A DNA stretch of 64,000 bases from NCBI GenBank assembly GCA_010094025.1, contig ML991776.1, forward strand, positions 248,001 through 312,000, given 5' to 3'. Source of the DNA: Viridothelium virens (Eukaryota; Ascomycota; Dothideomycetes; Trypetheliales; Trypetheliaceae). Position 1 is the stretch's first letter. Every line of letters starts with the position of its first letter. The notes under the pieces are model-generated. The model was given only the letters and a program-made list of their open reading frames with translations, did no database searches and had not been told where the DNA came from. Shown here piece after piece: positions 1 through 64,000 of the stretch. The position numbers were made by a program, and so were the translations under genes.

Positions 1-499
1 GAAGCCATGTCATTCATCACTGAATTCGCGTACTTCTCGTGCTGTGCTATGTTGTTAAATCAGACCCTACAGTGATGCTCTAACGTCAGCAATGTTTTCT
101 CCATGAAACTCATACTCCTGTTAGTTTATGCGTCAAGTTAGGGCCGTGAGATATACAGCCTTTGGAAAAATTGTAGGTAAAATATTTCTTAATAGTGGCT
201 GTGATGGTTTTGCCGTTGAAGCACTCCCTAGGGCAATTGCACGTGCAGCTAGGGTTACACGCGCACAGGAGCCAACATGATCGCGTATAAGATGAACGCC
301 TTGGTGTACCTGATGGTAAGTAGGCATATATATAGTATTATGTATAGGAAGCTGGAGGCGAACTACTAGGAGAGGTTCCTAGATAGGCCAGGCGTGTAGG
401 CCATCCAGCTAGAGTACAGCGTCAGCCCGCACCTCGGCATCGCGGCTTTTTTTTGGCCTGGCGCAATCCTCGTCGTCAACAAAACCACAGCACAATAGC
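1..499. other. Intergenic, window edge
   Basis: No convincing coding sequence in either strand. The last hundred bases before the ATG at 500 are the likely promoter and leader of the mitochondrial coiled-coil gene. The ORF on the minus strand here (about 64 codons) has no recognisable content. Confidence 0.4.
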
Positions 500-1893
500 A
501 TGGCCACAGCACCGAGATTAACCTTTCTCTACCCCGTGCTATTCAGGACAAACGCGTCTCACTACAGTGCCACTCACCATGTGTCGAAATTCCGTGACCT
601 TAATCGATCCGGCTACCACACCACACGCCGGAAGCAGCAACAGGAAGTCAGGTCTAGATACGGCACTGCCAATGAACCACCTCCGCATGTAGTCACAAAC
701 GACAGGCCGGCTGATAAGAGCGCTTCTCAGTCGCCGCAAGACTCCAAATCGAGGAGCAGCACTTCATACAACCAGGGCAATGCTGCATCGTCCAGGTCAC
801 AAGATAAAGAGACGGGGGAGAAAAAGAAGGGGAAAGACGTCGACAGCTCGCCAGACCGAAAAGCGCTGGGGAAATCCGCAGAGAAATCCTCGCAAGACAC
901 CGTCACGCCTACCGAACTTCCCAAGCCCGACCTCAGCGAACCCCAACCCTCCACCACCCACGCCGAGCAACCTACCACCACCATCAAACCCCTTGAAACC
1001 GTCCTCCACATGGAGCCCCACTCCTCTACGCGCGAAGACCCCAAACGCAACAACAAACACCCACACTTCGTCACTCCCCCCTACGTCCACCACTTCGACA
1101 CGTATACGCTAGTGCGGGCGCTCGAAACGGGCGGTTTCTCGCAGGACCAAGCCGTGACCTGCATGAAAGCCGTACGCTCACTGCTCGCACTGAACATGGA
1201 CCTCGCGCGGGAGGGGCTGGTGTCGAAATCGGACGTGGAGAACGAGACGTACCTGTTCAAGGCGGCGTGTAGCGAGCTGAAGACGGAGATCCAGAACCAG
1301 CGGCGGCGGGAGGTGGAGAAGATGCGGACGGAGCGGATGCAGCTGCAGCATGAGTTTGATATTTTGAACCAGCGGGTGGGGCAGGAGACGAGCGGGTTAA
1401 AGGATGAGTTGAAGGGGATGTTTGATGATCGGAAGATGGGGGTGAGGATGGAGCAGCGGACGATGGAGAGTACGGTGAGTTTTTCTGTTGGAGATGAGGC
1501 ATTAGGAGAATGAGCTTTTGAAAACAGAGGATATGCTGATGACGTTTATAGATTCAACAGCTGAACTACAAAATCACGGTCGCTTTAAATTCCGACTCTC
1601 GCTCAGAAGTCGAGGGTCTGCGGTGGGTTCTGACTCGTCGTGCAGGCATCGCAATCGTCATTTCAGCAGTCATGATGCTCGGAGGCGCATCCTATATCTC
1701 CCGATTGGAAGCTGAAGAGAAGGATCGAAAACAGAAGAAAAAGGCCGGCGGAGAGCCCCTGGTGAATAGCGAAGGGAGAGACGAAGGTGCTTCGCCACAG
1801 AGCTCGTCGGAGGCTTCCGGAGGTGCTGGAGATGCGTTGGCGAATCTGAGCTCAAAGGATGGCATGAGTCCGGGTTACGTCAGTCTGGGATGA
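500..1893 (+). CDS. Mitochondrial coiled-coil membrane protein, MCUR1/FMP32 (DUF1640) family
   Basis: Two exons, 500..1474 and 1552..1893, joined in phase 0 (GTGAGT donor, TTTATAG acceptor), about 438 aa. The N-terminus is rich in Arg, Ser and Thr without acids, as for a mitochondrial presequence, followed by a long polar low-complexity linker to about residue 190. The DUF1640 core starts at YVHHFDTYTLVRALETGGF, continues with a Lys/Glu/Arg coiled coil (QNQRRREVEKMRTERMQLQ) and ends with one membrane segment encoded in exon 2 (AGIAIVISAVMMLGGASYIS) and a short polar tail. Family members (human CCDC90A/MCUR1 and CCDC90B, yeast Fmp32) are inner-membrane proteins linked to calcium uniporter regulation, complex IV assembly or proline metabolism. 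The family is clear from sequence; the exact function here is inferred. Unusually long polar insert before the core domain. Confidence 0.88.
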
Positions 1894-2721
1894 AATCTGG
1901 ACAGTCCAAGCGTCGAAGACAGCGAAGGAATAGCACGAGAGAAGACCAACACACTTCGCCTTTCTGAAGTCTCTGCTTCGATATGTATCGGCCTGGTGCA
2001 GGATACCTTATTATTCTCACGGATAGATTGGCATAAGAAGTGAATGACTTTCGCTCTGCAGTCTAGGTGTGCTGTGGAGGTCTTATCCAACTTCCCCCAC
2101 GCCGGGATCTGAATGCTCGAGCCGGCGTGGCAAGAATCTGAGTCTTGCAAGCGTGGAGCCTCTTCAAGAAGCACAGGACTGATACAACTCTCAAGACACA
2201 CCGTGGGACCAAAGGTCAAAGAACAGCACTTCTTTTCCTTACGCGACTGCGCGTGTAGGCTGGAACACCACCTTCTAAAGCAAGCACTATATATCAAGAA
2301 AGAGTAAAGAATGCTATTACTCGAGCAGACGAGTAGGAAGGCATGAAAATACATCATAGAGGAGAAGGGAAGGGACCTCAATATCGCAACGTCAGTAGTG
2401 TTAGTAGATCTACAATCAATCACACTTTACAGGCAGCAGTCAAATAGAAAGCAATTCATTCGTTGCTACCCACGCCAGTAGCCAATCGCCTCCTCACGAA
2501 GCTCATCATGAACACCTTTCCAGTCTCTCCTTCTCCGTTTGGAGAACGAAACCCTTTCGTAGACACCGTCGATAAGACAAAGGAAATAAGAAAGCTAGGA
2601 CAGCCAGAGGTTTGGGAAAGAGGAAACAAATGCACTCCCATCCGAGGACCGTCCAACGCCTATCGTGCCACTATCCTTGCACAGCAGACCGCACGCCATC
2701 CCTTCTTCATCATGTCATCCA
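1894..2721. other. Intergenic between convergent genes
   Basis: Carries the 3' flanks of the coiled-coil gene and of topoisomerase II. Open frames here are short or antisense to the TOP2 tail and show no protein-like composition. No repeat or RNA gene seen. Confidence 0.4.
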
Positions 2722-5700
2722 TTACTCGCTATCGTCATCAAATTCCGCCTCCGACTCCTCGTCTTCCTCCTCGCTCTCATCCGACACCACGAAATTGTAC
2801 TTCTTCGGAGCTGCCGCCGCCCGCCGTGATCGCCCCACAGGAGCTGGAGCCGGAGCCGGAGCCGGAGCTGGAGACTCAGCTTTTACAGAAGAGTCACCAT
2901 CGTCCAGTAAGTCATTCGCAAGGTCATTAGGATCCTCGTCGTCAGAGTCTTCACGAATAACCTTCTTCTTGGATCTGCCAGCAGCAGCGGTGGAAGCAGA
3001 AGACGCTTTGGACTTGCTCGTCGCCTTGCTGTCGGTCTTGCTCGCTAGTTTCTTCGCATACGCCTTGGCTGCGGGAGAAAGATGGACGGGTTTCGGGGCG
3101 GTAGGCTCGACGGATGCCGCTTTAGTAGCTTTCTGTGTGGGGGCCTTCTTCGGCTTGGCCGTCGCAGCGGCGGGCTTGGAGGCTGGTGCAGGCTTCGATG
3201 GCTTCTTCGCCGCTGGTGGAGGTGCAAGCACATCCAGAGAATCTTCATTGTCCTCGTCTTCATCGTCAGAGACCTTGATATCTTTAGCAGCGCGGGCTGC
3301 GGGTTTCTGGGGACTATCCTGAGGCACGAGCTTGACGTAGTCCGTATCGTCGATGTCAACATCGCTGTCTCCCTCAAGGTTGACAATCGTAGGCTTAGAA
3401 GCAGCGCGAGATCCGGTCTTTGAGAGGCCGCTCGAACCGTTTCCGCCGCTCGAGGGCCGCGAGATGGACTGTCTGAATAGAGCTCGGCTAGAATCACCGC
3501 CACCAATCCCTTTGACCATCGAGGTCACATCACCGAGCAAATCGTCTCCATTGTTGTCAGACTCGTCGTCGGAGATTGCGTACTTGACTGGTTTTCGGGT
3601 TGCAGCGCGACCACCACGAGCGGCTGGTGCGACAGCCGGCTCATCAACATCCATTGTGCCATCGTGAGCTAAAGGTGCTGAAGCCGGCTCCTCCTTACCA
3701 TTGACCAGAACGTATTTCCCAGCAGGTTTACTCGGGGGCGACTGCTTGCTCAAGAAGCTCATGAGACCATTGCGCTTGGGTTCGACGTGTTCGATACTAG
3801 GCTTCTTCTTGGTTTTGACGACACCAAAATCCGCATCACTGTCGCTGGCATTGCCTGCCTTTCTTTTGGTGGCCTTCTTGTCGTTCTTGTTGGCCATCGA
3901 AATCCGGCGGACCTTCTTCTTGTTGTCCTTTGCTAGTTGGGCTTCCTCCTCAAGTTCATGGCGATATGCTTCAATAAACTCGTCGAGATCCTCATTCCAA
4001 AGGTCCTTTGGTGACTTCTTCACGAGTGTCTCCATATCTTGCTCAACATCAGAGATTCGTTGCTCTAGCTTCTGAACTCTTTCCATCGTCAAACTCCAGA
4101 TTGCCATCTACTTGTGGTTAGCAGTGAATGCCACTTTGAAACGAGAATACACACCCCCAAAAGATAATTGTAGCCGGTGTCAGTATCATCTTTGCCTTCG
4201 TCTTCTTCTAAAACTTCTTCTTCTTCTCCGGCTTTCCTCGCATCCTTGGTTTTAGGGAAGGCTTTGAAATTCAGGCTCTTGAGCTCCTCAATGAGCACCT
4301 GCTTCTTCTTCCTCGCGATCACGAGTTTTGAGTCACAGATCATTCGAATGAACCTTGCCTGGTTGGTCAATCTCTCTAGCTCCTTTTGCAGCTCTCCGAG
4401 AAGATGTTGCTGTTTAGACAATCAGCTCTGCAGCGATTAAAAAAAAAAAAGAAAAGAAAAGAAAGACCAACCTTGCGCTTCTGATACATCCCCAGCCTCA
4501 CATGGTAGAATTCTTCCATGATGTCGTTCACCGAATGGTACTTTTGAATCCTTCCCTGGGCATCAAAACAAACCAGGTTTGTGGTAGATAGGTAACTCTC
4601 CAGTTTGAATGTCGCAAGCAGCCCCTTTTGGTTTGAGCTCTCCATATGCTTGTCGTCCATCTTGATGACAAAATGGACCTTTTCGGGAGTGTTATAATCA
4701 GTGTAATCTTTGATGAAGCTCGGAACCTTCTCCGCCTTGATAATATCTTCCAGCTTGTCTTTGAAGCTCTGCGTCCACATCCGAACCCTAGAAGTTTTGT
4801 AAATGCAGTCGGCCCAGGATGAGAGACAGTACTTACGGTAGTTCGGTGATTTCTACTTCGTTGTCACCTGTCTGTTGGATTTTGCCGGAGAAGCGATAGC
4901 GGCCACCGCCAACGTCTTCAACCTCACCAGTGAATCTTCTAAAAAATGGCATCATTGGCTTCATATCCTCTTTTGATGTTCCGGCCATGCGTATCTTGAT
5001 GTTCTCAACAATATCTTCAGGCGAGTAGTTTGGAATAGATGACGACCAGCCCGTGCCAATGCCGTCTGCACCGTTGATCAAGACCATCGGAACAACTGGC
5101 ATATACATCTCGGGCTCGATGGTCTTGCCGTCATCGGTATTATACGTCAAGAGGCTAACGCATATTAGCTTGAACATTTTACAGGAAAGGATTGTCGACT
5201 CACGGTTCGTCTGAAGCATGGAAGATTTTCCTAGCAATAGGAGCAAGTCGAGTGTAGATGTATCGAGCGCTAGCAGCATCTTGACCTCCCTGAAGACGAC
5301 TTCCGAAGTTGCCACTAGGTTCGAGACAATTGATGTTGTTCGAGCCTACGAAATTTTGCGCCAGACCGACGATTGTCTGTTGTAACGAGGTGTCCCCGTA
5401 GGCATACGCTGTCAGGCCAGACACCGTACCCGCAAGTTCCACGACCTTCTGATCCTTCTTCACGTTCCGCCTGAACATAGTGTACAAAACCTTTCGTTGA
5501 CCGGGTTTCAAGCCATCCATCACAGACGGTATGGACCGCATGTTGTCGGCCATGCTGAAGAGAATCAGTTCCTTGTTGATGAAATCATCGATCGAAATCG
5601 ACTCGGAAGCATTCATGTCCAAAAAAGTTCCAGGAATGAAGTCACGCAACCAATTCTTCCTCTCATCTGCCATTTTCTTGCTAAAGGCAAGGTGCAGAAG

Positions 5701-8027
5701 CTTTTCCTCGTGTTCTTGCATTGTATCGAATTTCTTCCGATGCTTCTTCAGGTCTGCGAAATAGATCTCTGCATCTGACGGGCTGGATGTGCCCAATCCC
5801 TTGTAGTATTTGTGGTCCCAGCCGTTTTGATGTCCAGGCTCAGCTTTCCATGCTTCATACTCTGGCATAGTAAAAAAGTCAAACTTAGCCTTGGGTCTCT
5901 TGATGTCTCCCTTCCATACTTTGACGATTGGGGTGATGAACTCAACAAGGAAGTCAGGGAGTCGAAGGAGGCTTGGAAATTGAACCTGGAGGAAATTGAT
6001 GAGAAGGCCTTTGATATGGCTCCCATCGTGATCCTGATCAGTCATGATCATCAACTGTCCATAGCGAAGAGATTTCGTATCCTCGTAATTCTTCTTGTGC
6101 TGTAGCCCCATGAATTTCTTAATGTTCTGGATCTCCTGATTCTTGGTTATCTGCTCGACAGAGGCGTCTCGTACATTGAGCAGCTTTCCGCGGAGTGGAA
6201 ATACGCCGAATCGATCAGGATCAACAACAGCTCGGCCGGCCAGGGCTAGCAAGCTTGCTGAATCTCCTTCAGTAAGGATCAATGTACACTTGTAACCGTC
6301 CTTCGTTCCCGCCTTGTTGGCGTCTGTGAGTTTCGAGTTGTTCATGCGCGCACGTCGTCCCCCATCTGTCTTTCGTTGCATCTGATCCGCTTTCTTCTCC
6401 GCAAACGCCAAGATATTATTGACAGCCTCTGTTTTGGCAATATCCTTGAGAAACTTATCACTGACGGTACATTTGCTTCCAAACTGGCTAGTCTTGGTAG
6501 TCAACTGCTCTTTTGTCTGCGACGTGAAAGAAGGATTGACGATCTGTGCATTCAAGAACAGAAAGATGTGGTTACGGATCTGGTTGTTATTGAGCTTCAC
6601 GCCAACCTTTTTCTTCTTGACAATTTCGCCGAGTTTGGTGACAATTTGGTCGCTGATGTAGTTGACATGTGTCCCACCCGAGGTTGTCGCAATTGAATTG
6701 ACAAAGGAGACTTGTTGGAAACTCCCATCTGATACCGCGAAGCCGATCTCCCATCTTTCATTAGGTTTGTCCGTCAGGATCACGTTCTCGGTCGGCATGT
6801 CCTCTGAATCACCAGCTTGGGCGCTGAGTGACTTGGTATAGAGTTCCATGTATTGTTTGAAGTTCTTGATCTTGATTCGTTGATCATTCAAATACACCTT
6901 GACGTCTTTGACCGTACCCGCAAGGTCGTAGACGCGTCGTTTCACCAACGCTTCGAAATCATCATCCATACCAGACATGCCGAACTTGCTGAAATCCGGT
7001 GTGAAGGCCACCTTGGTGTAGTCATCACCCTTCGCAGATGTGATGGATGCCTTATGCATATTACCCATATTCTCCGTCCAGGTTTGCTTATATCTCTTCT
7101 TGGCTCGGGAATCAATGGTGTCAAGCGTAAACTCCGTACTATAGATATTGCAGAGTTTAGCGCCAAACCCATTACGTCCACCAGTGACCTTTTGTTGATC
7201 ATCGTCGTAGTTGGACGAGGTAAGCAAATGACCAAAGATCATCTCTGGGATATAGATGCCCTCTTTCGCGTGGATCTCAATAGGAATGCCGCGACCATCA
7301 TTCAGGACGGATATCTCTCCACTCTCCCGGTCAACGGTGACCCGAATTTCGCCCATGTTCTTGTCGTTATGCTTGTTGTCGGCAGCGTTGACTAGAATTT
7401 CATCGAATATCTTGTACAACCCAGGCACGTAGCTCACTTCGCGAAACTCCATCATCGAAGTCTCGGAGTTGAAGACCCACATCTGTTTTTCAGTCCGTTC
7501 GACTGATCCAATGTAGGTATCCGGTCGCTTCAAGATATGCTGCAGCTGAGTGAGCTTTTGATAGCGATCCGTGGCGTTCTTGGGCGCAGGCTTTGGTTCT
7601 GTCGTTCCATCCATGCCCATGCTTTCGTTTTCAACTTCTTGCAGAGGTTTTGCGGCAGTCTTTTTGGCCGGAGCCGCCTTCTTTTGTTTCTTTGCGCTCG
7701 GAGGAGTATTTGAAAGCAGTGAGTCATCGTGAAGCGAGGCAGCGCTACGCTCGTTGTCGGAGTTCTCATTGTCAGAGTCAGGTCGCGCGCGCTTTTTGGG
7801 TGCAGGCGCTTTCGTAGGCTTCAGTTTCGTTTGCGTTGTCTTCTTTGGAGCTGATTTGGCTTTCGTTGTTGCAGCAGCAGCTTTCTTCGGAGCTGCTTTG
7901 GCTTTCTAATCATCAAGCGTCAGTACGACGAACTACGTGAATCAACCTAGGCATATCGTACAGGTTTAGGAGCAGGCTCAAAGTCAGAGCTTGCGCCCGC
8001 GTCGAAGATCGACTCGTCAGAGTCCAT
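2722..8027 (-). CDS. TOP2: DNA topoisomerase II
   Basis: Six exons on the minus strand: 7962..8027, 5204..7905, 4837..5154, 4472..4787, 4155..4409 and 2722..4107. All junctions are GT..AG and keep frame, giving 1680 aa. It is the type IIA enzyme that passes one duplex through a double-strand break in ATP-dependent fashion in the nucleus. Order: acidic/basic N-tail with a Lys/Ala NLS-like stretch; GHKL ATPase with NAADNKHND and GGRNGFGAKLCNIYSTEF; transducer; TOPRIM with EGDSAS and the DQDHDGSH metal motif; the winged-helix catalytic Tyr in SARYIYTRL (about residue 904); tower and C-gate coiled coil; then a 460-residue divergent C-terminal domain with many Ser-Asp-Asp acidic sites, an Ala-Pro dipeptide repeat and a final acidic tail. 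The start was chosen because MDSDESIFDAG is the first Met and matches the acidic N-terminus of fungal homologues. Length is normal for filamentous fungi. Confidence 0.97.
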
Positions 8028-8651
8028 GCTGGCGCCTGGAATATGCTGCCGATGTGTTGTGCCGCCAGGCAAGCGATGTATGCGGAGGGTCGAAGACGCG
8101 TCGGAGTTGCTCAGGTATTAATTGTCGGTTGTTGTTATGAAGCGCTGTAAACAACGCTAGCCAAGAATAGCAACTTAGCCGAATCGCATTCACATCTCCA
8201 GGCAACCCCGCGAAACACTACGACACCTATCCACCCTCTTGAATGCCGCTACGCAGATGCCTACCTGATGTATTACTACTTTTCATGTATATTGGGACAA
8301 CTCGCGTGGAGCTTGGATGGCAATAATGTCTCCTGTATCTTCAATCACCAATGTAATAGAAGACATCTTGTACCTCCTTGTTCGTTGTTTACCGGTCTCT
8401 TAAGTACTCGGAACAACTTGGAGAAGCATTCAATTGGCGATTGCTCATTCTGGAGTAACCCTGAATCCGGCTACTCCCAAAAGGGACTGGTGAAGGCAGT
8501 TCTATATCATTCAAGAGCTTTATTCACCTTGAATGCTTCAGGAGAGTATTCTAGACGCTCTGTACTAAGATGAAATGAGGCCCCGAAATTGACTTATATT
8601 TGCACGCTAATTTTCCAGTATCTTTACATCTCAATCAGATACAATTGCAGT
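8028..8651. other. Intergenic: TOP2 promoter and amidase 3' flank
   Basis: Lies upstream of TOP2 and downstream of the amidase, both on the minus strand. Nothing coding or repetitive recognised. Confidence 0.4.
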
Positions 8652-10704
8652 TTACTCTGAGGCCTTATTTGCGACCTCCAAGATATCTAACCAAGTCCCC
8701 GGCACCCGTCTTCCACCCTCCAAACCCTCATGTAGCCACTTCTCCGCATCATACCCAAACCCAATCAACTCCTCCTCAGCGCCCCACTCCCCCATCGCCA
8801 TCATCCCCACCGGCACTAGCCCCTCCCCCTTCTCACCTCCCACTGCCTCTACATAGCCCACCGGCACCTGCAAAGCCGGACACCCGCACAGATTCGCCAG
8901 CCACACATACTCCATATTGCGCACCGAGGTATTCGCATCGCTAACTCCATACTGCAGATCCGCGTGACCACCACCGATGCGCCAGCCCGGCAGCGGACTC
9001 GTCGGCGTGACAACGAGCAACCCCGGGTGCAGCTGGAACAGCGCGGCGAGGTGGCGCATCAGGAGCTCGCGCAGGCGCTGGGCGAGCAGGAAGTCGCGCG
9101 CGGGGCTCTGGCGGCCGACACTGACGAGGATCTTGTTGGCGGGCGTGAGGTCCGCGACGGACGTCTGGCTGGCGGCGATCTCGGAGAGGATGGTGAGGGC
9201 GTGCGCGAGTTGGCCGGTGTGTAGATGCGGGATGGAGATGTCGATGATTTGGTAGTTGAGGGTGGTGCGCAGGTAGGAGAGGGCGGCGTTGCAGGCGGTG
9301 CGGACAGAGGGGTCGGCCCGTTCGAACCAGGGTTGGTAGATGCCGAGGAGTTTGGTGCGAGGTGGAGTAAGGGTGGGTTGGAGTGGAGGGAAGAGGGTGG
9401 AGCTGGGGAGGGAAGGGTCGGGAGCTGATATTACGCGGAAGCCGACTTCGAGATCGAGCATGTTGGCCGCCATGGGACCGACGACCCCAGTGGAGGCGGC
9501 GCTGTTAGGGGTGGGAAGGCGAGAGACGCGGCCGTGAGTAGTCTTGAGGCCGTAGATGCCACAGAAACTCGAGGGAATGCGGATGCTGTTGGGTTATGCG
9601 TATCGGTAAGCGTTGAAGCAATGCGCTTACTGATATTAGAGGTATGATCGTTCTCTACTCACCTACCTCCACCATCACAACCGAGTGCAAGGGGCACCAA
9701 TCCAGCACCGATAGCATATCCGCTCCCTCCAGACGAGCCGCCGCAGTAATAGTCTTGGTTATATGGATTTAAAGGGGTACCGTGGTTGGGATTGTTATTT
9801 GTAGTATCTGTGAGGCCTTATAGTCAGACTACCGGAAGAAAATGTGTTGAGACATGCCTTTCTTCCTCTTCACCTGAGAGAAATGTGCTCACTTACCCAG
9901 CCCTAGTTCATGCATGTTCGTTTTACCCACCACCACAGCACCGGCTTCCATTAGGACCTTGACGCACCAGCTCGTTCCCTTGGTCTCGTGTATTTGCTTT
10001 GTCCCCATCCTCCTTTCGTAGCCCTCAATATCAAGCTCATCCTTTACCGCAACAGGCACCCCATCCAGGAGGCCTCGTTCCTTTCCCATCTTCCACCTCG
10101 TCGTCGAGGCCTCCGCGGCCGCACGGACAGCCACGGGGTCGACCGCCACGAAGGCTGTCGCATGTTCAGTACGTTTTGACTCGTCACGACGGATAAGCGG
10201 GAGTAGCGCCTCAGCTACGTCAATGGGTGTCAGGGCGCCAGAGCTATAGGCAGTATGGTAGTCTGCAATCGAGGGGAAGCGAGCGGAGGCATTGGAAGGA
10301 GGGGCGCCTGATGCGGAGTCTAAAGATGAGAGAGATGAAGGCGAGGAAGGTGAGGGTAGGGGTCCGGTGGCAATGGGGGTGATTGTGGGGTCATAGCGGG
10401 GAGGATAGGCGTCGAGTTCGGGAAGGTGTCGGAGAAGGGGGAAGCCAGCATTGGCCCAGAGATAACTAGAAATCCTGTCGACCGAGGAGACACTGGTGGT
10501 GGCGGTCAAAGGACGAGTAGAAGAAGGGATTGGAGGTTAAGATGCGTACAGTGAAGCACCATAACAGAGGGCGAGGCCTCGCAAGACTGGATTCTTGGAT
10601 TCAGGTGGTGCTTCGTACTGCTTTTCGAATAGCTGAGGTGTGGGCAGGTTGTAGAAACGCCGCTCAGCGCGGCTCTGCTCCTGGGAGTCTGCGGCAGCTG
10701 CCAT
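8652..10704 (-). CDS. Amidase signature family hydrolase
   Basis: Exons 10550..10704, 9897..10492, 9663..9807 and 8652..9585, all in frame, 609 aa from this Met. Amidase-signature enzymes cut amide bonds with a Ser-cisSer-Lys triad. Visible: VPVAVKDELD (catalytic Lys), then VVVGKTNMHELGL, then the Gly/Ser signature YYCGGSSGGSGYAIGAG, then [21 protein letters not shown] carrying the nucleophile region. The first 190 residues are a fungus-specific extension with a Ser/Pro-rich insert. Substrate is unknown; the name glutamyl-tRNA amidotransferase A often given to such genes would be over-reading. The start is uncertain: a further frame upstream (about 10750-10860, containing VAQWTALGTAAK) resembles the N-terminus I expect for this family, but I could not find a clean intron joining it in frame at the Met used here. 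Confidence 0.88.
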
Positions 10705-11596
10705 AACTGCGTTCACGTGTGGGTTTTTGGGCAAGCATCCGTAGTAGAAAAGAGTACCTTTGCAGCGGTCCCTAGAGCAGTCCACTGGGCTACCAGGCTC
10801 ACGGCACTAGGATCGACAGGACAATAGCTGCAGCACTGCGGCACAGCGCCGTTCCTAGATGGCGTCAGCATTGGCGGCACCTCACCCACCCCCACCTAGG
10901 CGACCGAGATCGCGCATATACACAGACCTTAATTCGGTTCTTACCCTACGAAAGCTCCGTGAGTTGGTCACTGGTACTTCGCTATCCGCGAGTGGAGTCT
11001 GCGCGATGCAAGTGGACTCTAGGAAAGATGAATCCTGAAAATTCTCTCAGAAAGTATCCGAGGTTCTACTGATATCTAGATGCAGAAGGATTCTGTGCCG
11101 CTGTGTGCCTAGGCCCATTGCACTAATGACTGCCTTAGCGTTTCACCTGGGCGTCTTGCTTGCCGTTCTCAAGTTCATCAGCAGTTATACAGAGGAGGAT
11201 ATTTGGACTCTGAGATTCATGATTTGAAGTGAAAGCATGAGTGGCGTCCTGGCTCAGCTTATTGGGTCGAAAGTGAGAAAGGAGACAGTAGGTCAGCTTT
11301 CTACATTTCCCCGCTATTTTTTTTTCATCAATTCAATGATATTTCAATTATGGCTTCCTTCCGCTCTCTAAACTCGGGCTGGTAAGACGGGCGTAACCGC
11401 TGTGCATTGCACAGTCTTGGTGCCGTCCGGCCCCCAAGCGACTAAGGGAATCCATTGTCAACCCTACTCATCAATATGTCCGATCTCAAAGCAATGCCAG
11501 AGTTTCTTTGGCGCTTTAGACCTTCCAGTGGACGGGCACTCGAGAACACTCAAAGTCGAAATCCATCATAGGCAGGAGATACTAAGAGCTATCTAA
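10705..11596. other. Divergent promoter region, amidase / MFS transporter
   Basis: About 0.9 kb between two outward-facing genes. The 10.70-10.87 kb part may hold a 5' exon of the amidase. A poly-T tract lies near 11,319-11,327. No repeat or RNA recognised. Confidence 0.4.
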
Positions 11597-13563
11597 ATGG
11601 CAGAACCTATGACAGAGAAGCTCTCGGTTCAGGTGACCCCAACTATACCGCAGAAGCTAAACGATTCAGAGACGACCGTAGATACTACAGAGGGCTCGGC
11701 CTCTAGTCAAGACAACGAATCGAACTACCTGTGTGGATGGAGACTCCACGTACTAACACTGGGGTATGTAAAAAGTAGAACCCGTTACACCTCTCTGAAC
11801 GCATGACCGCTGATGGCTAAAGACTTTGTGTGGGAATTTTCATTGTCAACTTTGAGGTCTCAATCGTGAGCACGTCTCTTGTTGCTATTACCGATAACTT
11901 GAAGCACTTTAGCCAGAGTAGCTGGATCATCACTGCATACCTTTTGACCTACACAAGCTTCATGATAATCCTAGCAAAGCTGAGCGATGTCTTCGGCCGT
12001 AAGACGGTCATCCTCTGCTCCATGTTCACGTTCACCGTATTCTCAGGAGGCTGCGGAGCCGCACAGACAATGATCCAACTGTATGCCTGATAGAAAACTT
12101 ACTCTATCTTTTCTAATAACAGAGGTATAGCATCATCTGCCGGGTATTTCAAGGTATCGGCGGAAGTGGGGTCTATTCGCTCACGATGGTCATACTCTTC
12201 GAGATGATCCCTCCACGAAAATATCCAGCATATTCTGTTCTCGTAACGTCGCTGTTTGCTCTGTCGATGACGCTGGGCCCGGTGTTTGGCGGTCTTATCA
12301 ACCTACATTCCACATGGAGATGGGTGTTTCTGCTCAAGTAAGTCATTAACTCAAGAGATGGTCATGAGAAAGGCATGGTGGAATCTCACCGCTCACGGTA
12401 ATGGATAGTGTTCCTGGCGGCGTCGTGAATATGATGCTGCTAACGATATCGATTCCGAAGCATTTCCCCAATCATGGATCCATGGCCCAGCGTCGGCCAT
12501 TCTCGATTAGGAGGATAGATTTTATAGGCGGATTGCTTTTGCTTGTGGCTATGACTCTACATATTACCGGATTGGAACAAGCAGCTAATCTCCATGCCTG
12601 GACGTCGAAGGAGGTGCAAGCACCTTTGATCATATCTGCGCCCATTTGGCTGGGCTTTTTTGCTTCTCAATGGGATGCCAGCAAGGAGCATAGACAACGG
12701 GAGCCCGTCTTTCCCTGGAGGTTCTGCGAGAATAGGGTACTTGTTGGTCTTATTGTGTAGGTCTACCAACAATGACTTTTGCAAAATATTGTCAGATGTC
12801 GACTGACGATCGATGATATGCTTTTGAAGCAACTCCTTCCTCAGTGGAACAGTTTCTACCTCTTGCATAATCTTAATTCCTGTCAGATACCAGGCGGCTG
12901 TCGGTGCCTCTCCTCTGCAAGCTGGCATCCGCTTGATTCCACTCTCAGTCACAATTCAGATCGGAGCAATGCTAGTGGCTATACTGGCCAGGAATGGCAG
13001 GATGCCCCCCATATATCTAACCTTCGTTGGCGCAATGTTTCAGGTGATTGGCTGTGTTTTCTTATCACGTGGCTCACACGAAGTCCCGGACTGGAGGGGC
13101 ACATATGGAATCGAAGCTATTACCGGAATAGGCGTCGGACTTGGCATTGGTGTCGTGACATTGATGACACCATTTGTCATAGAGAAGAGAGATCTCTGTA
13201 GGTGTCTATTGATCCACTTTGAGCTATTTGGACATCTTGCTCATACCCATTGTAGCTGTAGCTACAGCCGCAATCGTACAATTTCGATTTCTCGGTGGAG
13301 CAACTGCGCTTGCCATCTTGACGGCGGTCGGTAACACCTGGCTGCGGGATGTGCTACAGGGAGTGCTAACACCTGAGCAACTGACGACGGTTTTCCGGAC
13401 ACCAGAAATTATCAATTCCTTTCCTGCGGAACCGAGGGATACAGTGCGTGGCGCCTTCGTCAAGAGCTTTGATCTAGAGATGCGTATCCTTATCGGATTC
13501 AGTGCGGCGGAATTCCTTTTCACTCTGTTGATGTGGCAGAAGAAACATGTCTTGTTGGAATAG
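11597..13563 (+). CDS. MFS transporter, drug:H+ antiporter type (DHA)
   Basis: Six exons: 11597..11763, 11823..12080, 12125..12337, 12409..12756, 12830..13197 and 13256..13563, all GT..AG, 553 aa. The apparent stops between the open frames all fall inside introns, so the gene reads as intact. The N-tail is about 50 polar residues. The first membrane segment begins at LHVLTLGLCVGIFIVNFEVS. The motif A loop is ILAKLSDVFGRKTVIL, and the motif-C-like ALSMTLGPVFGGLI is typical of proton antiporters. Later segments include VATAAIVQFRFLGG and the last LIGFSAAEFLFTLLMW. It probably has 14 membrane helices, as in fungal toxin or drug exporters, in the plasma membrane. The substrate cannot be told. It has no biosynthetic neighbours that would make it a cluster exporter. 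Confidence 0.9.
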
Positions 13564-14061
13564 ATATCAGCGATGCGACGGGACATATGTTGCGTAAGGG
13601 GAAACGAAGGGTCATGCCACTCTACGAATTGCCAGAAGAGCACACTGATTGTAGGGCTTTCTGTCATCCGAGGAACACTCTATGGGTAATTGTACTTCGC
13701 ATAAAAGACACAAAGACTATACGGGCAAGAGATATTTGTGTGAGTGTTGCGAATGCATTGATACACTCTTTTGATTCGTCCGCGATTCGAGCTTCTGAAC
13801 CCGAAAACGGCTCTTGATATCTGAATGGATACTTATCCAGAGAAAATATGCTGTACTGCCATTACTAATCCACTTTCTTCAGGCGCCAAAATGTTGGAAC
13901 AGTTGTGCTAGTTATGTATTCCAGCTTCATACTCTATCTACAGTCCCCGATAAGTAGTGCCAAACGACAACGTAAGTTCCATTAAACAGACTCGGGTATG
14001 ACACAGAACTCAGAACTAACACAAAGAGAAATATCGTACATGAAAATCATAACGGAATAGC
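13564..14061. other. Intergenic between convergent genes
   Basis: Shared 3' flanks of the MFS gene and the DUF1989 gene. Nothing else recognised. Confidence 0.4.
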
Positions 14062-16058
14062 TTAATCCGCGGCTTTTGGAGTCCCGCGTCTTTCTAATTT
14101 CTTTGGCTTTCTTTTGGGTGTCGCAGACTGATCTCTAGACTGAGATTGCTGACTCATTTCCGAGTCCTGTCTTGAGGGTGTTGGCTTTGCCGTCGGTTGC
14201 TGAGTAGGAGCTTGACTGGGAAGACCTGATTGTGTGGAACCTCTTTTTGGCATGATGTCATTGGTATCTTCTTTCTTAGGCGGCAATTTGGCTGGTGCTT
14301 TGGCTGGTGACGTACTTCCTTTCCGTTGGTCTCTCAATCTGTCTAGAGATGCCTCGGCCCCGGTGAACTGCCTACGCGGACTTGCGGGTGAAGTCGACTG
14401 TGACACTTCGTCACCCGTACCCTGCATGCTCGGCTTTCCTTCACTGTCTTCGACGATGAAGTGCCCAGCTTGCGGCTTCTTTCCATTGATGTCTAGGATG
14501 TCTTGCGGACAGGAACTCATCACTACTACGACATCACGTTCAGCACGTAGTCGAACGTAGTCACCTTTCTTGCATTTGCCTGCTTCAAATGTGACGTTAC
14601 CATCGTCGTCCCATGGGATATTCATGAAGAGGTTCAATGGAGCTGGGACCATGTTTACGGTAACGTCAGCTCCGACAGCTCGAGAGCCTTTCAGTCCAAT
14701 CTTTTGGTTGAATTCCTGAAGCGCAAATACCAAGTTCTCCGCACACGAACCGTGTTTTTCCCAGTCTTTTACGCCCAGGCCTTTGTATCGATGTGGATCG
14801 CATGCGGCGATCAGCGTATCGTGGATACCAGGGGAAGTATCTTCAACCAATGTCATAAGAGGCTCACGGAGATTTGAATAAAACACATCTTTAACCTTGG
14901 GGCGCATGTGGTGCGTTTGTGCTCGGGTGTGAGGCATTGACATGCATTCCATCGGTGGCACTGAGTCGTGGCTTTGACTATAAGCATTGTAGCCAGCATA
15001 TAATGACCCTGCATAGCCAGAACCCGTGGCAGCTATAAATTCGTTAGTGGTATCCAATCAAATGTATGTTGAGAATGTGCTCAAACGTACCTGACAAGCC
15101 AGCAGCGCCAACAGGCGTCTTGGAAAAGTCGTAGAGTTGTTCAGCGTAGGATTTGCCAGGGTTGCGGGCATGCTATTCATGGAGGTTAGTAAGGAAATGC
15201 CTCATTGGATGATTAACTTACTAATGCAGCGAAAGCGGACAACTGGCCTTGCGATGGCAGGTAGGAGGAGAAGCCCTGTCCGGAGGGAATGTAGGCGGAC
15301 CATCCCTTGGAACTCGACTGATTGCCTTCCCCCTTTGAGCTTGACCAGGTAGGCATATATGAACTCCACTTTGATGGCTGAACTTTCCCACCATTGTTTT
15401 GTTGAACTGGCTTCTGATCTTTAAGCTTGGCCGGAGCCTTCTTGGTCTTCCCAGTGTCGGCTTTGTCATTTCCCTGAGGAGTCTTTGGAGATGATGACCA
15501 GGATGGGATGTAAGCGCTCCATTTGGAGGATGAACCCGCCGAATCATCCAGTTTTCCCTTCTGACTACTTGGGTTTTGGTCCGCCGCTTCTGATTTATCC
15601 TCCTGGGATGTTTGAAGATTTCCCTGTGCGCTGTCGCCTGCAGCTTCTACACTTTCATTCTGTACAGATTTACTCTGGTTCGTAATGGTGTCACCGTTCG
15701 GATTGGGGGAGCTCTTCTCTGAATCCCCGGGCTCTCCCCTCTCTTCGGAGTCCTTTTCGTCATTTACTGTCTGAGTATCCTTCTCGCTTGCAGGGGTTGA
15801 AGTCCCTTCGTCTTTCTGGGCCTTTTTCTCGTTGTTTTCCAGAGTGCTTCCTTCGCTCTTTTTACCCTCATTTGGCCGAGCCTGCCCTTGAGACTTCTCG
15901 GTCTTTTTTTGCTTTCCTGTCGGGGGCGCATGAAGTGCAAAGGCCCAGGTATCAATTACCTGGGTACCAGAGCTATTGATTATCTTAATGCTATGGCCTT
16001 GGGGCACGTATGTTGCTGTACCGTGGCGGGCGGGAATGGTTTGAATATTTCCTGACAT
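14062..16058 (-). CDS. DUF1989 domain protein with long low-complexity insert
   Basis: Exons 15222..16058, 15091..15172 and 14062..15032, in frame, 629 aa. DUF1989 is the domain found in urea-carboxylase-associated proteins; its role in fungi is unknown. The domain is split. The first strands (GNIQTIPARHGTATYVPQGH and VIDTWAFALH) are at residues 1-45. About 230 polar residues follow. The domain then resumes at ECMSMPHTRAQTHHMRPK and runs to VVVVMSSCPQDI. A basic, Ser/Pro-rich tail of about 120 residues ends in Arg/Lys clusters. The insert holds three copies of a W-S-(A/S)-Y-(I/M)-P motif (KWSAYIPSWSS, KWSSYMPTWSS, GWSAYIPSGQ) just before AFAALHARNPGKSYAEQLYDF. A split domain of this kind is, from memory, usual in filamentous ascomycetes. 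Confidence 0.87.
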
Positions 16059-16851
16059 GGCTACGCACAGAAGCGAGGCTATGAGAAAGAGCTATTAGGC
16101 CAGGAAGAACCGGGGGAAAAAAAAAAAAAAAAAATAAAGGTCGCGGCGTGACGGTTCGACTGGATTAGATTGTCGAGGAATGCATATGCAACAATGTGGA
16201 GGGACGTCAGTATAAATCCAAGAAATTGGACAAAACCCCTACGTAATCTTGCATTGGCTCTTCGGGAGATCTGCACCCCAGCTTTGGTGGCTGGTATCTC
16301 CTCTGATTGGCCACGATTAATCCCCCTCTCAACTTCTCGAAAAGCTGAGCTTGAGTAGAAATTCGAATCTCCAAGTTTTGCAAGAATGACGGCCTCGAAC
16401 TACAGTGAGAGGGAGAGCAAGACCAACGAACAATATCCACTTAACTGCTCTAGCAAACGTGTGACAGCGCGCATTCCTTCTAGTATCTAGGTATCAGCCC
16501 CTTAGTTTTCTCCTATCTATTTACCAGGTATTGATACTGCAAACTCACTACCCTTGTCGGACTAGATTTTATATTATTCATACATTCATTAGCGATACTG
16601 CCGAAGATTCGTCTAAGTACAAAGTTTACCCGTAACCTTACACTTTCTATTTCACTGTATGTTTCTGGACAGTCGCTACGAGGAGCAAGACATGAAAACC
16701 TAAGACATGAAAACCTCCGACATTACACACAAATGTTCTCTAATGGCTGTAAACTTGCCATATAAGAGCGGCGGCGACCTGCGATTTGTGTAATCTTTGT
16801 GAACTCCATTCCAAACGTAGCCAAATTCGTGACTATCATGATAGCATCTTC
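16059..16851. other. Intergenic; poly-A tract and small tandem duplication
   Basis: Upstream of the DUF1989 gene and downstream of the PTH11-like gene. Holds an A-rich run near 16,117-16,135 and an exact 15-bp tandem duplication (AAGACATGAAAACCT twice) at 16,687-16,716. No gene recognised. Confidence 0.5.
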
Positions 16852-18282
16852 TCAAGAGGCATGAGCATCATTCACTTCGACGGACACTAGAAAATCTCGA
16901 CGAACTCGTATACCATCTTCAATATCGCCACCTGAGTCAGAGGGTAGTTCCGTTATCGCGGAGTCGTTATGATCCTGCTGGATTGAGGTTGCTCGACTTG
17001 TTCTCTGACTATAGCCGATTTGAACGCCATCCTTGGTCCTGTCGGCCAATCTGAGCTGGAATTCATCATCGTCTTGTGTGCCGCTAGCACTTGATTTGCC
17101 AAATGGCCGGGAGAATTTGCTCGATCGTGCACTGAGTTTAAAGCTTTGGCTCGACCGTGGTGTCCTCTGTTGCCTTTGTTTCCGGAAGAAGACCCCACAA
17201 GGTGGTAGACAAGCAACCATGATTGCAATGCCAACCTCGGTGTATGTCCAAATCTCGGCGGCAACAATCATCTCTGTTATGTTTCTTTCCGAAAGTCTGG
17301 AGATCTCGACGGCTCGTGCGATAGCGGCAGAGATATCTCTGTGAGAATGAATGTCAGCATTGAAAGGGAAAACAGTCCGGTAATCAAAGAGAGACAGACA
17401 CAAGGCCGAGAGCGAAGACTCCGCTGACAGCAAGCTTTCGTTTGAAGCTCATTTGCAGTCGCCAGACGATGAACTGGGGGAGTGACCAAATTGCGATGTC
17501 GTTGACGACGCCCCAAGAAGCATTTACTAGATATGATGTTGACGTATGACCACAATGTCCACCGGGGATACTTTTGTCCCAATTGTATTTAAAGGGTACG
17601 CAGTTCACGAAAGCGTCGATTATTATGAACAGGCAAACGCCGAGGTTACTAATTAGAATCATCCACACTTGGAGATAGTTAGTTCAGTCGTGATTGATGC
17701 ATAGGGTACATACTCGATCGTTGGAACCATGTCTGAGGGAAAATACGCATGTTGAAGAAACATATTGAAGCTCTAACGAGAAATAGAGCAATAGCGAAGA
17801 CGAGTTGTAAGATTATAAAATGCTTTGAGGATAGAATTAGCTTCACATTCGCATCGGGAGAGAGTGCGCCACAAGTGCTCTACATACTTTGAGTAGGTTC
17901 ACCAGTTCCGCCTCGGAGACCTGGGTTATTGGGAGACCAACACCACCAGCAAAGACGGCTGTCGCGTCGTCAACCATAGCAATGTTTATCATAACATCTG
18001 TTTGAAGGCTTACCATAGTACTGAACGCCAATTTCAGCGGCGAAGAAGACCTACAAGACTTGAGAGTGAATATGCTGGCTCCTGTACACCGAGAACGTTA
18101 TTCACATGGCGGGTAGGACTTACGAACGAAGCAAAACATAGCCAGTCGTCAGTAGCGAAGGGCAATCTCTTGAAGCGTCTAGCGCAGACTCTTGCAACAA
18201 TAGCGATGCTGCATAGGATCAAAAAGGCTAAAGCTACTCCAAAGAAGACCTTTGCTTTGTAGGTATCGAGACCCCGTCCCAT
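16852..18282 (-). CDS. PTH11-type seven-helix membrane protein (fungal rhodopsin-like domain)
   Basis: Six exons: 18124..18282, 18014..18050, 17888..17958, 17714..17822, 17400..17667 and 16852..17338, with exons as small as 37 nt, 376 aa, all in frame. The order of features matches the fungal rhodopsin-domain (SAT4/PTH11-like) family. Helix 1 is VFFGVALAFLILCSIAIVAR, followed by the DDWLCFASFVFFAAEIGVQYY signature after a basic loop and GGVGLP before helix 3. Then come MWMILISNLGVCLFIIIDAF, the NCVPFKYNWDK loop, YLVNASWGVVNDIAIWSLPQ and WTYTEVGIAIMVACLPPC. A 110-residue Ser/Arg-rich cytoplasmic tail follows. Such proteins sit in the plasma membrane and are candidate receptors; Pth11 of Magnaporthe senses surface cues. 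The ligand is unknown. The CFEM domain some members have is absent. Confidence 0.88.
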
Positions 18283-19316
18283 AACCGCAATCTTGCTGGC
18301 AAGGGCACTTCGGATCGAATATCTATCCGAAAGGACACACGTACAAAGAGAGAAAGAACATTGAATGCTGCAGAAGCGGGGACGACAGAGTAATTACTGG
18401 TCAGGGACTCAAGAATCGCAAGGATAGATACAGGTTGTGCATTGTGCCTTGACACGCGATACACCGTATTATTATGACAGACAGGACGTACTCTGATTAT
18501 TGGTAATACTTGCGTATAGCTTGGCGTAGCATCTTGCGCTATCGCCCAAGGACTCCGACTAAAAACCATGGTCGTGGCTTGTAGGAACGCGGCCTAAGGA
18601 GGACTTCCTCCAGCCATCTCCACAAGCAACCTTGAACGAGTTGCATTCCCGAAACCAGCAGAACCTTATCATGCACGAAAACGTCGCATCGGGAGGTAAA
18701 CCCGTGGGACGGCGAGACGTCGGCGTGACCGCGCAGGGCACATACAAGCTAGGAATTTCCTCGCTCTACACGTGCTGTACCTTGCCATATCACAGTGGCG
18801 ATCTATTGATCCGCATCTGTTGGATGCTTTGGGCAAGAGACCCCAGCCAAGACGGGGCAAGATTGTGGCAAGTCTTGAGTAAGGTTGTCGCAGCGGCCCG
18901 CAAGCTGCACGAGCGAGCAATACCTAATCATGCACTGCATGTTGTTTCATTCTGATCATCTGATGAGTTTTGCAGAGACTTCGATAGGATCGCAGCGAAA
19001 AGGTCTTCCGAATGGTTCACTTGCCTATTCCTTCGGTCAGACAGGTTTCGGGTTGTGCGGATTGCGGAGTACTTCTCAGAAGGTTTGACGGAGCATGCAT
19101 CCGAGCGCTTTGGTGGCTTTATTCCATACCTTACCTTATTTAATTAGTCGTAGGAGGTGGTCTCCATCCCTACCAAGGTTTAACTTCCCCTGCGGACACC
19201 AATCCTTAGCCGATCGGCAAACCTCCCTCCGATCTCCCCGAAATTAGCCTTACACGCCACACGCCATCTAATTTGCGTCAACGAGTCTTTTCCCTTTCAT
19301 CTCAGTCCACGGCCAG
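18283..19316. other. Divergent promoter region, PTH11-like / CYC2
   Basis: About 1 kb between outward-facing genes. Open frames are short and overlap on both strands. Nothing recognised. Confidence 0.4.
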
Positions 19317-20516
19317 ATGAGACTGTTTTGGACTCATTGCGCACGACTGTCGTCCACAGCTATCAGCAACCAGATCCAATTCATAGCCCATCGTTCCCCC
19401 TCTGGGACGTATCACCGATCTCACGTAAGAAATGTGTCAACGATCAACAACAGACAAAGACCGGTACGCTTTACGCGTCTTGCGCTCATCATTCTCACCT
19501 CTAGTGCGGTAGCCGGCTACCTGTTCAGAGCATTCGTGAAATCGGACCGAACGTCTACCTGGGATACCTCGTCATTCCTCGATCCCCATTCCTTCAGGAC
19601 CTTTACTTTAGTCGCAAAAGACCCAGTCACCTCCACGAGCAGCATATTCTGCATTCGCCCTACCAATGGCGAACTTGACGCAAAGCGATTGCAAGAATTA
19701 TGGGATAGTGGAATCTGGAGTGTGCAAATAAAACAGCCTCAACTGCAGATTGTCAGAGCGTACACTCCACTACCACCAGATCTCGGTGCAGGAAACGGTC
19801 AGGAGAATGACGCGTCGAATGAGCTACGATTTCTGATCCGCAAAGAAGAGAGCGGGGAGGTCTCTGGATATCTTCATCGACTTCCGACGGGGAGCCAGAT
19901 TGAAGTCAGACGGGCAAATGTCGAGTACCAGCTTCCCCCAAATGCTACGGAAGTACTCTTCTTAGCTGGAGGAACAGGTATTGCTCCGGCCATGCAATTG
20001 GCTTTCGCAACCCTCCGTCGTCCGTCTACGCGGAACCATATCATGTGGGCAAATCGTCGGAGGGAGGATTGCATGGGAGCTGTCTCTCCGGCTGATACAT
20101 CAAAAAGATTCGATGCGAAATCATGGCTACCAGGTGCATGGGGTCCATCCAACACAAGAGAAAGTAGACAATCGGTGTCTCACCCTAATGAGCCTAACGC
20201 AATCGTGCGCCAGCTTCGGCATTACGAAAAGGCTTCCAAAAAAGAGATTGGTCAGACGCTCAGTGTCGAAAGTTTTGTTGATGACGAGCAGTCGTTTATA
20301 ACACCGGACCGGATCAAAAGCTTCCTAAACTCAGGAGTGGCGAATCATAAAGATGAAGCGCAACCATTGCGACAGATTCTCGTCGCGGGCCCAGACGGAT
20401 TTGTGGCTCATTGGGCAGGCAAGAAGCCCATAGAAGGAAGCGGGGATCCCCAAGGTCCGTTGGGTGGAATTTTGTCCCAACTAGATACCCGAGGCTGGAG
20501 AGTCTGGAAACTCTAA
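19317..20516 (+). CDS. CYC2: Cyc2-type mitochondrial flavoprotein for cytochrome c maturation
   Basis: Single exon, 399 aa. The N-terminus (MRLFWTHCARLSSTAISNQ) is basic and acid-free, as for mitochondrial import. One membrane segment follows at about residues 53-72 (LALIILTSSAVAGYLF), then a ferredoxin-reductase-type FAD domain. The flavin/phosphate motif is IVRAYTPLPPD (in place of the usual RxYS/T), then GYLHRLPTGSQIEVR, then the NAD-binding start FLAGGTGIAPAMQLA. A ragged C-terminal part contains a polar insert and ILVAGPDGFVAHWAGKK. Yeast Cyc2 is an inner-membrane FAD protein facing the intermembrane space that reduces haem before ligation to apocytochrome c. The fit in layout and length is good; a more distant cytochrome-b5-reductase relative is possible. 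Confidence 0.82.
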   Translation: MRLFWTHCARLSSTAISNQIQFIAHRSPSGTYHRSHVRNVSTINNRQRPVRFTRLALIILTSSAVAGYLFRAFVKSDRTSTWDTSSFLDPHSFRTFTLVAKDPVTSTSSIFCIRPTNGELDAKRLQELWDSGIWSVQIKQPQLQIVRAYTPLPPDLGAGNGQENDASNELRFLIRKEESGEVSGYLHRLPTGSQIEVRRANVEYQLPPNATEVLFLAGGTGIAPAMQLAFATLRRPSTRNHIMWANRRREDCMGAVSPADTSKRFDAKSWLPGAWGPSNTRESRQSVSHPNEPNAIVRQLRHYEKASKKEIGQTLSVESFVDDEQSFITPDRIKSFLNSGVANHKDEAQPLRQILVAGPDGFVAHWAGKKPIEGSGDPQGPLGGILSQLDTRGWRVWKL

Positions 20517-21087
20517 GCAGCTTCTCAAGCCTCAGCTTATAGAGAATCGCTCAAGAAAAGGTTTATCTGTGATGCGTGCACGAGTATGGCGACCTGGGGA
20601 TCAGATGTGATGTCATGCTGCCTGCTTGTCAAAGTGCTTGAACTCAGCCCAAATGGCTGCTGTACGGATTCGTAGGCTCTCTTCCTTACCCAATTTAATG
20701 TGTATACTTGCTTATTGGACGGCCACAGCTTTCTACGAGGCGAACCACTCCCTTTACTAGTTCGGCAGTCGCTCGCAATGGTTAGTTACGACATCCCTCT
20801 GATTTTTCCACAAGAGCCAATGCATGTGCGAGGGACGACTCTCCCTCAAATTTCTTGTACAGAATCAGCAGCGTCGCGTTCGTTGACGTTTCATTGCCGT
20901 TTATAGAGGTATTTCTCGAAAATCGTAATACATATAATTTCAACAAGAGGTCTTTATTAACAATCTTCAAAAGATATGATAGTTTAATGCACTCTACCGA
21001 GCTTCTCCGTCCCAACGCAACCGACTCACGACACCAAACCAAATTTTTCGTCAGCCATGTTGTACGCATCGAATCGGCAATACCGAC
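20517..21087. other. Intergenic between convergent genes
   Basis: 3' flanks of CYC2 and of the GPI-anchored protein gene. Nothing recognised. Confidence 0.4.
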
Positions 21088-21924
21088 TTAAAGGACAGCC
21101 AATCCCATGACGCCCATCGCAGCCATAGCCCAGACCATCAGACCTTGCACCGCAATCTCCGAATTTACAGTGGCGCTGCCTGCAGAAGAAGCGCTCTTGC
21201 TAGAAGAACTGCTCGGGGAGCTCGAGGTGCTCGAACTTTTCGCTCCTGACGTGCTTGTCGAGACCGGTGTACTCGTAGGTTTTGGCGAACTCGTAGGTCC
21301 TGGTGTGCCCGTGGGCCCTTGGCTGCCTGTAGGTCCTTGGCTGCCCGTAGGCCCCACGCTGCTGGAAGGTCCAGTCGAAGTCGACGGGCTCGAGCTGGAC
21401 GGAGTTGTTGGGCTTGATGAACTCGAGCTGTCCGAAGTCGAGCTCGACGAGCCATCCGAAATCGTCACCCCGTTCGAGATCGTCACGCCCGGCGCTCCAT
21501 TTATTCCTCCAATTGCGGTAACGCCCTGTGCCCCATCTTCTCCTCCTGATGCGGTGACTCCAGGTGCTCCATCTCCTCCGCTAATCGTTTCTGTGACTCC
21601 GGGGCTGTCTGCTCCGGAGATGGTCGTGCCCCCAAAGTTGACCGACGGGCCAATGTTGACGGGGACGCCATCTCCTCCGCTTGCTGTGACTGCGGGACTG
21701 TCTGCTCCGCCGATTGTCGTCCCTACGTTTCCGTTCGTTGCATAGATGACCGTCGCAGGGATTTGGATGGGGGTGCCGCCCTGTCTCTTGACGTTGGCAG
21801 GAAGACGATTGATGGAATCAAATTGATCGTCAGAGTTCTGGTTCGAGGCGGGTTGCGTAACACCAGAGGCGACAAAGGCGCCTAGAAGGACGAGGAGAGA
21901 GCGCGTGGAATACATCTTCGCCAA
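21088..21924 (-). CDS. Predicted GPI-anchored Ser/Gly/Pro-rich cell-surface protein
   Basis: Single exon, 278 aa. A signal peptide is visible (MYSTRSLLVLLGAFVASGVTQ), followed by a Lys-Arg site near residue 46. The middle (about residues 60-155) is built of degenerate repeats around Gly-Ala-Asp-Ser-Pro-x-Val-Thr and Gly-Gly-Asp-Gly-x-Pro-Gly-Val-Thr. Then come runs of Ser, a collagen-like Gly-Pro-Thr-Gly-Ser-Gln-Gly repeat and a Ser/Thr/Pro stalk. The end is a small-residue site (SSAGSATVNS) plus a hydrophobic tail (MVWAMAAMGVMGLAVL) typical of a GPI attachment signal. It has no enzymatic domain. Likely role is a heavily O-glycosylated wall or surface protein. Repeat-driven length change between strains is expected. 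Confidence 0.78.
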   Translation of the reverse strand: MAKMYSTRSLLVLLGAFVASGVTQPASNQNSDDQFDSINRLPANVKRQGGTPIQIPATVIYATNGNVGTTIGGADSPAVTASGGDGVPVNIGPSVNFGGTTISGADSPGVTETISGGDGAPGVTASGGEDGAQGVTAIGGINGAPGVTISNGVTISDGSSSSTSDSSSSSSPTTPSSSSPSTSTGPSSSVGPTGSQGPTGSQGPTGTPGPTSSPKPTSTPVSTSTSGAKSSSTSSSPSSSSSKSASSAGSATVNSEIAVQGLMVWAMAAMGVMGLAVL

Positions 21925-24167
21925 GTTGTGAGGGCGATAATTCTATGTAATTATGGCCGAAAATGGGAATCAAGAATCACAAAGTGGATAGGAAAGGGGG
22001 TCCAACGTCGGTAAGCTCTAGAGAATGATGGAACGAGAAGGGCCAAAAGAGCATTCTGAACTGTCTTTATACATTTGAGATAACCATTACCATCGAAGGA
22101 TCATCAAAGGCTTCAAGCCCAGGTGGTTTCGAATCCGGTCACGAGTCAGGTTATTGCTTGGCCCCTTCAACGGACGATGGCAAGTTCAGCCTCTATGTTC
22201 TCCAATACCTAACAAATTTCCCTTGAAAGCCTCGGTCTACAGTTTGATAGACTATTTTCGGTGCAGCGTAGTTCAGCTGCAGTGCAAGTTGGATATCGTT
22301 GGACATATTCACCGGTAAACCTTTAGAAGGCTCAGCCCCATCCTTCGACTCTGAATCCAAATTCACCGGCCCGCATCTCCTGCCATTCGTTTAGTCTAAG
22401 CTACTTCCACTTTGATAGACCTTGTGTTGTCGCGTAGTTCGATGCATGGCTCGCGAGATGTTTTGCTTTCGCCCATTAGAGATTGGAGTATTATAGATCC
22501 ATTAGTATGGTGGTCGGTGGACCAAGTATCTCAAATGCACAGACCAGGTCGATTGGATCTCTTAGAGGGATGCACCGGATATTAGACGTTCGTTAAGAAT
22601 GATTACATTTCCTACGGAACGCCGGACGCTGCAGCGCTGCCAATGGATTCGACTATTGTCGAGTGAGGAGAAAGAGAAGAGGAGGATTTAGTTTTCCGGT
22701 GAGGCAACAACAAAGACGTTACAATACTGCCCTTTGGGGTCTATTAAAAAATTTCTCAATCTAAAATACGCACTAAGATGTAGTTAGGGCGGTCGAAGTT
22801 GATGTCTTAATCTCAGGCGATCCCAACTCCCTAATCATCCCAGTCTGCGGATGAAAAATCTCCAGCTATCAACATAGCTCTATACAATATGCAGCGCTCC
22901 ACTTCTGCAGAACTGTAGGCTCGTCCATTTGAACGTTCCGCTTGGTAAGAGCAATGAAGAGTGTGAATCCCCATGCATTTCGGCTACCCCAGTCGGTCAT
23001 CGGTTATGCGATTGAATGCTCGTTTAGAGATGAGCGTGCTGTTAATCTCGGTGGAAAGTGATACCGATTGATGGCTGCCAAGTCCTGCTATTGTTTCGTC
23101 TTCATGTCTAGATTCTTGCAAATCACCGCCCTATTTCCTAAACTTGGTGACACTTACCTAGGATTGGCTGAGTGATTCTCCCTCACTTTGTCGGTTCATT
23201 GATAGATGTCCAAGCTGCTAAAGTAGATGCAGGTTATGTCTTCAGCAATGCCGCAGTGGCAGTGAGCATTGTCTGATGGACCAGCGCTAGGCCCTTTACA
23301 GTGGAAAGGCGCTTCTATGTATCTGTTATTTTGGACGTCTGCCACATACTTGATCCAATGTCGAATTATCTACACCGAGGGGAAATGAAATCGCAACAAT
23401 GAGGGAATATCAGGACCATGCGAAGAGAGACGAGCTATTTGCGAAGTTATGTGAAAGAAATTCCCGCGCAGCTCAGAGGGTTGGAGGCAGAAGGCGCTAT
23501 CTTACACTGGTCCGTACCTGGCCTGGACACCACTTCTGCAATGGATGCCGTCAATCTCAATGGCACGTGCAGAAAACCGAAGTCCACTATGACCTTGGAC
23601 CGAAGATCAGCCTCGAATGCACAGTAGTTGCACTAGGATCGGAGATTTCATCTGATGTAATACAAGATCCTACTGACTGTTACCTGAATGATGACTTGGT
23701 ACACAATCATGGGGGAGCATTCATACACGGATTATGTAAGACTACGTCGAAATATTGCCCCCTCATAACAACCGAGATGACTTACATGGCGTTGTGTTGA
23801 CCTTTCTGCATTTACCGGGGATAATGCTCGACGCCTCACGGTATCTCTAGGGGTCTCTGTGGTTGTACAACGGAAGCACGGTTATATCTCGTTACGGGTA
23901 GGTCCAGCACAGATCCGGCAATCCTGGCTTCTTTTCGCTCGCAATGAAGAGAAGTAGAAACGAGTGACGTTCTTAAGATTAATCGTGCAATATACAATAT
24001 GTACAGACATTATGTTCGTAGTAGTACGTAATGTGGACCCAAAGAGACCCATGCTCATTATTGCCTCCCATCCTTGACGCCAAGAAATGCAATCCATTCG
24101 AGCAGCACCACTGCAGCAAAGCAATATTCAGCCCCGAGGATAGTCTCTTTGAGTGATAGCGGTCCAA
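21925..24167. other. Gene-free interval with paired sequence boxes
   Basis: About 2.2 kb without a recognisable gene. The longest open frame (23,399-23,800, + strand, 133 codons) has no domain, signal peptide or plausible partner exon, and I do not call it. Two copies of TTTGATAGAC followed at 11-13 nt by GCGTAGTTC lie at 22,243-22,274 and 22,411-22,440. Confidence 0.4.
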
Positions 24168-24736
24168 TCACTGGTCCTGAATGTAGACATCAATGACGTG
24201 CGTGCCGAGTCCGCTAAGATCATCCGAGTAAGAGTCGTAGATATAGAACCATTGGTTGCCGCCATTGTTCGCATGCGTGAAGGAGGCTTGAGGACGTTGG
24301 GCGGTATTCAGGTCAAAAGCAAGGTATGTGTCGATGAAAGGACCGTTGCCAAACTCGGTCATCTGGGCACGATACGGGATGGTTGCTTGGAGGAGCAAGC
24401 CGGCGGGGGAAGTTTGGATGCCTATAGGGGTGAAACGGATTAGTCGAAAGGAGAAGTAAGAATGAAGGAACTTGGAGAGTTGTCTTGCATACCAGCAGTG
24501 AAAGCAAATGTGGTGTTGCCGCCAGCAGGGATGAATTCGGCTGGCTCGACGATCCATTGACCAGAATTAAGGACGAGAGCGTCCTGAGTGAGATTGAACC
24601 CATCAGAGGCGTACTTGGAATTGGCGTGAATAGTGACGTTCACATCGTAGGTTTGACGCTTCTCCAGCGGGGAAGCAGTGGAGAGGAGGGGAGTCAAAAG
24701 CAGGAGAGCTGCGGAAAGTTTGGAGACGGACAACAT
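24168..24736 (-). CDS. Small secreted protein, unknown family
   Basis: Two exons, 24494..24736 plus one base at 24493, and 24168..24421 (GTATGC donor, CCTATAG acceptor, in frame), 165 aa. The signal peptide is MLSVSKLSAALLLLTPLLST. A Kex2-type Lys-Arg follows at residues 26-27 (SPLEKRQTYDV), so the mature protein may start at Gln or be a processed pro-protein. The mature part has alternating hydrophobic/polar beta-strand-like segments, N-glycosylation sites (NVT, NLT, NTT) and no cysteine, which is unusual for a small secreted effector. I do not recognise the family. It ends in a strand-like THVIDVYIQDQ. The nearest genes give no functional hint. Confidence 0.8.
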
Positions 24737-26314
24737 CTTGATGCTTGAGATGAGTTGCGATTCTCAAAAGATGACAGTGTAATAAGAAGAGATGTTTCAC
24801 TGGAGATGGCGGGGACTGGGTATAGAGATTAAGTTTGACCGTGGGGGACGATCTTTATAGATTTTCGAGGTGCATGGGACTATCACATCTTCCTGTAAAA
24901 AACTGGGTCGTGCCTGCCAAGGTGTCCAAGGTCACATTCGTGGCGCCAGGAAGCAGGGTGATGGACGATTAAACACCGGTCTAAGGTTTACTGTTTGGAG
25001 TAATGGCAGCTGGCTTGAACGGCGACCATGCAGAACATGGCCAGTGGAAGATTTCTTCTCACATTGATTTCCAATGGGCTGCTGACGAGCAATGACGATG
25101 TTTTCTAATCCTGGTGCCGCCAAGCTCCGACCAGCATAAGAACGGTACATTGCCGTCGTATCTCACGAATCCCATGCGACGTCGCATAGATTACTCCAAT
25201 CATTAATACGAAGTGCGCACTGTAGCATCTATGAGTTAGCCATCCAGGAAAGCTTTTGAAGAGCAATGGGGCTGGAAAGAAGTGGCGAGCGGTGTGGGGG
25301 AGAGGAAGGGCAACTAATTTTGGCCCCACTAAGAGCTGGGTGAGTCTGGTAAGTCCTATTCCGGTCATGGTCGAGGGCTGTACATCAGCGTCTTACCCGA
25401 AATGGCGAAAGATCAGAGCACCCACGTTATCGTTCCCAACGAAGTCAGTCTATTCAGGGTCGTGACGGACCCGCCCATGTGGTTTTACCATGCAGCTCCA
25501 GCCACACCTCAGCCTTTGTATTTCGATGCGTGCAAGACGAGCCGTTTTGAAAAATGACATCCATGCTCCTTGTCCCGCGCCGCCAATCAGACCTGCGACT
25601 GGATATTTCCAATAGACCTAACCAGCGCTCCTGCAGATACACTCCGTAGATGCCCGTCTGAACCGTGTCTAGCATTCCAAGGAGAAAATTCCGCGACCCT
25701 TTGATCTCGTAAATCCTACGATGGTAGCGCGCGCCTCTCGAAAAGAAAGAAGCGAGAGCAGACGACTCAATATGGGACGACCACGATAGTGGAAGTTGTA
25801 CGATAAGTAAGGTACGAAGTTAAATAACATCAAATGACTCTTTTCGGCAAATTCAAAACATTGCAAATCATAAGATGCTCTGAGGTGAACCGAGCCAATC
25901 GGTTGTTGAGTAGTACAGACGACATCAAGTCTGTATCTCATGTTCGGTACTGCGAAGTTCATAGGCCGACAGCCGCACCAGCTAGGTCTGAGTACGGAGT
26001 AAATACGGGCAAGAAATTGGAGCCAAAAAGAAAAGCAAACTTCCACGACATGATCAATGACATAGTACCGGTGACGACATCGGGTTGAAGCTATGAACCT
26101 CAAGACCAGGGAGCTGGACGGCTCACCTGCCGCGTGTGGTCTAGTTGAGAACGATTCGCCCAGAACGTGGGTCCCCTGCGTTGCACTCATTCGTCCATCC
26201 AACTGCTTGAGAAACGGTACCTGATGGTCAGCAACGACGGGAGATTTACTGAGGGTCTTCATTGCGCGTATAGAGGCCTCCACGCGATCTCAAATGGCCT
26301 AATGACGAGGTTAT
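24737..26314. other. Divergent intergenic region
   Basis: About 1.6 kb between the secreted-protein gene and the sphingomyelinase-like gene. Minus-strand frames up to 204 codons (25,669-26,283) have no domain or coherent composition and are not called. A TACGGAGTA nonamer lies at 25,993-26,001. Confidence 0.4.
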
Positions 26315-28541
26315 ATGCCCTTCGAAGGCGTCCAGCTTCCTGAAGATAGGGTAGAATTTGTGCTTCGAGTAGAACGTGTACTTATCGCCATCATGCTCGC
26401 TTTTTCAGTCCTCGCTTTAGCTGCGTTCGCTCTGACGCAATCTTCTGCTCAAATTTCTGGACAAGCCTCACTGCAAGCATCGATTCCTGGAAGCTCCTCG
26501 TTCGTTGCTCCCCCAGCTTTCCCAACTTCAGCCTTTCCGACATACTATCGAGCAGAACCGACTCAAGAACCCCAGCCGGCCCTCTACGATCCAGTACTGA
26601 AAAAGACTTACCCTCTGAACTTGACCGACCCCAACACGATTCCAAGCAATGATCCCGATCCCGTCTATTACCCAACACCACTAGCTAATCTCTCGAGCTC
26701 GGAGGCAGACACCATTATTGATGATATCGTTTCGCAGATCTCTGAGATTATCGAGGGAGACAGCATTACAGGGAACTGCTCAAAATGTGTTGCTTCACTG
26801 GAGATAGCCAAAAATGCAGCTCTTTTGGCTCCTTCAAAGGTTCCCGAAGCTATGGTTAGCTTATGTCAGACGTACAAACTGCACTCGAACACGACCTGTG
26901 AGCAAGATTTTGAGGCTAGCACGTTTGGCGCAATCTGGACCCAGGTTCTGGCTTTTGCTGATGTGGGAGGCTTGGATGGTCAATACATTTGCAACTCATT
27001 AAGTACAACATTCTGTCCTGCTCCGGCGACATCACCTCTCAACACAACCGGGTTATTTCCGAAGCCCAAGCCAGCGAATGTTAGTATCCCTCAGCCAAGT
27101 GGTAAGCGTGTGAAGGTTCTTCATCTATCCGATTTTCACTTAGATCCGCGATACAGCATAGGGAGTGAAGGTAATTGCAGCTCGAGCTTGTGCTGCAGAA
27201 CAAACGTGAAATCGACTTCTGGCCAGCTTCTTCTCCCAGCAAGCTATTATGGCGAATACAACTGCGATTCCCCGTATGATCTAGGGCTGGCAGCGCTTGA
27301 AGCGGTTGGGCCCCTAACAGGAACCGGAAATGGCTCCTCCTTTGGCTGGGTCACCTATACAGGCGACCTGGTCTCCCATGATCCACAGACTCAGCTCTCA
27401 AGGGCCTATACTGAGTATGCGGAGGACAGTATATATACTATGTTCAAGGAATATCTCCGTGGCCCCGTCTTTCCTGTTCTTGGTAACCATGACAGCAATC
27501 CTGAAGCAATTGATTCTCCTCATAAGTTGCCTGGCCCCCTCGGCCAACAACAGAGTTGGAATTACGACCATGTTGCTGGCCTTTGGCAGCACGATGGCTG
27601 GATTGACGCCGCTGCAGCTCAGCAAGCAAGAACTCATTACGGAGCATACTCTATCAAAAATCAGTTCGGTCTACGTATCATCACTTTCAATACCGACTTT
27701 TGGTATAGGTCAAATTTTCTCAATTTCATCAACACCACGGACCCTGATAATAGCGGCATGTTTAGCTTCATGATCAATGAACTGCAAGCTGCCGAAGATG
27801 CTGGGGAGCAAGTCTGGATACAGGGCCACGTCTTATCTGGCTGGGACGGCAGCAACCCTATACCTAATCCGTCAAATCTATTCTATCAGATCGTTGATAG
27901 ATACTCCCCACATGTGATTCGAAATGTTTTCTTCGGCCACACTCACGAAGACCAGGTCATGGTTTACTATGCCAACAACGGTACCACGCGGAACTCTTCC
28001 AGCTCCGCCCTCGTTAGCGGATGGATTGGTCCGTCCGTGACACCGCTGACGAATCTCAACTCCGGCTTCCGCATGTACGAGGTGGACACTGGCAATTTCG
28101 ATATCTATGAGGCGTATACCTGGTATGCTGATGTTAACTCGTTTCATGACTTCAACAACTCCGTGACTGGTCCGACGTACAAATTCGAGTACTCGACCCG
28201 TGAAGCTTACGGATCTCCATCTGATTGGCCTGTGGATGCGCCGCTCAATGCAACCTTCTGGCATGGAGTTACCGAAGCCATGCAGACCAACCGGTCTTTG
28301 GTTGAGTTGTTTAACACATATCAGGGAAAGAGCTCTGTTAAGAGTCCGAATTGTACAAGTGACGCTTGTGCGGCTGCAAAGGTCTGTTACATCAGGAGCG
28401 GAAGCGTGCCATTAGGCAGGCAATGTCCACAAGGGTGCGTGTTTCCATTTTGGTCTCTTCCATCGTCTCGGACGAAATGCATACTAACGAGACCACAATA
28501 GATTCTCCTCCGTGCAAAGTCCTTATACGGGCACTGGTTAA
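26315..28541 (+). CDS. Acid sphingomyelinase-like metallophosphoesterase (sphingomyelin phosphodiesterase)
   Basis: Two exons, 26315..28434 and 28502..28541, 719 aa. The 67-nt intron has an ACTAACGA branch site; splicing replaces a read-through tail with GFSSVQSPYTGTG. The N-terminus carries a signal anchor or signal peptide (VLIAIMLAFSVLALAAFAL, about residues 21-40). A saposin-B-like cysteine domain follows (GNCSKCVASLEIAK ... CQTYKLHSNTTCEQDF ... YICNSLSTTFC), then the calcineurin-like metallophosphatase. Metal motifs are LSDFHLDPRY, TYTGDLVSHD, VLGNHDSNPEA, WIQGHV and FFGHTHEDQVM, so all ligand blocks are present. Many N-glycosylation sites indicate a secreted or vacuolar protein. It would cleave phosphocholine-type head groups from sphingolipids; the fungal substrate is uncertain since these fungi make inositol-phosphoceramides rather than sphingomyelin. 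Confidence 0.93.
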
Positions 28542-28625
28542 GTTGTTTTTTTTTTCTGTATATTCGATAGGTTAGCTGTGTAGAATTTAGTCTAATGCAG
28601 CATTCCTTAATGATTACATTCTTTC

Positions 28626-30466
28626 TCAAGGCACGCCGATCTTGCAGGTCTCGAAATACGACCTTATGATGCTGACGCTGTCGGGCTCCAGTGGAAGAAT
28701 CGAGCCAATCCACCCATCTGGTCTCAATATAACCACCAAGCCTTTTGAGGCTGCATAGCTGGCAAAATTGGCATGGCCCGATCCGTCCCGGTCGCAAAGA
28801 TATCTACCAATAGCAGGTCCCCCAAGGATCTCGTATGCGGCTGGCCATTCACCGAGCACAACAGTCAACCATTTAATCTCCCGTGAGTGCCCGAGTCGAG
28901 TCTGACTTAGCTTTCGCCGGATCTTATCAATCTGCTCATACGCAGATCCTGTCAGTACCAGGATATAGAAGGAGCCTCGATTCGGGGTTTCTTGATGCAG
29001 CCGCGTGCCCTCAAATGTACCAGGCTTCTGAAGAACGACGTCCGGAACACGCTGACCGGGTTGGATCTTGTCTAAAGTTAACGATGCTGGTCGGTAGTAA
29101 TTGAGGGGATTTTGGGTATTTTCGGGTGAATAAGATATCCCAAGACCGCTGCTGAAACTTGCCGCTTCAGCCAACACTATTCCCAGCACCTCGTTAGGAT
29201 CAGCTTGCGGATTGCCTCTCCAGCCGTCCGGCAGCTGCATGGTCATCAACCGAGCAATGTCCTTGTCATAATTGATAAGCTTTTCCACATTTGGTCGTCG
29301 CTCCAATTCATATGTGGCCAGTAACGATGAGTCCGCAACACCTTTCAAAACCAATGAGATCTTCCAGGCCAGGTTGATAGCGTCGTGGACGCCGGTATTC
29401 AGGCCTTGCGCCGCACCCGAGCTATGCGTGTGGCATGCATCTCCTGCGAGAAATACGCAGTCTGCGAATGAGAATCGTCTTGCAATTCGTTGGCCGACCA
29501 CGTATATTGTGTACCAATCAACGCTTTCGAATTCGAGTTCGAATGGTTTTACTGCAGCTTTCGCTTCTTTGATAGCGGCCACTTCGTCAAACTCAGCGTA
29601 CGCTTTCTGTCGTTCCGACGTGAAAGCAAAGCCTATTCTCGTAGCGCCACGATCTAACGCAGCCCAGAGAACGTTCCCATGTGTCGGGCTCTCCAGCGAC
29701 ACGTATGCACGAGGCTTTGGTAAGTTCGTCTTAATCGGTCCGTCAATCCTAACCCATTTGTCTTCAGTCATACTGCCATCAAACGGAATATCAAGCAGTC
29801 TCCGAACAGACGACCGTCCTCCATCAGCGCCAAGCAAAAACCTGCATCGAACCTGCTCTTTCACTCCCGTCTCAAGATGCTCCAGCGTCGCAAGCACCTT
29901 CCATCCCGTGCTCTTTACCCCCTCACCCACCACTACATCCACCAACTTCACGCCCGTTTCCACTTCTACCCCCTCTTCTCTCAACGCCGTCCGAAACACC
30001 TCCTCTTGATACTTCTGACGCAACACCAATGCAAAGTCCCACTTGGTCTTCCCCTCGCCCATCGACCGCATGAAATCCCATCCCCTCCCTTCCACTTCCT
30101 CCCCGCGGGTGTTGTAGGCCGCGGTCTCTCGACAAGCAAACGCCTGCTGCGCAAGTGCCTCCGCGAGCCCGAGTTGGTCGAGGAGCTCGGCGCTCCGCGG
30201 GAAAAGCGTGATAGCGCGGCCGTAGCTGTCCTGTGAGGACTTGGGGTATTGCTCGATAATGCGGATACTGGGGCATGGGCCGGCGACTGGGTTAGCAAAG
30301 AGGGCGAGTTGGTAGGCGGTGAGGAGGCCTGCAAGTTCACGCATTGTGGTTAGCTGATTGCTGGTGATCTGGAAAAGGTCAGAGTGTAGCTACCGACGGG
30401 GCCGCCGCCCACGACGAGGACGTCAGCGTGTTGGTTCTTTTCGCCTGCGGTGCTCGTAGTACTCAT
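28626..30466 (-). CDS. FAD-dependent aromatic monooxygenase, phenol 2-monooxygenase type
   Basis: Two exons, 30394..30466 and 28626..30328, 591 aa; the intron splits the FAD-binding glycine motif, which reads VLVVGGGPVGLLTAYQLA once joined. Order: the Rossmann start; the Arg-Ala motif DSYGRAITLFPRSAELLDQLG; FLLGADGGRSSVRRLL (DG motif); and the second FAD motif FLAGDACHTHSSGAAQGLN followed by TGVHDAINLAWKIS. A thioredoxin-like C-terminal dimerisation domain follows (QPGQRVPDVVL ... FYILVLTGSAYEQIDKIRR), as in yeast-type phenol hydroxylase. It would hydroxylate a phenolic ring with NAD(P)H and O2 in the cytosol. It runs tail to tail with the sphingomyelinase-like gene with only 84 bp between stops, and diverges from HUS1. 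The substrate is not predictable. Confidence 0.92.
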
Positions 30467-30815
30467 GGCGAAAGCGTAGAGAACGGGTTGCGAGATGCCT
30501 GAGATCCATGTTTATTGAAGATTTGGAATGACCTCAGCACCAAACGGCTGTCCAGGGATGCTATGCAAGAAGCTGTGCCGCGCAAACGCATGAAGCGGGG
30601 GAACTAAGCTAAGTGAGGGGATGATAAGAATCTCGGATGGATTTTGGAGTGTCGCGAAAGCACGTGATTGCGCGACAGTCTTGCCCGCGTTGCTCTCAAA
30701 TGCATTTGTGATAAAGATCAACTTAACATCCTTACCCCAGCACAACATAATTTGCGAAACCAGGAGACTGACTTGGGATTGGAGATGACTGACTAAGAGA
30801 TGCCCTGGCACCGTC
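30467..30815. other. Divergent promoter, FAD monooxygenase / HUS1
   Basis: A 349-bp region between outward-facing start codons, presumably holding both promoters. No element I can name. Confidence 0.4.
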
Positions 30816-32393
30816 ATGAGGTTTCGAGCCAGTATCAAAGATGTCAATACTTTCTCCAGTATGATGGAAAACTGTGCAACAAGCTCTAATCCATCTGACA
30901 TAACGTAGAGCTCGCGGCGTCATTGTCGTCTCTCGGCCATGTCGCTTGGGTCCGTCTGACTAACGACGATGTCCGCTTTACCATTATTCCTGAACAAGGA
31001 ACGCAAGTCTGGGCGTAAGTTGTAGACCAGTATTCTGTGATTTTCATAAGGCTAAGTACCTATTTCTTTAAGCGTCTTGTCGATAGTAAGATTGACATCA
31101 TACAACACTTCTATCTGATCGATCTAAACAGTCTAGGATAATCTTTTCGAAGAATACACGATTCAGAGTGCAGCAGAAAACAACACCATCAATCTCGAAG
31201 CCCCTCTTGCACCACTCCAGCGCGCCCTCAAATCCGCCCTCTCCTCCATATCCACATCTATCCGCCTCACCAAGAAAGACAACATCCCCTTACTCTCCCT
31301 CACCATCACCACTACATCCTCCTACACACCGGCTCCCGCTATCCCTCCCCGAGGCACCTCCTCAGCAACCCAGTCTCAAGCCCGCCCTTCCGACTCCACC
31401 ACCTTCTTCGACGACGACAACGCCGCAGGCACCAGCTTCGATCTCTCCTCACACCACCGCCCACCCCGCGATACTCTCATCACGCAAGACATTCCCGTCC
31501 GCGTGCTCACCGCCTCCTCCGTCGCCGGACTCCACGAACCCCGGTGCCGCGAGCCAGACGTTCATATCCTACTACCTCCCCTGCTACAACTCAAAGCCGT
31601 CTCAGACCGCTTCACAAAGCTCGCCGACGCCGCCAAGAGCAGCAGCGCCTCTGCACTCTCCTCATCCGGCGGGACGACCAGCACCACCTTTGCCCGTCGT
31701 CGGGGTGGAGGAGGCGGAGGAGGAGGTGCCAGCACTCAAGCAGCAGGTCTGAGCAGCAACAACCAGCGCGGACCGCGCCTCGAGATGCTGGCGAACATGC
31801 ATGGCGGGCTGCGCCTGAGCCTGCGGACGGACGCGCTGCGCATCGCGAGCGAGTGGAGCGAGTTGGCGAACCCGGACCTAGATCCCGCGGCGGTGGAAGG
31901 GGCGGAGGAAGGAGTGGCGCGGCATCCGAGCACGGTGATGAGGGGTCGGGTGCCGGATGCGGAAGGGGAGGAAGGGTGGGCACGGGTGCGGATTGATGGG
32001 AGGGATTGGGGGAGGGTGCTCAGTGTGGGACGATTGGGGGGCAGAGTCATTGCTTGTGAGTCACGTTGTTCCTTTTGCTGTTGCCATGTTGAGCATCGTC
32101 CGGTGTATGGACGACACGGCGTCATTGTATGCTTGCGGGTGATGCGGCACGGCACGGCACACAATTAAGGCTTGGGAGGATGATTTGAAAGCTTTTACGT
32201 GATGGCTGACGACGCTCTAGGCTTCTGTCATGAATTGGCTCTGATCTTGTATGTGTATTTGGAAAGTGAGCAGGAGGGTGGAGAGGACTCGGTGCTAACG
32301 GTGTGTGCCTCGTGCGGCTTGGTGACTGTTTCAGAAAATTGGACACGCCAACTGACAAAATGATAGTATTACGTCCAATCATACAGCGCGTAA
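30816..32393 (+). CDS. HUS1: DNA damage checkpoint clamp subunit Hus1
   Basis: Six exons: 30816..30858, 30909..31014, 31073..31085, 31137..32055, 32221..32300 and 32367..32393, 395 aa. Hus1 forms the PCNA-like 9-1-1 clamp with Rad9 and Rad1, loaded at damaged DNA to activate the ATR-type kinase. Joined sequence reads MRFRASIKDVNTFSKLAASL, then LTNDDVRFTIIPEQGTQVWA, then VLSI from a 13-nt exon, then DNLFEEYTIQSAAENNTINL, a close fit to the family N-terminus. The second half has VHILLPPLLQLKAVSDRFTK, LEMLANMHGGLRLSLRTDAL, GRVLSVGRLGGRVIAC, FCHELALILYVYL and a C-terminal YYVQSYSA. Two low-complexity inserts (Ser/Pro/Thr-rich and a Gly-rich run) lengthen the loops. The last exon has only nine codons including the stop. 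No in-frame stop falls within any exon. Confidence 0.93.
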
Positions 32394-35300
32394 GCGCTGT
32401 AATACCCTCGCCGATTTAGCTTGGAGCATAGTTAGCCGTGCCGTGGGGGCGCAGCTAATAGAATAAGTGGAACAACCAACTCCAACAGAATTGCTGGAGT
32501 TTCGTGAAAGGAGAAAAGCAAATACAAGCTGTTGCCGAGAACGCCAGATTGGAGGAAAGTGTTGAAAACGAAAAATGACACGAAATGTGGGTTCGGCGGC
32601 AGTGCTCCGTGAAGTTCTGCCAGGTACCCGGGCGGTTAGTAACCTTAGTGTTGCACGCATGAAAATCGCGATTATGCGATGCGAAATGATCTTGCCAGAA
32701 GGTTCGTCATGTACAAGGTCTGTGCGGTCTGTGTAATGAAAGCCTGTTCTTCAACAATCGATGCCGTGGTTCGCCCTGCAGGATGTTGTCGTCAATTGAC
32801 GAGAGGCTCGGATGCAGCTTGCTCCGCACGTTGTGACATGGCTCACTGTTGCCAAGATTTTCATCTTTCCACAGCCCTACGGAATGGTCGTATCACTGCA
32901 TCACCGTATTGTAGTCATTCTTAGCAAACGGATATCGATGGCAGCATCGGCCCGCTCCCGAGACTGCCCGAGACATTCTGCCGCGAAGTAAGCAGATATC
33001 CAAGATGGGTATAGAAGCATCAGCAGGGCAACCACGTTGACGACGCACGTAGTGAACGGCTGCCCACGTGGAAGGTGTGGGGGCTGACTGGCGTCCGCCG
33101 CTGTTTCAAACCTGGTTCAGGGCAACTAGTAATTTGAACGGTTTGCCCTGAAACAAATGAGCTGAAGTTGATAATAGCTAAGTACCTATACCTGGGATGC
33201 CCTTGCGCACCTATCGCAAGTGAAAGTCAGGCACTCCGGACCCGTTGTCTGTGATGAGTTGGACCGACGGATTCGGAATCTAATTGACGGCGCTGTCGCG
33301 TAGAATTTTCTTTGTCCAACGGTGATACAAGATCAATTGTGGGACCTTATCAGTCAGCTTAAGCGACAGTTGACAAAAAGACGGAGACAGAACGAGAGAA
33401 AGGTGAATTGCCGAGAGAAGACACATCGAAAACGGTTACATGTATCGACCAGGCGATCGTGGTGTATTGCTAAGCCTCCCTATTCTTGATCAGCTCATCC
33501 GTTATGGATGCCACTCTCTGACGGGTACAGCACGTTGAGTCAAATTCAAAGTCAGCACAGTCGGAAGTTTTGCTTTTTGAGAGAGAGCTAGCGAAGACAT
33601 GCAAGTCTCACCTACGCGTGTGCCGAACAGGCAAGATTTACTAACTTATTAGAGCTGCGCTAAGATGGTGACTAAGGGTGTAGTGTGGAAGTGTTATGTG
33701 TTGCCTTGCAGCCTGGGTTCCAACAACCGGTGCCTGGGTTCAGGAACTCATAATCATGCATGCAAACGTTCTTCGTGGCAGCACCCAACCTAGTCTGGGC
33801 CCTGAGTGAGCGACGGATGCATCTAGGGAACTGCCGAAGATAACTATTTTGCGATGACTCGACCGGTGCAGGGAAAGAGTGGGAGAGAAAGTCCCGCAGA
33901 CTGCATCACACGTCATGGTCGCCGGAATTTGCTGGCCGTTCTCGCCACGGCTAGAAGAGAGGGTTGAATAATCGACGGTAAGGTTCTGACGGGAAAACGG
34001 TCGAGAGAGCAGTCGAGTACGAGGTTGAGCTGAATGCGGGCATAGGTGAATGGCCCCAAATTAAGCCATATTCGACTAATAACAGATAAGCGCAGGCAGA
34101 CTAGTATCTTATTAGCGGACGGGCCTGGTCTGCCGTAAGTAAAAATAGCGGTGACGGGCCAGGGTAAACACTAATTATCCTGGCTGTCGCGCGTGGGAAA
34201 CCAGGAGCAGGGCCCAGTAATGTGGATGGGACCGGCACGACACGTTGGGACTGGTTCATTGGGTCCGTCAACGTGGGATGGGTCGCACAGCAGCAAATCG
34301 CCTTTCCATCTGACGCAGGTACACTGTCATTCGTACTACTCTGCTGACGGAATCCACGAGGAGAACGTTGCTTTTTTCCTTGCGCTTTGCCCTTTGACAA
34401 AGACTATGTACCAAGACTACCAAGACGATGGTGGATGTTCAGCCCTAACCGCAGTCGAGGATTCAGTCTATCTTCAGAGCCACGGAGCTGGGAACGTGGT
34501 TCCCGCCAGTTCAGCAACCGGTGTGCGATCTGCTGTTCCAGTAGGTACCTGGTTGGTCGTACAGAAAATTATTGTTTAGGTCATCGTATACCGCAGAGCC
34601 TCAGTGACACCATCAATTGAGAAACATGACACTTGATTCGCCGGCGCACCCTATTTCTATTTGCGGCATTTTCGGATGTACCCCAGAGGAGCCGCAAATC
34701 GCCTTGGCCTTGCTGCAGAAGCATACAAGAAAAGAGAAAATTCTATATCCGATCCTGATGACGCACAGATCTTATCGGTCAATATCCTCGTTAAAACTTG
34801 CATGATGCAATCCTTTGGTCCCGACAATATTCGAATTACGGAGTACCTCTTTGACAAAAGTATGCTAAAAAAGCCAACAGAGCTTCGAGAACGATAGGCT
34901 TATCGATGATGGCTTTCCACTAACCGGCAGCCACTGCAACGGCTAGAGGCTGACGGATTGATTTTTTCAACACCAAAATCTCACAAACCCTGGACCAACA
35001 TCCAAGCGCCCAGCAGCATAGTGCAGCAGTGCCCTGGCATGATTATGTTACCACACATTTCGCGAACGCGAGAATGCGCAACAAATAGAAGCGCGGGTAC
35101 AAGCTGGACTTGCATGAGTGACACTAGAATTAACGGACCGTCGAGGAAATGGCCGCCGGTAACCCTTGTTTCAACTTGGCCAAAACAGGTTCACGCCGGT
35201 CCTTGCTGAGAGCTGCGCCGAGCGCCCAGTGTGACTGTTGTCTTCGACTGTACCTTCAGAAAGGCGCGAATTCGACTAGCGAGCTGACAACCTGCGCTCC

Positions 35301-35433
35301 GCCATTGCTGTGGCCCAGCATGGCAGTCAGGCACCGAAGGTGGTATCTAACATTACCCAGCTAGCTCGTCCACATGGCGGTACGTACCTTATAGGTAGGC
35401 ACAGCTGAGCCTCCCCGATGCCAAATGGATTTG
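32394..35433. other. Gene-free 3 kb upstream of the micropeptide unit
   Basis: The longest stretch in the window without a recognisable gene. Open frames are short, overlapping and domain-free. It holds a 10-bp perfect inverted repeat (TTCAGGGCAA 33,116-33,125 and TTGCCCTGAA 33,143-33,152), a decamer GCCTGGGTTC repeated 21 bp apart (33,711 and 33,732) and a TACGGAGTA at 34,837-34,845. Its position makes it a candidate long regulatory region of the unit starting near 35.43 kb. Confidence 0.4.
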
Positions 35434-35441
35434 TATATATA
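35434..35441 (+). promoter_or_regulatory. Candidate TATA box of the micropeptide transcription unit
   Basis: The sequence TATATATA stands alone in a GC-balanced context. The two ATGs just before it (35,418 and 35,425) would lie outside a transcript starting about 30-100 nt downstream. After it no ATG occurs until 35,868. A pyrimidine-rich leader follows, as is usual downstream of strong fungal promoters. Inferred from sequence only. Confidence 0.5.
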
Positions 35442-35867
35442 CGGCACAACGGTTCGTCGGGATTTCCTGGCATCTCTCCTTCACCAGGCATCAATCCTTC
35501 CGACGGATACAATCCAATCATTCTTTTCCAACCGCTGTTTTCTATTTCCTTGTGCTTTCGCAGTCCCTGCCAATCGTACTGTCAAACGCCACTACGACCC
35601 TTTCCTACAACCGTTTTCGCACAAGGCAACAGCTTCGGCCAAGGCAATTTCGACATCAGTCATTCTATTTTCTCTGAGACCTATTTCTTGAGCCAACTTT
35701 CCGACTTTACGCCCGGTTTCAGTTTCTTTCCGTCAACCACCATTTCCTTTTCAGAAGTCGTCAATATCTCAAGCCTTTCGTCTCAACTTTTCTCCATCGT
35801 CTCGTCTTTAAGTCAAAGCTTTCGTATCAACCTCACCGATTTATCAAACCATTGTTCATCAATCTCC

Positions 35868-35891
35868 ATGGGTCGCGACGGTTACAACTAA
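35868..35891 (+). CDS. Micropeptide ORF 1 (MGRDGYN)
   Basis: A complete ORF of seven codons and TAA encoding MGRDGYN. It is the first ATG after a leader of over 400 nt without any ATG. The third positions of its two outer Gly codons and its Arg and Asn codons vary against the sister ORFs, while the peptide is held. A longer frame from 35,418 runs into it in phase, but its ATG lies upstream of the TATA box and its sequence is low-complexity pyrimidine-rich leader, so I favour the seven-codon ORF. The bases before the ATG (CTCC) are a weak context that would allow scanning past it. No function known; see the findings. Confidence 0.55.
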   Translation: MGRDGYN

Positions 35892-36058
35892 GCGAGCACG
35901 ACTCTCCTATCTCTCTCCGAAGCGTGGATCACCACCAATCTCTGTTTTCAAGCTTCCACTCGTCTATCAATCGGCCGAACTACCTCTTCTCGACATCTTC
36001 AGAGCTGTACGATCAGCGCCTATCCATCTCAATCATCATTATCAGCCCAGTCTTCACA

Positions 36059-36082
36059 ATGGGCCGAGGCGGGTACAACTAA
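36059..36082 (+). CDS. Micropeptide ORF 2 (MGRGGYN)
   Basis: A second complete seven-codon ORF, MGRGGYN and TAA, 167 nt after the stop of the first. Against ORF 1 it has three synonymous changes and one replacement (Asp to Gly). Its start context (CACA before ATG, G after) is the best of the three. No other ATG lies between it and ORF 1, so reinitiation or leaky scanning would reach it. Confidence 0.55.
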   Translation: MGRGGYN

Positions 36083-36194
36083 GCTTCATCTGCTCCTCAT
36101 CTGTGTCGCACTCTTTGAGCATCGCCACATTCCCACAATTTCCGGATCGCATCTTCAATTTTCCAAATCTTCAATCACCATCGGATCCAGCTCG

Positions 36195-36221
36195 ATGCTC
36201 GGACGCGACGGCTACAATTAA
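36195..36221 (+). CDS. Micropeptide ORF 3 (MLGRDGYN)
   Basis: A third complete ORF, eight codons and TAA, MLGRDGYN, 112 nt after the stop of ORF 2 with no ATG between. Apart from the inserted Leu it encodes exactly the ORF 1 peptide, and all three base differences in the shared codons are synonymous (Gly, Gly, Asn). The bases flanking the three ORFs are not alike, so what is kept is the peptide and not a longer DNA repeat. Confidence 0.55.
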   Translation: MLGRDGYN

Positions 36222-36249
36222 CTGAGGGGACGAGGATGGGCTTGTACAT

Positions 36250-36831
36250 ATGACGCCACGATTTCGACAACACCATGGATCTTTCTCAACAGCGTATCCT
36301 TTAGCGAGCGTTGCTTTTCCTGCATTAAACGGAGTTTTCTGGTCTGAATTTCCTTTTCTTTTTTCCTTCTGGCTTTCTTTCGGTTCTGAATTTTCGCAAT
36401 GGAGGCGCAAACGGTTAGGCGTTGGAGTTAAAATAGACTGGAAATGGTCTCGCGACCTGGTTCTTTTGCTTTTCTGTGTTGCATTTGGGATCGGAGTTGC
36501 TATAGACGGGTTACAGGTTCACACCATCATTTCGGCACTTTTCATTTGTTTCAAAAGAGGAGTTGGGATAGACTGGGCATGGGTTCACACCCTCATTTTG
36601 TTGCTTTTCCTTTGTTCCGGGTCTGGCTTCAGAGCGGCATTGCAGGGTGTTTTGGGATATTCATCTGTACGAGTATATGGGCGACGGACGACGAGAGAGC
36701 TTTGGAAGCAGACCGCGGGCGGCACATTGGTAATGGCTAATTTTCGCTCTTCGATCGCTATCGCGGCCTTGTATTATTACCACGCACTCTCATTTACCAA
36801 CACAGAACCTTTGGGTGGCATTAGTCGTTAG
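36250..36831 (+). CDS. Doubtful hydrophobic repeat ORF in the tail of the micropeptide unit
   Basis: A 193-codon frame starting just after the third micropeptide ORF. Its middle holds three degenerate tandem units of 22-23 residues (VKIDWKWSRDLVLLLFCVAF, VAIDGLQVHTIISALFICF, VGIDWAWVHTLILLLFLC), each ending in a membrane-like hydrophobic stretch. The 69 and 66-nt spacings keep frame. Against it: its last 40 nt run antisense over the final coding exon of MSS1, no family is recognised, and several short ORFs precede it. It may be coding, a repeated RNA segment, or chance. Confidence 0.2.
   Translation: MTPRFRQHHGSFSTAYPLASVAFPALNGVFWSEFPFLFSFWLSFGSEFSQWRRKRLGVGVKIDWKWSRDLVLLLFCVAFGIGVAIDGLQVHTIISALFICFKRGVGIDWAWVHTLILLLFLCSGSGFRAALQGVLGYSSVRVYGRRTTRELWKQTAGGTLVMANFRSSIAIAALYYYHALSFTNTEPLGGISR
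36421..36626 (+). repeat. Three imperfect tandem repeats of about 68 bp
   Basis: Three successive units share GGAGTT-n3-ATAGAC near their start (ATAGAC at 36,433, 36,502 and 36,568) and CTTTTC-n-TTTGTT-like ends. The second and third also share GGTTCACACC-n-TCATTT. They lie in the presumed 3' part of the micropeptide transcript. Confidence 0.65.
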
Positions 36832-38877
36832 CAAGTATCCTCTCCACAACTGTGCTTCGCAATCTTTAGAGGGACGGAAAATTACTTACTTCTCGAACAC
36901 TACGCCCAAGACTTCTTCCACATCACCCGACTCTCCTTTGCCAGTTATTTTCGCCAAGCACTCTGCCGCAGCTCTCAAATCTTCGGCCGCAGCCACAACA
37001 TCCAAGTCATCCCCAATATTCCCCACACTATCTTCCGAATTCTTTGCATTCGCGAGTACATTCTCAAGAAAGCGATCCAAATGCATCACGCATTCTTCCA
37101 ATAACCCTCGCTGGCGCTCCGTCACACCCAACGATTCCTGCCAGATCGATACATCCGAATCCGGCGCCTCATCGTCAGGCACAATTGCAGCAGTCAAATC
37201 CTTGAACTGGTCAATCAGCCCATTGAGCAGGGTTTGGATGCCACCGGGATCCTGACTTGCCAAATCCGGCGGCGTCGTTGACGCGGCCCTGCAGGAGATT
37301 TCGAAGATGCGGCTCGCCTGAACTTCGGGTAATTCGTGTTGGACGGCAGAGACCCAACGAGCTGGAGACGATGCTTTGGCCGGATGCAGGTCGATCTTGT
37401 TAATCGCGACGACGACGTTGCTGCAGCGGCGGGCTGTGTCGATGACTTCCGTATCCAACTGCAGCGAAGGGTGGCCTGAAACATCAGCTCCCGGCTCCTC
37501 AAGAGACAGCACCACGAGGACGACGTCTGCTTTCAAGGCCTGCTCCTTGGCCCGCCGGATGCCCTCTTGCTCGATCTCACCGATCACGTCACTGCTGTTC
37601 AATCCGCGTCCGTCCCCAATTTTGGCTACCGTTCCATCCTGAACACCTGCACCGTGCTCTATTTCCGTCGCCGCCTCCATCGCCCTCGTCGTCGCACTCT
37701 CACCTCCCCTCAACCCCGCCATATCCCCCAATCGCACATACCAGCCCCCGAGATCAATTCCGACCTCAACCACATCCCGCGTCGTGCCCGCCTCGCGACT
37801 CACAATCGCCGCCTCCCTCCCGACGACACAGTTCAGCAACGAGCTCTTCCCTGCATTCGGCGCCCCCAGCAACGCCAGACTGATGCCGCCCCTCAGCAAC
37901 TCCCCCCTCACCGCGTTCTCGCCATGCACCAGCATCCGCCGACGCAGCGCCTCCACCGCGCGCACCACCCCGCCCACCAGCCGCACCGGCGTCTCCTCAA
38001 ACTGCTGGTCCTCGGCAAAGTCGATCAGCGCCTCCAGCTCGCCGCGCGCCTGCAGAAGTGACTGCCGCCAGCTCTCGTACGTCTGCGCGAGCCGGTTCGA
38101 CGACGCCGCGCCCCGCACGGAGAGCCGGCGCTGCTGCTCCGTCGTGGCGGTCAGGGTGTCGCTGAGCGCTTCGATCTGTGGGAGGGAGAGGCGGTCGTTG
38201 AGGAAGGCGCGACGCGTGAATTCGCCGGGGGACGCGTAGCGGATGGGTGGGAGGCGGGTGCTGTGAGGGTCAGGAGCTAAGGGCGGAAGGCATCGGGGGA
38301 TTGCGGCGAGGACGGCGCGGATGATGGCGGGGCCGCCGTGGACGTGGAGCTCGAGGATGTCTTCGCCGGTAAGCGTGCGGGGGCCGGGGAAATAGAGGAT
38401 TAGGGTAGATGAGTCCAGGATAGATGAGGGAGAAGGGGGTAGAGAAGGGTCGTAAAGGGTGCGCAGGGTCGCGTGGCGGGGTTTTGGGACGGGCCGATTA
38501 GGACAAAGGGAGGAGTAGATCTAGGATGTTTGTCAGATACCTTGGAATGATGGGAGTAAGCCAAGCATCCTTACTTGACGACATGCTGGGCCTGATATGC
38601 GTATCACTGCAATAGCCGCTCTGCCAGACGCTGTCGACAAAGCATAGATGGTCGGCTGTTCGTCGCCATCGATATCCAAAGACTCTGAATGGCGCCACCT
38701 CCTAGTCTGATATTCATTGACTGCACCTGATGGCTTCAGTCCTGAAGAACTAAGGAGCACAGGGCGCCACTGGTAGCGTCCCGGAGCTTGGTGAGAGGCA
38801 TACCAGCGCCCTTGTGCTGAGGTTACTGTAATATGTGCATGATGGGACACAACAGCTCTGATGCTCCTCCGCATCAA
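36790..38877 (-). CDS. MSS1: Mitochondrial tRNA modification GTPase (MnmE/TrmE family)
   Basis: Exons 38575..38877, 36890..38520 and 36790..36808, 650 aa. With Mto1, Mss1 makes the 5-carboxymethylaminomethyl group on wobble uridine of mitochondrial tRNAs. Order: presequence (MRRSIRAVVSHHAHITVTSA, GRWYASH); folate-binding N-domain starting TIYALSTASGRAAIAVIRIS and containing LHVHGGPAIIRAVL; helical domain; inserted G domain with GAPNAGKSSLLN (P-loop), the EAGTTRD switch, DMAGLRG (G3) and NKID (G4). The C-terminal Cys motif FCVGK comes only from the 19-nt last exon, reached through an 81-nt intron. Without that splice the protein would end at VVFEK and lose the catalytic Cys, so I consider the exon secure. 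The gene diverges from MAK16 with 267 bp between starts. Confidence 0.94.
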
Positions 38878-39144
38878 CCAATTGAATGGAGCAAACGGGT
38901 ATTATTAAGTGGTTAGTTGACAGATGAAAACAGCGGGCGAGTTGAGCAGATGAAGCACAAGCTTCTCCGCAGCACGAGCCGCCCACCATCGGGAAAACGC
39001 TAGGTACTTGCCAGCGTTTCGCCGATCTGAAAATCGGAAATGCTCACAACTCTCGCGTAGAATTGTCTTGTGTTCCAAGTTTTTGCCTTCATGTGCCTCC
39101 AGGTCAACTTTTGATTATCCGATCAAATAAAGTATAACCTGAAT

Positions 39145-40223
39145 ATGGCCTCCGACGAGATTGTCTGGCAGGTTATCAACCAGCAGTTTTGCTCCTACAA
39201 ACTAAAAACTACTAAAGAACGCACATTCTGCCGTAACGAATACAATGTCACTGGTAGATACTGATCATTTCTCTCTTCTGGATACACCACTAACCAAATC
39301 TTCCAGGCCTCTGCCTCCGCCAATCGTGCCCTCTCGCAAACTCCCGCTATGCAACCGTCCGCGCCAACGAAGCCACCGGCGCCCTCTACCTCTACATCAA
39401 GGCCGTTGAGCGTGCACACCTCCCCTCACAGTGGTGGGAGCGCATACGCCTACCCGCCAACTACACTGCTGCGTTGAACCTCATCGACACGCAGCTTGAG
39501 CACTGGCCCAAGTTTCTGCAGCATAAGTGCAAGCAGCGTCTGACCCGGTTGACGCAGGTGCAGATCCGGATGCGCCGGCTCGCGAAGGAGGAGGAGCGGT
39601 TGGGAGAGCGCGTCGTGCCGAGACTGGCGCCGAAGGTGAGGCGGAGGGAGGAGGCGAGGGAGAGGAAAGCGGAGAGGGCGGCGAATGTGGAGAGGGCGAT
39701 CGAGAGGGAGTTGGTGGATAGACTGAGGAGTGGGGCGTATGGAGATCGGCCGCTGAATGTAGAGGAGGGGGTTTGGAAGAAGGTGCTGAGGGGGCTGGAG
39801 CGGGAGGGTGAGGCGGTGAGGGATCAGGATCTGGATGAGGGGATTAAGGAGGGGGAGGTCGAGGAAGAGCAGGAGAGGGAGATGGAGCATCAGGTGGAGT
39901 ATGTGAGTGACATCGAGGGTGAGTCGGAGGAGGAGGATGTCGGAGATCTGGAGGATTGGCTGGGAGGGCGTAGTGAGGATGAAGAGACAGAAGCGACTGA
40001 GGATGAGAGCGATGAGGATGACGAGAAAGAGAGTGGAAGCGGCGAAGAGGATGAGGAGGCAGACACGGAGGCACTGAAGAAAGCGATTGCCAATTTGAAG
40101 CGCAAGAGGCCGACTACCAAACCTTCCAAACCGAGCAAGAAGCCTACGAAAGAGTCCAAAGGACCAAAGCGAGAGATCGAGTACGAGTTCCCACGACCGG
40201 CCAGGGAACAAATGCTTGCCTGA
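39145..40223 (+). CDS. MAK16: Ribosome biogenesis protein Mak16
   Basis: Exons 39145..39253 and 39307..40223, 341 aa. Mak16 is a nucleolar factor for 60S subunit assembly that works with Rpf1. The start [20 protein letters not shown] and the following [27 protein letters not shown] and [10 protein letters not shown] are near-invariant in the family, including the cysteines that bind an iron-sulphur cluster or metal. The [20 protein letters not shown] helix and [19 protein letters not shown] complete the core. The last 120 residues are very acidic (Glu/Asp/Ser), with a Lys-rich end carrying nuclear targeting signals. Its stop lies 66 bp from the P450 stop on the other strand. Confidence 0.97.
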
Positions 40224-40289
40224 ACGGTTCTTTAGACTTGCTACTGGCCATTACTCAATTGAAAATTGCTTTATCATTGCGCGACTATT

Positions 40290-41917
40290 CTATTGCTTCA
40301 GCTGTATCATACATCTGTGGCTGATCGGAGCTATCAAGAAGTAATTCTGGAATTCCATGCTTTCCGGTGTTGTAGACGGCGAAACCTTCGCTCCTTTGTT
40401 ACGACGGAAGAATAGGACCGTAGCGAGGCGCAACTCCATTTTCGCGATATGAATACCTAGACAAATTCTGGCACCTCCACCCCATGGTGAAAAAGCAATC
40501 CTCGCATCTTCTGAGAATTCTGGGGCGCCCGGTAACCAACGAGTATGATCAAATCTATTCATAATATCAGCTTAGGAGTTCTGGGTCAGGCTAGGGGACG
40601 CTGACTTCTCTGGGTCTGGGAATAACCTAGGATCCCGATGAAGTGTATAACTTTGGCATCCTACCGTTGTACCTTCCGGAAGAAAATACTTGCTGTCCCC
40701 AAGGGAAGTCCCACCACGCGGGACCGTACGAGGTAGGGTGCTTGGAGCTGCTCCATACAAACGGAGGGTCTCCTCAATCACGGCCCCTAAGAGCGGGAGC
40801 TTCTCCACGTCGGCGTCGCGAAAGTCAGCAGGCAATTTATCGACCTCATCTTCCAGAGCTTTCTGCAATGCGGGCCTCTGAAGCACTGCCCATATCAAGT
40901 ACGTTAGCGTGTTAGCGGTGGTGTCTGAGCCCGCAATAATCAGGTTAGCGGCCTCAATCCTAACATCATAGTCGTCCAGCTGTTCGTCGTCCTTTTCGGC
41001 ATTTGCAATCATGGTCGCGAATAGATTCGCTTCGCCGCCTTCCTTTTTGCTAGCCAGGACAGCAGGCGTCGCAAACTCTAGGACGTATGATGAAGCTCGA
41101 AAGATTCGACCAAAATTCTCCGTCGGAATGCGTTTCAAGATTTCATAAAGCCAAGGAAAGTCCGCTCGGACGATACTCCCCTGCATGGTCTTTGCGACCA
41201 CCTTAATGAACTCGGGTTCCTATTGAAGCATTAGTTGGTGACTACAGAGAAAGATATGCGATAAGAATCCTTTCTACCTCGCCGGTCTTCAACATGCCGA
41301 ATGGCTCACCAAAGAACAACATCGCCGATATATCAGCAGTCATGCAGGTCCACCACTTCAGACAGTCAACCTCGCCGTCTGCATGGATCTTTGCCTCTTC
41401 TTCGATCCTCATTACCGCAGCCTCGATCTGTTCTCTAAGCCTACCTTCCCAATTTTCGCGCAGAAACCCTTGGCCGAATCCTTTGTAGAGCATTTTTCGT
41501 CTTCTCTGATGGGTCCTATTATCTACCATTGTGAAAACACCATGCCTTGGTTGGCCTGCCTGGCGAAAGTACCATTGACTCTTGGGGAAGCTTGGGACTT
41601 TGTTGATTTCCTTCAACCCTGCCGGCGAAGCACACGCGATTTCGTCGGGGCCAACTCGGACTATCGGACCATATTTCTGATGAAGGTCATGGATGTAAAA
41701 GATGCGCTTCCCAGCAAGAGCAGATAGCTTGAGCGGCAACGCAGTGAATGGTGTATACCATGGACCGGGAATTGAGCGAAGAGATGTGAAGTAAGCCTGT
41801 CGAAGCACCTGTCGCTTGTTAGCAGCATATTCGAGATCCAAAGGAGAGGCAAACCTGTAGCAACCACACTGCGACTACGGCGAGCAAAGACAAATAGAAA
41901 ATCGTCAAGTTATCCAT
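40290..41917 (-). CDS. Cytochrome P450 monooxygenase
   Basis: Exons 41855..41917, 41278..41808, 40606..41219 and 40290..40554, 490 aa, all in frame. The first exon encodes the N-terminal membrane anchor (MDNLTIFYLSLLAVVAVWLL). Then come the Pro-rich hinge (RSIPGPWYTPFTALPLK), the I-helix oxygen motif (AGSDTTANT), the K-helix ExxR (EETLR), the KFDHTRWL region and the haem loop FSPWGGGARICLG with the Cys ligand. Microsomal enzyme, substrate unknown; the sequence looks like the many ascomycete P450s of secondary or xenobiotic metabolism. The intron before the last exon starts GTCAGC, a weaker donor, but the join is exact (PEK-FDHTRW). No reductase or biosynthetic core enzyme is next to it. Confidence 0.94.
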
Positions 41918-42452
41918 GATCAGGACTGAATTCTCTTGAGCTGGACCGGCAAGGTGCCATCTTTAAAGTCACCCCCCAGTACTGTGTTTCGCAGAGAAGT
42001 CGTAACTTAGACTACATTTGGCTAACTTTCCGACGCATGATAGACCGGTTGTGAGCCAACAAGGATTTCCATCGCATACGGGGTGGTTCTGCGAGCAGAC
42101 ATAAGCACCAACTAGTAAAAGCATTCGGCTTAATTTTCGAAAGTTTATTATTCATTTGCCCGCAACCTTTGTGCCGTTTCGATTCCTCCGCTCGAAGTCT
42201 AAACGGCCTTTGTGCTTTTGTGGTAGTCTCAGGCTACCCATGCTTACCCAAGAAAAGCGGCGTGCATAGCTTCTCCCTGGGGTCAAGTCGGTCAGAAGCG
42301 AAATGCCGGTGTACCGAGGGAAATTCTTGCGATTCCCAGACGCTAGATATGGCTCATCTCTTCCGCGGCTTCGGGTAGGCCGAAGTTTTTCCAACGACGA
42401 AATGTAGTATAGTACAAGCGAAATATTTACGTACTACCTGGGTAAGAACACA
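41918..42452. other. Intergenic: P450 promoter and transporter 3' flank
   Basis: Both neighbours are on the minus strand. No gene, repeat or RNA recognised. Confidence 0.4.
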
Positions 42453-44328
42453 TCAGTCCCTCCCCCATCTCTTCCAAAATTTCCAATCACCCCCTCGGTC
42501 CCGTTTTCCACGACCGCCAACCCTCCAGAAATATACAGGAACTCCAGCGATGATGAACGCCAACACAATGACCGTCTGCAGCGGCTGCGCCAAAACCGCT
42601 CGACTCAACAAGAACAGACTCACACAGCAGAAAATTATAGGTGTCGTAATCCACGTCTTGTATGGTCTCTCCAGCGTTGGTTCCCGTACGCGGAGGACGA
42701 TAAGGCCCAGCACAGTAAGGAAGTAGAACGAGTACCCTGCCACACCATAAAACGTCGTCAAGGTGTCGAAGTCGCCTACGAGGATGTAGACCAGGGTTAG
42801 GAGCGCATTCAGCACCATCGCGTTCACGGGCGTGAAAAAGAGCCCTCCTTCATCGGCGATCAAGCGCGCGACACGCGAGCCAGCCTGGCCGCGGGCATGG
42901 AGGCGAATGGCACTCCGATTACCGAAACCTATACGACCGAAGATAGCAGGGAGGTAGCCCTCCTTGCCAGCGGCATAGACGAGCCGACCACTGGTAAAGG
43001 TCGTGGCGTTGAGAGCGCCAAAGCAGCTGCCGGAGACGATGAGGGCGAGGATGAGGGATCCAACGGGACCGAAGACTTTGGAGCCGAAAGCGACAGCGAC
43101 GGTGTTGCTTGAATTGATGACGGCGAGATCGAGGACGAAAAAGTAGGCAATGTTGCAGAGGAGGTAGGAGAGGATGACAATAGGAAGGGATGTGTGGATG
43201 ACTCGGGGTAGGTCCCGGCTGGGGTTGATGAATTCACCCGTCACGTAGTTCACCTAAGGGTAAATTAGCAAGAGCAACTCGGGCAGGACAGAGTAAATGA
43301 CTTACGTTGTCCCAACCGTCGTAAGCCCACAAACCTGCGTAAAGGGCCACTGCCCACTGAGACAGGTTGTCGCTGGTATTATTGAACCAACCTCTTCTCC
43401 AATCCAGGCTTGCCTGACCGCGCCATGTAAATCCTGTAGCCGCCACGATAATGCCCACTGTTGTAACGCCAACCAATGCAATGAATTTGAAAAACATGAA
43501 AACGTCTGCTGATCTCGTCCCAATCTTTGTAGAGGTGCAATTCAGAAAAGTCACAAGCAGAAGCCCACCAATAGCAACTCCTTTGTTAAGCCATTCGCTG
43601 ACCTCTACTACCTCGGCTCCAATAAAGGCCCTTACCATGTATTCTCCGAATATAATTGCAATGATGGCAGCCGATCCAGGCTTAAGCACGCAGACTGCGC
43701 ACCATGTAAAGAGGAAGCCAGCCCACTCGCCAAAGATTTTTGACAGGTACACCTGCGCTCCTCCATTTAAAGGTATTGCCCCTCCCAGCTCTGCATAACT
43801 GGCCGCTCCAGTCCATGCGAGGACTCCAGCAATTGCCCAGACAATAAGGGATGCGCCGGGCGACCCGGCATTTGTATTCACCTGTTTTGGAGAAGAAAAT
43901 ATTCCTGAGCCTATTATCAAGCCAACAACTAAAGACAGTCCATTGAGATATGTAAGAGTCTTGTGCTTTTCAAGGTTGCTCCCGGCGTTGCTGGGATCAA
44001 GTGTAGGCGCTGGTGTTCCTATCGGCGCGTATCCTCCTCCTGCAGCCGTGGACGATAATGGTAGTAAGTTTGAGGCAAAGTCGAAGGCGGAAGATACTGA
44101 GTAGGTCCGTCCATGACCTGTGCGACCTTCGTGGGCGGCGCTCGTTGTGGAGAGAGGGTCTTCTTCGTCGAAGGACAACTTCCGAGAGGATGGAGGACCG
44201 GAGGGCGAGGAGGAGATTGACGTTCTCTGTGATAAAGGAGAGGAAGAGGCAAGCGATGCAAGCTCTAAAGAGTCTCGAGGAGCATGCCCAGAGGGTGGCT
44301 GCAGACTGGAGTAGCCTGGGCGAGACAT
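42453..44328 (-). CDS. APC-family amino acid transporter (LAT / methionine permease type)
   Basis: Exons 43306..44328 and 42453..43253, 607 aa. An N-terminal cytoplasmic tail of about 130 residues, rich in Ser and Pro with possible phosphosites, precedes twelve expected membrane helices. Helix 1 carries the substrate-binding motif LVVGLIIGSGIFSSPKQV. Then follow GASLIVWAIAGVLAWTGAAS, YAELGGAIPLNGGAQVYL, the helix-6 region LYAGLWAYDGWDNVNYVTGE and NPSRDLPRVI. These are hallmarks of the L-type and Mup1 branch, which takes up neutral amino acids at the plasma membrane. The exact substrate is not visible. It diverges from the leucyl-tRNA synthetase gene with 299 bp between starts. Confidence 0.92.
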
Positions 44329-44622
44329 GCCGCTTGGGGCGGAAGTGATTGAGGACTAGGTTTGTGTTACCGGAAATCTAGCAGCATTCTCTTAAATATA
44401 TTAGTATCGATGCAAACGAAGCGATTATAGTGATTCCTGCTCGGCCGACAAATAAGAAGCCTCATGAAACATGGAAACGTGGGTTGTTGAAAGTCAGAGT
44501 TCAGGACGACACCGCATGCGGCGCCCATGCGAACGACTAGGATCCGTCTCCTACTTCGCTTCGACTTTTCATCAAACACCACTAGCATGCTAGCCACTTT
44601 GGCCAATCACCATGCACAATCC

Positions 44623-44628
44623 ATGTAA
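44623..44628 (+). promoter_or_regulatory. Start-stop upstream ORF overlapping the LeuRS start
   Basis: ATGTAATG: a one-codon ORF (ATG TAA) whose stop shares its last base with the main ATG at 44,628. A further ATG at 44,612 opens a different frame into the gene. Such minimal ORFs stall or terminate ribosomes at the start and could damp or couple initiation. Seen directly; any effect is inference. Confidence 0.5.
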
Positions 44629-47600
44629 TGCTCAGGAGGCTCGACGGTGCTGGAGGCTCGTGGCGGCTTCTACAGTCCAAAGCCTCCTCTTTTCAATGCG
44701 GTAGAGGTGTGCGCGCCGCATCCCTAGCCCGGACGCGTCTCGACTTCCAGGCCATCGACAGGAAATGGCAGCAGAGATGGGCCAACAATGCCAGAAGTTC
44801 TCGCCGAGATGGACACGGTTCGAGAGAAAAAGCTTATATCGTTCCGATGTTCCCCTATCCCTCCGGAAATCTTCATCTAGGTCACTTCCGAGTCTACACG
44901 ATTGCGGATGTCTTAGCACGCTTCAATCAAATGAAAGGTCGCAAGACTGTACTTCCAATGGGATGGGACGCATTCGGACTCCCGGCAGAGAATGCTGCGA
45001 TAGAACGGGGTGTCAACCCGGCTGCGTGGACGATACAAAATATTGGGAAGATGAAGGAACAGCTTATGGCAATGGGTGGAAGATGGGACTGGGACAGGGT
45101 ACGTTGGTTCAATGATATCTGTGGGCTTAATGTACGTAAAAGACTAATGTAGCTGAATCCGGCTTTCAGGAGATCATGACTTGTGATCCCGCTTTTTATA
45201 AGCATACTCAGCGTATATTCTTGCTTCTTCATGAAAGGGGATTGGCATATCAAGACGAAGCTCTTGTCAATTTTGATCCTGTTGATCGGACTGTACTTGC
45301 TAATGAACAGGTGAGTTACAGACATATCATTATTTCGTGACGTCTTGACCTTCCTAATCATGCACAGGTTGACGCCAATGGTTTCTCATGGCGATCTGGA
45401 GCAAAGGTGGAGAAAATACGCTTGAAGCAGTGGTTCTTGCGTATTACGGCTTTTCAGGACGCGTTACTCGATGACCTTGATGCCCTGAGTGCAGCTGGGC
45501 GTTGGCCTGAAAGGGTGTCCGCAATGCAAAGGAACTGGCTTGGAAAGTCCTCTGGGGCAAGAATTCAGTTTGAGATTGAAGACCAGTCGAATACTCAAGC
45601 TCCTACTCGAATCGAAGTCTTCACCACCAGGCCGGATACATTGTTTGGAGTGCGCTATCTAGCGCTGGCCCTCGATAATCCAATCGTCACACGATTGGCA
45701 AAGCAAGATCCTGCACTCCAGGCGTTTCTCCGTCGAGTTCCATTTCCGCCGGACTCGAAGGACGGTTATTTGCTCCCTCAGCTACAGGCGAAGAATCCCG
45801 CTTCTCGTTTTGTAGAATCGGGGTCTAGAGTAGGTCAACCATTGCCAGTCTACGTCGCTCCCTACGTTTTGAGTGATTATGGATCTGGAGCAGTGATGGG
45901 TGTGCCAGGCCACGATACAAGAGATTTTGAATTCTGGAAACATGTTCATGTTGAAGGTGGATCGGCTGACATCGTAGTCGTGCCTGATTCTGCCCCATCG
46001 CTCGAATCAATCCAAGTTGAAGATCAACCAATTCTGCACAAGGGAAGACTTACGCACGACTGTGGTCCTTTTGCGGGATTGGCATCCGATGAAGCGGCGC
46101 AAAAAATAGTAACAGGGTTAGACGATGGTGGCTTTCAAGCTGCGCTCGTAGAGAACTGGCGTCTACGAGACTGGCTCGTCAGTCGACAGAGGTACTGGGG
46201 GACTCCGATCCCTATCATTCATTGCAATTCATGTGGGCCCGTTCCGGTTCCTCTAGGAGATTTGCCGGTCAAGCTTCCAGAACTCAAGGAAGGCCAGCTC
46301 AAAGGGAGATCTGGTAATCCATTAGAGGAAATTGACGAATGGATCAACACTAAATGTCCGTCCTGTGGTCGGCCGGCGAAGCGCGAGACGGATACGATGG
46401 ATACCTTCATGGATAGCTCTTGGTACTTCTTCAGGTACCCAGATCCGAGGAATGAAGAACAGCTTGTGGCACCCGAAGCAGCAGATGCCTGGCTGCCGGT
46501 TGATATCTATATTGGTGGAGTCGAGCACGCGATTCTCCATCTCCTCTATGCAAGATTCATCTCCAAATTTCTTGCCAGTACTTCTTTCTGGCCATCTGGA
46601 GGTGGACTAGACAACAAGGGCGAACCGTTCAGAAACCTAATCACCCAAGGCATGGTCCATGGGCGTACCTTCTCGGATCCACAAACGGGCCGATTCCTTA
46701 AGCCGGATGAAATCAATTTCTCTGACCCGAAAGAGCCGAGACTGGTGGCTACTGGCGAACGCCCAGTCGTCAGCTTTGAGAAAATGTCAAAGAGCAAATA
46801 CAACGGTGTGGATCCAAGCGCATGTATTGCAGCGTATGGTGCTGATGCGACTCGAGCTCACATGCTTTTTCTGGCGCCAGTAAGCGAGATACTGGAGTGG
46901 GATGAGGACCGTATCGTTGGCATCCATAGATGGTTCCATCGTACTTGGCGGGTTGTCCAGTATCTGTCTATGAATGAATTCGATCCGCATCATCCACCAC
47001 GGCTCCCCAATCTTCAGCGCTTGACTTCCAAAGAAATGTCCCTATATCTGGCACTGCAAAAGACGATTGAAAGTGTCAACGTCTCTCTTTCGGAGACGTA
47101 TGCCTTGAATACAGTGATATCGGATCTCATGACACTCACAAACACTCTCGATGATGGCTTAGCCTCTCGAGACGCAAACACGGCACTTCATTACCACACT
47201 GCAAGTGCGTTGCTTCGCATGATGGCTCCTATAGCTCCTGCTCTTGCTGAAGAATGTTGGGAAGCTCTGCACCTTCCGCGGAGCAATACGACCATTTTCG
47301 ATCATTCCTTTCCGGTAGTCATACCTGAGGCTGAAATGAAGCGGTTACAGGCATCTTTACTTCAGAGCTGTGCTGTTCAAGTCAACGGTCGCCTGAAGTT
47401 TGTTACTCAGATCCCGGTCCCGCCTGCTGAGCTCGCTGAGGACCCAACCAGGAAGGATGAACTCATGCGATGGGTTTTGGAAAAGCTCGCAGAGACAGCC
47501 GAAGGCCAAAAACTGTTCAACGGTATAACGAAGAGCGAGGAAATTCTTGGCGACCGGAGATGGAGTAAAACGATTGTGGTCAAGGGAGGGAAGACGGTCA

Positions 47601-47629
47601 ATTTTGTGACTGAAAAAGTGAGGCACTGA
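44628..47629 (+). CDS. NAM2: Leucyl-tRNA synthetase, mitochondrial
   Basis: Exons 44628..45098, 45170..45310 and 45368..47629, 957 aa. Charges mitochondrial tRNA-Leu. The presequence is Arg/Ser-rich ([20 protein letters not shown]). Class I signatures are present: the HIGH-type motif [36 protein letters not shown], the CP1 editing domain with [14 protein letters not shown] and [27 protein letters not shown] with a four-Cys zinc-type module, [15 protein letters not shown] and [12 protein letters not shown]. An anticodon-binding helical bundle and a C-terminal domain follow. It is of the bacterial or mitochondrial LeuRS type, not the cytosolic one. In yeast the same protein also helps splice mitochondrial group I introns. 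Start chosen as the only Met before the conserved region. Confidence 0.96.
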
Positions 47630-47791
47630 CACACATGTTGTCCATATCATGCTCAGTCATGCGTCAATATTCCCTCAGAGGGAATTTGTATTATATACAT
47701 CCTCTATTCCAGGGTCAAAGGAGAAGTCATAAAAAAGGGTGGCTTTAAGCTCCCAATACAGATCTTACAAGAACGCTCCATGAAATTGACA

Positions 47792-48299
47792 CTACCTTGA
47801 ACTTCGCGCTTCCTGCTCTTCATCACTATCATCCTTGAATCCTTCTTCCAAATCACGGCTAAGTCTTCGTTGTTCTTCCCCTCCCCCACTCCGTCCCTGG
47901 TCCAGTGCTTCTCGTCTTCTCTGGTCGATTTCGAAACCGACCATGCCCTCTCCCTCCTCCTCATCGAATAATTCCTCTTCCGGTTGATTTGGCGATGAGC
48001 CGTCAACGACTGTCCGATGCCGACCCCTCCGCCACGAAGATGGGAGAAGAAATGACATCAGGGCATCAGAAAGTCTTTGGCGAAAAGATGATGTTCTGTC
48101 GGAAATGGTGTTCAAGGGCAAGTATTGGTTGTACTTGTGTCTGTAGCGACGGATGAAGGGGAGTATAGCATATGTCAAGGAAAGGTAAAGCGCGAGAGAG
48201 ATGACGGCTGGGATGAAGACGGTCTGGTGCTATGTTAGTCGTAGCCACGGTACTGAAAGAATATAACCTGACTTTGAGAACCGCCGTGAGGCCTGCCAT
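47792..48299 (-). CDS. Small single-pass membrane protein with acidic tail, unknown function
   Basis: Exons 48273..48299 (nine codons) and 47792..48223, 152 aa. One N-terminal membrane helix (TVFIPAVISLALYLSLTYAI), then a basic stretch (RRYRHKYNQYLPL), an amphipathic part (TSSFRQRLSDALMSFLLPSS) and a polar acidic tail containing EEELFDEEEGEGMVGFEID. I recall proteins of this layout as conserved hypothetical proteins in filamentous ascomycetes, but I know no function. The intron uses GTCAGG; an alternative first exon is possible. Convergent with LeuRS, 162 bp between stops. Confidence 0.7.
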
Positions 48300-49029
48300 A
48301 ACGACTACCAGCGCGGTCCTAGTGAACAGAAACTCTTCAACGCAATGTAGATTTCAAAGCTCGCGTGGCTTTTGGAGGTGCTCTGCTGGAGCGTGTTGGA
48401 GGCGTGGCCGGAATCCTCCCGGGAGGCTGACATGGGGCTAGCATGTCATGATTGCAAACGGGCAGGTGAAAGACGAAGTTTTGCTATCGACTCACCGTCT
48501 TTGTGGCTCGAATCGAGGTTCTGGTGAATTCTAGGTCCGGATTCGTTGAAGTCAGGCTGCTAGTAAGCGCTGGTTCTGGCTGGCCAGTTCAGGAGAGAAA
48601 GACAAAGCACGTGAAGTGGTGGCCCCTGAGGTCGCCGACACCCACCAGTGCCACCTCCCGTTCTGTAACAACCTTGAAACCCCAGACTGCTGGTCCCTCT
48701 TCAGACCGTGGATCCTCGCCGTGCTGGCTGGGACGACATCATACTACTGCCGTCGGTAGCAAAACAAACATCTGTGCATCGGGGCAACCGTCACTGACGC
48801 ACTCTCCGTTCTTTACTTCCGGGTCTATCGCGACTCCGGTACCAGGAAAACTCTACGTCGCCCCGCCGAGCATAAGCGACGTGATAGCATTTGCCGAAGC
48901 CTCTACTTTGAAACACAACCTTTGTCAGCGAGTCTGGACGTGACGAGGCCGCGAGTGAGGGCATTGCGCCCATGAGGTCAACACTCGCTTCCGTTGAAGG
49001 CGAAAGATAGTCGGAGGGACAAAGGCATC
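48300..49029. other. Divergent promoter region upstream of the formin
   Basis: About 0.7 kb. A 146-codon plus-strand frame (48,503-48,943) has no recognisable content. Likely carries the formin promoter and leader. Confidence 0.4.
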
Positions 49030-52000
49030 ATGCCATCTGGTTCATCGTCTGACGCAAAATCGCGACAGTCTTCCGGTGGAAGGTCGTTCTTCTCCCGGAA
49101 ACCCAAGGACAAATATGACAATTACGACTACTATGCGAATCCGCCGCCGAGCCTGGCTGCCAATGCCGGCTCTCAATCCTCACGCCATTCCCACAAGTCG
49201 TCGATAACTGCGGTTGATGCGCCCGGTTTACTACCACAAGAACAGGCTGGACTTGCAATGCAAGCCGGGGTCATCACATCCATACCATATGACAGTGTTA
49301 GTCGTGAAGGGAAAGCGCCAATCACTGTGGACCACCTCCCCAACGATGGGCAAAGACCGCAATCAAGAAAGGAACCACTACCACATCAGCTAAACAAAGG
49401 AGGGGTAGATTACCATCAATACCCAGCATTTGATCCTTCTACCCTTTCACCCACGAACTCTCTACCAAATGGACCGAGACCGCCTCCGCATGGGACGGCG
49501 AGCAGCCTGGACAGAATGGCAACAAATCGAAGCGCAGGCGGGCATCCTCAGTATCAGCAAAGCCTCTACAACTCGTATGCTGGAACAGATTCTTCCAATA
49601 ACACACGCGCCTCTTCAGACCAAGCGAGCATATCGTCCTCTAATTCCCGCGAACAGAATCGATCGTCGCATGTCCCGCCTTACGCCAGTCATTGGTCAAA
49701 TTCCGATAGTGCAAGCAATCGAGATACCATAATACCAAGCTTTGTCTCGCCTACGCGGACTTCACCAAACCATCTTTCTGGGCACCATTCATCATCATTT
49801 AGTTCTGCAGCATCCTTCACTCCGGAAGGGTTCCATCTCGCGCGACCAAATGATGATCGAATAATTGAACAAGAATTTTTGGCTTTGATGCACAAGCGTG
49901 GATGGAAGAGCTTACCGGAGCAAGCAAGAAGACAGATGGAGGCATATCCCATATCAAAAAAGTGGACACTGGTACATCAAGACCGTCTGGCGGAATGGCA
50001 GGGGGAACAGAAGAGGAGGCAGCAGTCAAGAACAACCATGGCTAGCTCAGATGGCTATCCCAACACCCTTGACAGATCAAATGAAGAAGGCAGTCCGGAG
50101 TGGTATGTGCGCAAAGTTATGGACAATTCTATTACGGCGAAGCAATTACAAAGTCTGAGTGTCAGTCTGCGTACACAGCCGATTGGATGGGTCAAATCTT
50201 TCGTGGAGGCTCAGGGACAAATCGCTCTCACGAACGTACTCGCCAAGATCAACCGACGACAAGGACAAGGCCCGGCACCTGCATCTGGCACCACCAGCGA
50301 AAAAGACCTAGACCGCGAATATGATATTGTAAAGTGTCTCAAGGCACTCATGAACAACAAATATGGCGCGGACAACGCTTTGCAACACACGTCTATTGTT
50401 ATGGCACTGGCCACCTCATTAATTTCCCCGCGACTAAATACAAGAAAACTTGTCAGCGAGGTCCTGACTTTTCTATGCCATTGGGCGGATGGAGAAGGCC
50501 ATCTCAAGGTTCTCCAGGCGCTTGATCAATTAAAAGCTAGCCATGGAGAGAATGGAAGATTTGACGCTTGGATGCGGATTGTCGAAGTCACAGTTGACGG
50601 ACGGGGTAAGATGGGTAGTCTTGTCGGAGCCAGCGACGAAGTTCGAAGCGGTGGCATTGGCATGGAAAATTTGCTGATGGAGTACGCCGTGACATCGTTA
50701 TTCCTTGTCAACATGATCGTAGATGCGCCTGAGCGAGATTTGCAGCTTCGATGCCATATTAGGGCCCAATTCACGGCATGTGGTATCAAGAGGATTTTGA
50801 CTAAGATGGAGGATTTCCAGTATGAGATTATCGACAAACAGATTGAACGCTACCGGGCAAATGAGGCGATCGACTACGAAGATCTGCTGGAGCGGGAAAA
50901 TAACAGCATCATTGACAGTGTGGATGGCGAAGTAAAAGATTTGAACGATCCTGTGCAGATTACCGATGCAATTATGTCCAAGGTCCAGGGCAGCCGTTCA
51001 GCAGATTACTTCTTGTCTGCAATGCAGCACCTTTTACTGATCCGGGATAACGAAGGCGAAGACCGTCTACGCATGTTTCAATTAGTTGATGCCATGCTTA
51101 GCTATGTTGCCATGGACCGGAGATTACCAGACATGGACCTCAAACAGAGTCTTAACTTTACAGTGCAGAGCCTTCTTGATAAATTGTACACGGATTCCGA
51201 GGCGAGACAATTGCGCGATGAGACGCTGGAAGCTAGGCAAATCGCTGACTCTGCCATCGCTGAAAGAGATGAGATGAGAGCCCAAATCGAACTTGGTGCT
51301 GAAGGCCTCGTGAGAAGACTACAGAAGCAGGTCGAAGAGCAACAGAACGTGATCAATCTCATACAGCGACAGAATGAAGCCCTGAAGGCAGAGTTAGCTG
51401 AATCGCAGAGAATGCGTGCTCAAGACCTGCAACGAAATGAGCTTGAGACAAGAGAGCTGTACCTTATGCTTCGCGATGCACAGGACTTTGCGGCGTCAAA
51501 TGCCAAGAAAGGAGGCAAGAATGGTCTGGCAGGGTCTGATCCTGCTCAAATGCAAGGCATTCTGGACCGTGAGCGACTTATGGACCGATTAGAAATGCAA
51601 CTGCAGCGAGCAAAGACGCAAGCCAAACTTGAAGGCAAGGTATGGCAGAAAGTCAATCCCTCAGACAAGCTTCGAGAGCTACGAGAGATGATGGAAGGGG
51701 GTCAGGAAAACCAAGTGGAGCAAGACATCGAAAACAACATGCAAGATGGCTTCTTGGGCACCGTTTCACGCGCGAAGAGTCAGGTTCCAGGACGAAGCGG
51801 CAAGACAGCAGCTGGATCCCCAGATGAAATGGACGAGGACGATGCCATTTATGAGAAGCCGCGCCTTGTCGAAATGAAGAGACCGAAGATGACGCCGCAG
51901 GGCGCGAATGGCTACCTCAGTGAAATGGTTTCCAAAGTCAAGCGGTATGACGGTAGCGACGATGAAGGAGATGGGGTCACGACTGGAACAACTCACCCAA

Positions 52001-54561
52001 GCCTGGAATCCGACTCTCCCAAGACGCCTGGCGATGAGCACGCCTTTGACGGGCCCGCGGCGCCTCCTCCACCCCCAATGCCGGGCTTTTCAGGCGCTCC
52101 TCCACCGCCGCCTCCACCCATGCCAGGATTTTCTGGTGCTGCCCCTCCACCCCCTCCGCCTTTACCCAAAGGTCCTATGTCTCCTTCTATGCCAGGCTTC
52201 AGTAACGCCGCTCCTCCACCACCACCACCTCCACCTCCACCTGGCAGCAATATTACCTCTCCTACTTCACCAGCATTCAATGCTAACGCTCCTAATGCAC
52301 CTCCTCTACCCGGTCCAAAGTCTGGTGGGTTCTTGGCCAAGCAAGAATTTGCACCTTCAAAGCCGAGTATTGGTCTTGGCGTAGCCCGGCCCAAGAAGAA
52401 GCTCAAAGCACTTCATTGGGAGAAGGTCGATGAGCCTCAGGTCACTATCTGGGCCGACCATGCGGCAACTCTGGAACTCAAGGAGGAAAAGTACAAAGAG
52501 CTGGCAAGAAAGGGTATCCTCGATGAGGTCGAGAAGTTATTCTCCGCCAAGGAGATCAAACAGATTGGCAAGGGAACCGGTAAAAAGAGCGACAAGAAGC
52601 AACTCATTGCCGGCGATCTCATACGCAAATTTGAGATCGCCCTTGCCAAAGTCTCTCAGCAACCTATTGAGGAAGTTGTCCGGATGATCATTCACTGCGA
52701 CAAAGAGATTCTTGACAACCCAGTAGTGTTGGATTTCTTGGGCATTGAGGACCTCTGTACCATTCCAGAAAATACCTCGAAGCTTCTCGCACCCTACAGT
52801 AAAGACTGGACAGGTCCAGATGCTGCTAAGAGTACTCGCGAGCAGGATCCGTCAGAATTGACCAGATATGACCAAGTATACTTGTTCACTGCATTTGAGT
52901 TGCATCATTACTGGAAAGCTCGTATACGGGCGCTTAGCCTGACGAGATCCTTCGAGCCAGAATATGACGAGATTTCCAAGAGGTTGCGGGAGATCGTCAA
53001 TGTGTCCGAATCTTTGCGAGATTCTGTCACCCTTATTAATGTGTTTGGTTTAATTCTCGATATTGGCAACTACATGAACGATACGAACAAGCAAGCCAAT
53101 GGCTTCAAACTCAGCTCGCTTTCCAGGCTCGGTATGGTCAAGGATGACAAGAATGAGTCTACATTTATGGACATCATTGAGCGTATTGTTCGTACACAGT
53201 ATCCCCAATACGAAGGTTTCGTCGATGAAATTGGTGGCGTTATTGCAACGCAAAAAATCAATGTTGAGCAGCTCCAGGTCGATGCCAAGAAGTACATTGA
53301 TAACATCAAGAATGTGCAAAGCTCGCTAGATTCAGGTAATCTTAGCGACCCCAAGAAATTCCACCCCGAAGATCGCGTGAGCTTGGTGGTGCAGAGGTGC
53401 ATGAAGGAAGCCAGGAGAAAGGCCGACCAAATGCAACTCTACCTTGATGAAATGACGAAAACGTATGACGATATTATGATCTTTTACGGCGAGGATTCGA
53501 CGGACGAGAACGCAAGACGGGATTTCTTCGCCAAGCTTGCCAACTTCGTCACCGAATGGAAGGTACGTGTTCCATCCCCTCCATCATCTCACAGTTCTGA
53601 TATTCGTTTCCCCTTCACCCACTAACACTTATCCCCAAAACAGAAATCCAAAGAAAAGAACCTCGTCCTCGAAGACACCAAACGCCGCAACGAAGCCTCA
53701 ATGAAGCGCAAACAAATCAACGCCTCCCTCGCCAACGGCGCCCCATCCGCCACCTCCCCCGACGCTCCCCTCTCCCCCTCCACCACAGGCGCCATGGACG
53801 ACCTCCTGACCAAACTCCGGGCCGCCGCCCCGCAAGCCCGCGACCAGCGCGACCGCCGCCGACGCGCCCGCCTCCAAGACCGCCACCAAGTGCGCGTCGC
53901 CAGCGGCCAGAAGATGCCAGACCTGCCCTCTGCATCTGCAGACGGCAGCAGCAGCGGTGGAGCAGTCGGCAGCGGCGCTGGTGGTGGTGGGGGTAGCAAC
54001 GCCGAGAGCGACGACGGCGGCTTGATGAGTCCTCGTAGTTTTGGGACTGCGACCACGGGGACGGGCACGGAGGATGAGGATGGGGGCGCGGGCTCGGAGG
54101 CGCGGCCAGGCACTGCGGGTGGTGGTTCTGCCGGCGGGGATGGCGCGGGAGATGGTGATGAGGGGACGAATATTGCGGATCGGGCGGCGTCGATGTTGCA
54201 GGGGTTGCGGGACGGTGGGGATGGAGGAGGGGGCGAGGGAGCGGGTGGTGCGGGTGTTGGTGCGGGGAGGGAGGATAGTTTGAGGATGAGACGGCGGAGG
54301 GAGAGTGCGGATGAGGAGCGGGCGAGGAGGAGGAATCGGCGGAGGGGTGGCGGGCAGAGTGGTAATGGGGATGTGGCGGGTGGAGCAGGGAAGGCGGCGG
54401 CGATTCCGGAGGAGGAGAAAGAGGAGGGCGATGAGGGTGCAGCGGGGAGGGAGGATCGGGAGACGTTGTCGACGACGCCGGTGACGGTGGTGAGTCCGCC
54501 GAGTCCGGAGCCGGCGGAGAAAAAGACGGGTGCGCAGATGGTGACCCCGCCTCCGGATTGA
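49030..54561 (+). CDS. SEPA: Formin, SepA/Bni1-type actin nucleator
   Basis: Exons 49030..53562 and 53644..54561, 1816 aa. Formins nucleate unbranched actin at hyphal tips and septa, released from autoinhibition by Rho GTPases. Layout: a polar Ser-rich N-tail (1-265); Rho-binding/FH3 region (about 267-690) with EQEFLALMHKRGWKSLPEQA and AIMSKVQGSRSADYFLSAMQ; coiled coil (about 730-840); FH1 with four proline runs separated by MPGFS (about 1005-1085); FH2 (about 1120-1490) starting KKKLKALHWEKVDE with GNYMNDTNKQANGFKLSSL; DAD autoregulatory helix MDDLLTKLR plus a basic patch (about 1560). After the DAD comes an unusual 240-residue Gly/Asp/Glu-rich tail. The first in-frame codons upstream of this ATG lack another ATG, which fixes the start. 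Confidence 0.95.
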
Positions 54562-55285
54562 TGGGAATCATGCGTTTCTTGCAGGATGAGTTTGCTCGAT
54601 TGTGAGGGGGAACAGTGTGCATAATGGATGTGAGGTGTCGGCTCGTCGCTTGTTTTTCTGTTTCCCTGTAATATATGTGGTGACCAGTTCTCTTTTCACC
54701 TGCGTTAGAGCCGCACCTTGTCTGAAGGGGTTCATCGCGGTCTTTGGGCATAGCTAGCGATGGTGTCTTGGTGTTGTTCGAGGAGGCATTTTTCACTGCT
54801 GCGCTGTGGAATACGGTCTTATCCATTCACTGTCAAGTGGGATGCTAAGGATTATCGAAACTAACAGAGAGTCTTAAGCAATAATACAAACCGACAATTG
54901 AGTAGAGATACCAGCAATCATCCAGAATACATCAGCTGAGACGCTAAGACTAGTCGGCAAAGAATGATTGACGATGTGAGATGGTCTATAGGTACTTGCT
55001 CACAAGCGATCTACCAGACCCCTTTCCGCGATATCTTTGGGTATCTGGATGTAGAACCACACTTCCGTACATTTGCTCTACTGCTATCTCCCTGCAAAGT
55101 CGTCCCAGCCAGAGCTAAGCATGAGAGTAGCTACCGTAGACTTTGCTATTGTACAGTGACCCCAGAATACTGAGGTGTGGAAACCTCGTCTTCGTTACTT
55201 CAATATTCCAGATCGTTTCAACCAGTGGAAGTTCATTTATGTTATCAGCTCATGGGCAAATTTGAGTGTTAGCATCATCTCTGTT
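54562..55285. other. Intergenic between convergent genes
   Basis: 3' flanks of the formin and HET genes. Nothing recognised. Confidence 0.4.
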
Positions 55286-57517
55286 TCATTCTAGACAAAC
55301 ACGCTCAATCTGCATAGGATCGATCAACCATTCACCCTGATCTAGTCCCTGGCATGCAAAGATTGCATAGCTCTCTGTCGACCGCCTGGGCGTCCTTGAA
55401 ATCGGAAAAGCCCGTGGCTGCCAGCGATTGAAATGTCGAGCTTTGATAGATCCCTCACAGTACTCTGCGGGGGCAAAGTAAAGATTCCCTACGCATGCGT
55501 TGTCGAAAAAGGCCTGATAAGTATCGAGGGAGACTTTCCCATTATCCAAGCGACCAATGGGGAGGGAGCCGTCAAGAACGATAGCTTTGAAAATTCGCCA
55601 AACATAAAAATTTTCAGAGTCATAGAGCTTTTGAAAGGGATCCTGGTAGGGCCCGATTCCGAGCCGACGCCGGGTATCCTCTGGAAGGTCTGAATACATC
55701 TTTATCGGGTTAGACCAAGTTATTTTTCCCGTCTTCATATCGATGATCTGATTAAAGGATGCTTTACAATATGCTTCCGTTTCGGGAGAGGGTTGAAGCT
55801 GTCGTTTGGGTGGTTGATACCTTGTGATATCCCAGAAAAGCTCAGCCACTCCCGTGTATCCTGTCTCTACAAGGAAGGAAAGCAATTGGATCATCATATC
55901 CACTAGAAATGGCCGCGTCGATAGGGTTGGAATGGAGAGCTTCTTAGGCTCAGAGAGGTCCCACTTAGCTGCGAGCATCGTTCTAACTGGGCTGAGATCG
56001 ATTGCATGGTCAAACGAAAACAACCAACCATCCAATAGCCATCCTGATTGCGTCAAAGTGCTTGGATGTAGCTCGAATGTTGCATTTGTCAGCTCTGTCT
56101 CGAGATATCTGAGAGAGCTCAAAGTCGCCCATTGGGGAAGAGACCATGAAAATCCGACTCCTTTGTTAGCAGCTTGCTGACTTTGCCGCGTCAGGTCATC
56201 CGTTCTACCGCTGTGACCGCTTAGCGGATGTACATATCCCTGCAATAGGGAGATGTCACCGTTCATTATACTCAAGACAAAGGCACAAAGACTGAAGTTA
56301 TATCCCAGCCGATCCAATTCCATAGTATCAAGGCGCTTTTTGTAATCACAGAGATTGGCCATGATAGCAATTCTATCTGAGATCACAGCGTTTTCCCGTC
56401 TGTTCAGATAGGAGACCGCTGCTGCTGCATTGCAGGCTAGGCGTCGATTCCCCTCGTAGTCAACAGGTACTTGAGGTGGAAGCAATCCAAACCACTTTTC
56501 CATGATGTTTGTCAGTCTGTCAGCTATTGCAGGTTCAAGTGTAGAGTTTGCTGTCATATACTCCACCGTGGTAGGGAGCCACGTAGAGAGATACGCGTGC
56601 AATTGAGTCAGTTCAATCTCAAGATATTCGCTCGAGAGACTGAACATTGGCTCCATAAACGCTCCTTTCTCCAGGTTAGGATTGCATTTCATCTGTAGTG
56701 TCATTTGTACTGCGCCAGCCAATGATTCTTGCAAAATCCACGCCCGCGTGAACCAGCGATCCGAGAGGATGAGCTCCAATACGTCTGCCAGAGCATGTAA
56801 AAGGTCGTCGCTAATGTCTTCACCGTCAAACATCGCGTTGAGAGCATCGATATGTCGTTGGTCGGCTATCTGAACATCGAGGAGTCCCAGACATTCCACC
56901 GCTCGCTGGTACACCAAGTCCATAGCTTGAATGCCTTCACGTTGATCTCTTTCATCTTCCTGGTCGATGCACTCCTGATCTATCCAAATGTAACTCAACT
57001 TTCTGGGCCTTGCAAAGGAAATTGCGCGATCTAGAACCTCAAAGTCCAGTTTGCTTTGGCGTATTCCACTCGACGTGTTGATGGTATAGTTACTGCCCAT
57101 ATCATTGGGCTTACGAACTCTGTTTGCACTCTCACAACAGTAGGACACAGCAAGGTAGTGAACGCAAAATGGGTTTTCTGATGCTCCAGTCAACTTCAAT
57201 TGCCGGCCGCTTTTTCTAAACTTCATAGTAACGTGATTCTCACAGGCGCACACAGATCCCGATTCATCGGTCTCCGAACGCGACAGTTCATATTTTCCTT
57301 CATCGTCATCACTGTATGATTCTGCAACTTTACCGTTTGGTCCGGGACCGGTTGGAAGCTTAGGTTCACCATCAGCTGTCAGGAATCTCAAATGGTTTGC
57401 CCAGTTCGCAGCTGTGCCGCGGTCTAATTGATGTTTCTGAATTGCCAGCATAGCCTGCCGGTAGTCATTATCATTGACATAATCCTGGCCAAATGGTTTT
57501 GCAGTATCGAGCAACAT
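55286..57517 (-). CDS. HET-domain (heterokaryon incompatibility) protein
   Basis: Single exon, 743 aa. The HET domain (about residues 120-260) shows its three blocks: HYLAVSYCC, the block LSYIWIDQECIDQEDERDQR with GIQAMDLVYQRAVECLGLLD, and DRWFTRAWILQE. HET proteins mediate non-self recognition after hyphal fusion and can trigger cell death; most are uncharacterised. The C-terminal 450 residues have no domain I can name and end with a compact region (FACQGLDQGEWLIDP) resembling the ends of other HET proteins. The start is uncertain: the Met used lies within an exact 10-bp tandem duplication, and another frame is open upstream to a Met at 57,621. Codon and base composition do not stand out from the neighbours. 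Confidence 0.87.
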   Translation of the reverse strand: MLLDTAKPFGQDYVNDNDYRQAMLAIQKHQLDRGTAANWANHLRFLTADGEPKLPTGPGPNGKVAESYSDDDEGKYELSRSETDESGSVCACENHVTMKFRKSGRQLKLTGASENPFCVHYLAVSYCCESANRVRKPNDMGSNYTINTSSGIRQSKLDFEVLDRAISFARPRKLSYIWIDQECIDQEDERDQREGIQAMDLVYQRAVECLGLLDVQIADQRHIDALNAMFDGEDISDDLLHALADVLELILSDRWFTRAWILQESLAGAVQMTLQMKCNPNLEKGAFMEPMFSLSSEYLEIELTQLHAYLSTWLPTTVEYMTANSTLEPAIADRLTNIMEKWFGLLPPQVPVDYEGNRRLACNAAAAVSYLNRRENAVISDRIAIMANLCDYKKRLDTMELDRLGYNFSLCAFVLSIMNGDISLLQGYVHPLSGHSGRTDDLTRQSQQAANKGVGFSWSLPQWATLSSLRYLETELTNATFELHPSTLTQSGWLLDGWLFSFDHAIDLSPVRTMLAAKWDLSEPKKLSIPTLSTRPFLVDMMIQLLSFLVETGYTGVAELFWDITRYQPPKRQLQPSPETEAYCKASFNQIIDMKTGKITWSNPIKMYSDLPEDTRRRLGIGPYQDPFQKLYDSENFYVWRIFKAIVLDGSLPIGRLDNGKVSLDTYQAFFDNACVGNLYFAPAEYCEGSIKARHFNRWQPRAFPISRTPRRSTESYAIFACQGLDQGEWLIDPMQIERVCLE

Positions 57518-59262
57518 CGAGCAACAAAAGCTTTCGCGATCAGTGATACGCAGATACCGTAGTCATGGTCGAGGAGAAAAGGCGGGAGCTGAACATTCCA
57601 AAACCGGCGGAATGTTGGCATGTTTTCTATGTTTGACTTCGCCCGTCCCTCTCCCTTCTCTTTGCAGCAGCCTCACTAGTGATACCTAATCTCATTTCTG
57701 TCTCCTTCACTGCCGTGGCCCTAGCCGGGTAGCATTGTTTGGATGGTCCTCGGCCGTGTGGTGGCAGATCGGAACAGCGATTCCATGTCCACTTCTCATC
57801 CCAAAATTCTTTTGAAATTATTGCATGAACGTTACGCCTGAAAAAAGATGAAATTGATCAGCCCTTGTGATCAAACGCAATCACCGACCTTTCCCGACAG
57901 AAGACCGCCGTGGAAACAGAGGACAATGAGCTGTAGTGGCCCACAAGCTTAGACCGGACCAAAATTTTTTTTTGTAATTCTATGTTCTAGTTCTCGGGAA
58001 TCTCTCGGGATTGTAGCACGGTATTGCGCGCCACATTTGAGAGATGAATAACAAGATTCAATTTTGCGTTTATGAATTTTCCAGAATGAATTTGAGAGAG
58101 CAAATAAGATCACGCGATAATACAGAAAGAATCGGATAGATAGGATGTAATACAATTCAAGCAGTAACTTGCGATTGGTAAGTACAGAGGTAGACCTACG
58201 CGTCGGCATACGATATTTATACGTGCACATTAAATCTATCCACGTAGGATTTCCAGCCATTGAGCGGCGATTGCTTGCTGCAGTGAGCGCATTTCATGGT
58301 GTTTCGTGCCTCATAGAACTATCCCATGCCTTCCGCTCCACTCCGTACTCTAGTTGATAATCAGGTCCTGAGCTGTCCGTCCGATCTCTTCCTGAAGTCT
58401 GGATTCCGACAGCCAGACGACTAGGACCTGTGAGTTCATCGCGTATTCTCGTGTATGCGGAGAGTTTTTTTCCCGCGATACTTCTGATCACTCGCCACTC
58501 TGAGAAAGGAGTTTGGAGTGCTTGATACGGAGTACTGGATCAATTGACTTTATAGGGTAATGGCTCTCGTTACCACATTCCTTACTGAGAGCATTCGACA
58601 GGTCGCAGACCTCGCGGGCTGGTCTTGGCTACAGGCTTGGGCATACTCCGTACGGTAGCTTGGATACAACCCCGCATCGGCACTGCGGGATCATCATCTT
58701 CCTCCAGTGGATTCAAGGTCAGTGCACGGTGCTGCTCATGGTCTGGATGACATCGTTAGTCACGCTTGGAGTTGAAGTGGGGTCTTACCCAGCTGTACCA
58801 CTAGTGGACCTCTCGGAAACCTGCTCTGGTGAGACTAGCTCACAGAGGTGAGTGCGGTGCTGGGCACCGGGAGATATTCTAGGATGTCGCAGGTGACGGG
58901 GAATAAGCTATGCAACGGCGTACGTGCCTCTTCAGCTGGCGTTGTCTAGAATATAAAGGCATGCGTACGGCACGCCGATTGCAAGTGCCAGTACAAGCAA
59001 CGACCAGGAAGTGCAACAACCGTGCAACTTGGGTAAATCTAGCCCCTTCCGAGCTTGGCTGGGGAAATGGCGTCGATCTGGTGCTAATTGATTGTTCCGT
59101 CATAGTTCGGTATCCTGCCTCTAACGACGCATTCGAGCTCCTATCCGCCCTCCTCGGGTACGCGGTATTTAGCTAAGCTAGCTACCTGTTTCGAAATCTT
59201 CCCAATTCTCCCTCTCCTCCTCAATTGTTGTCCGTAACATTACCAATTGAGCTTTGTGGACA
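57518..59262. other. Divergent intergenic region, HET / formate dehydrogenase
   Basis: About 1.7 kb. A moderately AT-rich part lies at 57,960-58,160. Two TACGGAGTA nonamers lie at 58,526-58,534 and 58,644-58,652. No open frame with protein-like content. Confidence 0.4.
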
Positions 59263-60765
59263 ATGGTATTTCTCCGCTCTGCTTCGCGCCTAGCGCGCCC
59301 AGCTTCCTCCCTCCTCGCTTCTTCTCGCATCCCCGCAGCTACGTCACGAGCTGCCCTCTTCAGACCAGCAGGTGGCGTTAGGACGCTAACATCAACCAAC
59401 AATCTCCAGGGCAAAGTTCTTCTCTGCCTCTACGACGTGAGTATACTCGAGAGACTAACAAGAACCATTCAGGCTTGCTAATTCCATCTTTAGGGCAAAG
59501 AGCACGCCGAGCAAGAACCCCAACTTCTGGGTACGACCGAGAATGAGCTCGGCCTCAGAAAATGGATCGAATCACAAGGCCACACACTTGTAACCACGTC
59601 TGACAAGGAGGGTCCCGATTCCAAATTTGAAAAGGAATTGGAAGATGCTGAAGTCATCATCACTACACCGTAAGGGATTCATTTCATTTCGTCCTTTCCT
59701 TAGGGAAAAGAAAAAAAGAAAAAGAGAGGGAGAAAAAAGTCCGGAGGAACAAAAGCTCTGCTTTATTGGCAGTTGCATCCTCAATTGCTCCAAGGATTGC
59801 CGTAATAGCATCTGACCTCTTGTAGTTTCCATCCTGGCTACTTGACGGCTGATCGTCTTGCCAAAGCCAAGAATCTCAAGATTGCCATCACTGCTGGTAT
59901 CGGATCCGATCATGTCGACCTCAATGCTGCGAACAAGACCAATGGCGGTATTACTGTTGCGGAAGTCACCGGGTCAAACGTTGTGTCTGTAGCTGAGCAT
60001 GTCGTTATGACCATTCTTACACTTGTCCGTAACTTCGTACCTGCTCACGAACAAGTTGCTGGCGGCGACTGGAACGTTGCCGCGGTGGCCAAGAACGAGT
60101 ATGACCTGGAAGACAAGGTCGTGGGAACCGTTGCTGTTGGCCGCATTGGCGAGCGTGTCTTGCGACGTCTCAAGCCTTTTGACTGCAAAGAACTGCTGTA
60201 CTTTGACTACCAGCCTCTGAGTCCGGAAAAGGAAAAGGAGATTGGAGCCAGACGAGTCGAGAATCTTGAGGAAATGTTGGCTCAGTGTGATGTCGTCACC
60301 ATCAACTGCCCTCTGCATGAGAAGACGCGCGGCCTGTTCAATAAGGATCTCATTTCAAAGATGAAGAAAGGTGAGTGGTAAATCTGAATGATCGACTGGA
60401 TCGCTAGCTGATTCACACCCATAGGTTCATGGCTCGTCAACACCGCCCGTGGCGCTATCGTTGTCAAGGAGGATGTTGCTGATGCATTGAAGAGCGGCCA
60501 TCTCCGTGGCTACGGTGGTGACGTCTGGTTCCCTCAACCCGCACCCAAAGACCACCCACTTCGCTACGCCCAGAATCCATGGGGAGGCGGAAACGCCATG
60601 GTTCCTCACATGTCTGGCACTTCCATTGACGCCCAGAAGCGTTATGCAGCAGGCACCAAAGCCCTTTTGGAGTCTTACTTTTCAGGCAAGCACGATTACA
60701 AACCAGAGGATCTGATTGTGTACCAGGGGGATTACGCTACCAAGGCGTACGGACAAAGGAAGTAA
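59263..60765 (+). CDS. FDH1: NAD+-dependent formate dehydrogenase
   Basis: Exons 59263..59436, 59494..59669, 59826..60370 and 60425..60765, 411 aa. Oxidises formate to CO2 with reduction of NAD+. An N-terminal Arg/Ser/Ala-rich presequence ([20 protein letters not shown]) suggests mitochondrial targeting; an alternative cytosolic start is possible. Conserved: [22 protein letters not shown], the adenine-side [20 protein letters not shown], dinucleotide loop [37 protein letters not shown], and the catalytic His in [10 protein letters not shown]. The first Gly of the usual GxGxxG is Ala (AVGRIG), which I believe is normal for ascomycete formate dehydrogenases. The second intron (156 bp) holds a purine-only tract. 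Confidence 0.96.
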
Positions 60766-62792
60766 TTACTTTTCCATAGTAAACGACAAATGTAACCAGT
60801 AGTACTCAGCAATCTATTTCCAGTGTGATCTGCAAACGTTATTGCTATTTACGACTGCCCGAGACAAACCCACTAACACTAAATATATTAGATCAGCACG
60901 ACGTTTGTAGGCTGCTCTTCACGTCTTAGTATCTTGGTGCTCTCGGAAGCACGCCGACTCAGCCTCAGTCTAAACCTCAAAGTGTAACGATGGGCGAACA
61001 CAATGATGATGTGCAGATGATCTTGCTGGTGTTGAGTTGATGCCTGCCAAAAGAAGCTTCTTAGCGTGAGCCTGCCCGTTGCATTTTCGGTAGTCACCCA
61101 CCAGATTGGGAAACTGCGGCTGTTCTCCAGCAGGCAGATTCGCCTATTCTACGGAGTAACGTTAAAAAGCACTCCCATACTCACACCTCACTTCCCATCC
61201 CAACTCCTTCTCATTGCGTAGTCGCTTGCGTGAGTTGTGCATGCGAACTCAAATCCAGAGACAGGAGCAGAAACGCGGTTGTCATCCGTACCTGCAGATC
61301 TGGTGGCGCACGCAATCTCAGACCCCGCGTTACAGACTCGAGGGTCCTCAAATCCCACCAGCCCCCGGATGCATAGAAGATAGAAGACCAGGTGCTTCCA
61401 CAACCACGAGCCTTAATCTCCTGGGGCCTAATCGGTTGATAGAGGTGAGTCTAACGTGATTCTACGTTCAAATTCAATGATCGTGATGAGTGGCTCTTAT
61501 TTCCACACCCTCTCCAGTGAAGGAGCCTGGCCAGCTTCTGACTGAAAGGTCTCATTTTCACAAAAAGTATTCTGCATCATCATACCATGCCGGAACAATA
61601 TGGACGATCATCTACCGAAAGGCGCAATAGTCGTGATCGAATTTCTGCGTTGCTACTTTTCATTGGCTCGATTTTTAAGCTTAAGGGGCTTTTCCTACAG
61701 TCCACGTTTCGGATAACGGGCCTCCGTCTTAGCATTTTGTTTTCCCTGCACAACATCATGATGGTCCTTTTAAGCTTTTTTTCTTTTTGCTCGACCTGGC
61801 TGGCTCGGCTTCCATGCAAGGATCAGGGCCGGAAATATCCTGTTGCAGAATTGACATCAGATTTGATGCTTTTGCTCCTCCACATCTGCATCCTTCCGCG
61901 TTTCAAGACAAGCCATGCAGTGCGTCTGCCGACCGCGAAAGCCTGCAGGAGCCGAGTGTCTGTCAGAATTCTACGAGGTCTAGCGAGACTGCGAGACCTG
62001 TCGATGCCAAATGATGGAACAACCTGCCCCAAGAAGCTAAGATGGCCCTGCGTGAACCATATGCGACAAGATATGACGTGGATAGCCCAGCTTGGGAGGA
62101 GCCAAAAAGAAGGCTTCTCTCGGTTAGCATAATCCTCGTCCGTTTCGAAGCTCGGTACTCGTCACCACCTCCACAGCCAGTGTAGCAAGAACGGTCTTGC
62201 TACCGGTCTCGTTTGACCATCTCCCTGCGATCAAAACTTCTGCAGAGCAGTTTGTCCCATCGGACACGAGCTATCCGCATGGCCTATATTGTGGCGGCTG
62301 GGGCTGTAGGGCATCCCTCTACAGCCGATACAGCTCTCGACCGGCTAGGTAGCAGGCTATGCCGTCTGGCTGGGCTTTTCACTGAACCGACCATCCACTT
62401 AGGGAATATTGAACATTTGACCAATCCAGCCGCGATCCTCACACGCTGCGACACTGCTGTCACGAAACCTGGATAAAATGTTCCCGCCTTGAAGTTTCCT
62501 CATATACGTTCATGCGAGCCCCTACACTGGCCGTTCGGACCTCACACCTCGAGCGTTCTCGCTCTGCCAATTCTGTGTCCCATTACTACTGACTGGGTCA
62601 GGCAGCGAGTGACGGTCGAGCTGGACTCTCTCTGGTCCTCGTCTTTGTCCTTTCACCAACATTCTTTTCTCCAGTGTTCCAGTAACACTTGCCATTCTTT
62701 CTGACTGTTCTCTGCTGCCGGAACCAGCGAGGACGTTTGGCAATTTTTTCCTCAGCTCTGGCAAGCTTTGAGTATGGTTGATTGATGACAAC
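60766..62792. other. Gene-free interval upstream of the right-edge membrane protein
   Basis: About 2 kb. A 181-codon plus-strand frame at 61,587-62,132 has hydrophobic stretches but no consistent protein pattern, and I do not call it. A TACGGAGTA nonamer lies at 61,150-61,158. No RNA gene recognised. Confidence 0.4.
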
Positions 62793-64000
62793 ATGGAGAT
62801 ATGGACTCGAACACCGTTCCATCGTTTCGGTGGCTCTGGCAATGCGACCATGGACGCTACGTCCAGCCCGACATCAGACAGCAAGACCGATCAGATCATT
62901 GCTGAGCTGCTGCTCAACAACTTCCAGACTATCCGCACCGCTCATCTTGTGCTATCTAGCTTCAGTATCGCTGCATCTGTGGTTGTGATATTAAGCATCT
63001 TCAACGATGCTCGGAAGGCAGCTAAGTTTGATGTTACTCTACGCCCCAGGTAAGAAGCATGTTTTCGTCAGATCCGTACGAATTGCTCACAATCTCGCTC
63101 CAGGAAATTCCGATTCTTCACCAAGGTCCACCCCGCCGAGGTACTGGCTCTGGTACTGTCCGTTGCGATTCTCCTACAACAGATCGCGTTCCTCGCGGTT
63201 CAGGCGTCTGGAATGGGAAGTATACTCGTTCAAGGCTGTGTGAGGACATCGCAAGTTGTCTGGCCTGGTATGTGAGCTCTGTTATGTCGAGCGTGCTACC
63301 TTACTAACGAGCCTCTTTAGCGATATTCCTCACTCCTTACACTGTGCTCGCGTTTTCGCTCGAGACTGCCGTGAGGTCCTTGATGAGGACGAAATTTGCT
63401 CCACGCGGCAAATGGAACTACTATTTGATACTCGGTTTTGCAGCTACGCTAACAATTGCCACCTGGGCTTTATCCGCTGTTCGTTCCACCCACAATGCTT
63501 GCTTCGCGAGTTTGCCTTGGTGGGTTGGGGATGAGAAGAAGGCAGCAATCGTCCTTCTGAGTCTCTTGATTGCTGTCTTTATGGGATTGGCATTCATCAT
63601 CTGGCTTGGCTTGTCCAGGACGGTCAAAATAGAGCCACAGGAGCGAATCTCAGCATCACGAGACTTTTGCTATCTTCTGCTTGGCGCTGTCCTCCTCGTA
63701 AGCCTTCTCTTTGAGACATTTTTTCTTTACTAATCCGTTCGCAGTCGATGATCTTACCCTTTTATGTTCAACTCAACTCTCGCATATCCCTCAATCATTT
63801 TACTAGCTCGATGGTCGCTGGCGTTGCACTCACTCTCACGGGTCTGGTCAACGGCTTCCTTCACTTGATCCTCCGAGCTAATGCAGCACGCATGGCCATC
63901 AAGCCGATTCAAACTCCATGGCAGTCCAAGCGTAGTTTCAGGCTGTTTGGACCAAATGATCTCGAAACTTGCATGAATATCAGTGGTCCATTGGCTCTCA
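62793..64000 (+). CDS. Multi-pass membrane protein, receptor-like, partial at window edge
   Basis: Four exons so far: 62793..63049, 63104..63267, 63321..63697 and 63745 to beyond 64000, all in frame. The part seen has an extracellular N-tail (N-glycosylation site NAT), then about seven membrane helices: TAHLVLSSFSIAASVVVILS, VLALVLSVAILLQQIAFLAV, FLTPYTVLAFSLETAVRSL, YYLILGFAATLTIATWALS, IVLLSLLIAVFMGLAFIIWL, FCYLLLGAVLLSMILPFYV and MVAGVALTLTGLVNGFLHLI. A cytoplasmic tail follows. This is the layout of fungal seven-helix receptor-like proteins of unknown ligand; I cannot name the family. The start may instead be the Met at 62,850. The gene continues past the window. Confidence 0.72.

Follow-up and report, generated by a model that had tools for sequence, protein, structure and literature searches.

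Three tandem open reading frames (ORFs), lying on the + strand within 354 bases of the genome of Viridothelium virens, a lichen-forming fungus (Trypetheliales, Dothideomycetes), encode nearly the same peptide of seven or eight residues: MGRDGYN, MGRGGYN and MLGRDGYN, each ended by TAA. This threefold occurrence is real and far beyond chance, and the way in which the copies have diverged makes it likely that selection has acted on the peptide. We tentatively propose, at a little short of even chances and from the DNA sequence alone, that the locus is a polycistronic micropeptide gene, similar in function to tarsal-less of insects and unrelated to it by descent. The main competing proposal, which we consider less probable, is that the copies are upstream ORFs (uORFs) acting on the translation of an ORF that follows them.

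The three micro-ORFs and their surroundings

An earlier note had given the positions and peptides of the three TAA-ended ORFs, and all of them were confirmed in the window, i.e. the whole 64,000-nt stretch of DNA that was analysed. Together with the features around them, they are:

32169-35433 (about 3.3 kb): interval without an identified gene, between HUS1 and the TATA-like box
35434-35441, + strand: TATA-box-like TATATATA, with TATATA at 35434 and 35436; putative promoter element
35460-35867, + strand: presumed 5' leader; C+T 65%, G 13%, no ATG
35868-35891, + strand: copy 1, MGRDGYN-TAA; start context TCTCC ATG G, with T at -3
35892-36058, + strand: spacer 1, 167 nt; no ATG, leader-like composition
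36059-36082, + strand: copy 2, MGRGGYN-TAA; start context TCACA ATG G, with A at -3 and G at +4
36083-36194, + strand: spacer 2, 112 nt; no ATG, leader-like composition
36195-36221, + strand: copy 3, MLGRDGYN-TAA; T at -3
36236-36253, + strand: mini-ORF MGLYI-TGA, 14 nt past copy 3; uncertain member of the set
36250-36831, + strand: 193-codon ORF, hydrophobic in places; candidate main ORF
36424-36624, + strand: three imperfect repeats (GGAGTTGnnATAGACnGG...), spaced 69 and 66 nt apart, in the presumed 3' part

By general rules the start context of copy 2 is the strongest of the three. Copy 3 has one additional codon (CTC) right after its ATG, and this is the sole length change among the copies. 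The flanks, described earlier as dissimilar, are indeed nearly unlike: the DNA repeat formed by copies 1 and 2 (31 nt, 81%) runs only 5 nt to the left and 2 nt to the right of the ORF.

The upstream neighbour on the + strand is HUS1 (Pfam PF04005), whose frame ends at 32168. Downstream lies MSS1/MnmE on the - strand and, after it, MAK16, the next + strand gene identified beyond the copies. Eight ORFs at 33743-35361 (five on the + strand, three on the - strand) gave no Pfam match, and the interval at 32169-35433 may contain an extended promoter. The translated frame of MSS1 has as its best match a V. virens protein (95% identity, 100% of the query), and the V. virens gene model omits part of the frame translated here. 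At 36790-36889 on the - strand, annotation seems to have missed a short final exon of MSS1: splicing out a putative intron at 36809-36889 (GTAAGT...CTAAC...AAAG), after ...GVVFE, would give the C-terminus ...VVFEKFCVGK-stop, whose end matches C(I/V)GK, which we take to be the C-terminal motif of MnmE proteins. The MSS1 proteins compared, from V. virens, Bathelium and Bogoriella, end in ...VVFEK in all three cases.

Copy 1 is also the end of a 157-codon ORF. We rejected the idea that it is the tail of a 157-codon protein on grounds of homology (26 candidates, none at E <= 1), Pfam (no match), codon use (a score of -0.193 against -0.348 and -0.197 in the other frames, hence little or no better) and the position of the ATG, at 35418, before the TATA-like box. 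Lacking a homologue in this search and coding-like codon use, the 157-codon ORF makes it unlikely that copy 1 is a protein's tail. A possible further trace of the motif lies in the leader: translated in frame with copy 1, GACGGATACAAT (12 nt, 35502-35513) gives DGYN, with neither ATG nor stop. Apart from the copies and this match, GRNGGNTAYAAY occurs nowhere in the window on either strand, and the leader match could be the remains of a fourth copy or due to chance.

Clustering of the peptide is beyond chance

The rarity of the arrangement was established by pattern counts and by a census of mini-ORFs. The pattern GGNMGNGRNGGNTAYAAYTAR, covering the core six codons and the stop, has three matches in the window and none in 100 shuffles; in the 30,719,852-base genome (30.7 Mb) it again has three matches, all at the locus, and the reversed control has none. 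The shorter pattern GRNGGNTAYAAYTAR matches the genome four times and its reversed control 8 + 5 times, showing that it is not rare as such; what is rare is that three of the four matches fall within 345 bases. When the stop is left out, GGNMGNGRNGGNTAYAAY matches four times in the genome (the three copies and one on contig C48), against 1 + 1 for the reversed control. Neither of the matches outside the locus was retained as a relative: the one to GGNMGNGRNGGNTAYAAY on C48 is without a stop and in a different context, one to GRNGGNTAYAAYTAR on C22 is preceded by a stop and is without an ATG, and both look unrelated. The 801-bp locus region has no other match in its own genome.

For the census, mini-ORFs of 5-14 codons were collected from 264 kb (the window plus 200 kb, taken as 20 x 10 kb from contigs C1-C4), and pairs on the same strand within 1 kb were compared after dropping those that were nested or overlapping. 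The 2,391 mini-ORFs yielded 10,561 pairs. Only the three pairs of the locus have at least five residues in common, and 11 other pairs have four. Taken together, pattern counts and census make it very unlikely that the copies arose by independent chance. The peptide pattern had no match in viral and prokaryote contigs, a result that is silent on fungi, and a MAK16 pattern gave 57 matching stretches in viral contigs, none of them encoding a relative.

Divergence between the copies is mostly silent

The counts of silent differences made in the earlier note were reproduced: three of three between copies 1 and 3, three of four between copies 1 and 2, and four of five between copies 2 and 3. Over the six shared codons, third positions are variable in 4/6 cases and first or second positions in 1/12 (Fisher one-sided p = 0.022), a test that is modest on its own, with 18 columns and the copies compared only with one another. 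Counted as minimum changes among the copies, 6/7 are third-position and silent. In a simulation of seven random changes, which took all base changes as equally likely and assumed one root, no more than one amino acid was altered in 0.06% of runs (P = 0.0006).

This silent divergence supports the view, put forward before, that the copies have the peptide rather than the DNA in common, and suggests that the peptide is likely under selection. The signature of conserved-peptide uORFs, a peptide that is kept as its silent sites change, is thus seen among the three copies, a comparison within the locus and not between species. A recent neutral duplication is disfavoured, since it would leave similar flanks and no bias toward silent changes.

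A leader-like stretch devoid of other start codons

Base composition changes abruptly at the TATA-like box: pyrimidines rise from 48% (35000-35430) to 65% (35460-35867) and G falls from 27% to 13%, and both spacers keep these values (63% and 66% pyrimidines, 14% and 13% G, for spacers 1 and 2). ATG density in four blocks upstream (32200-35430) is 15.0-22.5 per kb. The stretch running from the TATA-like box to copy 3 holds three ATGs, and every one of them opens a copy. Leader and spacers together (687 nt) contain no ATG against 3.7 expected (P = 0.024, first-order model of the same sequence); with the copies counted in, the depletion is slight (2 vs 3.9 expected, 35470-36194). Stretches of 400 nt with a leader-like character are uncommon, numbering eight on both strands of the 264 kb, the one at the locus included.

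We rejected a spliced gene, as the + strand has no consensus GTRNGY splice donor in 35440-36800, a pattern that leaves rarer donors outside. RNA families (Rfam) gave no match, and predicted folding around the copies does not stand out from shuffles (z of +0.31, -1.12 and +0.17).

A possible main ORF downstream of the copies

The stop of MGLYI overlaps the ATG of the 193-codon ORF (ATGA), a layout known from termination-reinitiation. This ORF, which the earlier note had not weighed and which keeps alive the possibility that the copies are uORFs, starts 28 nt downstream of copy 3 and is longer than expected by chance in 36222-36885 (P = 0.00075 in a Markov model; 0.0007 with the repeats modelled). 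Its frame has a codon score of -0.152, above its other two frames (-0.316 and -0.323) but below the Pfam-confirmed MSS1 (0.227) and MAK16 (0.334), and below two long ORFs taken for genes by eye (0.109 and -0.034).

Other observations on this ORF are less favourable. None of 349 homologue candidates reached E <= 1; as the database includes V. virens MSS1, an annotated product of the 193-codon ORF, if of similar length, would be expected to appear. Pfam gave no match for the ORF, for its entire open frame, or for a 98-codon ORF at 36444-36740, whose score of -0.235 is not coding-like. The start context is poor (C at -3, T at -1), and on the opposite strand the ORF overlaps the putative last exon of MSS1. 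Differences among its in-frame repeats, summed over three non-independent pairs, number 22, 18 and 9 at codon positions 1, 2 and 3, which is the reverse of conserved coding sequence. The repeats at 36424-36624 have no other match in the genome, and single units fold no better than shuffles.

How the locus might work

If the locus is a micropeptide gene, its transcript would be a single mRNA, not spliced, in which each of three separate micro-ORFs encodes the core GR[D/G]GYN. With a cap near 35465-35500, scanning ribosomes would reach copy 1 before any other AUG, and the U at -3 of this copy would let part of them pass on to copy 2, where the context is best. After translating these 7-codon ORFs, 40S subunits would resume scanning over the spacers of 167 and 112 nt and reinitiate, and all three ORFs would contribute to one peptide pool. 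In yeast, the small disordered protein Roq1 reportedly binds Ubr1 and alters which substrates Ubr1 selects. By analogy with the Pri peptides, which bind Ubr3 in insects (PMC11475943), the fungal peptide would act in trans, and would most likely do so by attaching to a larger protein; we do not claim that a UBR ligase is the partner.

What favours a micropeptide gene is the unique clustering, the silent divergence, the retention of peptide and stop, and a length change of exactly one codon, along with an ATG-free leader and spacers, the step in composition at the TATA-like box and the lack of a GTRNGY donor. Two points make us prefer action in trans to action in cis: the copies are not followed by an accepted main ORF, and having three of them raises the dose. 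Several points weigh against this proposal: the 193-codon ORF could be a main ORF, sites are few (18 columns), ATG depletion is slight once the copies are counted, and position -3 is T in copies 1 and 3. Besides, copy 3 starts with ML, which would give its peptide an N-terminus differing from that of copies 1 and 2. That ribosomes can reinitiate after short uORFs, to an extent governed by how far away the next ORF lies, is established (PMC5972666). A heading in PMC11952965 says that yeast cannot normally translate polycistronic transcripts; we take it to be about long cistrons, yet it counts against easy expression of all three copies.

Competing explanations

The copies could instead be three tandem conserved-peptide uORFs placed before the 193-codon ORF, or before another downstream ORF, and acting in cis. 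We find this unlikely, though worth serious attention, and put in the same range the corresponding mechanism, in which GR[D/G]GYN-stop would stall or release the ribosome on a signal and repetition would tighten the control. The unexpected length of the 193-codon ORF so close to copy 3, the advantage of its frame over the two alternatives, the overlap of its ATG with the MGLYI stop and a composition resembling a 5' leader up to copy 3 all fit such a design, and very short regulatory uORF peptides do exist (e.g. MAGDIS). The supposed main ORF is the difficulty: it has neither homologue (E <= 1) nor Pfam match, its codon score falls below those of confirmed and presumed genes, its start lies in a poor context, it runs antisense to the putative MSS1 exon, and most differences among its internal repeats fall at codon positions 1 and 2.

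The two remaining explanations do without a functional peptide. We deem it improbable that the copies are a lineage-specific remnant or a product of chance, i.e. duplicated short ORFs without function in a leader or noncoding RNA. The small size of the selection test (18 columns) leaves room for this, but the census speaks strongly against independent chance, and the unlike flanks and silent bias are not what recent neutral duplication predicts. Least probable in our view is an RNA element, such as a protein-binding or processing site, present in three repeats in which the ORFs are incidental. The copy-like 12 nt at 35502, without ATG or stop, would suit such an element, whereas the concentration of variation at third positions (4/6 vs 1/12) and the retention of the ATG in spite of a whole-codon insertion in copy 3 would not; the absence of an RNA family match and the unremarkable folds disfavour it too.

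Comparison with known systems

The likeness to tarsal-less drawn in the earlier note is partly borne out: with its three ORFs, its spacers (167 and 112 nt) and its single promoter-like stretch, the locus does resemble the insect gene in layout, and no relation is seen in the sequence. The insect gene, also called polished rice or mille-pattes, has four smORFs of 11-32 aa in a 1.5-kb mRNA, and its peptides have the common motif LDPTGQY (PMC11475943). Like it, the fungal locus has several micro-ORFs on one strand (35868, 36059 and 36195, +) and a repeated short motif; it may also lack a long coding ORF, depending on the standing of the 193-codon ORF downstream. Unlike it, the locus has GR[D/G]GYN in place of LDPTGQY, which is absent from MGRDGYN, MGRGGYN and MLGRDGYN; its peptides have 7-8 residues instead of 11-32; and it is fungal and read from sequence.

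Short uORF peptides offer the other comparison. MAGDIS, of six residues, is encoded by a translation-regulating uORF of mammalian SAMDC. As in conserved-peptide uORFs (the arginine attenuator peptide, MAGDIS, the SAC51 family), a short peptide is apparently selected in a leader-like stretch; unlike in those, there are three copies of one peptide and no established main ORF. To our knowledge the GR[D/G]GYN peptide is unlike the sequences of all three. In GCN4, cpc-1 and cpcA of fungi it is the positions of the uORFs that count, not a peptide shared by them, and the leader is followed by a bZIP regulator. The locus resembles these leaders in having several short ORFs at a spacing that permits reinitiation (PMC5972666 and PMC11550727); section 5 of the latter deals with regulation by uORF peptides. 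It departs from them in that the peptide repeats and that MAK16 is the next + strand gene identified: no bZIP regulator was found downstream, the 193- and 98-codon ORFs, taken as unspliced, being without Pfam match.

Literature and implications

GRDGYN was not found in the literature searched, which excludes most subscription papers, and GRGGYN, RDGYN and MGRDG matched only under titles on other matters, judging from the matching records. Among the matches listed, a Drosophila review included, no title names a fungal polycistronic micropeptide gene, most subscription papers again being outside the search. In Alpine yeasts, smORFs of 30-300 nt have been predicted (PMC9679224), and the words polycistronic and micropeptide have 0 occurrences in the portion of that paper available; ORFs as short as the three copies (24-27 nt) would escape that prediction, given its lower bound of 30 nt. 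Ordinary annotation does not look for ORFs this short.

Near-identical peptides whose silent bases have drifted suggest either a gene for very short peptides or an unusual translation switch. We know of hardly any eukaryotic genes outside insects for free peptides of about ten residues that are translated directly, without a precursor. That this would be the first tarsal-less-type gene in a fungus, with one mRNA whose only product is a free, trans-acting GR[D/G]GYN peptide of 7-8 residues made in several copies, from a family unrelated to any that we recall, is a narrower claim, which we hold possible and with more reserve than the micropeptide gene as such. If the copies are translated, they would provide a short, easily synthesised peptide for direct testing, and a search key for relatives. 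If they are uORFs instead, three iterations of one peptide would represent an unusual design of translational control.
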